Origin: Gluconobacter thailandicus F149-1 = NBRC 100600
GTDB taxonomy: Bacteria; Pseudomonadota; Alphaproteobacteria; Acetobacterales; Acetobacteraceae
Length of the DNA stretch: 64,000 nucleotides
Direction: 5' to 3'
NCBI RefSeq assembly: GCF_000964465.1
Contig: NZ_BANH01000021.1
Coordinates: 1-64,000, forward strand
Shown here: one piece after another, positions 1-64,000 of the stretch
Numbering within the stretch: the first letter of the stretch is position 1
How the letters are laid out: every line of letters starts with the position of its first letter
Made by a program: the position numbers and the translations under genes
Notes under the pieces: generated by a model
What the model saw: only the letters and a program-made list of their open reading frames with translations
Told to the model about the DNA's origin: nothing
The model's database searches: none

Positions 1-41
1 CATGCGCAGAAATGCTCACCCGTGATTTTCCAAACAGGCTC
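1..41 (-). mobile_element. Possible terminal end of an IS5-family element running off the left edge
   Basis: Read on the minus strand, positions 41 down to 23 give GAGCCTGTTTGGAAAATCA, which resembles from memory the terminal inverted repeats of IS5-family elements. An ATG follows at positions 3-1, as expected for a transposase gene starting just inside the end. The element body would lie left of the window, so neither the second end nor the transposase can be seen. The flanking TAA at 42-44 would suit a short target duplication but cannot be tested here. Confidence 0.3.
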
Positions 42-102
42 TAATATTTGTCCACGCACCGTTGTGCCTTTGCAGCTTTTCGGCATTCATCTTTTGGGGG
101 CG

Positions 103-165
103 TTAGACTGAGTAGCGGAGGGCAGGATCGTGGCGTTGAATCTTCACGATCGTTGCATCATCCAT
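103..165 (-). pseudogene. Possible IS5-type transposase fragment
   Basis: A 20-codon minus-strand reading frame (ATG at 165, TAA at 103) begins MDDATIVKIQRH. This recalls the DATIVK-[VH]-H segment around the second catalytic Asp of IS5-family (IS427 group) transposases. The rest of the protein is absent and the frame stops soon after, so if homologous it is a decayed fragment. The similarity rests on about ten residues, so the call is weak. Confidence 0.22.
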
Positions 166-639
166 GGCTGGCTCGTCTGATAGTCGTTAATATTAAGTAG
201 GAAGAGACACTCGCAGTTAGTATTTGAGGTATAGGAGCGCCGTCATGTTCCGATGAAGCTTGATGATATTGAAATGAAATGAAATCAATAAAAACTCATT
301 ATACTAGCAAATGTAAAAACTGGAGTGCTTTCCGCTCAACAGTTTTGATACATGCGCATCGGACTTAATTTTTCCAAAATTTTTGCATTATTTTTGATCT
401 GCTCAGATCTTTGTAGCAATCGGGAGTAAATGTTTGGCAAATGTTTTTGTCGTGTTGATATGTAATCCGAAACAATACGGTGCGGAACCAAGTGTGTCGA
501 ATTAACAACGAATTTTTCAAAGAATCTCAAAGCTGTGTCGTTTTGCAATAATATAATTGTCAGAGATTGAAACGTTAAGCATCATCTTGGAAGTCGCGGA
601 TACGGTCCGTAATCCCAGAATGCAAAGATTAACAATGCC
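166..639. other. AT-rich gene-poor region upstream of the TonB receptor
   Basis: About 470 bases without a convincing gene. Base composition is clearly more AT-rich than the genes to the right, with runs such as GAAATGAAATGAAATC near 270-290. The one moderate reading frame (336-548, minus) is listed separately. The promoter of the downstream receptor should lie here, but no clear -35/-10 pair could be assigned. No stable terminator hairpin was seen. Confidence 0.5.
336..548 (-). pseudogene. Small unrecognised ORF, perhaps a transposase remnant
   Basis: A 70-codon minus-strand frame opening with TTG and without a visible ribosome-binding site. The segment ALRFFEK...VPHRIVSD...LPNI...SEQIKNNAK vaguely follows the order of conserved blocks in IS6/IS26-type transposases (RFF-K, VP-R-I-TD-, NNRAE). 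The catalytic acidic residues and the usual NNRAE/RRRE signature are not intact. It lies beside other probable insertion-sequence debris. It may equally be a chance frame in AT-rich DNA. Confidence 0.2.
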
Positions 640-3600
640 ATGCTAATCCATTCGAAAACGCATCGAGCACTGCTGCTGCTCGGAGCAACAGTGCTGTCTA
701 CCCAATCTGCGTTGGCGGCAGCCACTGCGTCTCAGGCAACAAGCCATAAAAAAACGCATCATCGTACACCCTCAACGCCTGCTCCTGCGGCAAGCGCCAA
801 TCCCTTGGTAACGACCCAGAGTTCGACAGCGGTACCTGATTCTGGAGTGGCATATCCAGGTCGGAAAACCACAATTACCCAGGCGCAAAGTGATACGGCG
901 CAGCTTCCTGCTGCCCCTTCTGGGAACGAAAGCATTGTCGTCACTGGTACGTTGTTTCGCGATCCAAACACGCACAGTTCTTCGCCAATCACGCATCTTA
1001 CGCGTCAGGATATGCAACAGCGTGGTTTGAAGACAGCGACCGATGTTGTGCAGCAGCTCTCTTCAAATGGTGCAGGCAACCTGACCAATGCCTGGTCTGC
1101 TGGTGGTGGCTTTGCTGCTGGTGGCTCAGCGCCTTCGCTGCGTGGTCTCAGTACCGACTCAACGCTGGTCCTCATGGATGGTCAGCGAAACTCGTACTAT
1201 CCTCTGGCGGATGACGGCGTTCGTAACTTTGTGGATACGAACTGGATTCCGCAGTCGATCATCGAAGCTGTTGACGTGCAGCAGGACGGCGGCTCAGCAA
1301 CATATGGTGCAGATGCCGTCGCCGGCGTCGTGAACTATATTACCCGCAAGGAAATCAAAGGCTTCGAAGGCAACGCGGAAGGGGGACTTTCGCAGCGTGG
1401 AGACAGCGGTCACCAGCGCCTTTACGCAACATTCGGCCACGGTGATCTGCACCGTGATGGCTATAACTTCTACATCAATGGTGAATATCAGCAGGACGAT
1501 CCACTTTATTATCGCCAGCTTCAGTCTCCGTACAATAATGGCGATCTTACTGGTCTTGGTGGCGTCAACGGAAATACCAACGCCCTTTCACCCGACGGTA
1601 CAATTAACTCTACTTTCTTTAGTGCGACGCCTGCCGCTGTCGTACGACCCGTAACACCAGGGGCCACGCGGGGAACCGGGCCATACACCCTACTTAATCA
1701 GTCCGCAGGGTGCAGTTCCGTGGGACAGCTTGTTTCCGGAAATCTGGTGAGTGCTCCAGGCGGTGCTACCCAGACATGCATGCAGAATTCGCAGCAATAT
1801 GCACAGGTCGCGCCTGACCAGCGCCGTATCGAAGGCACGGCGCACTTTACGGCGAATGTCACGGACCGCTCTCAGCTGGTTGCAATGTTCAACTGGTCCC
1901 AGACCCGCACAATCACCACCGATAGCCCGTCAGCCATTGGTGTCTACACACAGGGTCGCCTGGCAACATCCAGCCTGACGCTGCTGCCCGTAACAATCAA
2001 TGGACAGCTAAATCCGAATAATCCTTATGCGGCTCAGGGGGAACAGGCCCAGATTCTCGGAACGTTCGGAAACGTCATTCCTACTACGACACAGACAACA
2101 CAGAACTATCGTGGATCTGTCCGTTATTCGGGATGGGAGCCTTCCAAATGGGGTTCTGACTGGAACTATGACGTCAATTTTGTCGGCATGAATTCCCTGC
2201 TGGATCAGACCTACACAGGTGTTCCAACCATTAATGGCATCAACAACGCCATTAATAATGGAACCTATAATTTTGTGGATCCCTCTCAGAATTCCCGTGC
2301 AGTCCTGAATTCAATTTTTCCTGTAAATACCATTCACGCGCGAACACAGGAATATTCAGGTGAAGCGACAGCAAACAAGGGTCTGTTTAAGTTGCCCGGT
2401 GGTATGGTGAAGCTTGCCATCGGTGGAAATATCCGTTGGGAATCCCTAAACGATCCAAGTGCAAACCCCATCAATTACAGCGATCTTGGGGCTCAATACA
2501 CCAGTAAGATCAATCCGGTCAGTGCACAGGGGCAGCGTTGGGTCGAGGCGGGATTTTATGAGCTCGACATCCCGGTTGTGAAGATGTTGGATATCAACAC
2601 GTCTGGTCGTTACGACAACTACTCTGAAGGTTTCCATCATTTCTCTCCAAAAGTTGGAGTTCAGTTCAAACCGTTCAGGGAGCTGACCCTGCGTGGTACA
2701 TTCTCCAAGGGCTTTCGTGTTCCGAGCTTTGCTGAAACGGGCGGTAAGACTGTCGGGTACACAGGTTGGACCGTTGATAATCCAGCGTGGCAGGCCTCTC
2801 ATGGTAACAATGCGTATTCGCAGGGTACTAGCATTGGCCTTCAGAATGTCGGAAATCCTAACCTGAAGCCTGAAACTTCCACCAATATTTCAGCTGGGCC
2901 AATCTTCAAGCCTACCAGTTGGATGACACTGGATTTTGAATACTGGTATATCAAGAAAAACAACTATATCACTGGCAATACACTGGCTGCAAGTTCAGTT
3001 GCGAATTCCTGGCTCAACTGCGGTAACACGTGCCTGCCATCAGGAATTACTGTTACTCCCAATCCAGTTGACCCACAGTATCCGGATGCCCAGCCATCTC
3101 CAGGTATTATTAGTGCCCAGTACGTTAACGCCCGTAGCCTTATGACGGATGGTTTTGATTTCGGTATCGAGGTTCATCACCGTCTGCCGGGTATTTTTCA
3201 CGATGTAATGTGGTACAGCAAGGGGCAGGGAACGTACGTACGTCGTTTCAACCAGACCAATCCTGACGGGACGGTCTATCGTTTCGCGGGAACGCTTGGT
3301 CCGTATTCTGCGGTGTCTGCATCTGGCACGCCTCACTGGCGCGCAAACTGGTCTAACACCCTGACCTGGAAGAATTTGGCTGTCACTCCGACCGTCTACT
3401 ACACCAGTGGCTATAAGACTGTTGCTGATGACTCAGGTTCTTCTGCGCTTAATGCAAATGGTGTTACCTATAGTCGTTCTTGCGCAGGTACCTTGTCGGG
3501 AAGCACTAATAATAATGCGCCGACGACGCAGTGCAAAGTTAAAGGATTTTGGGACGTTGATCTGACTGTCAACTACAAGGTCAACCAGAGGTGGTCTGTT

Positions 3601-3741
3601 TACGCAAACGTGTACAATCTGCTCGGCTTCCGTGCTCCGCTCGACTATGCGACGTATGGTGGCTATCTTTATAACTCGTCATGGACACAAAAGGGTATAG
3701 TTCTCCGTTCCTTTCAGTTCGGTGTAAATGTGGCGCTGTAA
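640..3741 (+). CDS. TonB-dependent receptor, large
   Basis: A 1033-residue outer-membrane active-transport protein driven by TonB/ExbBD; the substrate is unknown. Residues 1-27 form a signal peptide ending near ALAAA. A low-complexity Ala/Thr/Pro/His segment follows to about residue 95, then the TonB-box-like ESIVVTGTLF. The plug domain is clear (PSLRGLSTDSTLVLMDGQR and GGSATYGADAVAGVVNYITR), followed by a long barrel with the receptor-typical C-terminal block (NVYNLLG, RSFQFGVNVAL) ending in a hydrophobic residue. The start ATG lacks a strong Shine-Dalgarno sequence. A terminator follows directly, so the gene is probably monocistronic. The extracellular loops contain four spaced cysteines (CSSVGQL, TCMQN, NCGNTCLP), possibly disulphides. 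The substrate class cannot be read from the neighbours. Confidence 0.93.
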   Translation: MLIHSKTHRALLLLGATVLSTQSALAAATASQATSHKKTHHRTPSTPAPAASANPLVTTQSSTAVPDSGVAYPGRKTTITQAQSDTAQLPAAPSGNESIVVTGTLFRDPNTHSSSPITHLTRQDMQQRGLKTATDVVQQLSSNGAGNLTNAWSAGGGFAAGGSAPSLRGLSTDSTLVLMDGQRNSYYPLADDGVRNFVDTNWIPQSIIEAVDVQQDGGSATYGADAVAGVVNYITRKEIKGFEGNAEGGLSQRGDSGHQRLYATFGHGDLHRDGYNFYINGEYQQDDPLYYRQLQSPYNNGDLTGLGGVNGNTNALSPDGTINSTFFSATPAAVVRPVTPGATRGTGPYTLLNQSAGCSSVGQLVSGNLVSAPGGATQTCMQNSQQYAQVAPDQRRIEGTAHFTANVTDRSQLVAMFNWSQTRTITTDSPSAIGVYTQGRLATSSLTLLPVTINGQLNPNNPYAAQGEQAQILGTFGNVIPTTTQTTQNYRGSVRYSGWEPSKWGSDWNYDVNFVGMNSLLDQTYTGVPTINGINNAINNGTYNFVDPSQNSRAVLNSIFPVNTIHARTQEYSGEATANKGLFKLPGGMVKLAIGGNIRWESLNDPSANPINYSDLGAQYTSKINPVSAQGQRWVEAGFYELDIPVVKMLDINTSGRYDNYSEGFHHFSPKVGVQFKPFRELTLRGTFSKGFRVPSFAETGGKTVGYTGWTVDNPAWQASHGNNAYSQGTSIGLQNVGNPNLKPETSTNISAGPIFKPTSWMTLDFEYWYIKKNNYITGNTLAASSVANSWLNCGNTCLPSGITVTPNPVDPQYPDAQPSPGIISAQYVNARSLMTDGFDFGIEVHHRLPGIFHDVMWYSKGQGTYVRRFNQTNPDGTVYRFAGTLGPYSAVSASGTPHWRANWSNTLTWKNLAVTPTVYYTSGYKTVADDSGSSALNANGVTYSRSCAGTLSGSTNNNAPTTQCKVKGFWDVDLTVNYKVNQRWSVYANVYNLLGFRAPLDYATYGGYLYNSSWTQKGIVLRSFQFGVNVAL

Positions 3742-3764
3742 AATTGCTGCATAATTGATATGGA

Positions 3765-3796
3765 AATGCAGGAGTTGGCGCTCCTGCATTTTTTTT
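3765..3796 (+). terminator. Rho-independent terminator after the TonB receptor
   Basis: Perfect 10-bp stem AATGCAGGAG / CTCCTGCATT with a 6-nt loop (TTGGCG), followed by a run of eight T. It sits 24 bases after the receptor stop codon. Confidence 0.93.
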
Positions 3797-3837
3797 GCTC
3801 AGCGCCTAAATGCTTCCGAAATCGATTGGAATGCAGA

Positions 3838-3985
3838 TGGTAGCCAGAAAATTCATTTTCCTTCATTATTTATCCAAATAATAAAAATAATAAATATTTA
3901 TAATATATAATTTACACTTATTATATTTTTTATTGTTAATATGTTTGTTTTAATACTGTATTGTATATAAAAATATAATTACAAC
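3838..3985. other. Extremely AT-rich spacer
   Basis: Roughly 140 bases made almost only of A and T (for example AATAATAAAAATAATAAAT and TATATAATTTACAC), within surroundings of ordinary GC content. No open reading frame of note. Such tracts upstream of metal-resistance operons can act as UP-elements or binding sites for nucleoid proteins; that role is inference. It separates the receptor terminator from the efflux-operon promoter. Confidence 0.6.
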
Positions 3986-3999
3986 CATCCGTTGCTATC

Positions 4000-4029
4000 T
4001 TGAAATTTCTTGACAGACAAGACTAATAT
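4000..4029 (+). promoter_or_regulatory. Candidate sigma-70 promoter of the metal-efflux operon
   Basis: TTGAAA (4000-4005) and TAATAT (4024-4029) are separated by 18 bases, about 85 bases before the regulator start codon. A second TTGACA at 4010 has no good -10 at standard spacing. Confidence 0.45.
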
Positions 4030-4085
4030 GTTCCTGTTTCGTACCGAAATATGCAGGTGTATTCGTTAAGATGGTCGACTTGACA

Positions 4086-4112
4086 TACCCAGTCCCCTAG
4101 GGGATAGGGGGT
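4086..4112 (+). promoter_or_regulatory. Candidate operator of the CsoR/RcnR-type repressor
   Basis: TACCC (4086-4090), the palindrome CCCCTAGGGG (4094-4103) and AGGGGGT (4106-4112) form a G/C-tract inverted arrangement. This is the type recognised by CsoR/RcnR/FrmR-family repressors, which favour G/C tracts flanked by TA-containing ends. The right half is also the ribosome-binding site (AGGGGG) of the repressor gene starting at 4115, so bound repressor would block its own message start as well as the operon. Confidence 0.55.
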
Positions 4113-4114
4113 TC

Positions 4115-4381
4115 ATGGTACACGAAACACATGTTCAGATTCTTCAACGTCTGAAGCAGGCCCATGGGCATCTGGCCAAGATCCTTGAAATGATGACAGA
4201 CGAAAGGCCGTGTGGAGAGCTCGTACAGCAGATTCAAGCGGTTGAAAGCACGATTCATAACGCCAAGCGTCGTTTGATCCAGGATCATCTTGAACATTGT
4301 GTGGTGGATGAAGTCGCAGACGGAAACATGAGCCGTGAGACCGCCATACGAGAATTTGCCGCTCTCGCAAAATATCTCTGA
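4115..4381 (+). CDS. CsoR/RcnR-family metal-sensing transcriptional repressor
   Basis: An 88-residue all-helical cytosolic repressor of the DUF156 family, which releases DNA on binding metal. Cys33, His58 and Cys62 reproduce the Cys-His-Cys spacing of Cu(I)-sensing CsoR (25 and 4 residues apart). A histidine at position 3, a ligand in nickel/cobalt-sensing RcnR, is also present, so the metal cannot be settled. The adjacent pump is of the divalent-cation type, which favours Co/Ni/Zn over Cu. RBS AGGGGG lies 3 bases before the ATG, inside the presumed operator. It is the first gene of the efflux operon, with its stop 19 bases before the next start. Confidence 0.88.
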   Translation: MVHETHVQILQRLKQAHGHLAKILEMMTDERPCGELVQQIQAVESTIHNAKRRLIQDHLEHCVVDEVADGNMSRETAIREFAALAKYL

Positions 4382-4400
4382 TCGAGGAATGTTCGTGCTT

Positions 4401-5684
4401 ATGTTCGGTCTCACATCGAACTTTTTCCTTGGTAATCTCAGATGCATTGGTAGCGCTCTTAGCTTTGCAATACTGCTTCTGTGCTCCCCGGCGCTGGGGC
4501 AGACGTCAACTGGAGAGATTTCGATATCAGTTCATGAAGCCATCGCGATGGCTTGGAAGAACGACCCTGTTCGGACTGAACTTCAGACCAATCAGCAGTC
4601 AGCGGACGCACGTGCCAAAGCCGCTCAGTCCTGGTTTGCCGGCGGCCCTACTTTGAGCGCCGATTATTACGATGATCGCATTGGCGGTTCCCATTTAGGG
4701 TACATTACCTGGCAAGGAAGCGTCTCTGTCCCGCTTTGGCTTCCTGGGCAGGGGACGGCGACAGAAAATGTGGCTCATGCCGATGCTCGTACTGCGCTGA
4801 TGAGGCTTGACGTAGAAAGAATGGCTGTAGCAGTCCGTGTTGTGGACGCGGCAGGGGCAGCCAGTCTGGCGAGAAAGAGAGAAACTGCTGCGTTATCAAC
4901 GCTTTCGGCACTTAAACGGGTCTCTGATGTTGTATCTCGTTCGGTTCGTGCAGGAGAGTCTGTCTCCGTAGATAGTCAGGCGATAATGGCGCAGCTTGCG
5001 GATGCGCGGAGTGAACTCGAGAGTGCAAGGGAAGAAATTTCCACCTCTCGTACTGCCCTCCAAACCCTGCTGGGTATTGATGGTATTCCCGACATTACGC
5101 AGGCCGATCGTCGTTGGCTGGTGTTGACGCGCGCCAACAACCTGCGCTGGGTGGAAGACGACGATCCTCGGGTCCGTGCCGCACATCAGGAAGTTATCGC
5201 TGCGCAGGCGCAGGTCCATTTGGCACGTGCCAGCTTCATGCCGAACCCTGAAGTGGGTGTGGAAGCGCTTGATCAGGCACAATATGGAAGCCCCTGGGAC
5301 ACGCAGGTTGGCTTTAATGTCCGCGTTCCGTTGCCGAATGCGGTTACCACCACGCCTTTAACATCCGCTGCACGAGACCGTCTTGCCGCTGCCAGCCGAC
5401 AGGAAATCCAGGCCCGTCGGGCTGTTCAGAATGAAATGGCACAGGTCCGGGCTCGTTTAGAAGCTGCGACCATAACGCTGGATGACGCTCGTGTTTCTGC
5501 CAGCGCCATGCTCCGCCGTGCGGATGCAATGGAACATTCCTGGCGGTTGGGAGAAAGTCCTTTGATTGAAGCCCTTAGAGCCCGCACCGATGCTTATCGC
5601 AGCATTCTGGCTCTCAACCGCGCCGAAATCGCGTGGCATGGGGCCATCATCCGTATCGGAATTGCGACAGGAACGATGCCATGA
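4401..5684 (+). CDS. Outer-membrane efflux protein, CzcC/TolC-type
   Basis: The outer-membrane channel of a tripartite RND metal-efflux system (427 residues from the ATG at 4401). GAGGA (4384-4388) precedes both 4389 and 4401; 4401 has the usable spacing and begins directly with the signal peptide, which ends near SPALG-QTS. The mature part has the two long coiled-coil repeats of outer-membrane efflux proteins (residues about 40-215 and 230-420), rich in Ala/Arg/Gln/Glu, each preceded by a short barrel motif such as GPTLSADYYDD and PNPEVGVEAL. The 3' end overlaps the adaptor gene at ATGA. It acts with the next two products to move metal from periplasm or cytosol to the outside. Confidence 0.88.
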   Translation: MFGLTSNFFLGNLRCIGSALSFAILLLCSPALGQTSTGEISISVHEAIAMAWKNDPVRTELQTNQQSADARAKAAQSWFAGGPTLSADYYDDRIGGSHLGYITWQGSVSVPLWLPGQGTATENVAHADARTALMRLDVERMAVAVRVVDAAGAASLARKRETAALSTLSALKRVSDVVSRSVRAGESVSVDSQAIMAQLADARSELESAREEISTSRTALQTLLGIDGIPDITQADRRWLVLTRANNLRWVEDDDPRVRAAHQEVIAAQAQVHLARASFMPNPEVGVEALDQAQYGSPWDTQVGFNVRVPLPNAVTTTPLTSAARDRLAAASRQEIQARRAVQNEMAQVRARLEAATITLDDARVSASAMLRRADAMEHSWRLGESPLIEALRARTDAYRSILALNRAEIAWHGAIIRIGIATGTMP

Positions 5685-6835
5685 AGAAGATCACCTGTCT
5701 GGCAGGACTGCTGATGGCTGGCTTTGTCCAGCCCGTCAGAGCAGAAACACCCTCTTGGCTACTTCCTTTAAAGGTTGATCCTGCTGCGCAGAAAAACGCA
5801 AATTTTCTGATTTCTCCAGCAAGCTTTGGCGATGTGCATGCCACCATAGCCGCAATGGCTACTGTCACCGCAGACATGTCACGTGTCGTGGTGATCCGCC
5901 CGGCAGGTAGTGGAAAGGTCACGGATGTTCTGGTCACTCCTGGCCAACGTGTTCATCAGGGACAAACCCTGATAAATTATACGGATCACACCCTTCATGA
6001 ACTCCACTTGCAACGCATGCAGGCGCAGGCGGCTCTCGCCTCCGCAAAAGCCGCAGTAGTTGAAGCAGATCAGGCTTACAGACGCGGGCTAACCCTGGCT
6101 GGAACAACGGTTTCGACCGGAGAGGTCAAGCGGCGACTGGCTGCTCTTCAGCAGGACCGCAGTGTTGTCGTTGCGCGTGAAGCCGATATGGGAATAATCA
6201 GACACAGGGTGAAAGAAGAGTTCACATCCGTTACGGAGAAAATTGTTCAGGATGAAGCCTCCAGTCTGATTTCACCTGTTGATGGTGTTGTGCAGACCGT
6301 CAATACATCTGCGGCATCTGATATCAATCCTGGAGAAGCGCTCGCTACTATCGTCGATCTTTCGACTGTCTGGATCGTGGCCCAGGTCCGCCCTCAGGAG
6401 GCTTCCCAACTGGCGATTGGTGACGCTGTCTCTGTAAGGCCTTCAGGGGATGCATTTGCCAAACCATTCATTGTGCGAATTACAACCATTGATGGTCTGA
6501 CGGACCCGGTGACAGGACTGGTGCGTGTCGTCTGTGTGGTAAAGTCTTCGGAGGGGCAACTGCGACCGGGAGGTATGCTGGATGCTTCGATTAACACAAC
6601 CCGGACAGTTCATGGCCTTGTTGTGCCGGCTTCTGCCATCGAGCGGGTGGATGGTCACACTGTTCTCTATGTCAAAACTGGCCAGCAGGCGTTTCAACCT
6701 CATGAGGTAAAGCTACTGCTGGAAAATGATGAACAGGCCGTCGTGGAGGGGGATGTGCCGGAAGGCGCCTTGATCGTGGGCAATGGAAGTTTCATGCTGA
6801 AAAGCATGGCTCTCCTTGGAAGCGACGAGGACTGA
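5681..6835 (+). CDS. Periplasmic adaptor (membrane fusion) subunit, CzcB/CusB-type
   Basis: A 384-residue adaptor linking the RND pump to the outer-membrane channel. The start at 5681 overlaps the preceding stop (ATGA) and gives a clean signal peptide ending VRA-ETP. A barrel-sandwich (lipoyl-like) half appears as VVVIRPAGSGKVTDVLVTPGQRVHQGQTL. A helical hairpin follows (residues about 105-190), then the second lipoyl half (LISPVDGVVQTVNTS) and a beta-barrel with the adaptor-typical VWIVAQV and GLVVPASAIERVDGHTVLYVK. No His-rich metal-binding N-terminal segment is present. The gene ends just before the pump start. Confidence 0.88.
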   Translation: MKKITCLAGLLMAGFVQPVRAETPSWLLPLKVDPAAQKNANFLISPASFGDVHATIAAMATVTADMSRVVVIRPAGSGKVTDVLVTPGQRVHQGQTLINYTDHTLHELHLQRMQAQAALASAKAAVVEADQAYRRGLTLAGTTVSTGEVKRRLAALQQDRSVVVAREADMGIIRHRVKEEFTSVTEKIVQDEASSLISPVDGVVQTVNTSAASDINPGEALATIVDLSTVWIVAQVRPQEASQLAIGDAVSVRPSGDAFAKPFIVRITTIDGLTDPVTGLVRVVCVVKSSEGQLRPGGMLDASINTTRTVHGLVVPASAIERVDGHTVLYVKTGQQAFQPHEVKLLLENDEQAVVEGDVPEGALIVGNGSFMLKSMALLGSDED

Positions 6836-6845
6836 ACGCACTGTC

Positions 6846-9800
6846 ATGCTGAAATTTTTTCAGACGAACCGTTTCGTCCTGCTGGGGCTTGTCTGCGCCA
6901 TGCTTGTTGGGGGACTGCTAACGATCCCCGGGCTGCCTGTTGAGCCAGAGCCTGAAATATCTCCAAAGCAGGTTCTCGTGTCCGTCACAGCTCCTGGGCT
7001 TGCAACGGAAGAAGTGGAAAAACTCATCACGTTTCCCCTTGAAGCCAGCATGACCGGGATACCTGGCGTGACGGACCTCAGATCTGTTTCCCGCAACGGT
7101 GTTTCCGTCGTCTATCTTCAGTTCGACGATCATACGGATATTGACCTTGATCGCACACGCGTCAGTGAGCGGATGCAGACTGCCCGCGAAACGATCACGG
7201 TCCCAAACATCTCCGTCTCCATGGGACCGCTTGCCACAGGCATGGGCGAAATCATGCAACTCCAGATCAAGGGGGAAGGTTATTCTCCCATGGATCTTAA
7301 CCGCCTGATGCGGTGGACTGTGGTTCCACAGCTCAAGCTGGTTCCGGGTGTTGTGGACGTCAACGTCAATGGGGGCTCGGAAGAAACATATCAGGTGCTT
7401 CTGGACCCTGCGCTGCTTCGTGCCTTTGGTGTCACTGTGAGTGACGTCTACAAGGCGGTCGACGAGAATAACGCCTCCGCCGGAGGCGGCTGGATTGCGC
7501 ACCATGCGGAACAACAGGTCGTGGTTGGTCGCGCTCTTGTCGGAAGTCTGGAGGGCTTCGGGGCTATTCCCGTGCGTATGGGTCCCAACGGCAACGTCGT
7601 TCGTCTGAGAGACGTGGGACAGATTACCAAAGGGCCTCGGACAAGACTTGGTGCCGTGACCCGGGACGGGCAGGGCGAAATCGTCATTGGTGTGGTTCTC
7701 ATGCAGAATGGCGCCAGTTCCAATGCCACACTTGCGGCGATCAACGAAGCCTTGCCGGGGATCCGTCAATCGCTTCCGGCAGGTGTAATCCTCGATCCGT
7801 TCTATACGCGCTCGACCCTGACCGGTGAAACGATTGATACGGTCAAGGAAAACCTTGCCGTCGGCGCGGCACTGGTGCTGTTCGTACTGATCGTCGTTCT
7901 GGGTGACTGGCGCGCAGCGCTTGTCATTGCCTCAGTCATTCCCGCTGCCCTGATCTGTGCTATGGCAGGCATGAGGTACTTCGGTGTTTCTGCCAATCTT
8001 CTGAGCCTCGGGGCAATCGATTTTGGCATGATCGTTGACAGTTCCCTGGTGGTCGTTGAGCATCTTCTTGCCATCCGTGGAACGAACAGGGATCGGGCAG
8101 CCCTGCCTGATCTGGCGACAGAAGCTCTTCGCGCTGTCATTCGTCCCGTGACGTTTGCGATTTTCGTGATCATCATGGTGTATCTGCCCATCCTGACGCT
8201 TCAGAGCATCGAAGGGCGCATGTTCATCCCGATGGCGCAGACCGTCATCATGGCACTGCTGGCATCGCTGGTTTACTGCGTGATCTGTATCCCGGTTCTG
8301 GCTGCACTCGTCATGCACCGAAGCCCCCTCAACCATGAAACACGCTTTATCCGAACCCTGCGTCGCTACTACGAGCCAGCGCTGGCATGGAGCGAAAATC
8401 ATGGCAGAACCCTGATTGCCATTACTGGCGGAGCGTTCTTGGTCTCAGTGTTTCTCGCCAGCCGTCTCGGCGGAGAATTCGTGCCGCAACTGGATGAGGG
8501 GGCATTGCTGGTGACAACTACTCGCCTTCCCAGCGCTTCGCTTGCGACTGTCCTGGCTGGCGTGACGCAGCAGGAAAGAATTCTCAAATCCTTCCCGGAT
8601 GTTGAGACTGTTGTCAGTAACACTGGTACGTCCGCCATCCCGACAGACCCAATGGGGACGGCAGAGACGGACACCTTTGTGTTTCTCAGGCCTCGCTCTC
8701 AATGGACGACGTCCTCCACCGAGGCCGGGCTTGTCGAGAAGATGAGTGCGGAACTGAGCAGACAGATGCCTGACGCCCAGTATTCCTGGACACAGCCGAT
8801 TCAGATGCGTATGGACGACCTTCTGTCGGGCGTTCGCACCCAGCTTGCCATTTCGATTTATGGCGATGATCTGGATGTTCTGAACCGGCTGGCCCAGAAA
8901 GTCACGACCGTGGTGCGGGGCATACCGGGAGCGGCAGATGTCGCGTCAGAGAGCGAGGGAACGGTTCCTTACCTCCATGTGGATGTGGATCGGGATTCTG
9001 CGGCGCGCCTGGGTGTTTCCGTTGGGGATATTCTTGCCGAAGTTGAAGCGATCGGCGGTCATATCGGTCGACCTGTCACAGTTGAAAACGCCATTATCCC
9101 AACGCAGGTCCAGTTCCGGAACGGCGCCGTAAATTCTCAGGACAGGATTGCCCACCTTCAGGTCCGGCGTGCGGATGGTGCGGGTTGGGTGCTTCTGGCA
9201 GACGTCGCCCATATTTCCCTTGTGGACGGGGCGTCCCGCATCGACCGGGATGGGACGCATCGGCGCGTGATCGTTCAGGCTAATGTGCGTGGCCGGGATG
9301 TGAGTTCATTCGTGGCAGAAGCTCAGGCTGCGGTTACGAAGCAGGTCAAGCTGCCTCATGAATATCGCATGAGCTGGGCAGGTCAGTTCAGGAACCTCCA
9401 GTCCGCCATGAAGCGTCTGGAAATTGTAGTTCCGATTGCTTTGGCTCTGATTTTTGGCCTGCTGATCGCAGCACTCGGCTCGTTCGGTGCAGCGGCGCTG
9501 GTGTTCATCAATCTGCCTGTGGCCGCGACAGGAGGTATTCTGGCGCTTGTTCTGCGCGGGCTGCCATTCAGCATTGCCGCCGGCATCGGGTTCATAGCGC
9601 TCTTTGGAGTGGCGATCCTGAATGGCGTGGTGTTGCTGAGCCAGATCCAAACCTTTCGTCGGCAAGGCATGGGGGCCGCCATGGCTGCGTTTTCCGCAGC
9701 GCGTGCGCGCTTCCGGCCGGTGATTGCAACAGCCTCCGTTGCAAGTCTGGGGTTCTTTCCGATGGCGTTTTCCGGGAGTGCCGGGGCAGAAGTCGAACGT

Positions 9801-9926
9801 CCTCTGGCGACCGTAGTGATCGGCGGCCTGATATCCTCGACACTTCTTACGCTTCTCGTTCTTCCAACGCTCTATGCACGGTTCTTCAAGAACAAATCCG
9901 AGCAGCCGACAGACCCGCAGGTCTGA
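6846..9926 (+). CDS. Heavy-metal-efflux RND transporter, CzcA-type
   Basis: A 1026-residue inner-membrane proton/metal antiporter of the HME-RND family. The start at 6846 (MLKFFQTNR) is preferred over 6816 because it opens the first membrane helix directly. Twelve membrane segments and two large periplasmic loops are evident. The transmembrane-4 signature reads GAIDFGMIVDSSLVVVEH, carrying the DFG-x2-xD of Zn/Co/Ni-type pumps (CzcA/NccA) rather than the Cu-type CusA sequence. It differs from the consensus DGAV-x3-EN in having SS for GA and a final His for Asn. A bidirectional terminator follows the stop. Together with the repressor this suggests divalent cobalt/nickel/zinc export; the exact metal is inference. 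Confidence 0.9.
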   Translation: MLKFFQTNRFVLLGLVCAMLVGGLLTIPGLPVEPEPEISPKQVLVSVTAPGLATEEVEKLITFPLEASMTGIPGVTDLRSVSRNGVSVVYLQFDDHTDIDLDRTRVSERMQTARETITVPNISVSMGPLATGMGEIMQLQIKGEGYSPMDLNRLMRWTVVPQLKLVPGVVDVNVNGGSEETYQVLLDPALLRAFGVTVSDVYKAVDENNASAGGGWIAHHAEQQVVVGRALVGSLEGFGAIPVRMGPNGNVVRLRDVGQITKGPRTRLGAVTRDGQGEIVIGVVLMQNGASSNATLAAINEALPGIRQSLPAGVILDPFYTRSTLTGETIDTVKENLAVGAALVLFVLIVVLGDWRAALVIASVIPAALICAMAGMRYFGVSANLLSLGAIDFGMIVDSSLVVVEHLLAIRGTNRDRAALPDLATEALRAVIRPVTFAIFVIIMVYLPILTLQSIEGRMFIPMAQTVIMALLASLVYCVICIPVLAALVMHRSPLNHETRFIRTLRRYYEPALAWSENHGRTLIAITGGAFLVSVFLASRLGGEFVPQLDEGALLVTTTRLPSASLATVLAGVTQQERILKSFPDVETVVSNTGTSAIPTDPMGTAETDTFVFLRPRSQWTTSSTEAGLVEKMSAELSRQMPDAQYSWTQPIQMRMDDLLSGVRTQLAISIYGDDLDVLNRLAQKVTTVVRGIPGAADVASESEGTVPYLHVDVDRDSAARLGVSVGDILAEVEAIGGHIGRPVTVENAIIPTQVQFRNGAVNSQDRIAHLQVRRADGAGWVLLADVAHISLVDGASRIDRDGTHRRVIVQANVRGRDVSSFVAEAQAAVTKQVKLPHEYRMSWAGQFRNLQSAMKRLEIVVPIALALIFGLLIAALGSFGAAALVFINLPVAATGGILALVLRGLPFSIAAGIGFIALFGVAILNGVVLLSQIQTFRRQGMGAAMAAFSAARARFRPVIATASVASLGFFPMAFSGSAGAEVERPLATVVIGGLISSTLLTLLVLPTLYARFFKNKSEQPTDPQV

Positions 9927-9940
9927 GGGCAAAAAAAAGA

Positions 9941-9970
9941 GGGATACCCAGTATTTCGCCTGGGTATCCC
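9941..9970. terminator. Bidirectional terminator between convergent genes
   Basis: An 11-bp perfect stem GGGATACCCAG / CTGGGTATCCC with an 8-nt loop (TATTTCGC). The run of eight A on its left (9931-9938) becomes a U-tract on the minus strand, so it is strongest for the minus-strand oxidase gene. The plus side has only a short T pair. Confidence 0.85.
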
Positions 9971-10020
9971 TTCCTCCGGGTCATTATGAATATTTCTATG
10001 GGTTCGGAGCAGAAACCCGA

Positions 10021-11193
10021 TCAGACAGTATAGCCCATATTTCTATACAGCCCGTTGATGACCAAAACACTGCGATGGGCTTCCGTCAGGTCAGGTGTTT
10101 CGTCGGTGCGGTTGTATCCAAACCCCATATCATCACCCATCGATTGAACAACAATTCCATCCCGCCGAGAGACGACATAGACGTTCCCGAAGCTCATACT
10201 GCACAAGGCTTCCGGCTGTGGGATCAACCACGCGATCTGGCCGCGGACAGGAACAATGCTGTTGTCGTTCCAGAGCGCACGTGCCCCATATCCTGTACAG
10301 TTAATGAAAACAGGCTCGGGAAGGGCGGTCAATTCGGAAGGATGATGCAAGGTCATGGTCTTGATCTTGCCGCCACGTTCCAGAAACTGGCGTAGCAGAT
10401 AGTCCGAATAGCTTGTGACGTTGAAAATCAGATTGGGTTTCTTGTGGACTTCTGAATAGGGGAGCCGAGTGTCATCAACCTTGATCAGGTTCCCCTGAGG
10501 TTCAATGTCCTGAATGCGGTCATCCAACCTGGCAAAGCCGATAGGGTCTGCGTGCACAGGAGCAGGGTCTCGGGACTTCATGCCATAAAATGTATCCCAC
10601 TCGATGGGATTTCCGGGCAGCCCCTGTAGGTTCTGGTAACAGGAGAACGAATACCGCGCCATGGTCTCCCATCTGGCGGAAAATTCCGGTGTCATCGCAT
10701 CTTTCTGGGCGATACGGGAGGAAGGTGTCCAGCTTCCCGAAGCCCGTGCTGAGCGAACGAAAGGCGGAAGAGCGTCTGCATAGATCGTGACCTGCGCTCC
10801 AGCTTGCTGAGCCACAATAGCAGTCGTGAGACCAATGGCGCCGCAGCCTATAACGCCGATTTTCCGGGAACTGACTGGTAACGCCCGTTCGACAGCCAGC
10901 TTGGCACTCCCCCAGGAAAGCGACCATCCGCTTCCTCCGTGTCCATAGTTATGGACCACGGTTTTGTGCCCGACCTGTTCGACGCCTAGACGGGGGCCCG
11001 CCGCACGGAACGGACGAAGACAGACCGTAATGCGGTCAATCCTGTCAGTGCGTGCCCGGATGACCGGTATAGAACGAACATCCGCATCCAGATCCAGATT
11101 GCGAACACTTCTGTTCACACATCCCGGCAGGCTGAAAAGACCTATCAGGGATGCGGCACTGGTCAAAGCATGACGACGGGAGAGAAGATGCAT
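10021..11193 (-). CDS. Exported FAD-dependent D-amino-acid-oxidase homologue with circularly permuted domain order
   Basis: A 390-residue flavoprotein of the D-amino-acid oxidase superfamily, expected to oxidise an amine or amino acid with FAD. The N-terminus SRRHALTSAASLIGLFSLPGC has a twin-arginine motif and a lipobox-like LPGC, so it is probably a Tat-exported lipoprotein. Residues 59-63 (LRPFR) and 81-95 (HNYGHGGSGWSLSWG) are motifs that lie at the C-terminus of normal D-amino-acid oxidases. Here they precede the dinucleotide-binding start KIGVIGCGAIGLTTA (111-125). The remaining blocks follow in normal order (FINCTGYGARALW, VPVRGQIAW), and the chain ends where the LRP-R block would normally continue. 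The substrate-binding Arg of RP-x-R is kept. The gene lies 66 bases downstream of a TonB receptor on the same strand. The start at 11193 has no strong RBS. Confidence 0.8.
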   Translation of the reverse strand: MHLLSRRHALTSAASLIGLFSLPGCVNRSVRNLDLDADVRSIPVIRARTDRIDRITVCLRPFRAAGPRLGVEQVGHKTVVHNYGHGGSGWSLSWGSAKLAVERALPVSSRKIGVIGCGAIGLTTAIVAQQAGAQVTIYADALPPFVRSARASGSWTPSSRIAQKDAMTPEFSARWETMARYSFSCYQNLQGLPGNPIEWDTFYGMKSRDPAPVHADPIGFARLDDRIQDIEPQGNLIKVDDTRLPYSEVHKKPNLIFNVTSYSDYLLRQFLERGGKIKTMTLHHPSELTALPEPVFINCTGYGARALWNDNSIVPVRGQIAWLIPQPEALCSMSFGNVYVVSRRDGIVVQSMGDDMGFGYNRTDETPDLTEAHRSVLVINGLYRNMGYTV

Positions 11194-11259
11194 TGAGGCA
11201 GAATTCCAGTCAGGAAGGGGAGTGGATCATGATCCCGGATTGATACGGGATCAGAATTC

Positions 11260-13695
11260 TCAGAAGGACGCAGCGGCCTGAAGATAGTAATAGGCGCCGT
11301 TGAAATCCATTTGGGAGGACGAGACATAATAGCGCGTGATGCCATACAGCGTATTCATGGCCGGAACCTTGCTGGGGCGGACATTGAAGATATTGTTGGC
11401 CCCAAGCGAGATATGCCAGTGGTCATCCGGGCGATATCCGACTTCGAGATCCGTCGTCCAGCGCGGTGCGTTAGTGAATTCGTTAAAGATCGTGTTGGAG
11501 TAACGCAGTTCCGGCGGGGCTTCGTTGGAATAGCCCAGGAGAACCTTGGAAGATCCCCAACGGCTCTGACGGATGTTCACGTCCCATTGGCCCAGTGTCC
11601 AGTTTGCGTTCAGGATGATTTTGCTTCGGGGAGAGCCGGTCGTCAGGGTGGAAACACCGCTTGTGCTCAAAAGTGAGTTGCCGAGCGTGTCTTTTCCAAG
11701 ATGATGCATGCGGACGCGGTTCAGGTTGATGGCTGCCGTCCAGAGAATCTTTCCGTATTGGTGGAAGTCCGTTCTGTAATCACTCGTGATGTCCATGCCC
11801 TGGGTACGGGTTGAGACACCGTTTGAAAAGTACTTTGCACTGACGCTGCTGGTGATGATTCCGCCCGGCAGAGTAATGCCTTGGGATTCAATAGCATCAA
11901 GCGCGGCCTGACCCGTATAATTGCCCCCGGCGATGATCTGGTCCCGAATATTGATCTGATAGACGTCAACAGCCACATGCCAGTTGGTGAGGGGGGTGAG
12001 AACGATGCCGCCGCTGGCATTGGTGGACCGTTCAGGTTTAAGGGCGCTGGCTCCAAGATTGCGGGCGGCAATACTGTTGACGGCAAGCTGCCCGCTTGCA
12101 CTCGTAGGGGCGATGTTGAGGTTGCCGTAATATTCCTGGGCAAGAGAAGGGGCACGGAAGCCATTACTGATGGCTCCGCGAACGGCAATCCGCTTCGTAA
12201 AGTCGTAGCGGGAGGCGATCTTGCCGTTAAATGTATGTCCGAAATCGGAATAGGTTTCGTATCGACCAGCCAGATCGACGTCGAGTTTCTTTACCGGGTG
12301 CACGTCAAGATCGACATAGCCTGCATAAACATTACGATGCGAAGACCCTGCGTTAACAGGCTGAAGCCCTACGAACCCGGCCGCGCCCCCATAACTGTAG
12401 GACGCCTCATCGCCCGGAACGATCGTGTAATCCTCGTACCGATGCTCCGCGCCGAGTGCGATGTTGACCGGCATGTTCCACATCTTGAAAAGACGATGCA
12501 GATCGAAGTTGTTCGTCCACTGTGAGTCCCTGTACCCAGCAGCATAGAATGTCGTCGGTGTAGAACCGGTTGCGGCGTACAGACCAAGATTGGCAGTGCT
12601 GACATTGTGAATATCCACAATATCGCGACCGTAAGTCGAGCTCAGATCGTAATTAAAACCGAGAAACGTCTGCCCTTTAATACCAATCGTGGCGCCGTAA
12701 TCATCTTCATCGTTGGTCTCAACGGGAGAAAAACCATTCGGATAGTAGGATGGGAGTGCACTCGGGAGACGGAAATACTGGAAAGACTGTGCATGGCGAT
12801 GCGCGTAAGTTGCGTTGCCGTAAAGCTCGATGTTGTCCGTCAGACGCTTTCCAAATTCCAATCCCATCGTGCCGCGTGTCTGCTCGGGGCGACCAAGCAT
12901 CTTGGTGCTGACCTCGCCGGTTCGGTCATCGGGGGAGGAGCGATTGGTCATATCCGTATGGATATACTGCCCGCTGAGATGAATATAACCGTCACCCAGG
13001 AACTTGAAACCACCATCAAGGTTCACATTGCTCTGCCAACCATCGCCTTTGTAAGCATAGGCGCCTGTCTGGCCGGAAATATTGAAGCCGTGGGGAGTTT
13101 TCTTAAGGATGATGTTTACCACGCCTGCGATGGCATCAGAGCCGTACTGCGCGGCAGCTCCATCTCGCAAAACTTCGATATGATCAATCGCCCCAGCCGG
13201 GATCATGTCTATGTCTACGGGAGTAGAACCCTGCTGGAGCCCAGCATTCGCGTAGATATTGGACGTCGTATGGCGACGTTTTCCATCAACGAGCACCAGG
13301 GTGTAGTTAGGATTCAGGCCGCGCATACGGATTGAATCCGTCAAAGCGCCCGTATCATACCCCATGGACTGAACACTGATCGACGGTACGGTTCTTGCAA
13401 GTGCGTCCCGGAGGTCGACCTGACCTGTCCGCTTCAGGTCCGCCGCGCTGATGACGTCAATCGGGCTGGTGCTAGAGCGTGCGGAGACATGGGCCGCACG
13501 GGTTCCCGTCACGATCATGTTCTCATCCTGAGCAGCCGCGGCATGAGAATGGCGGGATTTCAGGGCACTGGCTTTTTGGACCTGCTTTTTCTCTGTTTTT
13601 ACGGTGGGAGAGGCTGCCGTATCCTGACCATAGGCCGAACTGGCCATCAGGGCGATACAAGCTACAGATCCAAGAAGACCACGCGCAGTCTGCAT
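11260..13695 (-). CDS. TonB-dependent receptor
   Basis: An 811-residue outer-membrane transporter. ATG at 13695 is preferred to GTG at 13698; an AGAGGG ribosome-binding site lies about 10 bases upstream. The signal peptide ends near SAYG-QDT. After a Lys/Ala/His-rich linker comes the TonB-box-like ENMIVTGTRA. The plug has IRMRGLNPNYTLVLVDGKR and GAAAQYGSDAIAGVVNIILKK. The barrel ends with the usual aromatic-rich strand (YYYLQAAASF). The first gene of a probable two-gene operon with the permuted oxidase, suggesting that the receptor imports the oxidase's substrate or its precursor (inference). It is not closely similar to the first receptor in the window apart from the shared plug blocks. Confidence 0.92.
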   Translation of the reverse strand: MQTARGLLGSVACIALMASSAYGQDTAASPTVKTEKKQVQKASALKSRHSHAAAAQDENMIVTGTRAAHVSARSSTSPIDVISAADLKRTGQVDLRDALARTVPSISVQSMGYDTGALTDSIRMRGLNPNYTLVLVDGKRRHTTSNIYANAGLQQGSTPVDIDMIPAGAIDHIEVLRDGAAAQYGSDAIAGVVNIILKKTPHGFNISGQTGAYAYKGDGWQSNVNLDGGFKFLGDGYIHLSGQYIHTDMTNRSSPDDRTGEVSTKMLGRPEQTRGTMGLEFGKRLTDNIELYGNATYAHRHAQSFQYFRLPSALPSYYPNGFSPVETNDEDDYGATIGIKGQTFLGFNYDLSSTYGRDIVDIHNVSTANLGLYAATGSTPTTFYAAGYRDSQWTNNFDLHRLFKMWNMPVNIALGAEHRYEDYTIVPGDEASYSYGGAAGFVGLQPVNAGSSHRNVYAGYVDLDVHPVKKLDVDLAGRYETYSDFGHTFNGKIASRYDFTKRIAVRGAISNGFRAPSLAQEYYGNLNIAPTSASGQLAVNSIAARNLGASALKPERSTNASGGIVLTPLTNWHVAVDVYQINIRDQIIAGGNYTGQAALDAIESQGITLPGGIITSSVSAKYFSNGVSTRTQGMDITSDYRTDFHQYGKILWTAAINLNRVRMHHLGKDTLGNSLLSTSGVSTLTTGSPRSKIILNANWTLGQWDVNIRQSRWGSSKVLLGYSNEAPPELRYSNTIFNEFTNAPRWTTDLEVGYRPDDHWHISLGANNIFNVRPSKVPAMNTLYGITRYYVSSSQMDFNGAYYYLQAAASF

Positions 13696-13841
13696 CACAA
13701 TAAAACCCTCTGTTTTTTCGTGGTTTCGAGGGAAACCATCACATTCATTCCGACGTCATACTGACAATCACCGAAACGGACCAGAAATGAAATTCTTAAA
13801 AATCACATGACTCATAACCCTGGGTTAAGGGTGGGATGGAT

Positions 13842-15128
13842 CTAGTGCATCCCCAGCACACGCTTTGCCTGCTCCAGATCAATCTTCTTCTCCCAGCGAC
13901 CTATCACCACCGGCGCCACACAATTTCCCGCAAAATTTCCCAGCGCTCGAGCAATCCCTATGAACCAGTCGACCGCTAACAGCATCACAAGACTGGCGAC
14001 TGGAATGGAAGGAACCGCAGCAAGCGTTGCCGCTAGAACCACGATCGCAACACCCGGCACGCCATGAGCCCCTTTGGATGTGAACAGTGCCGTCACAAGC
14101 ATGGTCCCAATCTGCCAGAAAGTAAGATGAGTTCCCGTAGCGTTCGCAAGAAAGATGACGGCCAGGCCCAGATAGATGGAAAGGGCATCCAGATTGAAAG
14201 AGTAGCCTGCGGGAACGACCAGACCCACAACCTGCCGTTCAACCCCCAGTGCTTCAAGCTTTTCCATAATTCGGGGAAGAACAGCGTCAGACGTCGTGGT
14301 CGTCAGCACGATGGCGCTTTCTTCACGAAAATAGCGAGCAAAACGGATCGGATTGAGACCGCATATTTTGAGGCAGCTACCGAGTACGCCAACGATGAAG
14401 AACGCGATCATGACAAAATACAGCAGCACGAAGCTCGCCAGATGCAGAACTGTACCGAGACCATAGCGCGCTGTCGTGGTCACCATAGCGCCAAAAACGC
14501 CAAGAGGTGCCAGGCAAATAATGAAACGCATCATTCGGGAAAAGAGAGCTGACAGGCTTTCCAGAAGTGTAATGACTGGTGCAGCAGTTGCACCCATCTG
14601 GTTCAGACAACAGCCACACAGGATCGCCAGGAACAGGATCTGAAGAACGTTCCCATCCGTAAAAGCGGAGACAGGGGTGTGAGGGATCAACGACAGCAGA
14701 AAGCCGCTGACGCCACTCTCATGAAGATGCTTTGCATTGCCGCTATAAGTCGCGACCAGTTGTTCGTCACCTGGAGTTGGAACAAACCGTATGCCTTTGC
14801 CTGCCCCCAGCAGCATGGTTATGCCAACGGATACGAACAGCACCAGTGTCGTCATAGCTTCAAAATACAGGAGCGCTCGACCGCCAAGGCGTCCAACCGT
14901 CTTGAGAGATCCTGCTCCGATAATGCCTAGAGCAACAATACAGAAGAGCAGAGGGCCGACTGCCATCACGATCAGTTTCAGAAACAGATCAGTTGTCCAG
15001 CGAACATCCGGGGCAACGGAAGGCGCAAAAAGCCCCACCAGCAGGCCCAGAATAGTCGCAAAAACCACCTGAACAAAAAGGCTCGGAAAGCGGAAAGAGG
15101 CAGATGTTCTCTGGGTGTTTCCGCTCAT
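13842..15128 (-). CDS. Dicarboxylate/amino-acid:cation symporter (DctA/GltP family)
   Basis: A 428-residue inner-membrane secondary transporter taking up C4-dicarboxylates or acidic amino acids with protons or sodium. ATG at 15128 is chosen over the upstream GTG (15179) because GGAG lies 7 bases before it. About eight membrane helices plus the family's re-entrant loops are visible. The first loop's serine-rich motif is replaced by TTTTSDAVLP. Further family motifs are PAGYSFNLDALSIYL, SKGAHGVPG and DWFIGIARALGNFAGN, the last carrying the substrate-binding Asp, Arg and Asn. The intergenic region upstream has an ATATTC-N7-GAATAT inverted repeat (15201-15219) that could be a regulator site. DctA versus GltP substrate choice cannot be read. 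Confidence 0.88.
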   Translation of the reverse strand: MSGNTQRTSASFRFPSLFVQVVFATILGLLVGLFAPSVAPDVRWTTDLFLKLIVMAVGPLLFCIVALGIIGAGSLKTVGRLGGRALLYFEAMTTLVLFVSVGITMLLGAGKGIRFVPTPGDEQLVATYSGNAKHLHESGVSGFLLSLIPHTPVSAFTDGNVLQILFLAILCGCCLNQMGATAAPVITLLESLSALFSRMMRFIICLAPLGVFGAMVTTTARYGLGTVLHLASFVLLYFVMIAFFIVGVLGSCLKICGLNPIRFARYFREESAIVLTTTTSDAVLPRIMEKLEALGVERQVVGLVVPAGYSFNLDALSIYLGLAVIFLANATGTHLTFWQIGTMLVTALFTSKGAHGVPGVAIVVLAATLAAVPSIPVASLVMLLAVDWFIGIARALGNFAGNCVAPVVIGRWEKKIDLEQAKRVLGMH

Positions 15129-15339
15129 GCAGGGGCTCCGGAAGGTGGCTTCTGAAACTGGGGCGTCCAGACGGGACACTTACCTGAAAGTCAGAAGAAT
15201 ATATTCATTTTCCGAATATGAAGCCATGCAGTTATCTGGATGTCAAACCGATACGAAATCGTTCTGGTTTGCATTGTAATCTCACGCGAATAGGAAACAG
15301 TCGGATAGCTTCATGGAACCACCCGACCGATTTCAAACC

Positions 15340-16971
15340 TTAGCCGTGCGTCTTGTTGATGAAGTTGACGACGTTGTCGTGCAGTTCGGCAAGCGCCGGA
15401 GCATGAGCATAGACCATGTGACCGGACTCATACTGGTGGAATTCGATGTTCGATGCCAGCTTCCGGGGGATCGGAAGATGCTGCATCTCGTAGATCCCCT
15501 CGAAGAATGGCGTTCCCAGATCGTAATAGCCCTGGTTCAGCATGATCTTGAGGCTGGGGTTCTGCTTCATGGCACTTGCCAGATCGGGCAGAACGTTGGG
15601 GGCGCCCTTGGCAGGACGGCCTGATCCGGGCTGCTTGTGCACAAAAGCCCATTTCCCGATCGAATGAGCGCTGACCTTGTATTCCTGATACCCGTCATCA
15701 AACGCAGGATTGTTTCCGTAGTGCAGGGTGTTCCGGACATAATCATTGAAGGCCGAAACATAAGCCGACTGCATGGCCGCAAACTGCGGATCGTAATCTG
15801 GCGTCTGTCCGAGCGGATCAATCGCGGGTCCAGAGAATCGGCTATCCAGACGGCCCGTATCCATACCGTCGTCGCCCAGAAGGGTCTTAGCGAACTCGCC
15901 GCCGCTTACGCGCAGATCGGCTTTCTTGAGATATTCAACTGGCAGGCCTGTGTATTGGTGAAGCTTTTGAGCCGTTTGTTCCAGTTTTTCGTCCGAAATA
16001 GATGTACCGTCCTGTAGGGCAGACGTGTAATCCGTCAGGGCGAAGTGTTCGACTTCCGAAAGGAACGGCTTCAGGTCTTTTGGCTGGTTTGGCAACTTGT
16101 GGTGATACCACGCAGTCGCGGCAAAGCTGGGAAGAGCCAGAACATAAGGCTGATCGACGCTCGGGTTCGACTTTACGCTGTCGATCGAGTTGTCATAGTC
16201 CAGGATCTGGGACAGCAGCATGACCCCGTTCAGATCAACGCCCTTTTCCGACGCCAACTGGTTGGCAATGATTGCCGATCGGGTCGTGCCGTAGCTCTCG
16301 CCAAAAAGATACTTGGGGGAGTTGAAACGGTTAAAGCGCGTCAGAAACTGCGCAATAAAGTCCGTAAAGGCTGCTGCGTCCGGGTCTGTGCCATAGAATG
16401 CCTTTTCCTTGTCCTTGCCAACAAGCCGTCCGAACCCGGTACCGGGTGCATCAATGAAGACCAGATCCGTCGCATCCAGCGGGCTATCGTTATTATCAAT
16501 CAGATGATAAGGCGCGGCTGGCGTGTGAGTATCGTCTGCTGTGACAATACGGTGCGGACCAAAAGCACCCATATGCATCCAGACGCTCGATGACCCTGGA
16601 CCACCATTATAGACAAAGGTGATAGGTCGGTTTTCCGGATGGGTACCCTTCTTGAAATAGGCCACATAGAAGATCGACGCCACGGCATCCGGGTTCTTCT
16701 TGTCGGCCTTTTCGTCCTTGCTGCCGGTATCGGAATCATCCCAGCCCTGAGCATGAACGATCAGCGTTCCGGTCACAGCCTGATAGGCGATGTGCTGCCC
16801 ACGAATGGTTGCGGCCCCATCGGAAACGACCTTCTGAGGCGTTGTCAGAAACCGGGAAGATCCTTCAGGGACCTTGGTGGCCTCTGAAGGAGCCTCTGCA
16901 CGCGCAGACAAGCTGGTCGCAGTGAATAGTCCTGCGGCAAGGAGAGAGCAGGTCAAAATCTTGGTACGCAC
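15340..16971 (-). CDS. Exported S10-family serine carboxypeptidase
   Basis: A 543-residue periplasmic or secreted peptidase of the S10 (carboxypeptidase Y-like) alpha/beta-hydrolase family, which trims C-terminal residues from peptides. The signal peptide ends LSARA-EAP. Catalytic blocks: oxyanion region FVYNGGPGSSSVW, nucleophile in FGESYGT (Ser226), Asp in NQGYYDLGTPF, His in YESGHMVY. GTG start with AAGGAG seven bases upstream. That ribosome-binding site lies in the right half of an inverted repeat (CCTTAC/GTAAGG) in the leader. Such prokaryotic S10 enzymes are common in acetic acid bacteria and xanthomonads. Confidence 0.9.
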   Translation of the reverse strand: MRTKILTCSLLAAGLFTATSLSARAEAPSEATKVPEGSSRFLTTPQKVVSDGAATIRGQHIAYQAVTGTLIVHAQGWDDSDTGSKDEKADKKNPDAVASIFYVAYFKKGTHPENRPITFVYNGGPGSSSVWMHMGAFGPHRIVTADDTHTPAAPYHLIDNNDSPLDATDLVFIDAPGTGFGRLVGKDKEKAFYGTDPDAAAFTDFIAQFLTRFNRFNSPKYLFGESYGTTRSAIIANQLASEKGVDLNGVMLLSQILDYDNSIDSVKSNPSVDQPYVLALPSFAATAWYHHKLPNQPKDLKPFLSEVEHFALTDYTSALQDGTSISDEKLEQTAQKLHQYTGLPVEYLKKADLRVSGGEFAKTLLGDDGMDTGRLDSRFSGPAIDPLGQTPDYDPQFAAMQSAYVSAFNDYVRNTLHYGNNPAFDDGYQEYKVSAHSIGKWAFVHKQPGSGRPAKGAPNVLPDLASAMKQNPSLKIMLNQGYYDLGTPFFEGIYEMQHLPIPRKLASNIEFHQYESGHMVYAHAPALAELHDNVVNFINKTHG

Positions 16972-16980
16972 GGTGTAACT

Positions 16981-17008
16981 CCTTACATATTAGGATTATT
17001 CTGTAAGG
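16981..17008 (-). promoter_or_regulatory. Leader hairpin covering the S10 peptidase ribosome-binding site
   Basis: On the minus-strand transcript CCTTAC (17008-17003) can pair with GTAAGG (16986-16981) across a 16-nt AU-rich loop. The second arm is the Shine-Dalgarno itself, so folding would mask it. A six-pair stem is weak and may be chance. Confidence 0.3.
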
Positions 17009-17124
17009 AATACGGGGGCGTTACAAGTTCAGGAGAGATGAAAAGTCTTTCACGTCTCATTCAGTCATGAAACCATTGCTGGGCAATGACAAAGCAACGG
17101 CTTTGCCACCGCCTTGTCGCGGTT

Positions 17125-18486
17125 TTATGTGGGTCCGTTCAAACGCTGGATGCGCATAGCCTCTTTGCGGTGCGCTCCAAGAATGTCTCCAAGATTTTTC
17201 AAAACGGGTTGGCCGTTTTCCACCAGGATTTGGCCGTTGACGATAGTTGTTCCTGCTGTTGCAGGAGCGCAGCGAAGCCATGCTTCCACCGGGTCTGTCA
17301 GCGCGCCAGCGAGGGATATCTCCGACATTTGCCAGATAACCAGATCGGCACATGCCCCAGGTCTCAGGTGCCCGATTTCATCGTCCCAGCCCAGGCAGGC
17401 CGCTCCACCCCGTGTCGCCATATCCAACGCGTCCCGAGCCGTCATCGAGTGAGGGCCATTGCGGAACCGTCCCAGTAGGAGCGCCATGCGGGTCTCCAGC
17501 CAGAGCGATGCATGATCGGTGGAGGCCGATCCGTCACAGCCAAGTCCAACCCGCATGCCTCTGCGGCGCATGTCCATGGCATCAGCAGAGCCACCCCCGA
17601 TCATCATGTTCGAGCACGGACATTGCGCCGTACAGACACCAGCATGCGCGAGGCGATCGATCTCATCGGTTGACGGGTAGATGTAATGGGCAACCCAGGA
17701 ACGCGGACTGGCCCAACCCACGCGCTCGAAATATTCCGTCGGGGTGCACCCATAAACGTCCGCGCAGTAGCGATCTTCGTCGTGATCTTCCGCCAGATGA
17801 GTATGGAGGCGCAGGTCATACCGGTCCGCCATGGCCGCAGACTCCGTCATGATCCGTTCAGAGACACTGAAGAGCGAGCAGGGTGCGAGAGCAACGCGGC
17901 CCATCGCACCGGGAGAGGCGTCGTGATACGCGTGCACCAGGCGTTCACTGTCCGCGAGGATGGTGTCTTCATCCTGCACCACCGACGCAGGTGGTAGGCC
18001 GCCATCCTCAACAGAACGCGTCATGGAACCACGCGTCGCATGGAAGCGGAACCCGATGTCTTTCGCCGCACGGAACTGCGCATCAATCAGGAACGGCTTA
18101 GGATGGACGTACATATGATCCATCGACGTCGTGCAACCACCCATGAGAAGCTCGACCATGGCCACGGCAGTTGAAAGATAAACGGACTCTTCATCAAGCC
18201 CCGCCCAGAGCGGATATAGCCCTTGCAGCCACTCGAACAGCGTTCCGTTCGTAACGGGCGCATAAGCGCGGGTCAGGTTCTGGTACATGTGATGATGGGC
18301 GTTGATGAGACCCGGAGTTACCAGCTTTCCATCGGCTGAGAGTGTTTTTTCAGCCGGCGGCGGTATTTCGCCAGAATGTCCCACGGAATGAACACGACCA
18401 TCCTTCAGGGCAATCCATCCGTTTGGGATTTCCCAGTCTCGATCAATGTACAGATAGGCGTTTGTAATAAGGAGGCTGACCGTCAT
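17125..18486 (-). CDS. 8-oxoguanine deaminase (amidohydrolase superfamily)
   Basis: A 453-residue cytosolic zinc amidohydrolase that deaminates 8-oxoguanine to urate. The start at 18486 has AAAGGA 7 bases upstream; the longer frame to 18531 has none. Metal and family signatures: PGLINAHHHMYQNLTRAYAP (His64-66), the conserved LFEWLQGLYPLWAGLDEE region, the second histidine site in LRLHTHLAEDHDED, the WVAHYIYPS helix, and the metal Asp in GLGCDGSASTDHASLW. These match the 8-oxoguanine deaminase group (Pseudomonas Pa0142-like) better than chlorohydrolases AtzB/TrzN. It lies 151 bases after the CDA-fold deaminase in a purine catabolism cluster, which supports the assignment. Confidence 0.85.
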   Translation of the reverse strand: MTVSLLITNAYLYIDRDWEIPNGWIALKDGRVHSVGHSGEIPPPAEKTLSADGKLVTPGLINAHHHMYQNLTRAYAPVTNGTLFEWLQGLYPLWAGLDEESVYLSTAVAMVELLMGGCTTSMDHMYVHPKPFLIDAQFRAAKDIGFRFHATRGSMTRSVEDGGLPPASVVQDEDTILADSERLVHAYHDASPGAMGRVALAPCSLFSVSERIMTESAAMADRYDLRLHTHLAEDHDEDRYCADVYGCTPTEYFERVGWASPRSWVAHYIYPSTDEIDRLAHAGVCTAQCPCSNMMIGGGSADAMDMRRRGMRVGLGCDGSASTDHASLWLETRMALLLGRFRNGPHSMTARDALDMATRGGAACLGWDDEIGHLRPGACADLVIWQMSEISLAGALTDPVEAWLRCAPATAGTTIVNGQILVENGQPVLKNLGDILGAHRKEAMRIQRLNGPT

Positions 18487-18637
18487 TGCGGCGTCCTTTC
18501 CCGATACCATCAGCAAGCCATGACGGATCATGGCTTTCGCAGAAGGCCCTGTTCCGAAGGTGCGAATTCCGGATCGTCATCAAGCTGGTCTTGAACGGGC
18601 GAGGAGGTGTCAGCCTAGCATCAGGATTGAGGGGCTG

Positions 18638-19132
18638 TCACGCCGTATGGGCGTTCCAGAATTCTGCCTGCAGGGCAGCAGCTTCGTCTTCCAGAAGAGG
18701 GCCGACAACCTCGACGTTCTGCTGTCCGGCTTCGAAAACCGTTCGACAGGGCAGATCAAACGTCGGATTTTCCGCGTGATTACCTGTCATGTCTTTGAGG
18801 CTTTTCTCGGACTGGCCATACACCACGCGCCCAATGCCAGACCAGTAAATAGCGCCAGAACACATCGCGCAGGGCTCGGCAGAGCTGTAGAGCGTGCAAC
18901 TTCTTAGCCGGTCTACGCCGTATGCGCGGCTAGCCCGACTGGCGAGGAGGCGTTCGGCATGAGCCGTCATGTCACAGCCCTCAGCGCTATATCCGTTGCC
19001 CTGTTCCATCAGGACCGTGCCGTCTGCGTCCACAAGGATGGAACCAAACGGGTGGTCACCTTTTTCACGCGATTTACGCGCAACATCAAAGGACATGCGG
19101 AGAAAACGGAGATCATCAGTGTCTGTCAGCAT
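18638..19132 (-). CDS. CDA-fold nucleobase/nucleoside deaminase (guanine deaminase-like)
   Basis: A 164-residue zinc deaminase of the cytidine/deoxycytidylate deaminase fold. The start at 19132 overlaps the stop of the upstream guanine deaminase gene (ATGCTGA). The zinc site is His58-Ala-Glu60 (TAHAERLL) and Cys88/Cys91 (EPCAMCSGAIYWSGIGRVVYG). The GAIYW stretch resembles Bacillus-type guanine deaminase GuaD and TadA relatives. Its position between guanine deaminase and 8-oxoguanine deaminase points to a purine base substrate. Two structurally unrelated guanine-type deaminases side by side is unusual, so this one may act on another aminopurine or on a nucleoside. Confidence 0.8.
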   Translation of the reverse strand: MLTDTDDLRFLRMSFDVARKSREKGDHPFGSILVDADGTVLMEQGNGYSAEGCDMTAHAERLLASRASRAYGVDRLRSCTLYSSAEPCAMCSGAIYWSGIGRVVYGQSEKSLKDMTGNHAENPTFDLPCRTVFEAGQQNVEVVGPLLEDEAAALQAEFWNAHTA

Positions 19133-20475
19133 GGGGGAGACGCCTTTTCCTTGATTTGACGGCCATTGACCCAGACACGGCCAATGGTCTGTGATGATGC
19201 GTGGCAAACGATTTTCTGTGCACAGGTAGCGGCATCGTCTTTCGGACGCAGTCGCAGAGCGCCAGACGTTCCCAGAATTTCTACGGCGTCGAACTTCTGC
19301 CCTGACATGAGTTGTCCGGCAGAAATCCCCAGGGCTTCGGCCCCTCCGCGTGTGGCAAGCCAGAAGGCTTCCTGAAAGTCGATCCGACTTTTGGGCAACC
19401 CACGCTCTGAGGCGGGAATATGGGGATTTGTGCCGCTTTCCAGCAGACGGGAGGTCAGAACTGCCTGTCGGGCATTTTCAAAAATCGACGGTGAGTAACC
19501 GCCGGAAATATCGGTGCCCAGTCCGCAATGGACATGCTCGTCCAGAACATGCCGGAGAGGGAGAGCGGCTCCCGCAAAAAACGCATTGGAAATAGGGCAG
19601 TGTGCCAGCGCAGCATTGCGGTTTCCAACAAGCGCCCGGTCGGTCTGATCCAGAAAACCTGCGTGAGCAAGAACCGTATGAGCGCGCAGCAGACCAAAGC
19701 GGTCCAGCGCGCGGGTGTCCGTCTGGCCTGTGCGATCCAGAACATGCTGGTGTTCCCAGTCACTTTCAGACGCATGGGTTTGAACCCGAACGTTCAGTTC
19801 GGCGGCCAGTGCTCCCAGTCCTTCCAGGAGGGCGTCAGAACACGCAGGGATAAACCGGGGAGTAATGACCGGCTGAACAAGGCCATGTTCGTTACCCGGA
19901 AGAGCGCGAACAGAGCCAATGAACCGACGCGTTACATCCAGAGCGTCTTGGGCGCTGACCTGCCGGTAATCCGGCGGGCAAAGGTCCGGGTGATCCATGG
20001 CCACCAAGCCGACAAACCCGCGTTGTCCATAGCGAAGGCAGGTTCGGGCCAGAACGAGACTGGCCTCTTCATGGATTGTCGCGAAATAAAGAGCCGTTGT
20101 GGTGCCATTTTCCAGCAGGGTACGGACAAGATCGTCATAGACACCTTCCGCAAATGCAGGATCAGCGTAGCGGGCTTCCAGCGGGAAGGTATAGGTGCCG
20201 AGCCAGTCTTCAAGCGGTCGGTCCAGCGCCATGCCAGCCTGTGGCCATTGTGGTGCGTGAATATGCAGGTCGGTCAGGCCGGGGATCAGAAGTGTTTCAT
20301 CGGATAGCCGGACTGCGTTCCTGTGCGCAGAGAGAGCGTCATAGCGTTCTGTACCTAGCGAGTGGCGTTCCTGAATGACGCCTTCTGCATCGACCAGAAA
20401 AGCTACGTTTTCGAGGAGAGTGGTCTGGGGCGTTTCCGATGTCAGAACCCGTGCGAGAATGATCGTCTCGGTCAC
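19126..20475 (-). CDS. guaD: Guanine deaminase (amidohydrolase superfamily)
   Basis: A 449-residue cytosolic zinc enzyme converting guanine to xanthine and ammonia. Family signature PGLTDLHIHAPQWPQAG contains the first metal pair (His71, His73). Further sites are VQTHASESDWE, TVLAHAGFLD and LGTDISGGYSPSIFENAR with the metal Asp. Length matches other bacterial GuaD enzymes. GTG start at 20475 overlaps the stop of the Rieske catalytic subunit gene (GTGA), implying translational coupling. The downstream overlap with the CDA-fold deaminase makes the three genes one operon. Confidence 0.88.
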   Translation of the reverse strand: MTETIILARVLTSETPQTTLLENVAFLVDAEGVIQERHSLGTERYDALSAHRNAVRLSDETLLIPGLTDLHIHAPQWPQAGMALDRPLEDWLGTYTFPLEARYADPAFAEGVYDDLVRTLLENGTTTALYFATIHEEASLVLARTCLRYGQRGFVGLVAMDHPDLCPPDYRQVSAQDALDVTRRFIGSVRALPGNEHGLVQPVITPRFIPACSDALLEGLGALAAELNVRVQTHASESDWEHQHVLDRTGQTDTRALDRFGLLRAHTVLAHAGFLDQTDRALVGNRNAALAHCPISNAFFAGAALPLRHVLDEHVHCGLGTDISGGYSPSIFENARQAVLTSRLLESGTNPHIPASERGLPKSRIDFQEAFWLATRGGAEALGISAGQLMSGQKFDAVEILGTSGALRLRPKDDAATCAQKIVCHASSQTIGRVWVNGRQIKEKASPPC

Positions 20476-21311
20476 GCGAGCACACCGTAGGTCACGCCTT
20501 TTCCCTTCAGCCAGCGCCGATAGGCCACTGAGGATCGATCTGCCATGGTCGGGATCTCGTACTTGCCATCCAGAGGCATCAGGCGGGGACGCTGGTTCTC
20601 AAGAATGATCCTGTCCTGCAGGAAGATGAACTGCTGGAACTCCACCAGTCCTTCAAGAGGTGAGGTCTCATCGATCAGGAACATGACGGGATGGGCCCGT
20701 GAGCGTGTGGGCGTCATGGGCTGGACGAAGAGAGCAATCACGTCCTGCCGTTCAGGAGATGCGGGACAGGTCTTGTAGAGAAGTGTCGAGAAGGGCGCCG
20801 CAACCCGGTAGGTATAATCGGTGAGAATACCACCAGAAGCCGAAAGGGCGGCCTGCGGCTGAAAAAATGTACAGTCTGTTACCCATATTTCTTCGCCGTC
20901 TTCACGGGTTTCAATCTGATATCGCCGAACCTCGGTTTCCGGCTCGGCCCCCAGAATATTGGTATGAACAAACGGAAAATGCGCCATGTCCAGAAAGTTC
21001 TCAACGACCCGGAGGCCAGACGAGTGAACGGCAATGGACCCACAGCCGACCAGTCTTCGATCCGGCTCTTCCGCTTCAGGGATAGACGGAATATCGCGCA
21101 CCGGCTCTCCCAGAGATGTCCAGAGATAACCGTAGCGTTCCCGGACGGGCAGGGAGCGGTTTCCGCAAAGAACCTGAAGAGCGCCCTTATCGTCTCGTGA
21201 GACGTCGATAAGCCTATCCAGCAGCATCGTCTGGAAATGCGGTTCGGTCAGATCTTCCACCATGGCGAGCGGATACCATTGTGATAACGTCTCCGGATCA
21301 ACGGTGCTCAT
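20472..21311 (-). CDS. Rieske oxygenase catalytic subunit lacking its iron-sulphur domain
   Basis: A 279-residue protein with the C-terminal catalytic domain of ring-hydroxylating/O-demethylating (VanA-like) Rieske oxygenases. The mononuclear iron motif is intact: VVENFLDMAHFPFVH with Asp108, His111 and His116. The N-terminal part keeps the outer strands of a Rieske domain (QWYPLAMVEDL at 11-21 and RERYGYLWTSLG at 57-68). The middle with the two Cys-x-His/Cys-x2-His ligand pairs is missing. A separate Rieske protein is encoded divergently at 21664-22275, so electrons are presumably delivered in trans. It heads the operon with guanine deaminase. The likely substrate is a purine (xanthine, hypoxanthine or urate), by analogy with HpxD of Klebsiella; that is inference. 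No dedicated reductase gene was seen. Confidence 0.8.
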   Translation of the reverse strand: MSTVDPETLSQWYPLAMVEDLTEPHFQTMLLDRLIDVSRDDKGALQVLCGNRSLPVRERYGYLWTSLGEPVRDIPSIPEAEEPDRRLVGCGSIAVHSSGLRVVENFLDMAHFPFVHTNILGAEPETEVRRYQIETREDGEEIWVTDCTFFQPQAALSASGGILTDYTYRVAAPFSTLLYKTCPASPERQDVIALFVQPMTPTRSRAHPVMFLIDETSPLEGLVEFQQFIFLQDRIILENQRPRLMPLDGKYEIPTMADRSSVAYRRWLKGKGVTYGVLA

Positions 21312-21375
21312 GGCGCATGGACCTGCTGCTGGTGGCGGTTGACCGTGAGTTAATCATGACATCTGGTGCGGGTGG

Positions 21376-21410
21376 AATAAGGAATATTGATAAAACGGAA
21401 AATTCTTATT
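21376..21410. promoter_or_regulatory. Inverted repeat in the divergent purine promoter region
   Basis: AATAAGGAAT (21376-21385) and AATTCTTATT (21401-21410) are imperfect inverted repeats with a 15-base spacer in the 128-base divergent intergenic region. The site could be the operator of a purine-responsive regulator serving both arms. No regulator gene lies within the cluster. Confidence 0.25.
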
Positions 21411-21439
21411 GTGAAATGAGATAAGGAGGGCATGATTAT

Positions 21440-21667
21440 ATGGTCCGGGAGATTCGTCTCACAGGGTATTTTGATCCTGAGGCGCTGCAGGCCTTTGCAA
21501 TGGCCCGAGCAAAGCTTCTGGCCGTGGAGATTACAGAGATGTCCGTTTCACAGTCCTGTTTCGAAGCCCGGATCGTCGGGGAAGAAGCCCTGCTCGGCAT
21601 GTTTGAAATGTCATGTCTTCTGGGTCCCGCAGGCTGTATCGTGACTGGTGCGGAAGATATCACGTGA
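21440..21667 (+). CDS. Small acylphosphatase-like protein of the purine cluster
   Basis: A 75-residue protein with the length and beta-alpha-beta-beta-alpha-beta pattern of the acylphosphatase fold (strand REIRLTG, helix PEALQAFAMARAKLL, strands VEITEMSVS and CFEARIVG, helix EEALLGMFEMSCLLGPAG, strand CIVTG). The catalytic Arg of acylphosphatases (usually in G-V-x-F-R) is not evident, so it may be a binding or assembly factor rather than an enzyme. A strong ribosome-binding site (AAGGAGGG, 21423-21430) lies 9 bases before the ATG, and the stop overlaps the Rieske gene start (GTGA). It is the first gene of the plus-strand purine operon. Confidence 0.6.
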   Translation: MVREIRLTGYFDPEALQAFAMARAKLLAVEITEMSVSQSCFEARIVGEEALLGMFEMSCLLGPAGCIVTGAEDIT

Positions 21668-22275
21668 CAAACTGGTTTCCTCTCGCGCTGGGGATGGATG
21701 TCCCGCCAGGAACTGCGGCACCAGCCCGTTTATGCGGGAAGGAAATAGCCCTTTGGCGCGGGGCAGACGGGCAAATTCATGCCTGGGAGGACCGCTGCCC
21801 CCATCGAGGCATGCGATTGAGCTTCGGGTTTGTACGGAACGGCAATCTGGCGTGTCTGTATCACGGTTGGCAGTTCGGCGCAGACGCGACCTGCCGTCAT
21901 ATTCCCGCTCATCCTGAGTTACGCGTACCGGGAACAATCCATGCTCATGCGTATCAGGCGGCGGAGCGGGCCGGAATAATCTGGGTTTCCCTGAATGAAC
22001 AGGCCAGTGCGGACGAACTGCCAAATATGGATGCGTTTGGCGCGAGAAGTATCCTGATTCGAGCGCCTCTGGCCTCAGTGCGTACTGCCTTGGCACTTCC
22101 TGATGAGGGATGGGGCTGGCAGGAAGAGTGCCTCGTAGCGGTTCATGAACCCGAACCCGGTCTGACAATGCTGCATATGGCGGCCGCAACGCTGGCCAGA
22201 AGACTGGATGTTGCAGACAGAGCCAAAATGACAAGAGATCGTCTCGAAGCACTCAACGAAAAGGTTTCTGCATGA
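21664..22275 (+). CDS. Stand-alone Rieske [2Fe-2S] protein
   Basis: A 203-residue protein whose first ~110 residues form a complete Rieske domain of the oxygenase type: RCPHRGMRLSFG (Cys45, His47) and CLYHGWQF (Cys64, His67), then RAGIIWVSL. The C-terminal ~90 residues (LNEQASADEL...ALNEKVSA) match no domain I know and contain no iron-binding His/Asp motif. It lacks the catalytic domain, which is encoded by the divergent gene 20472-21311. The two likely form one oxygenase. GTG start at 21664 with GGAAGA about 7 bases upstream; the ATG at 21613 lies inside the preceding gene and is rejected. The stop overlaps the next gene (ATGA). Confidence 0.82.
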   Translation: MTNWFPLALGMDVPPGTAAPARLCGKEIALWRGADGQIHAWEDRCPHRGMRLSFGFVRNGNLACLYHGWQFGADATCRHIPAHPELRVPGTIHAHAYQAAERAGIIWVSLNEQASADELPNMDAFGARSILIRAPLASVRTALALPDEGWGWQEECLVAVHEPEPGLTMLHMAAATLARRLDVADRAKMTRDRLEALNEKVSA

Positions 22276-22832
22276 GGCTGCGAGACTGGGCGCTTGATGA
22301 CCGATGCTATGCCGTCAGGCTGGGCGCGTCCCTGATGGGCGTGAATCTTCCAACCCTCACAGACGCTACCGCCTTGAAAACCGGCCCGGCACTTGAGATT
22401 GATGGAGGTATCCTTCATGGCCCCGCTGATATCCTGCAAAGACTGACCAGTCTGCCTGAAGTCTCTCGCGAGTGGCATCTTGGTATCGGGGAAGAGAGGC
22501 GGGACGCCTGGGCCGAAAGTGCACTGGAACGGTTTTCGCATCTCCGTCAGACGGCACTTTTGGCTGGGTTACCAACGGAGGGTATTCCTCCCCAGGCTTT
22601 CGATCTAATGACGGAGATAGAGGACCGTCTCTCAGACGACCGTCTCCGTGAGCGGCCGTGGGTTTCTGGAAGTCATCCCGGAGTGGCTGATATTCTGCTG
22701 TTCCCGATCGCAGCTTTAAGTCAGGATCTCGAAGTGCCACTGGATCTCTATCCAGCGATCCGAAACTTCATCCGGCAGTTCAAAGCGCTACCCGGATTCA
22801 TGACGATGCCAGGAGTGCCGGAATGTCATTAA
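22272..22832 (+). CDS. Glutathione S-transferase-like protein
   Basis: A 186-residue protein with a recognisable GST C-terminal all-helical domain, including the capping motif in HPGVADILLFPIAALSQD and the LYPAIRNFIRQFKALPGF end. The N-terminal thioredoxin-like half is divergent (MRLRDWALDDRCYAVRLGASLMGVNLP) and lacks a clear catalytic Ser/Cys/Tyr. It retains the cis-Pro/Glu-Ser-like region as GGILHGPADIL. It sits between the Rieske gene and the transporter with stop/start overlaps on both sides, so it belongs to the purine pathway. A glutathione-dependent step or a non-enzymatic partner role are both possible. Confidence 0.65.
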   Translation: MRLRDWALDDRCYAVRLGASLMGVNLPTLTDATALKTGPALEIDGGILHGPADILQRLTSLPEVSREWHLGIGEERRDAWAESALERFSHLRQTALLAGLPTEGIPPQAFDLMTEIEDRLSDDRLRERPWVSGSHPGVADILLFPIAALSQDLEVPLDLYPAIRNFIRQFKALPGFMTMPGVPECH

Positions 22833-23932
22833 AAAACCTGACACGTCTTCCCCGGCGCAGAGCATTGGCCGCTCTCGGAAGTTCACTGCTGCTGCCATCC
22901 GTTCTCAAGGCTAAGGCTGCCGAACGCCGTTTCGCACCCATTCGGGAAGAAGATCTTCTGGTTGGCTTCGGGCACACCAGCCCTATCACGGACGGAGGCT
23001 GGAGTTACGCGCATAATCAGGGCGTTGAAGCCATGAAGCGCGCTTATCCGGCCGTAAAGACGCTGTTTGTCGAAAGCGTCCCGTATTCTGCGGATGCGAC
23101 GCGCATCTTTCGCCAGTTCGTGGCGGAAGGGGCTCAGATGGTCATCTCCACATCGAATTATGGTGATTTCATCAAGGACGTTGCCGACCGGGCGCCCAAT
23201 GTCGCGTTCATGGAATGTGACGGACATACGGTCAGCAACAATCTCGGCTGGTATTACATCACGCACTGGTATGCGAGTTACGTAATCGGAATTGCGGCAG
23301 CACGTCTGAGCAAGACAGGGAAACTGGGCTATGTGGCATCGTTCCCGGTACCATCCGTTTATGCGAGCGCCAATGCCGTTCTTCTGGGGGCCAGATCGGT
23401 CAATCCGAACGCGACGATGCGCGTGATTTCCATCAACTCCTGGTTTGACCCGCAGGCCGCAACCGAGGCTGGCGCTGCTCTTGTGGACAGCGGATGTGAT
23501 TTCCTGTGCGGCATTATGGATGATCCGGGTTATCTGCGCGTGGCGGAAAAGCGCGGTGTCTGGGCTGCAATGTGGAACACCGACATGCGGGAGTTCGGGC
23601 CAAATGCCTATGTCAGTTCCGTCACGCTCGATTTTGCTGATTTCTATATCCAGCAGGTGGGCGCACGCATCCGGGGTGAATGGGCGCCGGAAGGCCGTTT
23701 TCTAACACTGGGCAAAGGTGTTGACCGCGATCCCTGGGGCCAGAATGTGCCGGAGGCGGTGCAAAAGGAAGCTGATGCAGCCAGAGACAGGATGCTCGCC
23801 GGATGGTCGCCGTTTCAAGGGCCGATTTATGATTCAGACGGTAAGCTCCGCGTTCCAGCGGGTCATGTCATGACAGACGCTGAGATGTTTGGCTGGAGCT
23901 GGCAGGTGCAGGGAGTATCTGGCCTTGGCTGA
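22823..23932 (+). CDS. BMP-family ABC transporter substrate-binding protein
   Basis: A 369-residue periplasmic binding protein of the BMP/Med family, which binds nucleosides or purine bases. The N-terminus LPRRRALAALGSSLLLPSVLKAKA is a twin-arginine signal; export through Tat is unusual for this family. Conserved blocks: VGFGHTSPITDGGWSYAHNQG, DATRIFRQFVAEGAQMVISTS, and GYVASFPVPSVYASANAVLLGA, with IMDDPG and WNTDMREFGP later in the pocket. GGAG precedes the ATG at 22823. It heads the transporter portion of the operon with the ATPase and two permeases behind. Given the neighbouring deaminases, the ligand is probably a purine base or nucleoside. Confidence 0.88.
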   Translation: MSLKNLTRLPRRRALAALGSSLLLPSVLKAKAAERRFAPIREEDLLVGFGHTSPITDGGWSYAHNQGVEAMKRAYPAVKTLFVESVPYSADATRIFRQFVAEGAQMVISTSNYGDFIKDVADRAPNVAFMECDGHTVSNNLGWYYITHWYASYVIGIAAARLSKTGKLGYVASFPVPSVYASANAVLLGARSVNPNATMRVISINSWFDPQAATEAGAALVDSGCDFLCGIMDDPGYLRVAEKRGVWAAMWNTDMREFGPNAYVSSVTLDFADFYIQQVGARIRGEWAPEGRFLTLGKGVDRDPWGQNVPEAVQKEADAARDRMLAGWSPFQGPIYDSDGKLRVPAGHVMTDAEMFGWSWQVQGVSGLG

Positions 23933-25511
23933 CGTCACACATACGCCCAACGCTCCGCCGCGCCATCTTCCCGCCGGAACACCTCCCATTCTGGAACTGG
24001 TGAACATCGCGAAGTACTTTCCGGGTGTCATTGCCAACGAGCATGTTTCCCTGAATGTCTTCCCCGGTGAAATTCACGCACTCCTGGGGGAGAACGGGGC
24101 AGGAAAATCCACTTTGATGAACGTTGTCACGGGTCTGTATCAGCCAGATGCCGGTGAAATCATTATTGATGGATATGGCACCACATTTCCGGCACCGGAT
24201 GCAGCCATAGCGGCGGGGATCGGAATGGTGCACCAGCATTTTCGGCTGGTGCCGCGCTTTACCGTGGCGGAAAATCTGCACCTTGGCTGGTCAGAGACCC
24301 CCAGACGTCTTTCGGCAAAAGATATTGAAGCGAGGGCAAAAGAGCTTTCCGCCAGGTTTGGACTGCCCGTGCGCCCGTCTGCTATTGTTTCTTCACTGTC
24401 GGCCGGTGAGCAGCAACGGGTCGAGATTTTGCGCGTTCTTTCTCGTGGTGCACGGCTGCTCATTCTGGATGAACCCACAGCAGTTCTCAGCCCGGTCGAG
24501 GTCGGCGAGCTGTTTTCGGCCCTGCGTCGGTTTCGGTCTGAAGGTGGGGCGGTCATCATCATCAGCCATAAGCTGGACGAGATCATGGCTTTGGCAGACC
24601 GGGTCTCCGTTCTGCGTCAGGGGCGTCTGGTTGGGACCCATCAGGTGGCCGACGTCACGCCCGACAGCCTAGTGACAGAAATGATAGGACGTCCTGTTGC
24701 TCTTGCCACGTCATATCCGCGTCAGGGTCCCGTACCGGCGGTTGAAGAGGCAGAACCGCTTTCCCTTCAACAAGTCACTGTCCGCGATAGTGCGGGGGTG
24801 GTTCGTCTTGATAACATCAGTCTTTCCCTCCGCCCCGGTGAGATCCTCGGAATTGCGGGTGTCACAGGAAACGGTCAGCCTGAACTGGCAGAGGTTCTGA
24901 CCGGTCTGAAAGAACCCGAAAGTGGAACCGTCTTTCTGAACGGCAAGGCTGTAAACCGCGCGGACCCGGCCATGTTTGCTCATGCCGGGGTCGGGCATGT
25001 GCCTGAAGACCGGCTCAAACGTGCTTTAATGCCGGGTTTGAGTGTCGCGGAAAATATGGCCTTACGGGAATATGACCGTCCTCCCATTGGCGGAAAATTC
25101 AGCTTTTCCATGCCGCAGGCCCGGAAATTCGCGCAGATGCTGGCCGACAGGGCAGGTGTCAAACTACCTGGAACGCAGGTTCAGATCCGAGGACTGTCCG
25201 GTGGCAATCAGCAACGATTGGTTCTGGAGCGGGAAATCCGGATTGCAAGCCATGTTCTGGTTGCGAGTTACCCAAGCCGTGGCCTGGATATCGGCGCAAT
25301 ATCCGCCATGCGGGACATGCTTGCCCGCGCAAGGGACGCCGGGGTTGCTGTTGTTCTCATGTCCGAAGATCTGGACGAAATTTTTGCTCTCAGCGATCGA
25401 ATTGCCGTCCTGTATGCGGGGCGTCTCATGGGGGTCATGACGCGTGCGGAAGCAGACAGGGATAGCATTGGGGCTCTCATGAGTGGTCGTAGCCTATCGG
25501 AGGCAGCATGA
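23925..25511 (+). CDS. Purine/nucleoside ABC transporter ATP-binding protein (tandem ATPase)
   Basis: A cytosolic ATPase subunit of the YufO/NupA type with two fused nucleotide-binding domains. The first has an intact Walker A (GENGAGKST), signature (LSAGEQQRVEI) and Walker B (LLILDEPTA). The second has a degenerate Walker A (GVTGNGQPE), signature LSGGNQQRLVL and a Walker B lacking the usual Asp-Glu (LVASYPSRGLD), as in ribose/nucleoside importers. TTG at 23925 is chosen because GGGAG lies 9 bases before it and it overlaps the previous stop (TTGGCTGA). The alternative ATG at 23889 lies within the binding-protein gene without an RBS. The stop overlaps the first permease (ATGA). Confidence 0.85.
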   Translation: MADVTHTPNAPPRHLPAGTPPILELVNIAKYFPGVIANEHVSLNVFPGEIHALLGENGAGKSTLMNVVTGLYQPDAGEIIIDGYGTTFPAPDAAIAAGIGMVHQHFRLVPRFTVAENLHLGWSETPRRLSAKDIEARAKELSARFGLPVRPSAIVSSLSAGEQQRVEILRVLSRGARLLILDEPTAVLSPVEVGELFSALRRFRSEGGAVIIISHKLDEIMALADRVSVLRQGRLVGTHQVADVTPDSLVTEMIGRPVALATSYPRQGPVPAVEEAEPLSLQQVTVRDSAGVVRLDNISLSLRPGEILGIAGVTGNGQPELAEVLTGLKEPESGTVFLNGKAVNRADPAMFAHAGVGHVPEDRLKRALMPGLSVAENMALREYDRPPIGGKFSFSMPQARKFAQMLADRAGVKLPGTQVQIRGLSGGNQQRLVLEREIRIASHVLVASYPSRGLDIGAISAMRDMLARARDAGVAVVLMSEDLDEIFALSDRIAVLYAGRLMGVMTRAEADRDSIGALMSGRSLSEAA

Positions 25512-26554
25512 GCGCTGTATCGCATCGCACCCGTCTGACGGTTGTTCCCTCTTATCGCATCGCTATAGGACGGGGTTTATCCATCCTCGCAGCTCTCAGC
25601 ATCGTCGCCATAACTCTGGCTGCCATGGGGCGCTCTCCCATCGAGCTTGCCGGACTAGTGGTTCGCTCTACGGTGGGATCCCGGTTCGGGATTGAAGATC
25701 TGGCCCTGTTCATGACTCCACTGATGCTCACTGGCGCGGCAGTCTGGGTCGGTATCCGCGTCAATTTGTGGAATATTGGTGCGGAAGGGCAGCTCTATGC
25801 CGGCGCGACTGCCGCCACGGCGATCGGGCTGTTTACACACTGGCCTGCATTCGTTGCGCTGCCTGCCATGATTGTCGCGGGCATGCTTGCTGGCGCGGCC
25901 TGGATCTTCGTGCCGGCCGCGGCACGGGCATGGTTGAGCGTCAGCGAGATCGTCACGTCGCTTCTGCTCAATTTTGTGGCCTCTTTGCTGGTCTATTATC
26001 TTGCAACGGGACCTTGGGCCGATCGTGTAACGGGGGCTTTGGCCTCCACCGAGCGTCTGCATATGGCTTTCCCGGAATTCTGGGGCGCCGTCCACCTCGG
26101 TTTCATTCTGGCGCTCGCAACAGTTATCGGTCTGGGGGTTGGCCTGGCCAAGAGCCGCTTTGGATACGAAACAGCAGTGTGTGGCTCAAACCCGCAGGCT
26201 GCGCATTATGCCGGAATTGGCGTTGCGCCCCGCATCCTGGCTGTTCTGCTGCTGTCGGGCGCACTGGCCGGGTTGGCGGGTGTCTTTGAGGTGGCAGGGA
26301 CCGTTCACCGGCTTCAGGGGGGCCTCGCCAACAACTATGGCTATCTGGGTATCGTGGTTGCGCTTCTCGCCCGCGGATCGTGCCTTGCGCTGATCCCGGC
26401 GGCTCTTCTGATGGCGTTGATCCTTGATACCGGGATCGTTCTGCAGACCACCCAGATCAGTTCCTCGGCTGTTCTGGCCATCACCGGCCTCCTTGTTCTC
26501 GCCATCGCGGCGGGAGACGAACTGGCGGCCTATGTCCGCGTGAACAGGACCTGA
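25508..26554 (+). CDS. Purine/nucleoside ABC transporter permease 1
   Basis: A 348-residue inner-membrane permease of the YufP/NupB (branched-chain amino acid/sugar-like) family with about nine hydrophobic helices. Family-typical motifs: WNIGAEGQLYAGA in the cytoplasmic loop contacting the ATPase, SEIVTSLLLNF, and AHYAGIGVAPRILAVLLLSGALAGLAGVFEV. It follows the ATPase by stop/start overlap and is 2 bases from the second permease. It forms the translocation path together with that protein. Confidence 0.88.
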   Translation: MSAVSHRTRLTVVPSYRIAIGRGLSILAALSIVAITLAAMGRSPIELAGLVVRSTVGSRFGIEDLALFMTPLMLTGAAVWVGIRVNLWNIGAEGQLYAGATAATAIGLFTHWPAFVALPAMIVAGMLAGAAWIFVPAAARAWLSVSEIVTSLLLNFVASLLVYYLATGPWADRVTGALASTERLHMAFPEFWGAVHLGFILALATVIGLGVGLAKSRFGYETAVCGSNPQAAHYAGIGVAPRILAVLLLSGALAGLAGVFEVAGTVHRLQGGLANNYGYLGIVVALLARGSCLALIPAALLMALILDTGIVLQTTQISSSAVLAITGLLVLAIAAGDELAAYVRVNRT

Positions 26555-26556
26555 CC

Positions 26557-27492
26557 ATGGCACTTCTCAGCGATCTTCTTGGACATGCAGTGCTTTCTGG
26601 TAGCGTTCTGGCGCTTGGTGCCTTGGGCGAGGTGATCGCCGAACGGGCTGGCGTTCTTGATCTCGGCGTCGAAGGACTCATGTCTCTCGGCGCGGTTGTC
26701 GCAGTCATGACGGTGACAGCGACGCCTCATCCATGGCTGGGACTGTTGGCTGCCGGGCTGGTGGGTGGCCTTGGGGCGGGTGTGCTGGCCCTTTCCAGCG
26801 TGGTGCTTCGCGCCAATCAGGTTCTGTGTGGTGTTGCCATTACTTTCCTGGGGCTTGGTCTGAGTTCCGTCATCGGGCGATCTGTCGCGGGTATTCCGAT
26901 TTCCGCCGTTTTTGAACCGGTTTCCATTCCGGTTCTGTCCTCTATTCCCGTTATCGGACCTGCATTTTTCAGCCAGAATGTGCTCGTTTATCTGATCTAT
27001 CTGGTCTTGCCGGCTCTGGTGCATTTCTGGATGTTCCGCACACGTTCAGGCCTGGATCTGCGTGCTGTGGGCGAAAACCCGGCCGCCGCGGACGCTGTCG
27101 GTGTACCTGTCATGAGACTGAGGGCGCTGGCTGTCATTCTGGGGGGTGTTCTGGCTGGTCTGGCGGGGGCTGATCTGACGCTTGCGGTTGTGCCGGTCTG
27201 GTCAGATGGCATGATTGCTGGGAGAGGGTGGATTGCAGTAGCGCTTGTCATCTTTGCAGGCTACCGTCCCGTTGTGGCTGTTCTCTCCGGTCTGCTGTTC
27301 GGGCTGGTGACCGCTGTTGGTTTCATGGGGCAGGCGAGAGGGTGGCCAATAGCTCCGGCGATCCTCAATACGCTGCCCTATCTCGGGACGGTCGCCTGCA
27401 TCATTGTGCCTATGCTTGCATTTGCGAAACTCAGATCTGCGATGGCTGCCCCGGCAGCTCTTGGAACGCCGTATTATCGTAGCGGAAGATAA
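26557..27492 (+). CDS. Purine/nucleoside ABC transporter permease 2
   Basis: A 311-residue permease of the YufQ/NupC type with about nine membrane helices. Characteristic stretches: EVIAERAGVLDLGVEGLMSLGA near the N-terminus, the ATPase-coupling LRAVGENPAAADAVGVPV, and GRGWIAVALVIFAGYRPV. It is the last gene of the plus-strand purine operon. About 110 bases follow before the antiporter, without an evident terminator hairpin. Confidence 0.88.
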   Translation: MALLSDLLGHAVLSGSVLALGALGEVIAERAGVLDLGVEGLMSLGAVVAVMTVTATPHPWLGLLAAGLVGGLGAGVLALSSVVLRANQVLCGVAITFLGLGLSSVIGRSVAGIPISAVFEPVSIPVLSSIPVIGPAFFSQNVLVYLIYLVLPALVHFWMFRTRSGLDLRAVGENPAAADAVGVPVMRLRALAVILGGVLAGLAGADLTLAVVPVWSDGMIAGRGWIAVALVIFAGYRPVVAVLSGLLFGLVTAVGFMGQARGWPIAPAILNTLPYLGTVACIIVPMLAFAKLRSAMAAPAALGTPYYRSGR

Positions 27493-27605
27493 CGGTCAGA
27501 AAGTGATGTAGAGCTATGATTATGTGCTCGGTAATGCGCCAGGTTTGCAAGCAGAGGCCATAATCGCGTACCTTGTCCTTTCATATAGGTATATAGGGGA
27601 GGCTG

Positions 27606-28823
27606 ATGATAAACATTACGGCACTTATTGCAGATGCTGCGGTTTTCGTTTTTCTCCCATGGATTTTGTGGCGTGCTCTTCAGAGAACAATACCGATTGT
27701 CGTACTGCCAATACTTATCGGTATATTGATTTCTGTTTGGCATTTTCCAGTAAAATCTCTTGGAATCCCTTCTGTTTACGGAAGTGACATTGGCTGGGTT
27801 GCAGTTCTCGTTCTGGCTTTTACAGCAGGGCTTGAGATGTGGCAGGCACCTGGGAAAGCCGATGCGGACCATACCCTGCCAGCGCCTTCGCTCAGCCGTC
27901 TTCTGGGTGGCGCCGCAGTTGCTCTAGGTGGCCCGCTGCTCGTGGGCTCCATTCTGGCTTATGAATTTTTCCTGCCCCTGCCGGGCTGGCATCCTCCACA
28001 TGCTCAGCCATGGATTGCGGCAGCTTCAATTGGTCTGTGCATTGCCGTCAGTGCTCTGCCAGTTCTGATTGGCGTCGTTCGGGAGCTCGATGCCTCACAA
28101 CGCCCACTTGGACAACTTGCTCTGAAGCTTGCGGTTGTAGATGACGCAGCACTCTGGATCGGGCTGGCCGCCTTGCAGGTCGCGGAGCGGGGCACAGCCG
28201 CATTACATGGCTGGACCGGTCTGGAAGTACTGGCGATTGCGCTTCTGGTCGGGCTTGCCCTGCTTGGAAACTGGGCATCTCGCCATTTCCGCCATCCGCC
28301 GCTGGCTGTGATATGGCTCGCTGTTCCCGTCTATCTCGCAGTCGGGTCCTGGGCGAGTATGCAACTTGGTCTTCACGAATTGATTGGCGCCTATTTTGCT
28401 GGCGCGATCATGCCGCCATCCTGGGTCCGTCGCCTGCCCGTCGAAAAGGTCGGCACATTCTCCCTGATCTGGCTTGCCCCGATGTTCTTCGGTCATAGTG
28501 GCCTGAACATTGATGGTGACGCTCTGACATGGCCTTCCGTCATCGCCTCACTGTCTCTGGTCGCTATTTCGATCGTGACCAAGATTGTCGCTGTGTACAT
28601 TTTCCCGCCCGCAGCCGGCCTCAGCCGTCGTCAGGCGTTGAGTGTCGGCGTGCTTCTGCAATGCAAGGGGCTGATGGAGATTGTTGCCGCAACGATCTTT
28701 CATGCGCAGGGCATGATCTCGGAATTTGCGTTTGCGTCTCTGATGGTTCTGGCTGTGATTTCCACAGTCCTGACAGGCCCAATGTTCAAGCTTGTCGCAC
28801 CTCGATCTAAAGTCGAAGCCTGA
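27606..28823 (+). CDS. Cation:proton antiporter (CPA2 family)
   Basis: A 405-residue inner-membrane exchanger with 11-13 hydrophobic helices. The twin-aspartate ion-binding motif of the CPA superfamily appears as LAVVDDAALW, followed by the conserved MQLGLHELIGAYFAGAIMP helix and APMFFGHSGLNID. No C-terminal RCK/TrkA-N domain is present, so it resembles short KefB/NapA-type Na+/H+ or K+/H+ exchangers. GGGGAGG lies 3 bases before the ATG. The gene is probably monocistronic, ending at a hairpin shared with the convergent aminopeptidase gene. Confidence 0.82.
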   Translation: MINITALIADAAVFVFLPWILWRALQRTIPIVVLPILIGILISVWHFPVKSLGIPSVYGSDIGWVAVLVLAFTAGLEMWQAPGKADADHTLPAPSLSRLLGGAAVALGGPLLVGSILAYEFFLPLPGWHPPHAQPWIAAASIGLCIAVSALPVLIGVVRELDASQRPLGQLALKLAVVDDAALWIGLAALQVAERGTAALHGWTGLEVLAIALLVGLALLGNWASRHFRHPPLAVIWLAVPVYLAVGSWASMQLGLHELIGAYFAGAIMPPSWVRRLPVEKVGTFSLIWLAPMFFGHSGLNIDGDALTWPSVIASLSLVAISIVTKIVAVYIFPPAAGLSRRQALSVGVLLQCKGLMEIVAATIFHAQGMISEFAFASLMVLAVISTVLTGPMFKLVAPRSKVEA

Positions 28824-28828
28824 ATAAT

Positions 28829-28850
28829 GGGAGGGTCATCAGATCCTCCC
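28829..28850. terminator. Hairpin terminator between antiporter and aminopeptidase genes
   Basis: Nine-base-pair stem GGGAGGGTC / GATCCTCCC (one G-U pair) with an ATCA loop. It lies 6 bases after the antiporter stop and 21 bases from the convergent stop. Flanking T-runs are poor on both sides, so its efficiency is uncertain. Confidence 0.5.
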
Positions 28851-28870
28851 ACACTCTATCTTCTTAAAAA

Positions 28871-31504
28871 TCAGTGATGCGTTGAAAGCCAGTCATGGAT
28901 CTGTGTCTGAGTGGCACGGATGGCGTCCTGACGGGCGTTGATCGTGTTGACGGCCTTGGCCGTCGCAATCTTGGATCCTGTTGTCTTTGTGGACCACGGA
29001 TCGCTTTGAAGGGCAGTTAGAACCTGCGGGTTATTGGAATGAGCGGCGATCGTGGAGAGGAAGTCGTCCTGTGACCATGGGGCCAGATGCGTGCGGATGT
29101 CGGCCTCATGCTCCTTTACCAACTGCCAGACCAGATCCGGGTTTTCGCTGGAGGCCGCAATGACAGCGAGCGAGCGGGCAATCCGTCCATTCGGAATGGC
29201 GCCGCTATAGGCCAGTTCAACATTTCGGCGGATCAGATCCGGATTGGTCGTGCTGGCGAGAGCGGCGAAGTATCGCAGCTTCAGCTCAGTTGCCTGCGTC
29301 GTGCGAACTTTGTCCGCCATAAAGGACCAGGTCTGCTCATCAGCATTTCTCATGGCAATCGTTGTAACGGTGGCGACGAGGTCAGGACGCAGAGAGGCCG
29401 GATTCGCCTTCCAGAGCGCAAAGCGGCGCTTGGCCTCCGCGATGACCTCTGGATCATTGAAGGTTCCGAGAGCGCTGATCACGGATGGACGCAGCATCGT
29501 GTCCAGAACGTTCTCATGGGGCTTTTCGTCCCATCCAAGACGCGCCAGAACAGGGGTCAGGCGGCTTCGGGCATAAGCCTGAAAGTCATCGCGATCTGCA
29601 TTGCCAATCTCGTAAAGATCGATCGTCTCCAGACGGTCGATGATCTCTTCAAGAACGGCAATATCGCTCTCATGCGCTGTCGTCAGACGATCCACGAGAT
29701 CCAGATACTGAGCCAGCCCTGCCTGTCCCGACCGGAAAAGGGCATACTGGTCCCCAAGCAGGTTGGCGCGGTCAACGGGGGCGAATTTGCTGATGGACGC
29801 AGCAAGCGCGCCGAAAGCACTCTTGTCGTAAGAGACGCGATAGTAACCGCTTTCCCCAAGATTCAGCTTGAACGGTGCATCACAATGCGGCGTCGTGACA
29901 GTAACGGGCTCTGTTCCCAGGACGAGCGTTTTGGTCGGAAGGTTCGGTCCACCGGCAACAACAGGAACACTCCACGTTAAAGCCTGAGCTTGCGGGTCAT
30001 GAATGGTGAAGCGGCTCTGCGTCAGCGTATAGGTCGCCTGATCGTTCTGGCAGAACGACGTGACATTGACCTGCGGAATACCCGGCTGTTCCGTAAAGCT
30101 GCGAGCGACCTTGGCAACGTCCTCGCCAGATGTGGACGACAACGCATTCCACAGGTCCTGACTGGTGGCGTTTCCATAGGCGTGAGCCTTCATGTAAGCG
30201 CGCATTCCATCGCGGAACTTGTCTTCACCCAGCCAGCCCTCAAGCATCCGGATGACCAGTTCACCCTTGCCGTAGCTGATGCTGTCAAAGGCCGAGTTGG
30301 CTTCGCTGACGTTATGGATCGTCTGCTGGATCGGATGCGTGGTGGCGAGAGCGTCAATCGCCATCGTCTCTTCGCGGGTGTCATGCTGGCGTGGCCAGAT
30401 GTCCCACTGAGGGTTCAGCTTGTCCGTGACCTTGATTTCCATCCAGGACGCGAAGCCTTCGTTGAGCCAGATATTGTTCCACCAGCCCATCGTCACGAGA
30501 TCGCCCGACCACTGATGGGCCATCTCGTGAGCCACCACTTCGTGGATTAGTTCACGAGTGCGGGGCGTGCTGTTCTTCGGATCAAAGAGAAGAACATTGT
30601 CGATGTAGGTGAGAGCGCCCCAGTTCTCCATCGCGCCAGCCTGATAATTGCCCGGAATGGCCAGCATATCCATCTTGGGAAGCGGATATTTTACGCCGAA
30701 ATAAGTGTTGTAATAGGGCAGGATCTTTTGTGCGGACTCAAGCGCGTAACGACCCTGTTCCTCAAGGCCAGCAGGCGCATAGACGCTCATGTCCGTGCCG
30801 TCGGCTCCACCATGCACCGCTCCCATATCGCCTGCAACAAGCGCCAGAAGATAGCTGGACATGCGCGGCGTCGGAGCAAAGGAAACGCGTTTGGTCTTCG
30901 TATCCTGCTGCGTAGTGCCGATGATGGGCATGTTGCTGACAGCGGCATCATCGAACGGAAGGGTCACATTGAGCTGGAAACTGGCCTTGAATGCAGGCTC
31001 GTCCCAGCCGGGAAACATCCGACGCGCATCGGCCACCTCAAACTGCGTCACCAGCATTCGGCGCTTCTCGCCTTTGGCTGAGGTGTAGTCGTTAATATAC
31101 AGGCCGTTCGGTGTCTTGAGGATCGGTCCCGTATAGCTGATGGCGAGTGTATGCGGGCCTTTAGGAACCGCTTGCTCAAAATGAAGCGTTGCTGTTTCCC
31201 CTGTATCGTTCTGGGTAATGGTGGCGTGATGCGTTCCATCCAGAATAGCCGTGGAAAGTTTGAGACCGGCCTGATTGAGAACAATATCCTGCGTATCGGT
31301 CAGGACGTTCACGTCAAGGGTTTCCTGCCCTTTGAGGGTCAGGTGCTCGGGATCAGTTTCAAGATCAATGACATAGGTTTCCGGAGCGACCGTTTTTGGG
31401 AGCTCTCCCGGCGTCTGCTGGAACGAGAAGGTGCCTTCGGCATGCGCTACCGTGAAGGGCAGGCCGGCAAGAAGGGTACTGAGAGCCAGGAGGCGGCGCA
31501 TCAT
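28871..31504 (-). CDS. Exported M1-family aminopeptidase (aminopeptidase N-like)
   Basis: An 877-residue zinc metallopeptidase removing N-terminal amino acids from peptides. The start at 31504 has AAGGA 8 bases upstream; the longer frame (31564) adds an unlikely Arg-rich extension. The signal peptide ends TVAHA-EGT, so it acts in the periplasm or outside. Family sites: exopeptidase motif GAMENWGAL (about 290-298), zinc motif HEMAHQW (326-332) and second zinc ligand in NEGFASW (Glu349). The catalytic Tyr (SAFDSISYGKGELVIRML) is present, followed by the long C-terminal helical ERAP1-like domain. With the S10 and M28 enzymes nearby it suggests peptide scavenging. Confidence 0.92.
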   Translation of the reverse strand: MMRRLLALSTLLAGLPFTVAHAEGTFSFQQTPGELPKTVAPETYVIDLETDPEHLTLKGQETLDVNVLTDTQDIVLNQAGLKLSTAILDGTHHATITQNDTGETATLHFEQAVPKGPHTLAISYTGPILKTPNGLYINDYTSAKGEKRRMLVTQFEVADARRMFPGWDEPAFKASFQLNVTLPFDDAAVSNMPIIGTTQQDTKTKRVSFAPTPRMSSYLLALVAGDMGAVHGGADGTDMSVYAPAGLEEQGRYALESAQKILPYYNTYFGVKYPLPKMDMLAIPGNYQAGAMENWGALTYIDNVLLFDPKNSTPRTRELIHEVVAHEMAHQWSGDLVTMGWWNNIWLNEGFASWMEIKVTDKLNPQWDIWPRQHDTREETMAIDALATTHPIQQTIHNVSEANSAFDSISYGKGELVIRMLEGWLGEDKFRDGMRAYMKAHAYGNATSQDLWNALSSTSGEDVAKVARSFTEQPGIPQVNVTSFCQNDQATYTLTQSRFTIHDPQAQALTWSVPVVAGGPNLPTKTLVLGTEPVTVTTPHCDAPFKLNLGESGYYRVSYDKSAFGALAASISKFAPVDRANLLGDQYALFRSGQAGLAQYLDLVDRLTTAHESDIAVLEEIIDRLETIDLYEIGNADRDDFQAYARSRLTPVLARLGWDEKPHENVLDTMLRPSVISALGTFNDPEVIAEAKRRFALWKANPASLRPDLVATVTTIAMRNADEQTWSFMADKVRTTQATELKLRYFAALASTTNPDLIRRNVELAYSGAIPNGRIARSLAVIAASSENPDLVWQLVKEHEADIRTHLAPWSQDDFLSTIAAHSNNPQVLTALQSDPWSTKTTGSKIATAKAVNTINARQDAIRATQTQIHDWLSTHH

Positions 31505-31706
31505 GAAGTATGTCCTTGGTCGATAAAAGGAATAGCGAAAACGGCGTATGAAGCTGTGTTTCAAAGGTGATCTGAACGTCGCATACTCGGTTAGGGCAGG
31601 AAAGGGCGGAATTGATTGACCAACCGCTCCGTTCTGGCATGTGTCAAAATCTCCCCGATGCCGGTATGAGGAAACTCACTGCACGAGAATGGAGACGCCC
31701 CGTTAG

Positions 31707-32642
31707 ATGATGACACGCCTTTTCCCTGTCTGGGCCATTCTGGTGACGGCCAGCGCTATCCTGTTTCCCGCTCCATTCCTGAAGCTTCTACCGATTATTA
31801 CGCCGCTTCTCGCCTTCATCATGTTCACGATGGGGGTTTCATTAACGGCGCAGGATTTTTCGCGCATCGTGCGTCGCCCTTATCCCGTTCTGGCGGGTGT
31901 GGGGCTCCATTATCTGGTGATGCCACTTGCGGCCTGGGGCATTGCCCATCTGCTCGGCATGCCTCCTGCATTGGCGACAGGCATGATCCTGGTCGGCTGC
32001 GTTTCGAGCGGCACCGCCTCGAACGTCATGATCTTTCTGTCAAAAGGGGACGTGGCTCTGTCAGTCAGTATCAGCGCGCGCTCAACATTGGTCGGGATTT
32101 TCGCGACGCCCTTGCTAACCCGTCTGTATGTCTCGGCGGGAGTGTCTGTTGATAGCTGGGGACTGTTCCGTAGCATCATCACGATGGTCGCATTGCCTGT
32201 TCTGGCGGGCGTCATCGTCAATACGCTCTGTCAAACCATGGTAAAACGCGTTGAAGCTGCCCTTCCACCCGTCGCTATGGTCTCTATCCTGCTGATCATC
32301 GGCTGCGTAGTCGCTGGAGCCGGACCCTCATTGGCGCAGGCTGGCCCGCTGCTTATGCTGGGTGTCATTCTGCATAACGCTATCGGGCTTGCGGGAGGAT
32401 ATTGGGGAGGAAGACTTCTGGGCTTTGATGAGTCCGTTTGCCGAACACTGGCTCTTGAAGTTGGAATGCAGAATTCCGCACTCGCAGCCACACTGGGCCG
32501 TCTGTATTTCTCACCTGTTGCGGCCCTTCCGGGAGCTGTGTTCTCGGTATGGCACAACGTGTCAGGGTCTGTTCTCGCCACATTCTGGGCTGCCCGCCCG
32601 TTGAAAGCGAAAAATCCTGATGCTCAGGATGCCGCTAGATAA
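31707..32642 (+). CDS. Bile acid:sodium symporter family transporter (PanS-like)
   Basis: A 311-residue inner-membrane protein with ten hydrophobic helices of the BASS/SBF family. Signature blocks: FIMFTMGVSLTAQDF, MILVGCVSSGTASNVMIFLSKGDVALSVSIS (substrate/Na+ region), and ALEVGMQNSALAATL. Sequence style is closest to the PanS/YocS branch (ketopantoate or similar organic acids), but the substrate cannot be fixed. The 3' end overlaps the convergent LysR gene by 19 bases. Confidence 0.85.
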   Translation: MMTRLFPVWAILVTASAILFPAPFLKLLPIITPLLAFIMFTMGVSLTAQDFSRIVRRPYPVLAGVGLHYLVMPLAAWGIAHLLGMPPALATGMILVGCVSSGTASNVMIFLSKGDVALSVSISARSTLVGIFATPLLTRLYVSAGVSVDSWGLFRSIITMVALPVLAGVIVNTLCQTMVKRVEAALPPVAMVSILLIIGCVVAGAGPSLAQAGPLLMLGVILHNAIGLAGGYWGGRLLGFDESVCRTLALEVGMQNSALAATLGRLYFSPVAALPGAVFSVWHNVSGSVLATFWAARPLKAKNPDAQDAAR

Positions 32643-33529
32643 TCCTGAAGGCGAGGGACCATGAAATCCAGAAAGGCCCTTACCCGGGGCGGGCTCTGAC
32701 GGCCTCCCGGATAGAGCGCATAAATGTCTTCCTCGTCCTGCACGCCCGCATCGGCCAGCACTTCGATCAGCCGCCTCGCCTGAACATCATTCCGCACATG
32801 GTATTCCCCCAAGCGCGCCAGACCAGCGCCCTGAACAGCAAGCCTGCGCACGGTTTCTCCATTGTTGGCCAAAAGGGGCCCACGCACCAGCCGGTCGACC
32901 TGCCTGCCTTTTTCATGAAGAGGCCAGACAGGCGCGGATCGTTGGAAGTTGAAACCCAGACACCGGTGATGGCTCAGATCTTCGGGTGTCTGGGGCGTTC
33001 CATGTCGTGCCAGATAGGCAGGAGACGCCACGATCTTGCGCGGAACAGAGCCAAGATGTCGGGCGGTTAACCCTGAATCCTGTAAACGCCCCACCCGGAA
33101 CGCGACATCCGTTCGGTCCAGATAAAGGTCTGTCATTTCGTCTGACAGAGAGAGGTCAATGACAATATCCGGGTAAGCATCCCAGAACGCAGGGAGGAGG
33201 GGTTCAAGCCCAAGTGCTCCAAATGCAACCGAGGCATTGACCCGCACAGTGCCCTTGGGTCGCATGTTTCCGGTCGTAAGGCTGCGCTCAATGTCATCAA
33301 GGTCCGCGATCAGAGCCATAGCACGCGCGTAATACGTTTGCCCTTCCTGCGTCACGGACAGGTGCCGCGTGGATCGCTCAATCAGGCGTAGTCCCAGACG
33401 GGTCTCAATGCGTGCAATGAGCTTGCTGACCGTTGAGGGCGTCATTCGCAGAAGACGAGCAGCCTCTGAAAAGCTGCCACTTTCCACAACGCGAACAAAG
33501 ACCTGCATTTCCCCGACGCGATTATCCAT
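32624..33529 (-). CDS. LysR-family transcriptional regulator
   Basis: A 301-residue regulator with an N-terminal winged helix-turn-helix (FVRVVESGSFSEAARLLRMTPSTVSKLIARIETRLGLRLIERSTR split by the recognition helix) and a periplasmic-binding-protein-like effector domain. ATG at 33529 is chosen because GGTGGAG lies 5 bases upstream. The longer frame would start inside the palindromic operator at 33539-33559. It is divergent from an SDR-type gene and probably controls that gene and itself. The closest style is the CrgA/DsdC-type LysR subgroup of SDR-linked regulators; the inducer is unknown. Confidence 0.9.
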   Translation of the reverse strand: MDNRVGEMQVFVRVVESGSFSEAARLLRMTPSTVSKLIARIETRLGLRLIERSTRHLSVTQEGQTYYARAMALIADLDDIERSLTTGNMRPKGTVRVNASVAFGALGLEPLLPAFWDAYPDIVIDLSLSDEMTDLYLDRTDVAFRVGRLQDSGLTARHLGSVPRKIVASPAYLARHGTPQTPEDLSHHRCLGFNFQRSAPVWPLHEKGRQVDRLVRGPLLANNGETVRRLAVQGAGLARLGEYHVRNDVQARRLIEVLADAGVQDEEDIYALYPGGRQSPPRVRAFLDFMVPRLQDYLAAS

Positions 33530-33538
33530 GCAGCTCCA

Positions 33539-33559
33539 CCTATGAATTTTATTCATAGG
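33539..33559. promoter_or_regulatory. LysR operator (perfect palindrome, T-N11-A)
   Basis: CCTATGAA-N5-TTCATAGG is a perfect 8-bp inverted repeat containing the LysR-box T-N11-A (T33543, A33555) and ATGAA/TTCAT half-sites. It lies 10 bases upstream of the LysR start codon and 89 bases before the divergent SDR gene, a position suited to autorepression and activation of the divergent gene. Confidence 0.78.
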
Positions 33560-33647
33560 TTTTGTGCAGATTGAGGGAATTATCAACCCGTAAAGAAAAG
33601 ATCATCTTTCCCTCACTTCCCAGTCTTCCCGAAGCAGAGGCAAACAG

Positions 33648-34538
33648 ATGAAAATCTTTATCACCGGTGCAAGCGGCTATATCGGGGGTTCCGTCGCAGC
33701 CCATCTCGCCGCAAAAGGCCATCAGATCCGAGGACTGATCCGCAATGAGTCCCGGGCGGAAGAACTTCGATCTTTCGGCATCGAACCCATCGTTGGTACC
33801 CTCGACAATAGCGCGCTTCTGATTATTGAGGCACAGAATGCTGATGCCGTGATCAATGCTGCCGACAGCGATCACCGTGGCGCGGTTGAAGCACTTCTGA
33901 AAGGGCTTGAAGGCAGCGGGAAGCCGTTCCTGCATACAAGCGGCAGCTCTCTTGTCGGAGACGAAGCTCTCGGGGAACCTTCCGATGCCATTTTCACGGA
34001 AGAAACTCCCGTGGCTCCGGCTCCTGACAAGGTTGCGCGGATCGCAATCGACACACTTATTCGGAAGGCAGCACCTGGTATCCGATCCGTAGTTTTGTGC
34101 AACACCATGATCTATGGGCGCCATCTGGGGCCAGTTTCGCAGAGTGTTCAGATTCCGCCGCTCGTCACACAAGCCCGGGAAAGCGGCATCAGCCGGCATA
34201 TCGGCCGTAGCCTCAATCGCTGGTCCAACGTCCATATTGCAGACGTTGCCGCGTTATACGAACTGGCTCTTACGAAAGCGCCAGCCGGAAGTTTCTATTT
34301 TGTTGAAAACGGCGAAGCCTCATTCCGTGAAATCACGGATGCGATCGGGGCTGCTCTGGGTCTGGGGTCGTCACAGGATTGGCCCGCTGAAGAAGCGATA
34401 AAGCGTTGGGGCCGTGAACTTGCGGTATTCGGGCTGAGTTCCAACAGCCGTGTCCTGGCTGACAAGGCGAGGCGGGAACTTGGCTGGAGGCCAGTCCATC
34501 ATTCAGTGACGGACTGGATCCGGCAGGATATCGCCTGA
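33648..34538 (+). CDS. NAD(P)-dependent epimerase/dehydratase-like SDR
   Basis: A 296-residue extended/atypical short-chain dehydrogenase. N-terminal Rossmann motif MKIFITGASGYIGGSVAAHL (G-x2-G-x2-G type) with an Arg pair (GLIRNESRAEEL) suited to NADP binding. Later motifs are VINAADSDHRGAVEALLKGL and GRSLNRWSNVHIADVAALYELAL, typical of the NAD-dependent epimerase/NmrA-like group. The Tyr-x3-Lys pair is not in the classical form, so enzymatic activity is uncertain. GAGG lies 8 bases before the ATG. Divergent to the LysR gene, with a shared palindromic operator. Confidence 0.82.
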   Translation: MKIFITGASGYIGGSVAAHLAAKGHQIRGLIRNESRAEELRSFGIEPIVGTLDNSALLIIEAQNADAVINAADSDHRGAVEALLKGLEGSGKPFLHTSGSSLVGDEALGEPSDAIFTEETPVAPAPDKVARIAIDTLIRKAAPGIRSVVLCNTMIYGRHLGPVSQSVQIPPLVTQARESGISRHIGRSLNRWSNVHIADVAALYELALTKAPAGSFYFVENGEASFREITDAIGAALGLGSSQDWPAEEAIKRWGRELAVFGLSSNSRVLADKARRELGWRPVHHSVTDWIRQDIA

Positions 34539-34544
34539 AAAAGT

Positions 34545-34566
34545 CCGAGCGGAATGAACCGGTCGG
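34545..34566 (-). terminator. Terminator for the M28 peptidase gene
   Basis: On the minus strand CCGACCGG / CCGCTCGG form an 8-bp stem with one mismatch and a 6-nt loop, followed by ACTTTTTC. It lies 10 bases beyond the peptidase stop and just past the convergent SDR stop. Confidence 0.55.
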
Positions 34567-34576
34567 GCCTTATATC

Positions 34577-36292
34577 TCAGTGAGCCGAGCGGATGTCGTC
34601 GCTCTTCTCACGAATGGCCCGGAATTCCGAACCACCCTTCCAGGTTGGCCAGTCATGCGAAAAAGCGGCGCTATAGCCAACCTGACGCACGACTTCGACG
34701 TCCTGTGCTGCGCCGCGCACATCCCAATCGGCGCTCCAGGCATCACAGGCCTGATGATAGCAGGCCATGTAAGACGTCAGCCACTTGCTGCCTGCTGCCG
34801 TTCCGCCATTCAGCAGATCGAACGGTCCAGCCATATCCATAACGGCCAGAACTGGTACGCCAGCACGAGCAAACGGAAGGTGGTCTGCGCGATAGAACGC
34901 GCCACGTTCCGGCATGGCTTCCGGCTGCGTTGTACGGCCCTGCTTCAGGGCTGCCTCAGCAAAGTCATCCTGAAGCGTGTCCTGACCCGCGCCGATGATG
35001 AAGGCATTATGAGCGGGTCCAGCCATCTGAAGAACATCCATCGTCAGGTTGGCAGCAGTCTTGTCCAGCGGGGCGAGGGGGTGCGCCACATACCAGCTTG
35101 ACCCCAGCAGGCCACGCTCTTCACCCGTCCAGGACGCAAAGCTCACGGTGCGCTTTGGCTTCGGACCATTCTTGAAAGCACGTGCGATTTCAAGAACAGC
35201 GGCGATGCCCGAGCCATCGTCGATCGCGCCGCGGCGGATGACGGTGTTGCCCTGTGCATCGGTACTCTTTCCAAACGCATCCCAGTGAGCACCGAACATG
35301 ACGGTCTCATCCGGATAAGTCGCCCCTGTGATCTTGCCGATCACGTTCTGGCTCTGGAGGTGGTCCACCTTGACCGGCATATCAAGCGAGAACGTCGCGT
35401 CATGAATATTGACCGGGTGGAAATCCGGCGAACGGGCTTGACGACGCAGACGATCCAGATCGAGGCCTGCCTGTGCAAAGAGCGCATGAGCGGCGTTGCC
35501 TTCGATCCAGCCAATCAGCGGGACGGACTTCAGATCCTTATCATCATGCAGGATGTCATATTCCTCACCCTGTGGTGCGACAACGGTGCTCCACGGGTAG
35601 GACGCACCCGGCGTGTCATGAATGATCAGCGCACCCGCGGCACCGCGACGGGCTGCTTCCTCGAACTTGTACGTCCAGCGACCATAATAGGTCATGGTCT
35701 TGCCGCCAAAACGCCCGGCTACAGGCTCTTCCGGGCCTGCATCAAAATCCGGATCGTTGACCAGAAAGACTGCAATCTTACCGTGCAGATCAACCTGTTT
35801 GAAATCGTTCCAGCGCCGCTCAGGAGCCGTAACGCCATATCCAACAAACACCAGCGGAACATGGGACAGGTGCAGGCGCTGAATGGGCTGCAACGTGGAG
35901 AGCGCCACGTCCTTGAGCTGATGCAGTTCCATTGTATGACCGCGGGTAGTTACGGTCGCTGTCGCCTTCGGGTCAGGGCGGGTGCGGATCATGGGAACAT
36001 TCTGCGTCCAGCCGCCATTCTCGCCACCCGGTTCGAGACCGATCTTCTGGTACTGCTCGATCAGCCATTTGACCGTGACGGCTTCTCCTGGGGTACCAGG
36101 AGCGCGGCCCTCGAATTCATCCGACGACAGCACACGCATGGTCTCGGACATGCGGGCAGGGTCAATCGGCCCGGAGGCGCCAGTGTTGGTCGCTGCCTGT
36201 GCGGTGGAAAGACCTACTGCCAACGGAGCGAAAGCGAAAGCCGCCAGCCCCGTGGCGAACTGTAGACGAAGGCGGAAAGGCAGTGTGTGCAT
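34577..36292 (-). CDS. Exported M28-family metallopeptidase
   Basis: A 571-residue di-zinc peptidase (aminopeptidase/glutamate-carboxypeptidase-like) with a signal peptide ending STAQA-ATN. Domains: N-terminal cap, PA-like insert (about residues 120-280; FVGYGVTAPERRWNDFKQVDLHGKIAVFLVND split by loops), then the catalytic domain. Zinc and catalytic residues are in VMFGAHWDAFG (His), RGAIDDGSGIAAVLE (bridging Asp), SWTGEERGLLGS (catalytic Glu-Glu), NLTMDVLQM (Asp) and MACYHQACDAW (His). The second of two adjacent ATGs (36292) fits GAGG better. It probably degrades peptides in the periplasm. Confidence 0.9.
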   Translation of the reverse strand: MHTLPFRLRLQFATGLAAFAFAPLAVGLSTAQAATNTGASGPIDPARMSETMRVLSSDEFEGRAPGTPGEAVTVKWLIEQYQKIGLEPGGENGGWTQNVPMIRTRPDPKATATVTTRGHTMELHQLKDVALSTLQPIQRLHLSHVPLVFVGYGVTAPERRWNDFKQVDLHGKIAVFLVNDPDFDAGPEEPVAGRFGGKTMTYYGRWTYKFEEAARRGAAGALIIHDTPGASYPWSTVVAPQGEEYDILHDDKDLKSVPLIGWIEGNAAHALFAQAGLDLDRLRRQARSPDFHPVNIHDATFSLDMPVKVDHLQSQNVIGKITGATYPDETVMFGAHWDAFGKSTDAQGNTVIRRGAIDDGSGIAAVLEIARAFKNGPKPKRTVSFASWTGEERGLLGSSWYVAHPLAPLDKTAANLTMDVLQMAGPAHNAFIIGAGQDTLQDDFAEAALKQGRTTQPEAMPERGAFYRADHLPFARAGVPVLAVMDMAGPFDLLNGGTAAGSKWLTSYMACYHQACDAWSADWDVRGAAQDVEVVRQVGYSAAFSHDWPTWKGGSEFRAIREKSDDIRSAH

Positions 36293-36421
36293 CATGTCCT
36301 CAGTGTATGTCTTAACGGCAGATCTGATGAGATGACGTGCACTCTACACATCAGGCGGCTGTTCCGGAAATGGGATAAAATCGCCTGCAGCGCGGGTTGA
36401 CGAAAAACAGACGCCCCCCCC

Positions 36422-36985
36422 ATGTGTCTTCACATGAAAATTTCCACTCTTCCGGTTCTCCTGTCGCGTCATCCACAGGTTGAGAGTGCCGATGGCGTTT
36501 GTTACGGCCGCCAGGACATGACGCTTAAGGCTGGCTGGGAGCCTATTGCATCCGGTTTGCTAACCCTGGCAAAGGGGATCGGCTGTTCCATCGTCTATAC
36601 TTCGCCCTCCATGCGCTGTTTGGCTGTCGCACGGAAGCTGGCAGAGCATGGTGGTTTGCCAGTCTCACAGGATGAGCGTCTTCAGGAACTGAATTTTGGC
36701 CAGTGGGAAGGAATGACCTGGGCCGATGTGCCGCGTGAGGCACTGGATAGCTGGGCGGCCGATCCGGAGCGTTTTTTTCCTCCAGGAGGGGAGAGTGGGA
36801 CTAACCTGCGCGAGCGAGTGCAGTCTTTCTGGGAAGACCTGATCCGCGCCGCGCGGCCGGCGTTGGTTATTTCCCATGGAGGACCGTTACGTCTGTTGGA
36901 TGGCTTGGCACGGGGAATGCGCCCTGATCTTCTTGCTCCATCAATGCCCCAGGGAAGCAGCAGGTTATACTACGTCAGCGTCTGA
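36422..36985 (+). CDS. cobC: Histidine phosphatase, probable alpha-ribazole-phosphate phosphatase
   Basis: A 187-residue phosphoglycerate-mutase-like phosphatase. The catalytic histidine block reads LLSRHPQVESADGVCYGRQD, with RHP instead of the usual RHG. The acid residue is in QELNFGQWEGMTW and the second histidine in VISHGGPLRLL. VCYGRQD followed by ELNFGQWEG is typical of alpha-ribazole phosphatase (Salmonella CobC), which removes the phosphate from alpha-ribazole-5'-phosphate or adenosylcobalamin phosphate. Its place beside bluB, cbtAB and cobST supports the cobalamin role. ATG at 36422 has no clear RBS; ATG 36434 is an alternative. The 3' end overlaps bluB by 11 bases, tail to tail. Confidence 0.8.
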   Translation: MCLHMKISTLPVLLSRHPQVESADGVCYGRQDMTLKAGWEPIASGLLTLAKGIGCSIVYTSPSMRCLAVARKLAEHGGLPVSQDERLQELNFGQWEGMTWADVPREALDSWAADPERFFPPGGESGTNLRERVQSFWEDLIRAARPALVISHGGPLRLLDGLARGMRPDLLAPSMPQGSSRLYYVSV

Positions 36986-37613
36986 TCCACTGGCGGCGTT
37001 CAGGGTTTCGCTTTTCCCACCCCATGCGTTCCAGTTCAGGCGTATTGGCCTGTTCCATCGGATACCCGACACAGAGATAGGCGACGAGATCCCATCCCGG
37101 TTCAGCCTCCAGTATCGTTGAAACGGTGTCAGGATCCAGAATGGAAACCCACCCGAGCCCGATACCTGACGCGGTCGCCGCAAGCCAGAACGTATGGATC
37201 GCCATAACGGCAGACCACGTGGTGGTTTCAGGCATGGTCGCCCGCCCCAGCCCATGCCCTTGATCCGGAACGGTTTCACAAAAGACTGCAACATGGTGAG
37301 GGGCGTCATCCAGCCCGGCAAGTTTAAGAGCTGCATATCCCGCTGCCTGCTCACCATCATAACCTTCAAGTGCGCGTGCATTGCACATCTGAAAGCTGTT
37401 ACGAACCGCCGCTTTCCGCGCTTGGTCTTCCACCAGAACAAAGCGCCAGGGTTCGCTGAGTCCTACGGATGGCGCCAGCGTCGAAGCCTGAAGCAGATCA
37501 TCCAGAAGTGCGTGAGGGACAGGATCCCGCCTGAAATGACGGACATCCCGGCGCCAGGTGAAAAGACGCTCGAGATCGAGCCGAAATTCGTCAGAAAACA
37601 CAGGAGACGTCAC
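36975..37613 (-). CDS. bluB: 5,6-dimethylbenzimidazole synthase BluB
   Basis: A 212-residue flavin enzyme of the nitroreductase fold that uses O2 to break down reduced FMN into 5,6-dimethylbenzimidazole, the lower ligand of cobalamin. BluB-specific blocks: FTWRRDVRHFRRDPVP, QASTLAPSVGLSEPWRFVLV, AVMAIHTFWLAATASGIGLGWVSILDP and LVAYLCVGYP. GTG start at 37613 overlaps the cbtA stop (GTGA). It is the last gene of the riboswitch-controlled cbtB-cbtA-bluB operon. Ordinary nitroreductases lack the GLGWVSILDP segment. Confidence 0.93.
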   Translation of the reverse strand: MTSPVFSDEFRLDLERLFTWRRDVRHFRRDPVPHALLDDLLQASTLAPSVGLSEPWRFVLVEDQARKAAVRNSFQMCNARALEGYDGEQAAGYAALKLAGLDDAPHHVAVFCETVPDQGHGLGRATMPETTTWSAVMAIHTFWLAATASGIGLGWVSILDPDTVSTILEAEPGWDLVAYLCVGYPMEQANTPELERMGWEKRNPERRQWIRR

Positions 37614-38353
37614 ATTTTTTCCATAGCCGAACCTGTACGGTCGGCTTGTTCATTAAGAATAGGGGCAGCCAGCGGACCAAAAAGCAGACCGATCGTGGCC
37701 CAGAGAACGATCTGCATTCCAAGGGCCGCTTCACGAAAGCGCCAGAGAACCGTCGCAGGAAAATCCGTAGGCACTTCATTCATATCAGGCATGCCAGCCT
37801 GTGCCGCCGCGATGAGGGCAATAAATACTCCCATGGCGGCAAGCGTTCCATTCCATTGACCGAGACGTCGGATAAGGGGCCGACCGGTCATGAATGCTGC
37901 GGCTGCTGCGCATATGGAAAGAAGAATCATGCCGAAATAGCTCTCGGTCCGCAGATTGATCGTTTCCGGCATGCCAACAGCAGGTGGATTGGGAGGGTAT
38001 TTCAGATCCGGGACAAGCACGAAAACCACAAACGCCGCAACCGCCAGTAGAGCTGATAAAGCGCGAGGCGAAAAGCGCCCGATGCGCCCATAGGCAAATG
38101 CAAAAACCGTCGCAAAAATTCCGCCATAAGCCGCACCATACATGACGGCAGCCGTCAGAAGTCCAAAGGAAGCCTGAACGGTTCGGCTGGCCAGTTCAGG
38201 TTCCGGGGGCTCTCCAGCGGCCAGATTTTTTGCACTTTCAAAGGCAATGGCCAGATTAATCTGTGATTCACCAAAAATGCGGGCAAACAGGAACGCAACA
38301 AAAGCGGCAGCAACCCCGGCAATCATGCCACGGGTCAGAAGACGACCAGCCAT
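37610..38353 (-). CDS. cbtA: CbtA, putative cobalt transporter membrane subunit
   Basis: A 247-residue inner-membrane protein with about five to six hydrophobic helices. CbtA hallmarks are RGMIAGVAAAFVAFLFARIFGE at the start, RTVQASFGLLTAAVMYGAAYGG, and LVPDLKYPPNPPAVGMPETINLRT in a conserved loop. CbtAB occurs almost only next to cobalamin riboswitches and is thought to import cobalt. It follows cbtB by 15 bases and overlaps bluB. Confidence 0.9.
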   Translation of the reverse strand: MAGRLLTRGMIAGVAAAFVAFLFARIFGESQINLAIAFESAKNLAAGEPPEPELASRTVQASFGLLTAAVMYGAAYGGIFATVFAFAYGRIGRFSPRALSALLAVAAFVVFVLVPDLKYPPNPPAVGMPETINLRTESYFGMILLSICAAAAAFMTGRPLIRRLGQWNGTLAAMGVFIALIAAAQAGMPDMNEVPTDFPATVLWRFREAALGMQIVLWATIGLLFGPLAAPILNEQADRTGSAMEKM

Positions 38354-38368
38354 GATGAAATCCTGCCG

Positions 38369-38593
38369 TTAGTGGCAGGGAAACCCGAGGAGATGACGGC
38401 CATCATGAACATATTCGTGCACGGCGTGCCCGGAGATCAAGGAGGTTGCGCCCTGTTCTGCTCCCACAAAATAGAGCAGCAGAAGGCTCAGCACGACCGT
38501 GAACACGGCCCAGGGTACGAGAGCTCTGATCGGAATGGCGACCGGAGCAGCGATACCGCCGGAATGAGAACTAGAGGAAAGGCTTTGGCTCAT
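38369..38593 (-). CDS. cbtB: CbtB, small cobalt transporter subunit
   Basis: A 74-residue protein with a single membrane helix (about residues 24-44) and the conserved C-terminal histidine-rich tail HAVHEYVHDGRHLLGFPCH, the presumed cobalt-binding site. The start at 38593 has GGAG about 7 bases upstream. A longer frame extends into the riboswitch and is rejected. First gene after the cobalamin riboswitch. Confidence 0.92.
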   Translation of the reverse strand: MSQSLSSSSHSGGIAAPVAIPIRALVPWAVFTVVLSLLLLYFVGAEQGATSLISGHAVHEYVHDGRHLLGFPCH

Positions 38594-38647
38594 GATGGTC
38601 TCCGCAAGGAAAATGCGCGTTCTGCGGTGAAAAACTGTTTTGAAAAA

Positions 38648-38760
38648 GGAGGTCTGACTCCGCATTGCGACAGCAAAGGCGTTACAGTGGCGCGACCGCA
38701 CCGGATTTTCACCGGTTTCCCCTTATTTCTGATGTCGGCAAGAGTAATCTTCCGCCGTGC
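38648..38760 (-). ncRNA. Cobalamin riboswitch upstream of cbtB-cbtA-bluB
   Basis: On the minus strand the conserved blocks of the class appear in order: GGGAAACCGGTGAAAATCC (plus-strand 38703-38721), GCGGTCGCGCCACTGTAA (the B12-box-like core, about 38682-38699) and GAGTCAGACC near 38651-38661. About 55 bases separate it from the cbtB start. The RNA begins right after the cobS stop codon (38765), so its promoter must lie inside cobS or it is read from the cobT-cobS transcript. Binding of adenosylcobalamin would shut off cobalt uptake and DMB synthesis. Confidence 0.92.
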
Positions 38761-38764
38761 CGTG

Positions 38765-39532
38765 TCAACTGTTCCATACAGCGACGAGCACCGTGAGCAC
38801 GACACAGTCAGTGATGCTTGCGGTTGCCCCCAGAACGTCGCCCGTGTATCCATTCAGAAACCGCTTAGACACGGCCCTCAAAACGAGTGCCACACATAAT
38901 GCCAGCAGACATGTCAGCAGAGCGATATGTGATGAGACACAGAGCAATGCGATACAGAACGCCGAAAAAAGGCCGCTCAGCACCTGATCGCGTGTCAGGC
39001 CCATCAGCTGACGCGCCAGACCATTCTCACGGGCTGGTTTCATGGTGAAAGGCAGGAGTGGCAGCACTGCCCGAGATAGCGCACCCGTCAGAGCAAGGGC
39101 GGGGACTACCAGAATAATCGGCAATGAAGCAAGCGCCATAACACGGATCAGCAGGCAGATCCCCAGCGCCAAAGCCCCATAACTTCCGATCCGGCTATCA
39201 CGCATGATATCCAGCCGCCGCTCAGGACTAGGGCCGCCTCCACAGCCATCGGCCATATCGGCCAGACCATCTTCATGCAGGCCACCCGTCAAAAGGACCT
39301 GTACTCCAACGCTCCATGCAGCCGCCACAGGCGCGGGCACCTGTAGCGCCCGTAAGATCAGAAATGCGACACCAGCCAAAACGCCAATAAATGCCCCGAC
39401 AAGTGGCCAGCACCAGACGGAGCGAGGTAAGGACCACACCTGCCCACTCACACGCAGCCATCCGAGCGGAAGGCGCGTCAGTAATCCGGCACCGCAGGCA
39501 ATATCCTCCCGGATGATGCGCCAGAGCTTCAT
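38765..39532 (-). CDS. cobS: Adenosylcobinamide-GDP ribazoletransferase (cobalamin synthase)
   Basis: A 255-residue inner-membrane enzyme that joins adenosylcobinamide-GDP and alpha-ribazole(-phosphate) in the last step of cobalamin assembly. Diagnostic motif GGLHEDGLADMADGCGGG (acidic residues binding Mg and GDP), followed by RRLDIMRDSRIGSYGALAL and a C-terminal NGYTGDVLGATASITD. Six to seven membrane helices. Start overlaps the cobT stop by ATGA. It corresponds to CobV in Pseudomonas naming. Confidence 0.95.
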   Translation of the reverse strand: MKLWRIIREDIACGAGLLTRLPLGWLRVSGQVWSLPRSVWCWPLVGAFIGVLAGVAFLILRALQVPAPVAAAWSVGVQVLLTGGLHEDGLADMADGCGGGPSPERRLDIMRDSRIGSYGALALGICLLIRVMALASLPIILVVPALALTGALSRAVLPLLPFTMKPARENGLARQLMGLTRDQVLSGLFSAFCIALLCVSSHIALLTCLLALCVALVLRAVSKRFLNGYTGDVLGATASITDCVVLTVLVAVWNS

Positions 39533-40590
39533 TCTGTAGGACTATCTGATTTCTGGGAAACGGCAGCTTCTGCAAATGTCGCCATGCCGTTGTGGCAGGC
39601 TATAGCCCCGCGCAGAAGCGGAATAGCCAGGGCCGCACCTGATGCTTCACCAAGTCTCAGCCCGAAATCGAGAAGAGGCACCAGCGCGAGAGCCTTTGCT
39701 AATTTGCGATGCCCTGCTTCTGCCGAACAATGAGAAAGACGTGTATGATCAAGTACTTCCGGAGCTATCTTCACAAGAGGTAGCATCGCCGCAGTACAAA
39801 CAAATCCATCCAGTAATACGGGGATGCCGTGATGGCGAGCAGCCAGAACGCTTCCCATAATCGCCGCCAACTCGTAACCACCCAGACAACGCGCAACCTC
39901 CAGCGGGTCACTCATGGCGCTACCGTGAAGGGTCAAAGCGTCATCAATGACGGCAGCTTTCAGTTGAACACCCTTATCATCCAGGCCAGTCCCACGACCG
40001 GCCCAGTCGCTTCCGGATCCACCTAGAAGAGCGGCGCACAATGCTGCGGCGGGCGTTGTATTGCCGATCCCCATTTCACCGGCGCAAAACAGATCGGCAT
40101 CTTTCGAAACAGCCCGATATCCGTCCGAAACAGCGGATAAGAAACCATCTTCCGTCATCGCAGCAGTTTGCGAAAGATCTTCCGTGGCTTGCAGGTTTTG
40201 AAGGCATACCACGTTCAAATTGGCTTCGGCATTGCGCGCCAACTGATTAATGGCCGCCCCACCATGTTCGAAGTTAGCGACCATCTGGCAGGTCACTTCA
40301 GAGGGCCAGGGCGAGACACCCCGCTGAACAACACCATGATTACCCGCGAAAATCGTAATCTGGACTTTATCCAGAGTAGGCCGCTCAGTACCCTGCCATT
40401 CACCAAGCCAGAGCGCCAGTTCTTCAAGTCGACCCAGACTGCCAGGGGGCTTGGTCAGAACGGCATCCCGTTGCCTGATACGGTTTCCACAGGTCCTGTT
40501 TCGCTCAGGCAAGGACAGACAAGCAGCTCTGAGGTCCGCCATGCTGGTGAATGGTATTTCGGGAACGGAAAATGAAGCATCAGTCGGCAT
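39529..40590 (-). CDS. cobT: Nicotinate-nucleotide:dimethylbenzimidazole phosphoribosyltransferase
   Basis: A 353-residue cytosolic enzyme that makes alpha-ribazole-5'-phosphate from DMB and nicotinate mononucleotide. Typical blocks: TKPPGSLGRLEELALWLGEWQG, ITIFAGNHGVVQRGVSPWPSEVT, CAGEMGIGNTTPAAALCAALLGG (NaMN phosphate loop) and SHCSAEAGHRKLAKALALVPLLDFGLRLGEASGAA, which holds the catalytic Glu region. Start at 40590 lacks a strong RBS. First gene of a cobT-cobS operon, divergent from cobU with about 60 bases between. Equals CobU in Pseudomonas naming. Confidence 0.95.
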   Translation of the reverse strand: MPTDASFSVPEIPFTSMADLRAACLSLPERNRTCGNRIRQRDAVLTKPPGSLGRLEELALWLGEWQGTERPTLDKVQITIFAGNHGVVQRGVSPWPSEVTCQMVANFEHGGAAINQLARNAEANLNVVCLQNLQATEDLSQTAAMTEDGFLSAVSDGYRAVSKDADLFCAGEMGIGNTTPAAALCAALLGGSGSDWAGRGTGLDDKGVQLKAAVIDDALTLHGSAMSDPLEVARCLGGYELAAIMGSVLAARHHGIPVLLDGFVCTAAMLPLVKIAPEVLDHTRLSHCSAEAGHRKLAKALALVPLLDFGLRLGEASGAALAIPLLRGAIACHNGMATFAEAAVSQKSDSPTE

Positions 40591-40650
40591 GAGATGTCTT
40601 TTGTGCTGTTATTCGGGGACATGCAAGATGACGAAAAGGGAGGGATTGTG

Positions 40651-41181
40651 GTGCATTCGGCTGGCCCGGTAGAGCGCGGGCAGGTTTCGCTTGTTCTGGG
40701 GGGCGCAAGATCCGGGAAGAGCCGCATTGCGGAGGCTCTTATCACAAGCCAGCCTGCACCATGGGTCTATCTGGCAACGGGACGTGCCTATGATGATGAG
40801 ATGCAGGCCCGGATTGATTTGCACCGTGACAGTCGTGGGGAGCTCGGATGGCAGACAATTGAAGAGCCCTATGACATTGCGACCGTGCTTCTTAATGCGG
40901 GGCCAGAGCCTGTCCTGATTGATTGCCTTACGCTCTGGCTAACCAACCTTATTCTGGATGAGAGGGACGTTAGCACGGCAACGGAGGGTCTGTTATCAGC
41001 GCTTTCCAAGCGTCAGCATCAGACCGTTCTCGTGGGAAATGAAGTTGGACTGGGAATTGTTCCAGACAATGCTCTGGCACGGCGCTTCCGGGATGAGGCC
41101 GGTCTTCTACACCAGCGGATTGCCGCCATTGCAGATGAGGTACTTTTCGTCGCAGCCGGTTTGCCGCTGAAACTGAAATGA
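40651..41181 (+). CDS. cobU: Adenosylcobinamide kinase / adenosylcobinamide-phosphate guanylyltransferase
   Basis: A 176-residue bifunctional enzyme that phosphorylates adenosylcobinamide and adds GMP. P-loop LVLGGARSGKSRIAEAL opens the protein. VYLATGRAYDDEMQARIDLHR, LIDCLTLWLTNLI and VGNEVGLGIVPDNALARRFRDEAG are diagnostic. GTG at 40651 is chosen because AAGGGAGG lies 7 bases before it and the length then equals other CobU proteins; ATGs at 40594 and 40621 would add a non-conserved extension. It lies just upstream of the second riboswitch and is not under its control. Confidence 0.93.
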   Translation: MHSAGPVERGQVSLVLGGARSGKSRIAEALITSQPAPWVYLATGRAYDDEMQARIDLHRDSRGELGWQTIEEPYDIATVLLNAGPEPVLIDCLTLWLTNLILDERDVSTATEGLLSALSKRQHQTVLVGNEVGLGIVPDNALARRFRDEAGLLHQRIAAIADEVLFVAAGLPLKLK

Positions 41182-41214
41182 TCGGCCTTCAAGGCTTTTG
41201 ACACTCCAGGTCAC

Positions 41215-41440
41215 CAGCGATAGGAAGGAACGTGATGGTTCCTCCGACAGGAGGATGAAAAGGGAAGCCGGTGCGGCCAAACAGGTCAAATCCGGCACTG
41301 CCCCCGCAACTGTGGACGGTTATCTGTTCTGCCGGCATGCCTCTTGTGGCGTGCGACCACTGGGCCTGGTCCCGGGAAGGTCTGGCAGGAGAGGAGGCGC
41401 TGAATGCGTCTCGGCCGTGAGTCAGGAGACCTGCCATCTG
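41215..41440 (+). ncRNA. Cobalamin riboswitch upstream of the main cob operon
   Basis: Conserved blocks are present in order: GATGAAAAGGGAAGCCGGTG (41254-41273), TCCGGCACTGCCCCCGCAAC (41291-41310; B12 box GCCCCCGCAACTG 41300-41312) and GAGTCAGGAGACCTGCC (41419-41435). A variable arm (about 41315-41400) is longer than in the other copy. About 130 bases follow before the first coding start. Within these, CCTCCG-N5-CGGAGG (41504-41520), followed by a CCTTTTG tract, could be part of the expression platform. Repression by cobalamin would cover DUF1636, cobW, cobN and the ring genes. Confidence 0.93.
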
Positions 41441-41573
41441 AGCCGAGTGTCATGATCCGGCGGGGTGCCCGGACTGTGAGGTCGCGCCAATACAGGCACG
41501 TCCCCTCCGAACTGCGGAGGCCTTCTGTCGCGCCTTTTGTTATGCCTCTTCGGGCTGCAAGAGAGACGAAACC

Positions 41574-41966
41574 ATGGTAGAAAACCTGCCTCAGACCAGG
41601 CCTGTCCTGCATGTCTGCGTAACCTGCCGCCGTGGATTGCCACTGACGGACGATCCTGTTCAGGGGCGCCAGCTTTATGATGCCTTGACCAGTCACGCCA
41701 GGAACGGCGATTTCAGCGTCGAGCCTGTAGAATGTATGGCCACATGTAGCCGCGGGTGTGTTGCGGCGGTTTCCATGCCGGAAAAATGGACTTTGCTTCT
41801 GGGACAGCTTGGTCCTGAGAAGGTCGAGGATCTGCTGACATTCCTGAACGTCTATCGGACTTCGAAAACAGGAACAGTCATGCCATCGAAGCGGCCTGCG
41901 TCTCTTTCTGATATGATCCTTGCCCGTTTGCCAGCATCTCTTTCTGCCTCACAGGAACTTTCATGA
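41574..41966 (+). CDS. DUF1636 protein, ferredoxin-like cysteine pattern
   Basis: A 130-residue cytosolic protein. Five cysteines are arranged C15-x2-C18 ... C54-x3-C58-x3-C62 (VCVTCRRG and ECMATCSRGC), resembling thioredoxin-fold [2Fe-2S] ferredoxins. DUF1636 genes are known to accompany cobW in alphaproteobacterial cobalamin operons. The role is unproven; iron-sulphur electron transfer (for example to CobG or cobalt reduction) or metal handling are possible. First gene after the riboswitch. It overlaps cobW at ATGATG. Confidence 0.8.
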   Translation: MVENLPQTRPVLHVCVTCRRGLPLTDDPVQGRQLYDALTSHARNGDFSVEPVECMATCSRGCVAAVSMPEKWTLLLGQLGPEKVEDLLTFLNVYRTSKTGTVMPSKRPASLSDMILARLPASLSASQELS

Positions 41967-43015
41967 TGTCCCAATCCATTTCAGGTGTCGGCCGCAAGAT
42001 TCCGGTCACGATCATCACAGGATTTCTTGGCGCTGGAAAAACCACGCTTCTTCGGAACCTGCTGGCTCAGGCGAATGGTCGCCGGATTGCCATTGTGGTC
42101 AATGAATTCGGTTCTCTTGGAATTGATGGAGAGGTCCTGCGGTCTTGCAGCATCGAAAACTGCCCTGATGAGGACATTGTCGAGCTGACAAATGGCTGCC
42201 TGTGCTGCACCGTCGCAGATGACTTCATTCCCACAATGCAGGCTTTGATTGATCGCCCCGACCCACCAGAGCATATCGTCATCGAGACGTCCGGTCTGGC
42301 GCTCCCCAAGCCTCTGCTGAAAGCCTTCAGCTGGCCTGATATTCGCACTCGCATGACGGTGGACGGCGTGATCACGCTTGTCGATGCCCCGGCGGTGGCG
42401 GCCGGCCGTTTTGCGGATGATCCGGCTGCGGTCGCTGCCCAGCGCGCGGCTGATCCGTCCCTGGATCACGACAACCCTCTCGCCGAAGTCTACGAAGATC
42501 AGCTGAACGCTGCTGATCTGATCGTTCTCAACAAGACCGATCTTCTGGAGAGCACCGAAACAGACGCTGTCGAGGCGGCTATCGTGAAGGCTGTGCCGCG
42601 CAAGGTGGTGACGCTTCGGGCCGTGGAAGGGCGACTGGATCCGGCGGTTCTTCTCGGGATTGGAGCGGGGGCTGAAGATGATCTTCAGGCACGGCCATCC
42701 AATCATGATGGCGCAGATGATCACGAGCACGATGATTTTGAAAGCTTCGTCGTCGTCCTGCCGGAGCAGTCCAGTGCTGAAGCGTTGCTGAAACGTCTCA
42801 GCGATGTTGCCGGAACGTTCGATATCCTGCGGATGAAGGGCTTTATGGCCATACAGGGCAAGAAAATGCGTCTGGCCGTGCAGGGTGTCGGCACACGCTT
42901 CCGTCACGAATTCGATGTGCCCCTCACAGGCGACAATCGTGATGGGCGCTTGGTCGTGATCGGCCAGACCGGTCTGGATCGTGCTGCCATTGAAGCAGCG
43001 CTACTGGCCGCCTGA
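41963..43015 (+). CDS. cobW: CobW GTPase (cobalt/metal chaperone-like)
   Basis: A 350-residue G3E-family GTPase thought to deliver cobalt to the CobN chelatase. P-loop GFLGAGKTT (residues 20-28), metal motif GCLCCTV (Cys79, Cys81, Cys82), Walker-B-like ETSGLALPKPLL, base-recognition NKTDLL, and a His/Asp-rich linker (NHDGADDHEHDDF, about 247-259) before the CobW C-terminal domain. This layout is typical of CobW rather than Zn-linked COG0523 proteins, and the cob context agrees. It ends 7 bases before cobN. Confidence 0.92.
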   Translation: MMSQSISGVGRKIPVTIITGFLGAGKTTLLRNLLAQANGRRIAIVVNEFGSLGIDGEVLRSCSIENCPDEDIVELTNGCLCCTVADDFIPTMQALIDRPDPPEHIVIETSGLALPKPLLKAFSWPDIRTRMTVDGVITLVDAPAVAAGRFADDPAAVAAQRAADPSLDHDNPLAEVYEDQLNAADLIVLNKTDLLESTETDAVEAAIVKAVPRKVVTLRAVEGRLDPAVLLGIGAGAEDDLQARPSNHDGADDHEHDDFESFVVVLPEQSSAEALLKRLSDVAGTFDILRMKGFMAIQGKKMRLAVQGVGTRFRHEFDVPLTGDNRDGRLVVIGQTGLDRAAIEAALLAA

Positions 43016-43022
43016 GTCCGCC

Positions 43023-46000
43023 ATGCATCTGCTGGTCCGGGAACGACATGGAATAGACGATCAGGATGTGGCCGAGGATCTCGGTCATGCATCTGCTGAT
43101 GTCGTGTTCCTTTCTTTCTCGGATAGCGACCTTCTGGCACTTGAACGAGCATATGAAGACCTGAAAGCACTTTCTCCAGAAGGCGCTGGCTTCTCACTGA
43201 GGTTAGTAAGCCTCTCGCGGCTCAGGCATCCGATGTCTGTCGATCTGTATGTGGAGCAGACGCTTTCAGAAGCGCGTTGTGTCGTGGTGCGTCTCTTGGG
43301 AGGCGTTGATTACTGGCGCTATGGTGCGGAAGAAGTCCGAAACTCCTGCGCCAGAAATTCTATCCCGCTGGCCTTACTTCCGGGAGATGCGCGTCAGGAT
43401 GCGCGGCTGGAAGACTGGTCCAATGTTGACGTGGGCATCCATGAGCGGCTGACAGGCTTCCTGAAAGAGGGAGGCCCCGATAACGCCCGTCGTGTACTGC
43501 TTCTTATGGCGCATCTGGCTGGTCGTGGCGCGGATCTGGCCGGGACGCCGACGCCTTTACCGCTTGCCGGGCTCTATCGGGCCGGGAAGTCTGATCTTTC
43601 CTTGCGTGCAACAGTTGTCTTTTATCGCGCTCATCTTCTCGCTGCTGATACAGCTCCCATCGACTGCCTGGCACACGCGTTGGAAGAGGCCGGACTATCC
43701 GCGGATGTGCTGTATGTCTCGTCCCTCAGGAATCCTGACGCCGTAAAATATGTCCGCCGTCATCTGGCTCAAACGCGCCCGGACATCATCCTGAATGCAA
43801 CGTTTTTTTCTGCCAGGGGCGAGGCAGGAGCTTCCCCGCTGGATCAGGCGGATGCACCCGTTCTTCAGGTCCTGCAACCCGGCTCAACCCATCAGGCGTG
43901 GCAAGAGAGCGGGCGCGGACTATCTCAGTCTGACCTTGCCATGCAGGTCGTCCTGCCGGAACTGGACGGGCGTCTCTCGGCTGGGCCAATTTCGTTCAAG
44001 TCAGAAACAATTCCCGGTAACGCTGCGAGGCACGATCCTTATCCTGCGGGCATCGCGGCTGTCGTCGCGCAAGCACGAGCTTGGGCAAGGCTGCGACGTC
44101 TCAAGCCTACGAACAAACATCTGGCCCTGATCCTGTCTGACTATCCGGGCGCGGAAGGTCAGTCCGCTCATGCTGTCGGGCTGGATACGTTTGCCAGCCT
44201 CTGCTCCATTCTGGAGGCGCTGAAAAACGCAGGATATGACTGCGGACCAGCCGAAGCATGGTCCAAAACAGCACTTGTACAGTCGCTGTGCAAAGACGCG
44301 CTCAAACAGGTTCTGAGCCTTGAGGATTATCGGACAGCGTTCCAAGCCTTGCCACCGGAGTTCCGGCAGGGTGTGCTAAGCGCATGGGGCGAGCCTCAGG
44401 ACGATGCGGCTGTTCAAGGTAAGACGTTCTGTCTGAAATTCCTGACGCTGGGGAATATCACCGTTGCGGTGCAGCCGGATCGTGGCGCATCACAGGATCG
44501 CAAGACACAGTATCACGACCCTGATACGCCGCCCCGACATGCCTATGTCGCGTTCCACATCTGGCTCCGTCAGGTTTGCCAGACGGACGTGATGATCCAT
44601 CTGGGAACACACGGCACCCTGGAATGGCTACCAGGAAAAGCTGTCGCGTTATCGGAAAACTGCGCTCCCGCTGCTCTGCGAGGAGCGTTGCCCGTCCTCT
44701 ATCCCTTTATTGTCAACAATCCCGGCGAAGCTGCCGCGGCCAAACGACGCCTTGGCGCTGTGACCATCGGGCACATGACACCCCCCGTCATGAAGGCGGA
44801 ACTGGATGCCGGGGTGGCTGAGCTCGAGCAGTTGATTGACGAGTTTGCAGAAGCGGACGGCCTTGACCGTCGGCGCGGTGCGATCCTGCGGCGTGATATT
44901 CTGGACCGTGCTTCCAGAATGGGTCTGCTCGCGGAAAGCGGTGTCAAGCCGGGCGAAGGCGATGAAGCCGAGGCTCTGGCCCGACTGGATGCCTATCTCT
45001 GTGACGTGAAGGACCTGCAGATCCGCGATGGATTACACGTCTTCGGGAAAGTCGCACCGCATGCAGATAGGCTTGCGACAATGGTGTCCTCAATCGCTCA
45101 GGTTTCCAAAGACGACGTAACCGCGCTGATTAAAACCAGTGCGGATGCAGAGATGAACGCGCTGCTTTCTGGACTGGAGGGACGCTTCGTTCAGCCAGGG
45201 CCGTCCGGTGCGCCGACGCGGGGGCGAGTGGATGTCCTGCCAACCGGTCGCAATCTGTTCACCATGGACCCACGCGCCGTGCCGACGGCATCTGCCGTCG
45301 AACTGGCGAAAGCGCAGGCCCGGCAGATCCTGTTACGGCACCTGCAGGAAGAGGGAGAGCCACTTCAGCGCATCGTCATGGACCTATGGGGTTCCTCCAC
45401 GCTCAGAACCGGTGGTGAAGACCTGGCACTGGCGCTTCTCCTGATGGGTGTGGAACCTGTTTGGGATTTCTCCAGCGGGCGTGTTTCTGGGATTGAAGTT
45501 ACGCCTCTGGCTGTTCTGGATCGGCCGCGTGTGGACGTAACGCTCAGGATTTCCGGCCTGTTCCGGGACGCTTTTCCGGGACAGATCGCGCTTTTCGATC
45601 AAGCCGTTCAGGCCGTTGCAGCCCGCGAGGAAGATGAAGAGTGGAACTCCCTGGCTGCCAGCGTCCGTCATCTCGAAGGAGAAGAGCGCAAGACGGCAAC
45701 AGCGCGGATCTTCGGGGCTGCTCCGGGAACGTATGGCACGGGCATCGAGGAGGCGTTGGCAAGAGGAACATGGCAGAACCGGTCTGAACTGGGTCAGTCC
45801 TACCTTGATGATAATGACTGGATGTACGGAGGTGGCCGGGACGGCACGCGAAATGCGACTGCGCTGGCAGAAAAGCTCGCACGGACCGACGCCATCCTGC
45901 ATGTCCAGGATCACGCGGAAACAGATATTCTGGAAAGCCCGGACGTGGCGGCTCATGAAGGCGGTCTCTCAGCGGCAGCCGAGCTTCTGGGGGCCGATCC

Positions 46001-46391
46001 TGTCCGCTGGCATGGCGACACATCCCGTCCGGAAGCACCACGTCTGCGCGATACCGAAGCGGAAGTCGCACGGATTGTGCGGGGGCGTCTGGCGAACCCG
46101 CGATGGCTCGAGGGCATGCAGAGACATGATTATCGCGGAGCAGCAGAAATAGCGCGCGGACTGGACGGACTTTGTGCGTTTGCTGCAACTTTACCGACGC
46201 GGTTCGATCACCAATTTGATCTCGTCTTTGCAGCAACGCTCGGGAACGACACGTGTGATAAGTTCCTGCAGAACGTCAATCCTCAGGCAAGGCAGGCCAT
46301 GCGGGAGCGCTTTCAGGACATGATCCGCCGGGGCCTGTGGCATCCCCGGCTCAACAGTGTAGCAGCGCTTCTGGAAGACGGGCAGCGATGA
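43023..46391 (+). CDS. cobN: Cobaltochelatase large subunit CobN
   Basis: A 1122-residue cytosolic subunit of the ATP-dependent aerobic cobalt chelatase, which inserts Co2+ into hydrogenobyrinate a,c-diamide. MHLLVRERHGIDDQDVAEDLGHASADVVFLSFSDSDL (split here by two helices) is the standard CobN opening, so ATG 43023 is chosen over 42981. Family blocks: MIHLGTHGTLEWLPGKAVALS, YPFIVNNPGEAAAAKRR, and DNDWMYGGGRDGTRNATALA near the C-terminus. The partner ATPase subunits CobS and CobT of the chelatase (unrelated to the cobS/cobT of this window) are not encoded here. Stop overlaps cobG (ATGA). Confidence 0.95.
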   Translation: MHLLVRERHGIDDQDVAEDLGHASADVVFLSFSDSDLLALERAYEDLKALSPEGAGFSLRLVSLSRLRHPMSVDLYVEQTLSEARCVVVRLLGGVDYWRYGAEEVRNSCARNSIPLALLPGDARQDARLEDWSNVDVGIHERLTGFLKEGGPDNARRVLLLMAHLAGRGADLAGTPTPLPLAGLYRAGKSDLSLRATVVFYRAHLLAADTAPIDCLAHALEEAGLSADVLYVSSLRNPDAVKYVRRHLAQTRPDIILNATFFSARGEAGASPLDQADAPVLQVLQPGSTHQAWQESGRGLSQSDLAMQVVLPELDGRLSAGPISFKSETIPGNAARHDPYPAGIAAVVAQARAWARLRRLKPTNKHLALILSDYPGAEGQSAHAVGLDTFASLCSILEALKNAGYDCGPAEAWSKTALVQSLCKDALKQVLSLEDYRTAFQALPPEFRQGVLSAWGEPQDDAAVQGKTFCLKFLTLGNITVAVQPDRGASQDRKTQYHDPDTPPRHAYVAFHIWLRQVCQTDVMIHLGTHGTLEWLPGKAVALSENCAPAALRGALPVLYPFIVNNPGEAAAAKRRLGAVTIGHMTPPVMKAELDAGVAELEQLIDEFAEADGLDRRRGAILRRDILDRASRMGLLAESGVKPGEGDEAEALARLDAYLCDVKDLQIRDGLHVFGKVAPHADRLATMVSSIAQVSKDDVTALIKTSADAEMNALLSGLEGRFVQPGPSGAPTRGRVDVLPTGRNLFTMDPRAVPTASAVELAKAQARQILLRHLQEEGEPLQRIVMDLWGSSTLRTGGEDLALALLLMGVEPVWDFSSGRVSGIEVTPLAVLDRPRVDVTLRISGLFRDAFPGQIALFDQAVQAVAAREEDEEWNSLAASVRHLEGEERKTATARIFGAAPGTYGTGIEEALARGTWQNRSELGQSYLDDNDWMYGGGRDGTRNATALAEKLARTDAILHVQDHAETDILESPDVAAHEGGLSAAAELLGADPVRWHGDTSRPEAPRLRDTEAEVARIVRGRLANPRWLEGMQRHDYRGAAEIARGLDGLCAFAATLPTRFDHQFDLVFAATLGNDTCDKFLQNVNPQARQAMRERFQDMIRRGLWHPRLNSVAALLEDGQR

Positions 46392-47572
46392 GCGACACAT
46401 CTCTGGTTCGTGGATGGTGTCCCGATCTGTTTGCTCCGATGCAGGCGCGCGACGGTTTTCTTGTCAGGATCAGGCCGCCAATAGAGGGGTTTGAGGCTGA
46501 TCAGGTCCGGGCCATAGCCCTCATGGCTTCAGATCACGGCAATGGTACGATTGAACTGACAAACCGGGGCAACCTCCAACTCCGTGGTTTCTCATTGGAC
46601 AGTGCGCGTCTGGCAGGTAGAACTGCAATTAAATGCGGCCTTGCGGACCAGAACCCGGCACGGGAGCGCAGAAGGGCGGTTCTGGTTTCTCCGTTGGCTG
46701 GATATGATCCTGCCTGCCACCCGGATACAGCCGCTGTTGCCAGGAAACTTCAGGCTGAACTTCTGGCAGATGATCGTCTTGCAAGCCTTCCGGGGAAATT
46801 CGGCTGGGGCGTGGATGGGGGCGGCCTATTCCCCGTGGGAGCCATCTCCGCCGATATTGTTCTTCAGGCGAGACCGGATGGGTGGTCGGTGCTTTGCGGT
46901 GGTTTTGCGACAAAAGTCCTCGACGAAGCCCAGGCTATAGAGGCTGTGCTGGCTATTTCCTTTGCTTTTGCGTGTCAGTCAGAGGTCAAGCGTCCGGCAC
47001 ATAATGCATCCATCACGAAGGACGTGCTGGAAAGGGTAGGGTTCCTGGACTGCCTCCAAACTATGGCGGCCCCAATTTTTACCTTCCCTGTGGGGAAATT
47101 ACCTGGACACAGGAGAGGCGTCGGAGTTCCGTTTGGTCGCCTGTCTGCATCCGACCTTTATTTTTTAGCTGAGCAGCTGGGGAAAGACCGCCTGCGCATC
47201 ACACCCTGGCGCAGTGTCGTCATGCCCGAAAATACCAAGAATCATCCGGGTTTCATCACAGAGGCCACAGATCTGCGTCTCCGTATCGAGGCCTGCATAG
47301 GTGTTTCAGGATGTGAAAGAGCAACAGAGGATGTTGCCCAGACCGCCCTGGCTCTGGCATCTGACGTCCCTCCTGGCTGTGTGCTGCATGTTTCAGGCTG
47401 CGTGAAGGGATGTGCGCATCCCCGCGTAGCGGATATGACGCTTATTGCCAGAAACGGACGATATGATGTTGTGCGCAATGGGTGCACGAAAGATACGGTC
47501 TCGTGGGCTGACAGGAACTTACCCGACATCCGGGTCCTGCTGTCCCGTGAACTGAAGGAGATAAAGGCTTGA
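46388..47572 (+). CDS. cobG: Precorrin-3B synthase CobG
   Basis: A 394-residue O2-dependent monooxygenase that forms the gamma-lactone of precorrin-3B, the step that starts ring contraction in the aerobic pathway. Nitrite/sulphite reductase-like half-domains, with [12 protein letters not shown] in the first. The [4Fe-4S] ligands are visible as CIGVSGC (C-x5-C) and CVKGC (C-x3-C). Start at 46388 overlaps the cobN stop. Its presence indicates the oxygen-requiring branch, fitting an obligate aerobe. Confidence 0.92.
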
Positions 47573-48210
47573 GCGCCGGACCTTATTCGTACGACTACAT
47601 CCGGGATGGCGCTGCCATTTATGCCCGATCCTTTGCCACCATCCGGGCCGAAGCTGACCTGTCTGCTTTCACACCCGAACAGGCGCAGATCGTGGTTCGC
47701 ATCATTCATGCCTGCGGGATGGTTGATGTTGCAAGTTCGGTCAATATGACAGCTGATCTTGTGAATGCCGCACGAAGCGCTTTGAAGGCGGGTAAGCCCA
47801 TTTTGTGCGATTCAGAGATGGTTGCCCATGGTATAACCCGTGCGAGGCTTCCAGCAGATAATGCTGTGATTTGTAGCCTACGCGATCCCCGCACACCTGA
47901 GCTTGCGCGAAAAATTGGGAATACCCGATCGGCTGCGGCACTCGACCTGTGGGGAGACCAGCTTGAGGGATCTGTTGTGGCGATCGGCAATGCGCCAACT
48001 GCCCTGTTCCACCTTCTGGAACTGATTGACGCGGGTGCCCCACGACCGGCGGCCATTATCGGAATGCCAGTTGGGTTTGTCGGGGCTGCTGAGTCCAAGG
48101 ATGCGCTCGCCGGGAGGCCTGATCTGCCTCATGTGATCGTTCGTGGGCGTCTGGGAGGAAGTGCAATGGCTGCCGCGGCCATCAATGCGCTGGCCAGTGA
48201 AGCCGAATGA
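47569..48210 (+). CDS. cobH: Precorrin-8X methylmutase
   Basis: A 213-residue enzyme moving the C11 methyl group to C12 to give hydrogenobyrinate. Start is TTG (47569), overlapping the cobG stop (TTGA), with GGAG/AAAGG just upstream. The catalytic histidine block is [14 protein letters not shown] (His47). [14 protein letters not shown] and [19 protein letters not shown] are also diagnostic. Equivalent to CbiC. Confidence 0.94.
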
Positions 48211-48932
48211 CAGACGCTACGGTCTATGTTGTGGGCGTGGGACCCGGTGACCCGGAACTCATGACGCTCAAAGCGGCTCGGATCATCTCCCAATCTCCCA
48301 GCGTAGCGTATTTCTGTCGCCATGACCGTATGGGCCACGCCCGCCGTATCGCTGACGCTCATATTGCAGAAGGGACGCGCGAGCTGAGATTTGCGTATCC
48401 GTTCACCACAGAGCGTCAGGTGAATGATCCGTCCTATCATCCTGATATGTCATCTTTTTATGATGACTGCGCGAACCGGATTGAAGCCGAAATTCAGCTT
48501 GGCCGGGATGTGGCGATCCTGTGTGAAGGAGATCCGTTTCTTTACGGGTCCGCCATGTATCTGTTTGATCGTCTGAAAGCGGGCACGCCCTGTGAAGTCA
48601 TTCCAGGCATCACGGGCATGAGCGGGTGCTGGACGGAAGCCGCTCTTCCCATGACCCATGGGGATGACGTGCTGTGCGTTCTGCCTGCGACCATGCCAGA
48701 AGACGATCTGACAAACTGGCTTGAAAAGGCGGATGCGGCTGTCGTGATGAAGCTCGGGCGCAATCTTCCCAAGCTTCAGACAGCCCTGAAACGTGCTGGC
48801 AGAATGCAGGACGCCGTCTATGTCGAGCGCGGCACACAGGACGATGCCCGCGTCATGCCTCTGGCTGATATGTCTGAGCCAGCGCCGTATTTTTCTCTTG
48901 CGCTCCTGCCGGGGCGCCGGGGCGTTCGATGA
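48207..48932 (+). CDS. cobI: Precorrin-2 C20-methyltransferase
   Basis: A 241-residue SAM-dependent methyltransferase adding the C20 methyl that is later lost in ring contraction. N-terminal tetrapyrrole methylase motif [36 protein letters not shown] and [16 protein letters not shown]. Start overlaps the cobH stop (ATGA). Confidence 0.94.
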
Positions 48933-49681
48933 GCCGCATTTTCGTCATCGGGCTTGGCCCGGGTAATCCGGATCAGCAGACGCCGGAAGCGCGGAGCGCA
49001 TTGTCGCTGGCAACTGACGTGATTGGCTACGGTCCCTACGTGGATCGAGTGGATTTACCTGAGACTGTTGTTCGCCATCCGTCCGACAATCGGGTGGAAC
49101 TGGATCGCGCCCGGCATGCCTTGGAACTTGCGGAGCAAGGACGCTGTGTAGCGATTGTTTCCGGAGGCGATGCAGGCGTGTTCGGTATGGCCAGCGCTCT
49201 GTTTGAAGCCATCGATCAAGGACCGGAACACTGGCGTGCCACAGACGTGACGGTTGTTCCCGGTGTTTCAGCAGTACTCGCCGCAGCCGCCCGGATTGGC
49301 GCGCCGTTGGGTGGTGATTTCTGCGTCATGTCCCTGTCGGACAATCTCAAACCGTGGGACGTTGTCTGTCGCAGGCTGAAACTGGCCGCAGAAGCCGGGT
49401 TTGTGATTGCACTCTACAACCCACGCTCCAAAGCCAGACCCTGGCAGCTTGGCGAGGCGCTGGATGTCCTACGAAAAAGCCTGCCTGGTACGGTACCCGT
49501 CGCGTTTGCCCGCGCCATTGGCAGACCGGATGAACGGCTGGTTCTAACGGATCTTACGCATGCTGATCCGAAGCTTGTGGATATGAGTACGCTGGTTCTG
49601 ATCGGCAGCGAACTGACCCGGAAGATTGATCGTCCTCAGGGCGACGCCTGGCTCTATACGTCCCGGTCTGTCCCATCATGA
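48929..49681 (+). CDS. cobJ: Precorrin-3B C17-methyltransferase
   Basis: A 250-residue SAM-dependent methyltransferase that methylates C17 and drives ring contraction. Motifs: IFVIGLGPGNPDQQTPEA, VIGYGPYVDRV, AIVSGGDAGVFGMASALFEA, VVPGVSAVLAAAARIGAPLGGDF and ALYNPRSKARPWQLGEAL. Start overlaps the cobI stop. The last 28 bases overlap the convergent cobK. Confidence 0.94.
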   Translation: MSRIFVIGLGPGNPDQQTPEARSALSLATDVIGYGPYVDRVDLPETVVRHPSDNRVELDRARHALELAEQGRCVAIVSGGDAGVFGMASALFEAIDQGPEHWRATDVTVVPGVSAVLAAAARIGAPLGGDFCVMSLSDNLKPWDVVCRRLKLAAEAGFVIALYNPRSKARPWQLGEALDVLRKSLPGTVPVAFARAIGRPDERLVLTDLTHADPKLVDMSTLVLIGSELTRKIDRPQGDAWLYTSRSVPS

Positions 49682-50415
49682 CGATGCTTCCGCAGCCATT
49701 CGAGCGCATCTTCGATAGTCGAGACCGTCTCTGCTGTGGGCAATACAGGGCGATCAATCATAATCACTGGCAGACCAAGTGTTCGGGCAGCAGCAAGCTT
49801 GGCGGACGTAGCCTCAGCTCCAGCATTTTTCGTGACAACCACAGTTACCGCATGGTCTTTCATAAGCGCCATTTCACTGGCAACGGTAAATGGCGGCCGT
49901 GCGAGGAGAAGCGTCACCTGTCGAGGCAGGGACGACGGCTTGGGCGCATCAATGCTACGCAGGATATAGTGATGTTGAAAGGCACGCTGAAACGATCCGA
50001 GATCCTTCCGACCCGTTGTCAGAAAGACAGTCTGGGGGGCGTCTCCAAGTGCCGCCGCGGCGTCATCAATGTTCGAAACATGCGTCCATTGATCTCCTTC
50101 GACTTCCGTCCAGGCCGGGCGGTCTATGCGACGCAACGGAATACCACTGCTGCTACATGCCATCGCAGCATGGCGGCTCATCTGGGCCGCGAAGGGGTGA
50201 GTGGCATCTACAACGGCCCCCACGCTCTGAGCCCGAAGAAAATCACGCAGTCCGTCCACCCCACCAAACCCGCCAATTCGCACCAAACCGCTTGGCAGAA
50301 CAGGATTTTTCGTTACCCCGGCAAGGGAGAAAATGGTGTCATATCCTTCATCGGAGCCAAGTTTTTGAGCCAGCTGGCTGGCTTGGGTAGTGCCCCCAAG
50401 AATCAGGACGCGCAT
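49654..50415 (-). CDS. cobK: Precorrin-6A reductase
   Basis: A 253-residue NADPH-dependent reductase converting precorrin-6A to dihydro-precorrin-6 (6B). Start at 50415 (MRVLILGGTTQASQLAQKLG) has AAAGGA about 9 bases upstream. VDATHPFAAQMSRHA, VFLTTGRKDLGSFQRAF and VVTKNAGAEATSAKLAAARTLGLPVIMIDRP are family signatures. It lies on the strand opposite to its pathway partners, overlapping cobJ by 28 bases at the tail and with only 29 bases between its start and the cobL start. Its promoter must therefore lie inside cobL, and plus-strand readthrough would be antisense to it. Confidence 0.93.
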   Translation of the reverse strand: MRVLILGGTTQASQLAQKLGSDEGYDTIFSLAGVTKNPVLPSGLVRIGGFGGVDGLRDFLRAQSVGAVVDATHPFAAQMSRHAAMACSSSGIPLRRIDRPAWTEVEGDQWTHVSNIDDAAAALGDAPQTVFLTTGRKDLGSFQRAFQHHYILRSIDAPKPSSLPRQVTLLLARPPFTVASEMALMKDHAVTVVVTKNAGAEATSAKLAAARTLGLPVIMIDRPVLPTAETVSTIEDALEWLRKHRHDGTDRDV

Positions 50416-50444
50416 GGGATTGGTTCCTTTATCGGAGCAGGCCG

Positions 50445-51665
50445 ATGAAAACTCCATGGCTCAGCGTTATCGGAATTGGCGAGGACGGTGTCGAGGGACT
50501 TTCGTCTCTGGCACGCCAGATTGTCGCTCAGGCAGAGACCGTCATCGGCGGAGAGCGTCATCTGAATCTGGCAGCCAGTCTGATCAGGGGAACCGCAGAA
50601 AACTGGGGGGTTCCGTTCTCGGATGGGGTGCGTCGCGTTCTCGAAATGCGGGGAAGGCCGGTTACAGTCCTTGCGTCGGGAGACCCATTCTTTTTTGGCG
50701 TCGGAAGCACACTTGCAAAGCATCTTGAGCCAGGAGAACTGTTTTGCGTGCCTGCGCCGTCCTCGATTGCATGGGCTTGTGCGCGTCTTGCATGGGCACA
50801 ACAGGATGTGCGTGTCATCTCACTTTGTGGGCGACCCATCGAGACACTTGCGCCGCACTTACAACCGGCCGCGAGACTGATTGTTCTTTCCGCAGACGGT
50901 TCTACCCCAGATACTGTCTGCCGTTTTCTGGTTGATCGCGGCTTTGGAAAATCCAGAGTTCACATCCTGGGGCGTTTGGGCGGACCAGACGAACGCATAC
51001 AGAGTTGCGTGGCCGAAGAAGGCATCCCCGCTGTCGCTGCTCTAAATCTAATGGGCATTGAAGTCGCGGCGGACGAAAGCACGCGGGTCATTCCTTTGGC
51101 TTCCGGCCTTGATGACGCCCTCTTCGAGCATGACGGACAGATTACGAAACGCGAAATCCGTGCCATCACGCTGTCCACACTCGCCCCCAAAGCCGGTGAG
51201 GTTCTGTGGGATGTCGGTGCCGGGGCAGGGTCTATCGCCATCGAATGGTTGCTCAGTCATCCCTCAAATCGCGCGATTGCCATTGAACAGAACCCGGATC
51301 GTGCCGCTCGTATTGGTCGCAACGCGCTGACGCTCGGTGTTCCCGGTTTACAGATTGTTGAAGGCCGTGCGCCAGAGGCCCTGACGTCTCTGGAGCGACC
51401 TGACGTCGTTTTCATTGGCGGGGGTCTGACCAGCGAAGACATCTTCACCCAGGTGAGGGAGGCGCTTCCGATAGGCGGACGTCTCGTTGCCAATGCCGTG
51501 ACCCTCGAAGGGGAGGCCATACTGGCGGCTCAACATGCAAAATATGGGGGCACCCTAACGCGCATCGGCATTGAACGGCTTGACACTGTGGGCCGTCTGC
51601 ATGCGTTCAGACCAGCCATGCGGGTGACCCAGTACGCGACCACGGTATTGGGGGAGGATGAATGA
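50445..51665 (+). CDS. cobL: Precorrin-6Y C5,15-methyltransferase (decarboxylating)
   Basis: A 406-residue bifunctional enzyme. The N-terminal domain (about 1-200, CbiE-like; WLSVIGIGEDGVEGLS, VLASGDPFFFGVG) methylates C5. The C-terminal domain (about 225-400, CbiT-like; GEVLWDVGAGAGSIAIEWLLS and VFIGGGLTSEDIF) methylates C15 and decarboxylates the acetate on C12. The fused arrangement is typical of the aerobic pathway. Stop overlaps cobE (ATGA). Confidence 0.94.
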   Translation: MKTPWLSVIGIGEDGVEGLSSLARQIVAQAETVIGGERHLNLAASLIRGTAENWGVPFSDGVRRVLEMRGRPVTVLASGDPFFFGVGSTLAKHLEPGELFCVPAPSSIAWACARLAWAQQDVRVISLCGRPIETLAPHLQPAARLIVLSADGSTPDTVCRFLVDRGFGKSRVHILGRLGGPDERIQSCVAEEGIPAVAALNLMGIEVAADESTRVIPLASGLDDALFEHDGQITKREIRAITLSTLAPKAGEVLWDVGAGAGSIAIEWLLSHPSNRAIAIEQNPDRAARIGRNALTLGVPGLQIVEGRAPEALTSLERPDVVFIGGGLTSEDIFTQVREALPIGGRLVANAVTLEGEAILAAQHAKYGGTLTRIGIERLDTVGRLHAFRPAMRVTQYATTVLGEDE

Positions 51666-52048
51666 TTGTTGCCGGAATTGGTTGTCGACCGGGGATCACC
51701 AGAGACGCGTTGCTTGCGCTCGTCGAGCGGGTTGCGGAACGTCACACACTGAACCGGCTGGCCGCACCGGCATTTCGACAGGGGGAGCCGGCCATTCCTG
51801 CGATTGCCAAAACCTTGAAGGTTGAACTGGTCTGGGTCAGTGCCTTGGACATGACAGAACGACAGGTGGAATGTGAAACCCATTCCGCAATTGCCTTTGA
51901 GAAGACCGGATTCAGTTCCGTCGCAGAGGCATGCGCTCTTGCCGGAGCGGGTCCTAAGAGCCGCCTTCTGATCACACGACAAAGCGATAGAGACGTTACC
52001 TGCGCGCTCGCAACATCATCAGACATGACAGGGATAGAGAACGGATGA
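51662..52048 (+). CDS. cobE: CobE / CbiG C-terminal domain protein
   Basis: A 128-residue protein of the CobE/CbiG_C family: [21 protein letters not shown] at the start, then [29 protein letters not shown]. CobE has no proven catalytic step and is thought to help in ring contraction or substrate handling. Linked by stop/start overlap to cobL and cobM. Confidence 0.88.
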
Positions 52049-52812
52049 CGGTTCATTTCATTGGTGCCGGTCCGGGTGCTGCCGACCTTCTGACCCTACG
52101 TGGCCGTGACCTTCTAGCTTCTTGTACGCTCTGTCTCTATGCGGGCTCTATCGTACCTGAGGAAATGCTGGAGCATTGCCCTCAGGATGCCCGCAAAGTG
52201 AACACCGCGCCGCTTTCTCTGGACGAGATCGAGCAGGAATACATCCGCGCTTACGAAGCCGGGCAGGACGTCGCGCGTCTGCATTCCGGTGATCTCTCCA
52301 TTTACAGCGCAATCGCTGAACAGACGCGCCGTCTGGACCGGCTTGGTATCCCCTGGACCATGACACCGGGTGTTCCCGCGTTTGCTGCCGCGGCGTCTGT
52401 TCTTGGCAAAGAACTGACAGTCCCAGAAGTGGCGCAGACTGTCGTGCTCACCCGTGTCAGTGGGCGAGCGTCGTCTATGCCTCGGCGCGAAACGCTGGCG
52501 GCTTATGCGGCGACAGGGGCGACACTCGCCATCCATCTCGCGGTTCATGCGCTTGAGCGGATCGTAACGGAACTGCTGCCGTTTTATGGTGCAGACTGCC
52601 CTGTGGCCGTTGTCGCGCGGGCCAGTTGGCCGGACCAGATCACTGTACGGGCAACACTCGGCACATTACTGGAAAAATCTGCTGCGAACCCGGTTGAGCG
52701 CACCGCGCTCGTGCTGGTCGGACCAGCTCTCGGCGCCGAGGGATTTCGCGAAAGCGCCCTGTACGATCCTGAATATCAGAGACGCTTCAGAGGCGGATTA
52801 CCCACTGGATGA
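52045..52812 (+). CDS. cobM: Precorrin-4 C11-methyltransferase
   Basis: A 255-residue SAM-dependent tetrapyrrole methylase forming precorrin-5. Motifs [53 protein letters not shown] and [15 protein letters not shown] are diagnostic of CobM/CbiF. The last 37 bases overlap the convergent cbiD. Confidence 0.94.
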
Positions 52813-53879
52813 CTGCGCCCAACGCACTGACCCTGCCGGTCAAACACCAGAACGTCCAGCACGACATCACTGCCTTCCAGCACGCTGAGCGCAAACTGCC
52901 GAGCAGCCTGAGCGATATGATCTCCAAGCGGGATCTCCGCATGGGATGCAAGCAGAAAGGCTTCCGCGACGGTTGGCGCGACGGCAATGGCTTCTGCAAG
53001 GTCTGCTCCAGCACCGGCAACAGTGGCAAGTGCTGCAAGGGCAGGCATGTCAGCGCTTCCACGCTTGGAATGCAGATCCATTCGGCCCTGAGCCAGCTTG
53101 GTCATTTTCGCAATACCGCCTCCGATCGTCAGACGGGGAACAGGGTGCCGACGGATATATTTAAGAACACCTCCTACGAAATCTCCCATTTCGATCAGAG
53201 CGGTCTCCGGCAGACCGTAAAGCGCCTGAACCGCACGTTCGGACACATTTCCGGTGGTAGCAGCCAGATGAGAAAGATTAAGGGCACGCGCTACATCAAT
53301 TCCTCGGTGAATGCTGTCGATCCATGCCGAGCAGGAGAAGGGAACGACAATTCCGGTCGTACCGAGAATGGACAGGCCTCCGAGAATGCCCAGGCGACTA
53401 TTCAGCGTCTTCTGTGCCAAAGCGACACCGTTTTCGACGGACACCGTCACTTCCACCGAAACATCCGGCCCGGACACGTCTTCGAGCGCACGGGTAATCA
53501 TCTGACGGGGAACGGGATTGATGGCGGGCTCTCCGGGCGGCAGAGGCAGGCCGGGGCGGGTAATGAGGCCGACACCAGCGCCCGCCACAAACGTGATGCC
53601 GCTTCCCTCTGGCCGCTCTCGGACGGCAGCATGAATCAGAGCGCCATGCGTCACGTCGGGGTCATCACCCGCGTCCTTGACGACGGCCGCCCAAGCGCCG
53701 TTTTCGTTAAAACCGTGATTAGCCAGAGCAAAACTGACAGATTGGCCACCGGGAAGCGTAATGATGACTGGGTCGGGGAACTGCCCCGTCTTCAAAGCCG
53801 TCCATGCCGCCTTGGCCGCCGCAGTGGCGCAGCTTCCGGTCGTCCAGCCATATCGGAGAGGGGGCGCATGGGCAGTCAT
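52776..53879 (-). CDS. cbiD: CbiD, (cobalt-)precorrin-5B C1-methyltransferase
   Basis: A 367-residue SAM-dependent C1-methyltransferase. Start at 53879 is followed by [21 protein letters not shown], the CbiD opening; the longer GTG frame (53948) overlaps cobB and is rejected. Other blocks: [29 protein letters not shown] and [26 protein letters not shown], and [22 protein letters not shown]. CbiD belongs to the anaerobic pathway but replaces CobF in several aerobes such as Pseudomonas, and no cobF was found here. The gene opposes its neighbours, overlapping cobM by 37 bases, with 62 bases to the divergent cobB start. Confidence 0.92.
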
Positions 53880-53941
53880 CGGGTACAGAATACGATATTT
53901 GTGTCTGAAAGCGAGCCACACTCTCAGAGCGGAGGCCAGAA

Positions 53942-55264
53942 ATGACACGCGCCATCATGATTGCTGCCCCTCGCTCAGGTGGGGGGAAGACGACGACGAC
54001 CCTTGGGTTACTAGCTGCACTACGTGGAAGAAACATTGCCGTACAGGCCGCGAAAACCGGTCCGGACTATATAGACCCTGCATTTCATGAAGTTGTGACG
54101 GGACGTTCCAGCCTCAATCTGGACAGCTGGGCCATGACGCCCGACCTGCTGGAAACCATGCTGGCCCAGTCTGCTGAGGGTGCAGACCTGCTCGTGGTTG
54201 AATCGGCCATGGGATTGTTCGATGGACTGATCGGGCCGGAAAAGTCGCGCGGGGCGCCGTCGGACATTGCAGCCCGTTTCAGTATCCCGGTTATACTCGT
54301 TCTGGATGTCTCAGGGCAGGGACAGTCTGCCGCGGCCATCGCTCATGGCTTCGCAACACTCGACCCGGATGTCCATGTCGCGGGTGTGGTGTTAAATCAG
54401 GTCGCTTCTCCCCGGCATCTCTCAATGGCGCGTGAGGCCGTGCTTGCCGCTGGAATTCCGGTTCTCGGTGCATTCATGCGTGATCCCTCCCTGACATTGC
54501 CAGAGCGGCATCTCGGGCTGGTACAGGCACGCGAGCAGGCAACGTTGACGGAGCTTCTACAGCGCCTACGAGCCCGGACGGAGGAGGCCCTTGATCTCGA
54601 TGGTATTCTTCGGGTCGCAGCGCCATTGAAAGCGCAGGACAAGAGAGAGCTTGCTGTCCCGCCACCCGGACAACGGATCGCCATTGCGGATGATGCGGCA
54701 TTCTCATTTCTCTATGGGCATGTTGCAAAAAGCTGGCGGCAGGCCGGAGCGGAGTTGATCCCGTTCTCTCCGCTTGCCAATGAAGGGCCAAACGACAGTT
54801 GCGACGCCTGCTGGCTACCCGGCGGATATCCGGAACTGCACGCAGGCTCTCTAGCGGCGGCGGATCAATTCATCAGCCATCTGGAAGTTTTTTCCAGAAC
54901 ACGCCCCGTTCACGGAGAATGCGGAGGCTTCATGGTTCTGGGTCAGACGCTTGAAGATGCCAATGGCACAACACATCGGATGGCGGGTCTGCTCGGTCAC
55001 GAAACCAGTTTCGCAAAGCGGAAAATGAACCTCGGCTATCGGGAGGCGACCCTACAAACGGACTGTGCTTTGGGCAAGAAAGGTGCAGTTTTCCGGGGTC
55101 ACGAATTTCACTATGCCCGCGTGACGAATGCTGGAACAGATCATCCTCTGGCAAGGCTCCGGGACGGCAATGGCAACGATCTGGGGCTGGCAGGCGGGTA
55201 TCGCGGGTACGTGTCAGGCTCATTTTTTCACGTCATGGCATGCAGGGACAGGGACGCGGCATGA
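53942..55264 (+). CDS. cobB: Hydrogenobyrinate/cobyrinate a,c-diamide synthase
   Basis: A 440-residue ATP- and glutamine-dependent amidotransferase acting on side chains a and c. N-terminal synthetase P-loop IMIAAPRSGGGKTTTT, KTGPDYIDPAFHEVVTGR, VESAMGLFDGL. The C-terminal class-I glutaminase-like domain has its nucleophile in VHGECGGFMVLG and the His in FRGHEFHYAR. Stop overlaps cobO (ATGA). Confidence 0.93.
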   Translation: MTRAIMIAAPRSGGGKTTTTLGLLAALRGRNIAVQAAKTGPDYIDPAFHEVVTGRSSLNLDSWAMTPDLLETMLAQSAEGADLLVVESAMGLFDGLIGPEKSRGAPSDIAARFSIPVILVLDVSGQGQSAAAIAHGFATLDPDVHVAGVVLNQVASPRHLSMAREAVLAAGIPVLGAFMRDPSLTLPERHLGLVQAREQATLTELLQRLRARTEEALDLDGILRVAAPLKAQDKRELAVPPPGQRIAIADDAAFSFLYGHVAKSWRQAGAELIPFSPLANEGPNDSCDACWLPGGYPELHAGSLAAADQFISHLEVFSRTRPVHGECGGFMVLGQTLEDANGTTHRMAGLLGHETSFAKRKMNLGYREATLQTDCALGKKGAVFRGHEFHYARVTNAGTDHPLARLRDGNGNDLGLAGGYRGYVSGSFFHVMACRDRDAA

Positions 55265-55869
55265 GCAATACGGACGACAACGCCCGACATCGGGAAAAAA
55301 TGCAGAAACGCAAGGACGTGCAGGACCAGGAAGTTGCATCCAAGACCGTAGAAAAGGGCGTTCTGGCTGTTCACACCGGGCCCGGAAAAGGCAAATCCAC
55401 AGCGGCTTTCGGCCTCGCTCTGAGGGCTTTGGGTCATGGCAAGCGGGTGGTTGTGGTGCAGTTTATCAAGGGGGCCTGGGTCACGGGGGAGCGCGCTGCT
55501 CTGGAGCGGTTTAATGACTTGCTTGAGTGGCACACCATGGGCGAAGGCTTCACCTGGGAGACGCAGGATCGCTCAAGAGACGTCGCAGCCTGCGAGCGGG
55601 CCTGGGAGGTAGCGAAGGCTGCCCTTGCGCGGGACGATGTTGGTCTGGTGGTTCTGGACGAACTGAATATTGCCCTGCGTTATGACTACCTGCCGCTCCA
55701 GCAGGTTCTGGCTGATCTCAAAAACCGACCCGCCATGCAACACGTCGTGATTACAGGTCGTAACGCCAAGCCTGCTTTGATAGAGGCTGCGGATCTGGTG
55801 ACGGAAATGACGTTGGTGAAGCATCATTTCAGTGCAGGTGTTAAGGCGCAGGCCGGGTTCGAATTCTGA
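55261..55869 (+). CDS. cobO: Cob(I)yrinic acid a,c-diamide adenosyltransferase
   Basis: A 202-residue corrinoid adenosyltransferase of the CobA/CobO/BtuR type that attaches the 5'-deoxyadenosyl group to Co(I). P-loop [38 protein letters not shown] and [15 protein letters not shown] are typical. ATG 55261 overlaps the cobB stop and is preferred over 55240. An N-terminal charged segment (about 1-30) precedes the core, as in other CobO proteins. Stop overlaps the cobQ start by one base (TGATG). Confidence 0.94.
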
Positions 55870-57341
55870 TGGAAGCCCCATCGAAGACACGGGCTCTCAT
55901 GTTTCAGGGAACCGGTTCCAGCGTTGGAAAATCAGTTCTGGTTGCGGGTATTGCCCGTGCTTTGACGCGGCGTGGCCTCGCGGTGAGACCCTTCAAGCCC
56001 CAGAACATGTCCAATAATGCCGCCGTAACACACGACGGGGGCGAAATCGGTCGCGCGCAGGCTCTTCAGGCCCGGGCCTGCGGCGTCGTGCCAACTGTCG
56101 ATATGAACCCTGTTCTGCTGAAACCGCAGAGCGAGACCGGCTCACAACTGGTCGTCTGCGGAAAGGTCCAGGGAACCGTTCGCGCACGGGAATATCAGGA
56201 CGTCAAGAAAGCCCTCATGCCCGAAGTTCTGGGCGCTTTTCGAAGACTGGCAGCGGACGCGGATATTGTTCTGATCGAAGGGGCGGGATCTGCGTCAGAA
56301 GTGAACCTCCGGGCCAACGATATTGCCAATATGGGCTTTGCTGAGGCGGCGAACGTCAATGTCGTTCTGATTGGCGATATTGACCGTGGCGGTGTGATTG
56401 CCAGCCTCGTGGGCACCAAAGCTGTTCTGACGGACGCGGACGCCGCCCGCATCAAGGGGTTTATCGTCAACAGAATGAGGGGAGACGCCTCGCTGTTCTC
56501 AGCCGGAATGGCTGTTATTGCAGATCAGACAGGCTGGTCTCCCCTTGGGCTTGTCACACATCTGGCGCGTGTGGGAGATCTGCCCGCAGAAGATGCCTCA
56601 GATCTCACTGCCAGCGCCAATGTCTCCGATGGCCTTAGGATTGTCGTGCCGCATCTGCCGACAATTGCCAATTTTGACGATCTTGATCCTTTGAAATCGG
56701 ATCCGGGCGTTTCTCTGGACATTATCCCTCCCGGTCGCCCTTTACCCATCTGTGATCTCGTGATCCTCCCAGGATCTAAAGCGACCATTTCTGACCTGAG
56801 AGCTTTCAGGGAACAGGGATGGGATATTGACCTCAAAGCCCATGTTCGCCGGGGAGGGCGGGTCCTTGGTATTTGTGGTGGCTACCAGATGCTTGGCCGG
56901 ACGATTGAAGATCCCGACGGGATTGAAGGCCCCTGTGGCATGACAGAAGGACTGGGCCTGCTGGACGTGGACACGGTTCTGACGAAGGATAAACGTCTCA
57001 CAGAAGTGCGCGGAATGCTCCTACCCGAAGGGGTCGCGATGTCCGGATATGAAATTCACATCGGGCGTACAACAGGCCCGGATTGCGACAGACCTTTTGC
57101 TGATCTTGAAGGCCAGCCAGATGGTGCTGTTTCTGCCAACGGACAGGTCTGGGGAACGTATCTGCATGGCCTGCTGTCCGTAGGCAAAGCGCGTGCTGCA
57201 CTTCTCACGCGGCTCGGCGTGCCGGTAAACCCTTTGGAGGATCAGGAAGAACGTGTTGAAGCGGCGCTGGATGAATGGGCAGATCATCTGGAGACGTGTC
57301 TGGATCTGGATGCGCTTTTATCGTTAGCTCAACCCGTCTGA
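55869..57341 (+). CDS. cobQ: Adenosylcobyric acid synthase
   Basis: A 490-residue glutamine-dependent enzyme amidating side chains b, d, e and g. N-terminal P-loop-like [22 protein letters not shown] and [24 protein letters not shown]. The C-terminal glutaminase-like domain has the Cys in [11 protein letters not shown] and [17 protein letters not shown]. The gene ends 6 bases before the convergent cobD stop. Confidence 0.95.
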
Positions 57342-57347
57342 TACTCT

Positions 57348-58340
57348 TCAGAAGCAGACCATTAAAGTCAGGCCAACAAGCACCAAGCCTTGAATAATAC
57401 ACGCCCGACGATAAAGCCGCAGCGCCCTTGCAAGGTCGTCCTGTGTGGCTTCGGACCGCCCATTGCCCATCCAGTAATCCTCAACTGTCACACCGCCATA
57501 AACGCGGGGACCGGCGAGTTTGAGCCCTAGCGCGCCTGCCATTGCAGCTTCCGGCCAACCTGCATTGGGCGAGCGGTGATGGCGAGCATCCCGCCTGACA
57601 GCACGGAAAGCCCCGGACGGGCTGGCACCGCGCATCGTCATCGCTCCAAGAATAATCCAAAGCGCAGACAGGCGTGAAGCAGGGAGGTTGACCAGGTCAT
57701 CCAGCTTTGCAGAGGCCCAACCGAATGCGGCATGACGGGGCGTAAGGTGACCGATCATGCTGTCAGCCGTATTGATGGATTTATAAGCAGTAACCCCGGG
57801 GAGGCCACCAAGAGCCGTCCAGAACAGAGGGGCGACAATCCCGTCCGAAAAATTTTCAGCCAGACTCTCGATGGCGGCCCTGACCACACCGGCTTCGTCC
57901 AGTTGCTCCGGGTCACGCCCCACAATCATGGAAACAGCTTTTCTGCCTCCTGAGAGGCCGTTGGGTTCAAACCCATCGAGAACAGCGCGCACATGTTCCC
58001 AGAGGGATCTCTGAGCGATCAGTGTGCTCGCAGCCAGTCCTTCCAGAATGTGTGTTTGCAGAGGTGTGAAAATCAGCCTCAAAAGCTCGAGGCACAGCAC
58101 GACGACAATGACCGGAATGAGCGTCAGGACGCCCAGCGCAATAACCCCGTAGAACTTTCGCAGTCCTGAAGTGTCCTTGGGATGGTTGAGCGTGCGGTCC
58201 AGTCGGGCGATAAGAGCGCCTACCCACGTCACGGGATGGCCTATCAGACGAAACAGCCAGCTCGGATAGCCAAAAATTACCTCGGCAACGCAGGCGAGAC
58301 AGGCAACGAACAACGTGTGGGACAGGAAGGAGACGCTCAT
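57348..58340 (-). CDS. cobD: Adenosylcobinamide-phosphate synthase
   Basis: A 330-residue inner-membrane enzyme (CbiB/CobD) that attaches the aminopropanol(-phosphate) linker to adenosylcobyric acid. Diagnostic blocks: GYPSWLFRLIGHPVTWVGALIARLD, VRAAIESLAENFSDGIVAPLFW, GVTAYKSINTADSMIGH, RRDARHHRSPNAGWPEAAMAGAL. Four to five membrane segments. ATG 58340 is chosen because the longer frame (58679) runs through the cobC start. Minus-strand island between cobQ and cobC, with 36 bases to the divergent cobC start. Confidence 0.93.
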   Translation of the reverse strand: MSVSFLSHTLFVACLACVAEVIFGYPSWLFRLIGHPVTWVGALIARLDRTLNHPKDTSGLRKFYGVIALGVLTLIPVIVVVLCLELLRLIFTPLQTHILEGLAASTLIAQRSLWEHVRAVLDGFEPNGLSGGRKAVSMIVGRDPEQLDEAGVVRAAIESLAENFSDGIVAPLFWTALGGLPGVTAYKSINTADSMIGHLTPRHAAFGWASAKLDDLVNLPASRLSALWIILGAMTMRGASPSGAFRAVRRDARHHRSPNAGWPEAAMAGALGLKLAGPRVYGGVTVEDYWMGNGRSEATQDDLARALRLYRRACIIQGLVLVGLTLMVCF

Positions 58341-58376
58341 GGACCTGCATATTTCATCCGGATGTCGTGATCTAGC

Positions 58377-59414
58377 ATGACGTCCTCCCTGCTGAAAAAC
58401 ATGCCAGCCCATGGCGGCCAGATCCGTCAGGTCATGCAGCACTTTCCTGAAGCTCCCAAACCTTTCATCGATCTTTCGACAGGCATCAGTCCCTACGCTT
58501 ATCCTGTGGATCACGCGGAGATGGGGGATTGGACACGCCTGCCAGAAGCAGAGGAAGAAGAGGCGCTTCGCCAGGTAGCGGCTCAGTCTTACGGTGTTCC
58601 GTCTTCCGACATGATTGTTGCCGGGCCAGGGACGCAGATGCTCATCGCGCTTTTGCCGCTGGTGCTGAAAATCAAACATGTCACGATTTTTGGCCCAACA
58701 TATTCAGGACATGAGCAGTCCTGGCGCAATGCCGGAGCCAGTGTTTCGATTGTGACAGATCTCCAATCGTTTGAAGCTTCAGCCGATCAGCAAGACCATG
58801 CCTGTGTGGTCTGCAATCCCAACAATCCGGACGGACGCCATCTTTCTCTCACGCAACTTCGCGCTCTGTTGAACAGATGTGCGAAAGTAGGATCGCGCCT
58901 GATTGTGGATGAAGCTTTTGCGGATTTTGAAACCGAAAGTGCTGTTTCGCTCCTCCCTGAGTCTGGGCTGACAGTTCTGCGATCTTTCGGAAAAAGCTTT
59001 GGATTGCCGGGCGTGCGACTGGGTTTTCTGGTTGCATCTGACGGCGTGGCAAGTCAGATCCGCACAATGATGGGAGACTGGGCCGTCAGCGCTCCAGCGA
59101 TTTTCGCAGGCCGTCAGGCGCTGGGTGACACGGCATGGCTTGGTCAGATCAGGGCATCTCTTGAAACGGATAGCGCAAGACTCAATGCCGCTCTGGCAAG
59201 GGCTGGACTTGCCGTACACGGGTACACGCGCCTGTTTACTCTGGTCAGATCGGAGCGGGCTTCTGATCTCTGGGCGTTTTTGTGTAAAAAAGGGATCGTT
59301 ACACGCGCCTTTCCTCAACGACCCATGGATTTAAGATTTGGTTTGCCCGGGAGTGAAATGGGCTGGCAGAGACTTGAAGGTGCCTTGTCCGAATGGGGGA
59401 TCTGTTCCTCATGA
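58377..59414 (+). CDS. cobC: PLP-dependent threonine-phosphate decarboxylase-like protein (CobC type)
   Basis: A 345-residue aminotransferase-fold enzyme expected to supply (R)-1-aminopropan-2-ol phosphate for the nucleotide-loop linker (Salmonella CobD activity, Pseudomonas CobC). HGGQIRQVMQHFP and FIDLSTGISPYAYP open the protein. VAGPGTQMLIALLP binds the cofactor, CNPNNPDGR is present, and the PLP lysine is Lys206 in RSFGKSFGLPGVRLGF. It shares the symbol cobC with the unrelated phosphatase at 36422. Last gene of the cobalamin locus. Confidence 0.92.
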   Translation: MTSSLLKNMPAHGGQIRQVMQHFPEAPKPFIDLSTGISPYAYPVDHAEMGDWTRLPEAEEEEALRQVAAQSYGVPSSDMIVAGPGTQMLIALLPLVLKIKHVTIFGPTYSGHEQSWRNAGASVSIVTDLQSFEASADQQDHACVVCNPNNPDGRHLSLTQLRALLNRCAKVGSRLIVDEAFADFETESAVSLLPESGLTVLRSFGKSFGLPGVRLGFLVASDGVASQIRTMMGDWAVSAPAIFAGRQALGDTAWLGQIRASLETDSARLNAALARAGLAVHGYTRLFTLVRSERASDLWAFLCKKGIVTRAFPQRPMDLRFGLPGSEMGWQRLEGALSEWGICSS

Positions 59415-59994
59415 AGCTCTTCTTCTTGCATTGTCATTTCCGGGAATGTTGAAGACGCAAGCGGGTTTGAAGCGCGACAAGCAGAATTCAAGCAGATGCT
59501 GAGGTGCTCATGTCCTGACCTTATGGCTGAAAGGTCTAATAAAGGGAAAAAATATGGAAGAAACCGGTTTCGGATGTTCAACATGACGAAACAGTTTCTT
59601 CGCTTCCCCAGCCTCGCGCTTATTATGCGAAGGCTCCGGACAGAAACAGCCTAAGAGTTCCGTCTGCGTTTGCCTCCTGAAGAAATCCGTCCTGCAAAAC
59701 GGCAGTGTTTTGAAAAGCTTTTCACGCTGGCTCCGACAGGCGAGCCAGACCGCAGCGCCCGCAGAGGCGGGGGAGAACATAGCGTCCCAGATCCCTGTCG
59801 CAATGTCCCAGCAGATCAGATTCCCTGCCATCAGAGCTGTTCTACCAACCGAAATGTTCTGCGCCCTTTTGCATGGGGTCTGCCGGAGACCCTACAACGT
59901 ACTTAAAAGAGTGAGCGGATAGCGTGTTTGAAGAGGGATCTCTTAACCGGGACCAGACGTTCCTTCACGGAAGCGTATGAAGGAATGCTCGGGT
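59415..59994. other. 580-base gap without a convincing gene
   Basis: Frames of 60-110 codons exist on both strands (for example 59508-59831 minus and 59710-59922 plus), but none shows a good ribosome-binding site or a recognisable motif. It separates the cobalamin locus from the lipid/glycan gene set, so the promoter of the acyl-CoA-dehydrogenase operon is expected here; none is obvious. A decayed gene or small RNA is possible. Confidence 0.45.
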
Positions 59995-61128
59995 ATGTCG
60001 GTTGCAGATCAGAGTATGTATGCAGAAAATCTTGCTGACTTCGAATCAAAGTTGCAGCGCTTATTTGAAGAATGGAAAACCAGGCCGCTTTCTGTTCCGG
60101 AAAACCAGTTTCCTGCTGATCTTTTGAAGGCACTTCACGCCATTGGTGCATTTGATGCTCTTTTTTCGGCTGAAGAAAACGGGCTCGGACTATGTCAGAC
60201 CCCTACAGGGGGTCTGACGCTTGTGACCCTTCTAAGGCGAACAGGCTCTCTGAATCTTGCTCTCGGGCGGTGTCTTGAAGGGCACGTAAATGTTGTTCGT
60301 CTCGTGGAACTGTACGGAACGACGTCTCAACGCCATGCCCTGAAGCTTCGCCTGAAAGAAGGCAGTCTGGCTGGCATCTGGGTTACTGATGGGAATCCTG
60401 CGGTCACCATCGTAAGGGAAGGGCCTAGTTACAGGCTTTCAGGAATTAAAGGATTTGCCAGTGGCATCAAACAGGTCAGTCTGGCGTTAATAACTGCGAC
60501 CTCTGAACATGGTGATGCAGTCATGGCGCTTGTCCCTACAACTCGTAGCGAACGTCAACGACCTGGACCCGGAACACTCACCGGCATGCAGGCCAGTGGA
60601 ACAGGGGGCTATGACTTTACCGGTCTCCAGCTTTCGCCTGAGGATCTTCTTGGCTCAGCAGGTGACTATCTGCGGCAGCCCGAGTTTTCTGCGGGCTCGT
60701 GGAGAGGGTCGGCAGTCGCTCTGGGAGGGATAGACCGGCTGGTGGACCTGCTCAGGCAAGAGCTCCTGGCTCGAGGGCGAGCTGATAATCCGCATCAACT
60801 CGCCCGGATCGGAGAAGCGCTTATTCTTCAGAAGACAGCGTCCATGTGGGTCAAAGAAGCTGCTCAAGCTGCGTATTCCACTCATATGAAATCAGAAGAT
60901 GTGACCTCAGTCGTCAATCTGGCCCGACTGGCTGTTGAGCGTGCGGCTCTGGATCTGATCACACTTGTCCAAAGAAGTCTGGGTGTGTCGGCATTCATAA
61001 AGGGCAATGCTGTAGAACAGGTCATGAGGGATCTGGCGACCTATTTGAGGCAACCCGCGCCTGACGAGGCTCTGACTGAAGCAGCCTCATGGTTTGTTCA
61101 TCACGACTGGCCGAAGACAGTTCCATGA
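59995..61128 (+). CDS. Acyl-CoA dehydrogenase-like flavoprotein
   Basis: A 377-residue protein with the acyl-CoA dehydrogenase fold: N-terminal helices (ALHAIGAFDALFSAEENGLGL), middle beta domain (GIWVTDGNPAVTIVREGPSYRLSGIKGFASGI in two strands, then TGMQASGTGGYDFTGLQLSPEDLLG), and C-terminal helical bundle (VERAALDLITLVQRSLGVSAFIKGNAVEQVMRDLATYLRQP). The usual catalytic-Glu region is not recognisable with confidence. Start 59995 has AAGGA 10 bases upstream. It overlaps a PIG-L deacetylase gene (ATGA) and precedes a methyltransferase, which argues against fatty-acid beta-oxidation. More likely it modifies an acyl chain or an acyl-carrier intermediate of a special lipid (inference). Confidence 0.8.
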   Translation: MSVADQSMYAENLADFESKLQRLFEEWKTRPLSVPENQFPADLLKALHAIGAFDALFSAEENGLGLCQTPTGGLTLVTLLRRTGSLNLALGRCLEGHVNVVRLVELYGTTSQRHALKLRLKEGSLAGIWVTDGNPAVTIVREGPSYRLSGIKGFASGIKQVSLALITATSEHGDAVMALVPTTRSERQRPGPGTLTGMQASGTGGYDFTGLQLSPEDLLGSAGDYLRQPEFSAGSWRGSAVALGGIDRLVDLLRQELLARGRADNPHQLARIGEALILQKTASMWVKEAAQAAYSTHMKSEDVTSVVNLARLAVERAALDLITLVQRSLGVSAFIKGNAVEQVMRDLATYLRQPAPDEALTEAASWFVHHDWPKTVP

Positions 61129-61862
61129 ATATTCAGGAAACTCTGGAAAAATTTGCAAGTTTTCCGGTCGCGTCCTTTGATACAATCGCTCCGGGTACTT
61201 CTCTCGTTCTGGCACCCCATCCTGATGACGAAAGCCTTGGGTGTGGGGGATTTATGGCTACGGCAGTAGCACAGGGGCGCCCACCCATCGTTGTGATCGT
61301 TTCGGACGGCTCAGCGTCTCATCCGGGGTCCCGTGTATGGCCACCTGATCGGCTGGCACGACAGAGGCAGGAAGAAAGCATCCATGCGGCGTCGCTTCTA
61401 GGCCTTTCGTCTGACCGACTGATATTCATGGGCCTTCAAGACACGAAAGTTCCGACAGAAGGAACGGCCTTTAATTCTACTGTCGATGATTTGTGTAGTC
61501 TTTTGTCCCATCATCGTTGCGAAAACCTGCTGGTCCCCTGGCGATATGATCCTCACTGTGACCATGAGGCTGTCTGGTTCATGGGGCTTGCGCTAAAAGC
61601 CTTGAATCCGGAACTCAGGGTTCTGGCATATCCTGTCTGGGGGCTGACACTTCCACCCGAAATGGACATTCCAGAAGATGTTCCTACAGGCTGGCACCTG
61701 AATGTTCAGCCTTGTCTGAGACAGAAACGACAGGCCATTAAGGCGCATCGAAGCCAGAGAGGGTTGGTCGTGAAAGACGATCCGGACGGCTTTGTTTTGC
61801 CTGACCATCTACTGGAAAAAATGCTGCAACCCTATGAAATCTTTATCGATCATGAGCAATGA
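61125..61862 (+). CDS. PIG-L/LmbE-family N-deacetylase
   Basis: A 245-residue zinc-dependent deacetylase. The metal and catalytic motif is VLAPHPDDESLGCGG (His32, Asp34, Asp35), and the third zinc ligand is in DPHCDHEAVW. Family members remove N-acetyl groups from sugars (GlcNAc-PI, mycothiol and bacillithiol precursors, antibiotics). It is fused by stop/start overlap to the acyl-CoA-dehydrogenase-like gene and overlaps the methyltransferase by 11 bases, so the three proteins are probably made together. Likely substrate: a GlcNAc-containing intermediate made by the nearby glycosyltransferase (inference). Confidence 0.88.
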   Translation: MNIQETLEKFASFPVASFDTIAPGTSLVLAPHPDDESLGCGGFMATAVAQGRPPIVVIVSDGSASHPGSRVWPPDRLARQRQEESIHAASLLGLSSDRLIFMGLQDTKVPTEGTAFNSTVDDLCSLLSHHRCENLLVPWRYDPHCDHEAVWFMGLALKALNPELRVLAYPVWGLTLPPEMDIPEDVPTGWHLNVQPCLRQKRQAIKAHRSQRGLVVKDDPDGFVLPDHLLEKMLQPYEIFIDHEQ

Positions 61863-62466
61863 AACATGGAAAGCTGATATTTTCGAGAGCCTGTTTCAGC
61901 AGCATCCTGATCCCTGGAGCTTCGAGAGCAGCCTGTATGAACAGAAGAAGCTCAGCAGAGTCTTGGAATGCCTGCCGTCGTCTCCCGTTTCATTCGCCAC
62001 AGAGCTCGGATGTGCAATCGGGGTTGGCACACTGGCTCTGGCACAGCGTTATCAGCGCGTACTGGCAGTGGATGCTTCGGAAACTGCTCTTGCGATGGCG
62101 CGACAGCGCTGTCAGGAACACACAGGTGTCAGGTTTATCAAAGCATTCCTGCCGGCCGATTACCCCGCCACCGACGCGGATGGGTCTGATCTCATCCTTA
62201 TCTCTGAAATCCTGTATTTTCTGAGCCCTGTAGATATTCATACTCTTGCAGCCAAGGTTACTGAAAGTCTGGTGCCGGAAGGATGTATTCTGATCGTTAA
62301 CTGGACCGGTCCCACTGATACACCCTGTACCGGCGATGAAGCGGCTGAGAATTTTATCCTGGCATGTCAAGAACATTACTGGCTGCCTGATATGGCCGAA
62401 CGAAATGAGGGGTATCGAATTGACAGGCTGGCTTTTGTAAAAAATCATCGGGGAAAGAACGCTTAG
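61852..62466 (+). CDS. SAM-dependent methyltransferase, NodS-like
   Basis: A 204-residue class-I methyltransferase. SAM-binding motif I is ATELGCAIGVGTLALA, the acidic loop is VLAVDASETALAMARQRC, and motif post-I/II is LILISEILYFLSPVDI. The N-terminal WKADIFESLFQQHPDPWSFESS...YEQKK resembles NodS-type N-methyltransferases of rhizobial Nod-factor synthesis. ATG at 61852 lies within the end of the deacetylase gene. The last 113 bases overlap the convergent glycosyltransferase gene. A plausible action is N-methylation of the amino group freed by the deacetylase (inference). Confidence 0.85.
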   Translation: MSNETWKADIFESLFQQHPDPWSFESSLYEQKKLSRVLECLPSSPVSFATELGCAIGVGTLALAQRYQRVLAVDASETALAMARQRCQEHTGVRFIKAFLPADYPATDADGSDLILISEILYFLSPVDIHTLAAKVTESLVPEGCILIVNWTGPTDTPCTGDEAAENFILACQEHYWLPDMAERNEGYRIDRLAFVKNHRGKNA

Positions 62467-63445
62467 TGTGTCTGAGATAGTCTAGAACACGCTGGGCCCG
62501 TGCAAAGTGCTTTGATAACTCATTTCGGGGTATTCGTACCGAATTTAAGTCAGACGCAGAATATTCCAAGGTATTTGCCAGATTTAGATGATTATACAGA
62601 GAGCCTCGCCGGATACGGAGAAGCCGCCGGGAAACAGGCTCGAAAATTTCGTCTATATATTCATCCTGGGCAAGAACCCGCCGTGCCAAAGTTTCGGCCA
62701 TCCCTCCTTTAGCTCGCCCGGTCAGGCGCGCTGAAACATAAACGATAACTTCGGGCGCATGCCGAACAGGAACGCCATGCCTGCGTAATGCCTGATAAAA
62801 CTGCCGATCTTCTCCGGTAGGAACACACGGAATTCCGCCAACCTTGCGCCATGCCTGATGCGTCACTGCAATGCTGGCGCCGGAGTGTTCCAGATGGCGC
62901 GGCCAAGGATCATGAGGTTCCGGATGGATCAGGAGGGTAATTTGTTCAAGAAGAGCGCCATAGGCCTGCTCTGCCCTTTCATCCTCATGGAGGTGAAAAG
63001 GAATTTTTCGGGCTTCTGAAGGAAGAAGCAACGCTCTGCCGAACACGGCTTCGACAGGGTATCGTGCAAAAACGTCCAGTGTCCGGTTTACCCAGTCTTC
63101 AGCGGCTTCGCTATCAGCATCCGTGGTGAATAAAAGAGCATCCGGCGAGGCACCCTGTGCCGCAAATGCCATAGCGTCACGCCGCGCGCTACCTGCGCTG
63201 GCCAGAGTTTCGGGATAGACTATCCTGACCATCTCCAGTTCAAACGGAAGTACGTTGATGAGAGAGTGTGCCTGATCATAGGTCTGATCAGTCGTATTAT
63301 TGATCCAGAGTACAACCTTGTCAGGAAGGGTGTTCTGACGTGCAAGCGCCAAAAGGCAGGGTATGATGTGCTCTTCCTCGTTACATACAGGAATGGCAAT
63401 GATGACTTGCCTTCCCGAAGTGATGAAATGGTTATGTTCACTCAT
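62354..63445 (-). CDS. Family 2 glycosyltransferase
   Basis: A 363-residue GT-A fold glycosyltransferase without membrane segments. The nucleotide-sugar site opens VIIAIPVCNEEEHIIPCLLALARQ. The metal-binding DxD is LLFTTDADSEAAEDW, and the acceptor region is LEHSGASIAVTHQAWRKVGGIPCVPTGEDRQFYQAL, ending in the ED motif. Convergent to the methyltransferase gene with a 113-base overlap. Genes for this combination of functions recur together in other proteobacteria as I recall, but I know no characterised product. It probably transfers the sugar that is later deacetylated and methylated. Confidence 0.88.
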   Translation of the reverse strand: MSEHNHFITSGRQVIIAIPVCNEEEHIIPCLLALARQNTLPDKVVLWINNTTDQTYDQAHSLINVLPFELEMVRIVYPETLASAGSARRDAMAFAAQGASPDALLFTTDADSEAAEDWVNRTLDVFARYPVEAVFGRALLLPSEARKIPFHLHEDERAEQAYGALLEQITLLIHPEPHDPWPRHLEHSGASIAVTHQAWRKVGGIPCVPTGEDRQFYQALRRHGVPVRHAPEVIVYVSARLTGRAKGGMAETLARRVLAQDEYIDEIFEPVSRRLLRIRRGSLYNHLNLANTLEYSASDLNSVRIPRNELSKHFARAQRVLDYLRHTKRSFPDDFLQKPACQFDTPHFVRPYQAASNVLDMPG

Positions 63446-63487
63446 CGCGAGAAGCCATCGCCCTGACGCTATACAGCAAAGTTGTTC

Positions 63488-63712
63488 TCAATTTGTCGGG
63501 TTTTCAGGCGCATCTGGAAGCTTCGGCGGCTGATCAGGTTCAGGAGCCGGGGCGCCTTTCTCAGGAGGGTACCTTTTGTCCGGTTCTTCCTCTTCCGGTG
63601 GTTCATCTATGATCGGACTTTTATCCGGATAAGGGTCAAAGGGCTCATACTCATCGGAAGATCCGGGAGCTTTTGCAGGATTTTTTGGGAGTGTGTCGCG
63701 TGGGAAAGCCAT
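63488..63712 (-). CDS. Small proline/acid-rich protein of unknown function
   Basis: A 74-residue protein, almost entirely disordered in composition: MAFPRDTLPKNPAKAPGS, then DEYEPFDPYPDKSP and EPPEEEEPDKRYPPEKG. No signal peptide, helix or known domain. ATG at 63712 is supported by a strong GGAGG 5 bases upstream, which makes a real gene likely. It lies 42 bases after the glycosyltransferase start region on the same strand, upstream of it, so the two may be co-transcribed. Confidence 0.6.
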   Translation of the reverse strand: MAFPRDTLPKNPAKAPGSSDEYEPFDPYPDKSPIIDEPPEEEEPDKRYPPEKGAPAPEPDQPPKLPDAPENPTN

Positions 63713-63811
63713 GATCGCCTCCATTGGTAAGTCTATTCAAAGGTTAAATAGACTAAGAGTTCGCATCACGTTTAAAAGATAAACACGACCTTGTAATTTC
63801 AGGTGTCACAA

Positions 63812-63958
63812 TCAGAACTTGACGCTGGCGAACAAACAGGCGTCTTCACTGGTGCATTTTATGTAATCGTCGCTCCGGCCGCAGGCATACGGCGCAGACA
63901 CAAAGCGGAATGTTGCATCGGTAAAAATAGCCACCCGGTTGCTAACTTGCGTAGCTGT
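63812..63958 (-). CDS. Possible small or broken cysteine-containing ORF
   Basis: A 48-codon open stretch on the minus strand ending in TGA at 63812 encodes a plausible protein tail: VAIFTDATFRFVSAPYACGR, then SDDYIKCTSEDACLFASVKF with three cysteines. There is no ATG and no clear ribosome-binding site; GTG at 63934 is the only candidate start. A stop codon lies immediately upstream in frame. It may be the end of a gene whose earlier part is frameshifted near the right edge, or chance. Confidence 0.25.
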   Translation of the reverse strand, partial: TATQVSNRVAIFTDATFRFVSAPYACGRSDDYIKCTSEDACLFASVKF

Positions 63959-64000
63959 TCAGTCCTTGGAATGCGTGGGGTGATAGGGGGGCATAAGGAC

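Follow-up and report, generated by a model that had tools for sequence, protein, structure and literature searches.

The 64,000-nucleotide stretch of Gluconobacter thailandicus F149-1 = NBRC 100600 analysed here (the window) contains two genes, on opposite strands, that recall the two halves of a Rieske oxygenase. One encodes a protein with a mononuclear-iron site and no Rieske cluster ligands, here called CAT, and the other a protein with the four ligands of a Rieske cluster, here called RSK. Do the two chains make up one enzyme? If so, on what does it act, and how did the division arise? The first-pass annotation had held that in known alpha subunits a single chain holds both centres, which is wrong. 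NdmC of caffeine-degrading Pseudomonas is a published exception; it has no cluster, the cluster being carried by the reductase NdmD, and the glutathione-S-transferase (GST)-like NdmE is required in the NdmC/NdmD system (PMC4408171, PMC10380055).

The two metal-binding chains

CAT (20472-21311, minus strand, 279 aa) is an NdmC-like mononuclear-iron oxygenase subunit that matches VanA_C (3.9e-19). Its reading frame exists and its mononuclear-iron motif is intact, as first annotated, the ligands D108, H111 and H116 being conserved in 81/81 aligned sequences, those of the window and of 80 relatives (80 kept loci, with up to 10 kb fetched on each side). D233, absent from the earlier annotation, is conserved in the same 81/81 and is likely to be the carboxylate ligand of the CAT iron. 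The N-terminus had been described as outer Rieske strands only, and this is borne out. Residues 1-76 match the outer strands of the domain but lack the part that binds the cluster (hhalign E 6.7e-10, in a comparison where the RSK set included two full-length oxygenases), which leaves a cluster-less remnant at about residues 9-70. Frameshift or assembly error as the origin of the split, with a full-length Rieske domain hidden, is ruled out by the 80 relatives, which have the same cluster-less architecture. The predicted CAT model has a pLDDT of 86.5, falling below 50 at 113-123, the stretch that holds ligand H116, and its fold compares with GxtA/SxtT at TMq 0.81-0.86. CAT is 46% identical to an NdmC-like protein of Klebsiella, which comes from a plasmid cluster with NdmC-, NdmD- and NdmE-like genes, these labels being assigned from architecture.

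RSK (21664-22275, plus strand, 203 aa, Rieske match 4.9e-23) was also correctly framed, and its ligands C45, H47, C64 and H67 are conserved in 80/80 sequences (window plus 79). The numbering is that of the 203-aa form; counted from an upstream ATG the ligands become 62, 64, 81 and 84. The GTG start at 21664 is well supported because it overlaps (GTGA) the stop of the upstream gene at 21440-21667, which has a strong ribosome-binding site. The predicted model has a pLDDT of 94.5. There is no reductase domain, so RSK is not an NdmD-type fusion.

RSK had been read as a Rieske protein without a catalytic domain. It is indeed separate, but its C-terminal stretch of about 85 aa resembles a reduced catalytic domain and is likely a decayed one. 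Against a catalytic-domain profile the C-terminus scored 27.5 over only 23 columns, and the best of 600 shuffles scored 18.4. The same match scored 27.8 with two full-length oxygenases in the RSK set, and a borderline 18.2 with a narrower 80-row set, equalled by 2/200 and 1/200 shuffles. Compared with full-length oxygenases the RSK model gave TMq up to 0.77, at a high Foldseek rmsd of 4.8-10 A. The best PDB matches of both CAT and RSK, by sequence and by predicted fold, are GxtA/SxtT, which differ in having both metal centres on one chain. They also belong to a different pathway.

Likely partner genes and purine setting

The stop of RSK overlaps (ATGA) the gene of an NdmE-like GST-like protein (22272-22832, plus strand, 186 aa). 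This protein scores 24.8 bits against GST_C_2, just below the cut-off of 24.9, is 22% identical to the Klebsiella NdmE-like protein (E 6e-13), and has a relative in 79/80 loci. RSK is placed beside a likely GST-like partner of the NdmCDE type. Directly upstream of RSK, in the window and in 70/79 relatives, is a small acylphosphatase-like gene (21440-21667, plus strand, 75 aa), which is preceded by AAGGAGG at 21423-21429 and whose stop overlaps the RSK start. The window copy had no Pfam match in the acylphosphatase (PF00708) search; 4/5 relatives of the small protein matched at 0.0004-0.11, all below the cut-off (best 21.2 bits against 22.5). Both genes are likely partners that were missed in the first-pass annotation.

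The interval at 21312-21439, between the two divergent operons, is presumed to be a shared promoter region. On the minus strand CAT is overlapped by the gene of a divergent guanine-deaminase-like amidohydrolase (19126-20475; TIGR02967 358 bits, cut-off 375.4), 31% identical to this genome's canonical GuaD. This is followed by a CDA-fold nucleobase/nucleoside deaminase of uncertain start (18638-19207, minus strand, 9.2e-22) and by an 8-oxoguanine-deaminase-type amidohydrolase (17125-18531, minus strand; NF006055 551.7 bits, cut-off 532), which would yield urate, not methylxanthine. Beyond the GST-like gene, on the plus strand, are a BMP/PnrA-type substrate-binding protein (22823-23932, 1.8e-30) and, from the same transporter, an ABC ATPase with two permeases (23889-27492). 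As first described, the locus pairs a catalytic subunit that lacks the cluster with a Rieske protein on its own chain, inside a purine gene cluster. This setting is not universal, because the fetched stretch of 23/80 loci has no BMP or deaminase relative.

A reductase gene was found near the system in 0/80 loci. Genome-wide, the two strongest reductase matches are on contigs C138 and C163; neither is linked to the system, and each contig also carries another Rieske frame (438 and 442 aa).

Reaction and substrate

NdmCDE, the 7-methylxanthine N7-demethylase of Pseudomonas putida CBB5, has a cluster-less catalytic subunit, a Rieske domain on another chain and a GST-like third subunit (PMC4408171, PMC10380055), in a stoichiometry described as 3:3:3 (PMC10380055). 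CAT likewise has the iron ligands and lacks those of the cluster, and by gene content the Rieske domain is on a separate chain. The Gluconobacter system differs in its extra small gene, in its free-standing Rieske protein, where that described for NdmCDE is fused to a flavin/NADH/ferredoxin reductase, and in its place beside genes for guanine deaminases and for a BMP transporter, where NdmCDE is described with NdmA/NdmB. We see an even chance that CAT and RSK join the GST-like protein in an NdmC/NdmE-type oxygenase that has its cluster on a free-standing partner and acts on an N-methylated purine. N-demethylation of a 7-methylpurine would be the best reading of its function.

For the complex, its electron path, its reductase and its substrate we infer the following. 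The RSK cluster would be reduced by a flavin reductase encoded elsewhere. RSK would dock at the place taken by the neighbouring subunit's Rieske domain in an ordinary trimeric oxygenase, and electrons would pass from a Rieske histidine through CAT Asp108 to the CAT iron. For NdmA/NdmB the distance from cluster to iron is 12.1 A when the iron belongs to the adjacent subunit and 44.7 A within one subunit (PMC10380055). The GST-like protein may serve as the scaffold, a role proposed for NdmE. The BMP transporter would import 7-methylguanine, an RNA breakdown product, and deamination would give 7-methylxanthine, most likely the substrate. The products would be xanthine and formaldehyde, with xanthine passing to a xanthine dehydrogenase (XDH) encoded elsewhere. 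This would be a route by which plant- and fruit-associated bacteria break down 7-methylguanine; no paper on one was found in the literature library searched. The N7 specificity is borrowed from NdmC via a stand-in homologue.

Could the purine be unmethylated? The earlier suggestions were xanthine, hypoxanthine and urate, the case against urate being the least clear in acetic acid bacteria. It is unlikely that the split oxygenase oxidises urate or 8-oxopurines as the urate oxidase of these bacteria, even with an 8-oxoguanine deaminase in the cluster. In the 36 genomes with the system that were searched, the window's own and 35 from the 80 relatives, HIU hydrolase is present in 36/36, uricase in only 3 and PuuD (searched as PF06181) in 15, and the 17 acetic acid bacteria among the 36 have neither oxidase. 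However, uricase or PuuD accompanies the system in 18/36 genomes, which are 18/19 of the non-acetic acid bacteria. An unassigned flavoprotein in the genome's urate cluster (L178 4861-6312) could be its urate oxidase, and the nearest characterised kin of the system is an N-demethylase.

We think it quite improbable that the same enzyme is a molybdenum-free xanthine/hypoxanthine hydroxylase, like HpxDE of Klebsiella and Pantoea, converting guanine deaminase products to urate. A guanine-deaminase-like gene does adjoin CAT, and HpxD, a purine-catabolic Rieske oxygenase, belongs to the wider family (29% identity over 79% of CAT). But HpxDE has a fused alpha chain with a dedicated reductase, an arrangement that CAT and RSK do not share, and HpxD is outside the CAT clade. 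A xanthine hydroxylase role, and with it xanthine or hypoxanthine as the substrate, is unlikely because the genome has a canonical XDH (G000 C184, 1320 bits, cut-off 849.5) and a second, canonical set for guanine catabolism (GuaD, xanthine permease, HIU hydrolase, OHCU decarboxylase and allantoinase). XDH is over the cut-off in 30/36 of the genomes with the system.

Co-occurrence and descent of the halves

A Rieske-less CAT was found in 15/398 phylum-wide genomes, and those same 15 have an RSK-type chain, which is free-standing in 9 of them and part of a reductase fusion in 6 (Fisher 1.7e-27 for CAT with an RSK- or NdmD-type chain, uncorrected for kinship). RSK and GST accompany CAT in 79/80 relatives, the remaining locus being cut by a contig end. 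In these samples the co-occurrence is strict. It is very improbable that CAT is fed by another of the genome's seven Rieske domains (RSK included) and that RSK, on the strand opposite CAT in the window and in 79/79 relatives, is a ferredoxin for something else, given this one-to-one occurrence, the contiguous RSK-CAT-GST genes on one strand of Rhizobium and Agrobacterium plasmids, and the NdmD precedent (PMC4408171).

The division had been attributed to internal loss from one enzyme. This is probably not the case; RSK has a complete Rieske domain and an apparent decayed catalytic C-terminus, and CAT keeps a Rieske remnant. The two are probably complementary degenerate copies rather than one divided gene. 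A full-length oxygenase would have been copied, one copy then losing the cluster site and the other the iron site.

The catalytic tree was built from 63 rows, namely the window, 16 of the 80 loci from genomes, 29 frames from other stretches and 17 fused oxygenases, and the Rieske tree from 57. Both exclude near-duplicates (L088, L090, L140, L156, L158, L164) and short loci (L096-L137); the Rieske tree also excludes two mislabelled fused rows and the long branch L093 5778, the only RSK sequence in which Gly replaces the second Cys. The Rieske-less CATs, NdmC-type proteins included, form one clade apart from the fused oxygenases (46/46 rows, support 95/95), the stand-ins for CBB5 NdmC being proteins encoded beside NdmD-like fusions. 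The sister group of this clade is four fused oxygenases, also beside BMP transporters, and the Rieske tree recovers the same four (94/92). These unsplit proteins (L168-L171, from four genomes of the same phylum but another class) have Rieske and catalytic domains on one frame of 327-387 aa, and no small gene was found with them.

More tentatively, the system may be a widespread, reductase-free oxygenase of four genes (those of the small acylphosphatase-like protein, RSK, CAT and a GST-like scaffold) that demethylates the 7-methylguanine-derived purines of RNA turnover, born of duplication of a full-length oxygenase and opposite metal-site loss, with NdmCDE a later derivative in which RSK became fused to a reductase. 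This suggests an origin for the N7-demethylase of caffeine degraders. As a Rieske oxygenase divided by nature between two proteins, the system would also let electron transfer between subunits be tested directly, by preparing, mutating and mixing cluster and mononuclear iron separately.

New here are the apparently complementary halves, the small acylphosphatase-like gene before RSK, and the position of the reductase fusions. The order of fusion is read from the Rieske tree only, because the catalytic tree scatters the partners of NdmD-type fusions over several places. In the Rieske tree these fusions are nested inside the stand-alone RSKs.

A free-standing Rieske protein and the Ndm precedent

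The cluster-less oxygenase subunit CAT (20472-21311, minus strand) matches in Pfam only the catalytic-domain families of Rieske oxygenases (VanA_C, 3.9e-19; the KshA_C match is slightly below the cut-off). The Pfam Rieske domain is found in RSK (21664-22275, plus strand; 4.9e-23). SxtT/GxtA are the nearest solved structures for both proteins, RSK aligning with their residues 9–124 and CAT with residues 109–333. CAT residues D108, H111, H116, and D233 are kept in 81/81 aligned CATs, and each in 117/117 of an extended set. The RSK ligands C62, H64, C81, and H84 (from the upstream ATG; 45, 47, 64, and 67 from the GTG) are kept in 80/80 RSKs and, in that order, in 112, 112, 111, and 112 of 112 in an extended set that also holds NdmD-type rows and two full-length oxygenases. 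The CAT of G. frateurii is 97% identical to that of the window, itself from a Gluconobacter genome (G000, contig C171).

The first-pass annotation held that Rieske oxygenase alpha subunits carry both centres on one chain. This does not hold for the caffeine-degrading system of Pseudomonas putida CBB5, where NdmC is described, in an extract of PMC4408171, as having no Rieske cluster, the cluster sitting on the reductase NdmD; NdmC/NdmD is thus a precedent for the split. Extracts of the same paper and of a review (PMC10380055) state that the glutathione-S-transferase-like NdmE is needed alongside NdmC and NdmD. The review extract also describes NdmCDE as a 3:3:3 complex and places the cluster of NdmA/NdmB 12.1 Å from the iron of the neighbouring subunit versus 44.7 Å from that of its own. 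In our sequence comparisons CBB5 NdmC and NdmD were represented by homologues. The third gene of the set, GST (22272-22832, plus strand), encodes a protein 22% identical to a Klebsiella NdmE-like protein (E 6e-13) and by position and similarity is the NdmE counterpart. The window thus encodes an Ndm-CE-like system whose Rieske protein stands alone, whereas in NdmCDE the cluster is carried by the reductase.

Gene order and co-occurrence

A small gene (21440-21667), RSK, GST, and a BMP-type transporter lie in that order along the plus strand, each overlapping the next. The minus-strand genes for CAT, a guanine-deaminase-like protein, and a CDA-fold deaminase likewise overlap, and about 100 bases further on comes an 8-oxoguanine deaminase. 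Rhizobium johnstonii pRL10 and an Agrobacterium plasmid have the one-strand order RSK-CAT-GST-amidohydrolase-BMP transporter, directly preceded by a small gene annotated as an acylphosphatase.

Among the best 80 of at least 564 confirmed CAT relatives, RSK and GST are both within the fetched stretch in 79; the contig of the remaining locus, L078, ends near the CAT start. A CAT search at 1e-40 of 398 genomes across the phylum matched 19, or 15 without four fused oxygenases (L168-L171). The RSK profile matched 22 in apparently the same draw, or 15 once seven were removed that match in the Rieske part only, in frames of 329–400 amino acids. These are the same 15 genomes; Fisher's p for this co-occurrence takes no account of kinship. 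Judged from the fetched stretches, RSK stands alone in nine of them and is replaced by an NdmD-type fusion in six (G204, G224, G248, G408, G473, and G474, the G473 match spanning only profile positions 3–155). In 82 other stretches RSK accompanies 66 of 70 split CAT frames, some loci entering the count both in a short and in a long stretch. Three of the other four frames are in G537 (RSK in L153) and one is in G077 (RSK about 5 kb away). Two further matches (G054 C438 and G635) lie at contig edges.

In 70/79 loci a relative of the small gene directly precedes RSK on its strand (66/79 by a simple start-to-stop search), and a cut-off piece is present at the L078 contig end. The window copy, an acylphosphatase-like gene that the first-pass annotation does not mention, has a strong ribosome-binding site and a GTGA overlap with RSK. 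The gene is present in stand-alone stretches L088-L090, L093, L138, L153, L155-L158, and L160; in L161 it lies about 7 kb from RSK. Nine NdmD-type stretches, four fused ones, and eight further stand-alone ones (L139-L142, L144-L146, and L166) gave no match, so the gene accompanies a subset of stand-alone systems. Of five relatives, four match Pfam acylphosphatase below the cut-off; the window copy has no match to it. G9, F19, R23, A24, G47, F55, G62, and P63 are invariant in 67/67 aligned proteins. As a guess, the small protein may be a docking or maturation helper.

Descent of the two halves

The outer strands of the Rieske domain are retained in CAT (hhalign E 6.7e-10). The RSK residues past the Rieske domain match no Pfam family. 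In the confident AlphaFold2 model (mean pLDDT 94.5) they form a strand and a helix, then three strands and a long helix. Of the 50 Foldseek matches listed, oxygenase chains of 311–425 residues, 49 align with the 203-residue model over 241–303 columns. The TMq of this model, up to 0.77, exceeds what could come from a Rieske domain alone (about 115 residues), at a high rmsd (4.8–10 Å). A profile comparison between the C-terminus of RSK (110 rows) and the catalytic domain of CAT (117 rows) scored 27.5 over 23 columns, which pair RSK QEECLVAVHEPEPGLTMLHMAAA with CAT QDVIALFVQPMTPTRSRAHPVMF; none of 600 column shuffles exceeded 18.4. Nine NdmD rows by themselves gave 33.5 in the same register; a narrow 80-row set gave 18.2, reached in 2/200 and 1/200 shuffles. 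CAT and RSK are likely to be two copies of one ancestor that lost opposite metal sites.

In the catalytic-domain tree the 46 Rieske-less CATs, among them the NdmC types, all fall into one clade (95/95), whose sister group is four fused oxygenases adjoining BMP transporters. In a separately built Rieske-domain tree the Rieske domains of stand-alone and NdmD proteins, 40/40, form a single clade (94/92, slightly under the program's strict mark) next to the same four fused oxygenases, and the eight NdmD fusions are nested among the stand-alone proteins. This suggests a single split with fusion to the reductase afterwards. The catalytic tree does not give this order, the partners of NdmD-type fusions being scattered over several places. 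The four unsplit sister oxygenases (L168-L171), from genomes of another class, have guanine-deaminase-like genes in the stretch.

Substrate and electron supply

Of 36 genomes (the window's and 35 picked from the 80), 30 have a xanthine dehydrogenase match above the cut-off, Gluconobacter among them. Contig C181 of the window genome encodes another guanine deaminase (573 bits; cut-off 375.4), to which the window deaminase is 31% identical, as well as a xanthine permease, HIU hydrolase, OHCU decarboxylase, and allantoinase. Because a second, divergent deaminase set adjoins a relative of an N7-demethylase, a modified guanine is suggested as the substrate, 7-methylguanine being the simplest. A literature search, at the level of search results, found no paper tying Rieske oxygenases to 7-methylguanine. 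Urate is a possible substrate in acetic acid bacteria, since none of the 17 searched had a uricase or PuuD match; neither enzyme was found in the window genome. On C181 an unassigned FAD/NAD(P)-binding protein (L178 4861-6312) adjoins the HIU hydrolase, OHCU decarboxylase, and allantoinase genes and is a candidate for a new kind of urate oxidase.

No reductase relative is present in any of the 80 loci; the best candidates of the window genome are on contigs C138 and C163. Komagataeibacter nataicola pKNA08, from kombucha (L093 3938-10489), has two split sets and one separate VanB-type reductase in one run, so a free reductase can accompany split sets. The run also holds a full-length NdmA-like oxygenase and is a candidate methylxanthine-degrading island; one L093 Rieske protein has Gly replacing the second cluster Cys. 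On Sinorhizobium meliloti pSymA (L092 8074-12334) two Rieske-less catalytic subunits in tandem adjoin a single Rieske-reductase fusion and a single GST-like protein. In L161 (9123-12073) a split set, its catalytic gene with an in-frame TAG, is followed by a separate reductase frame.
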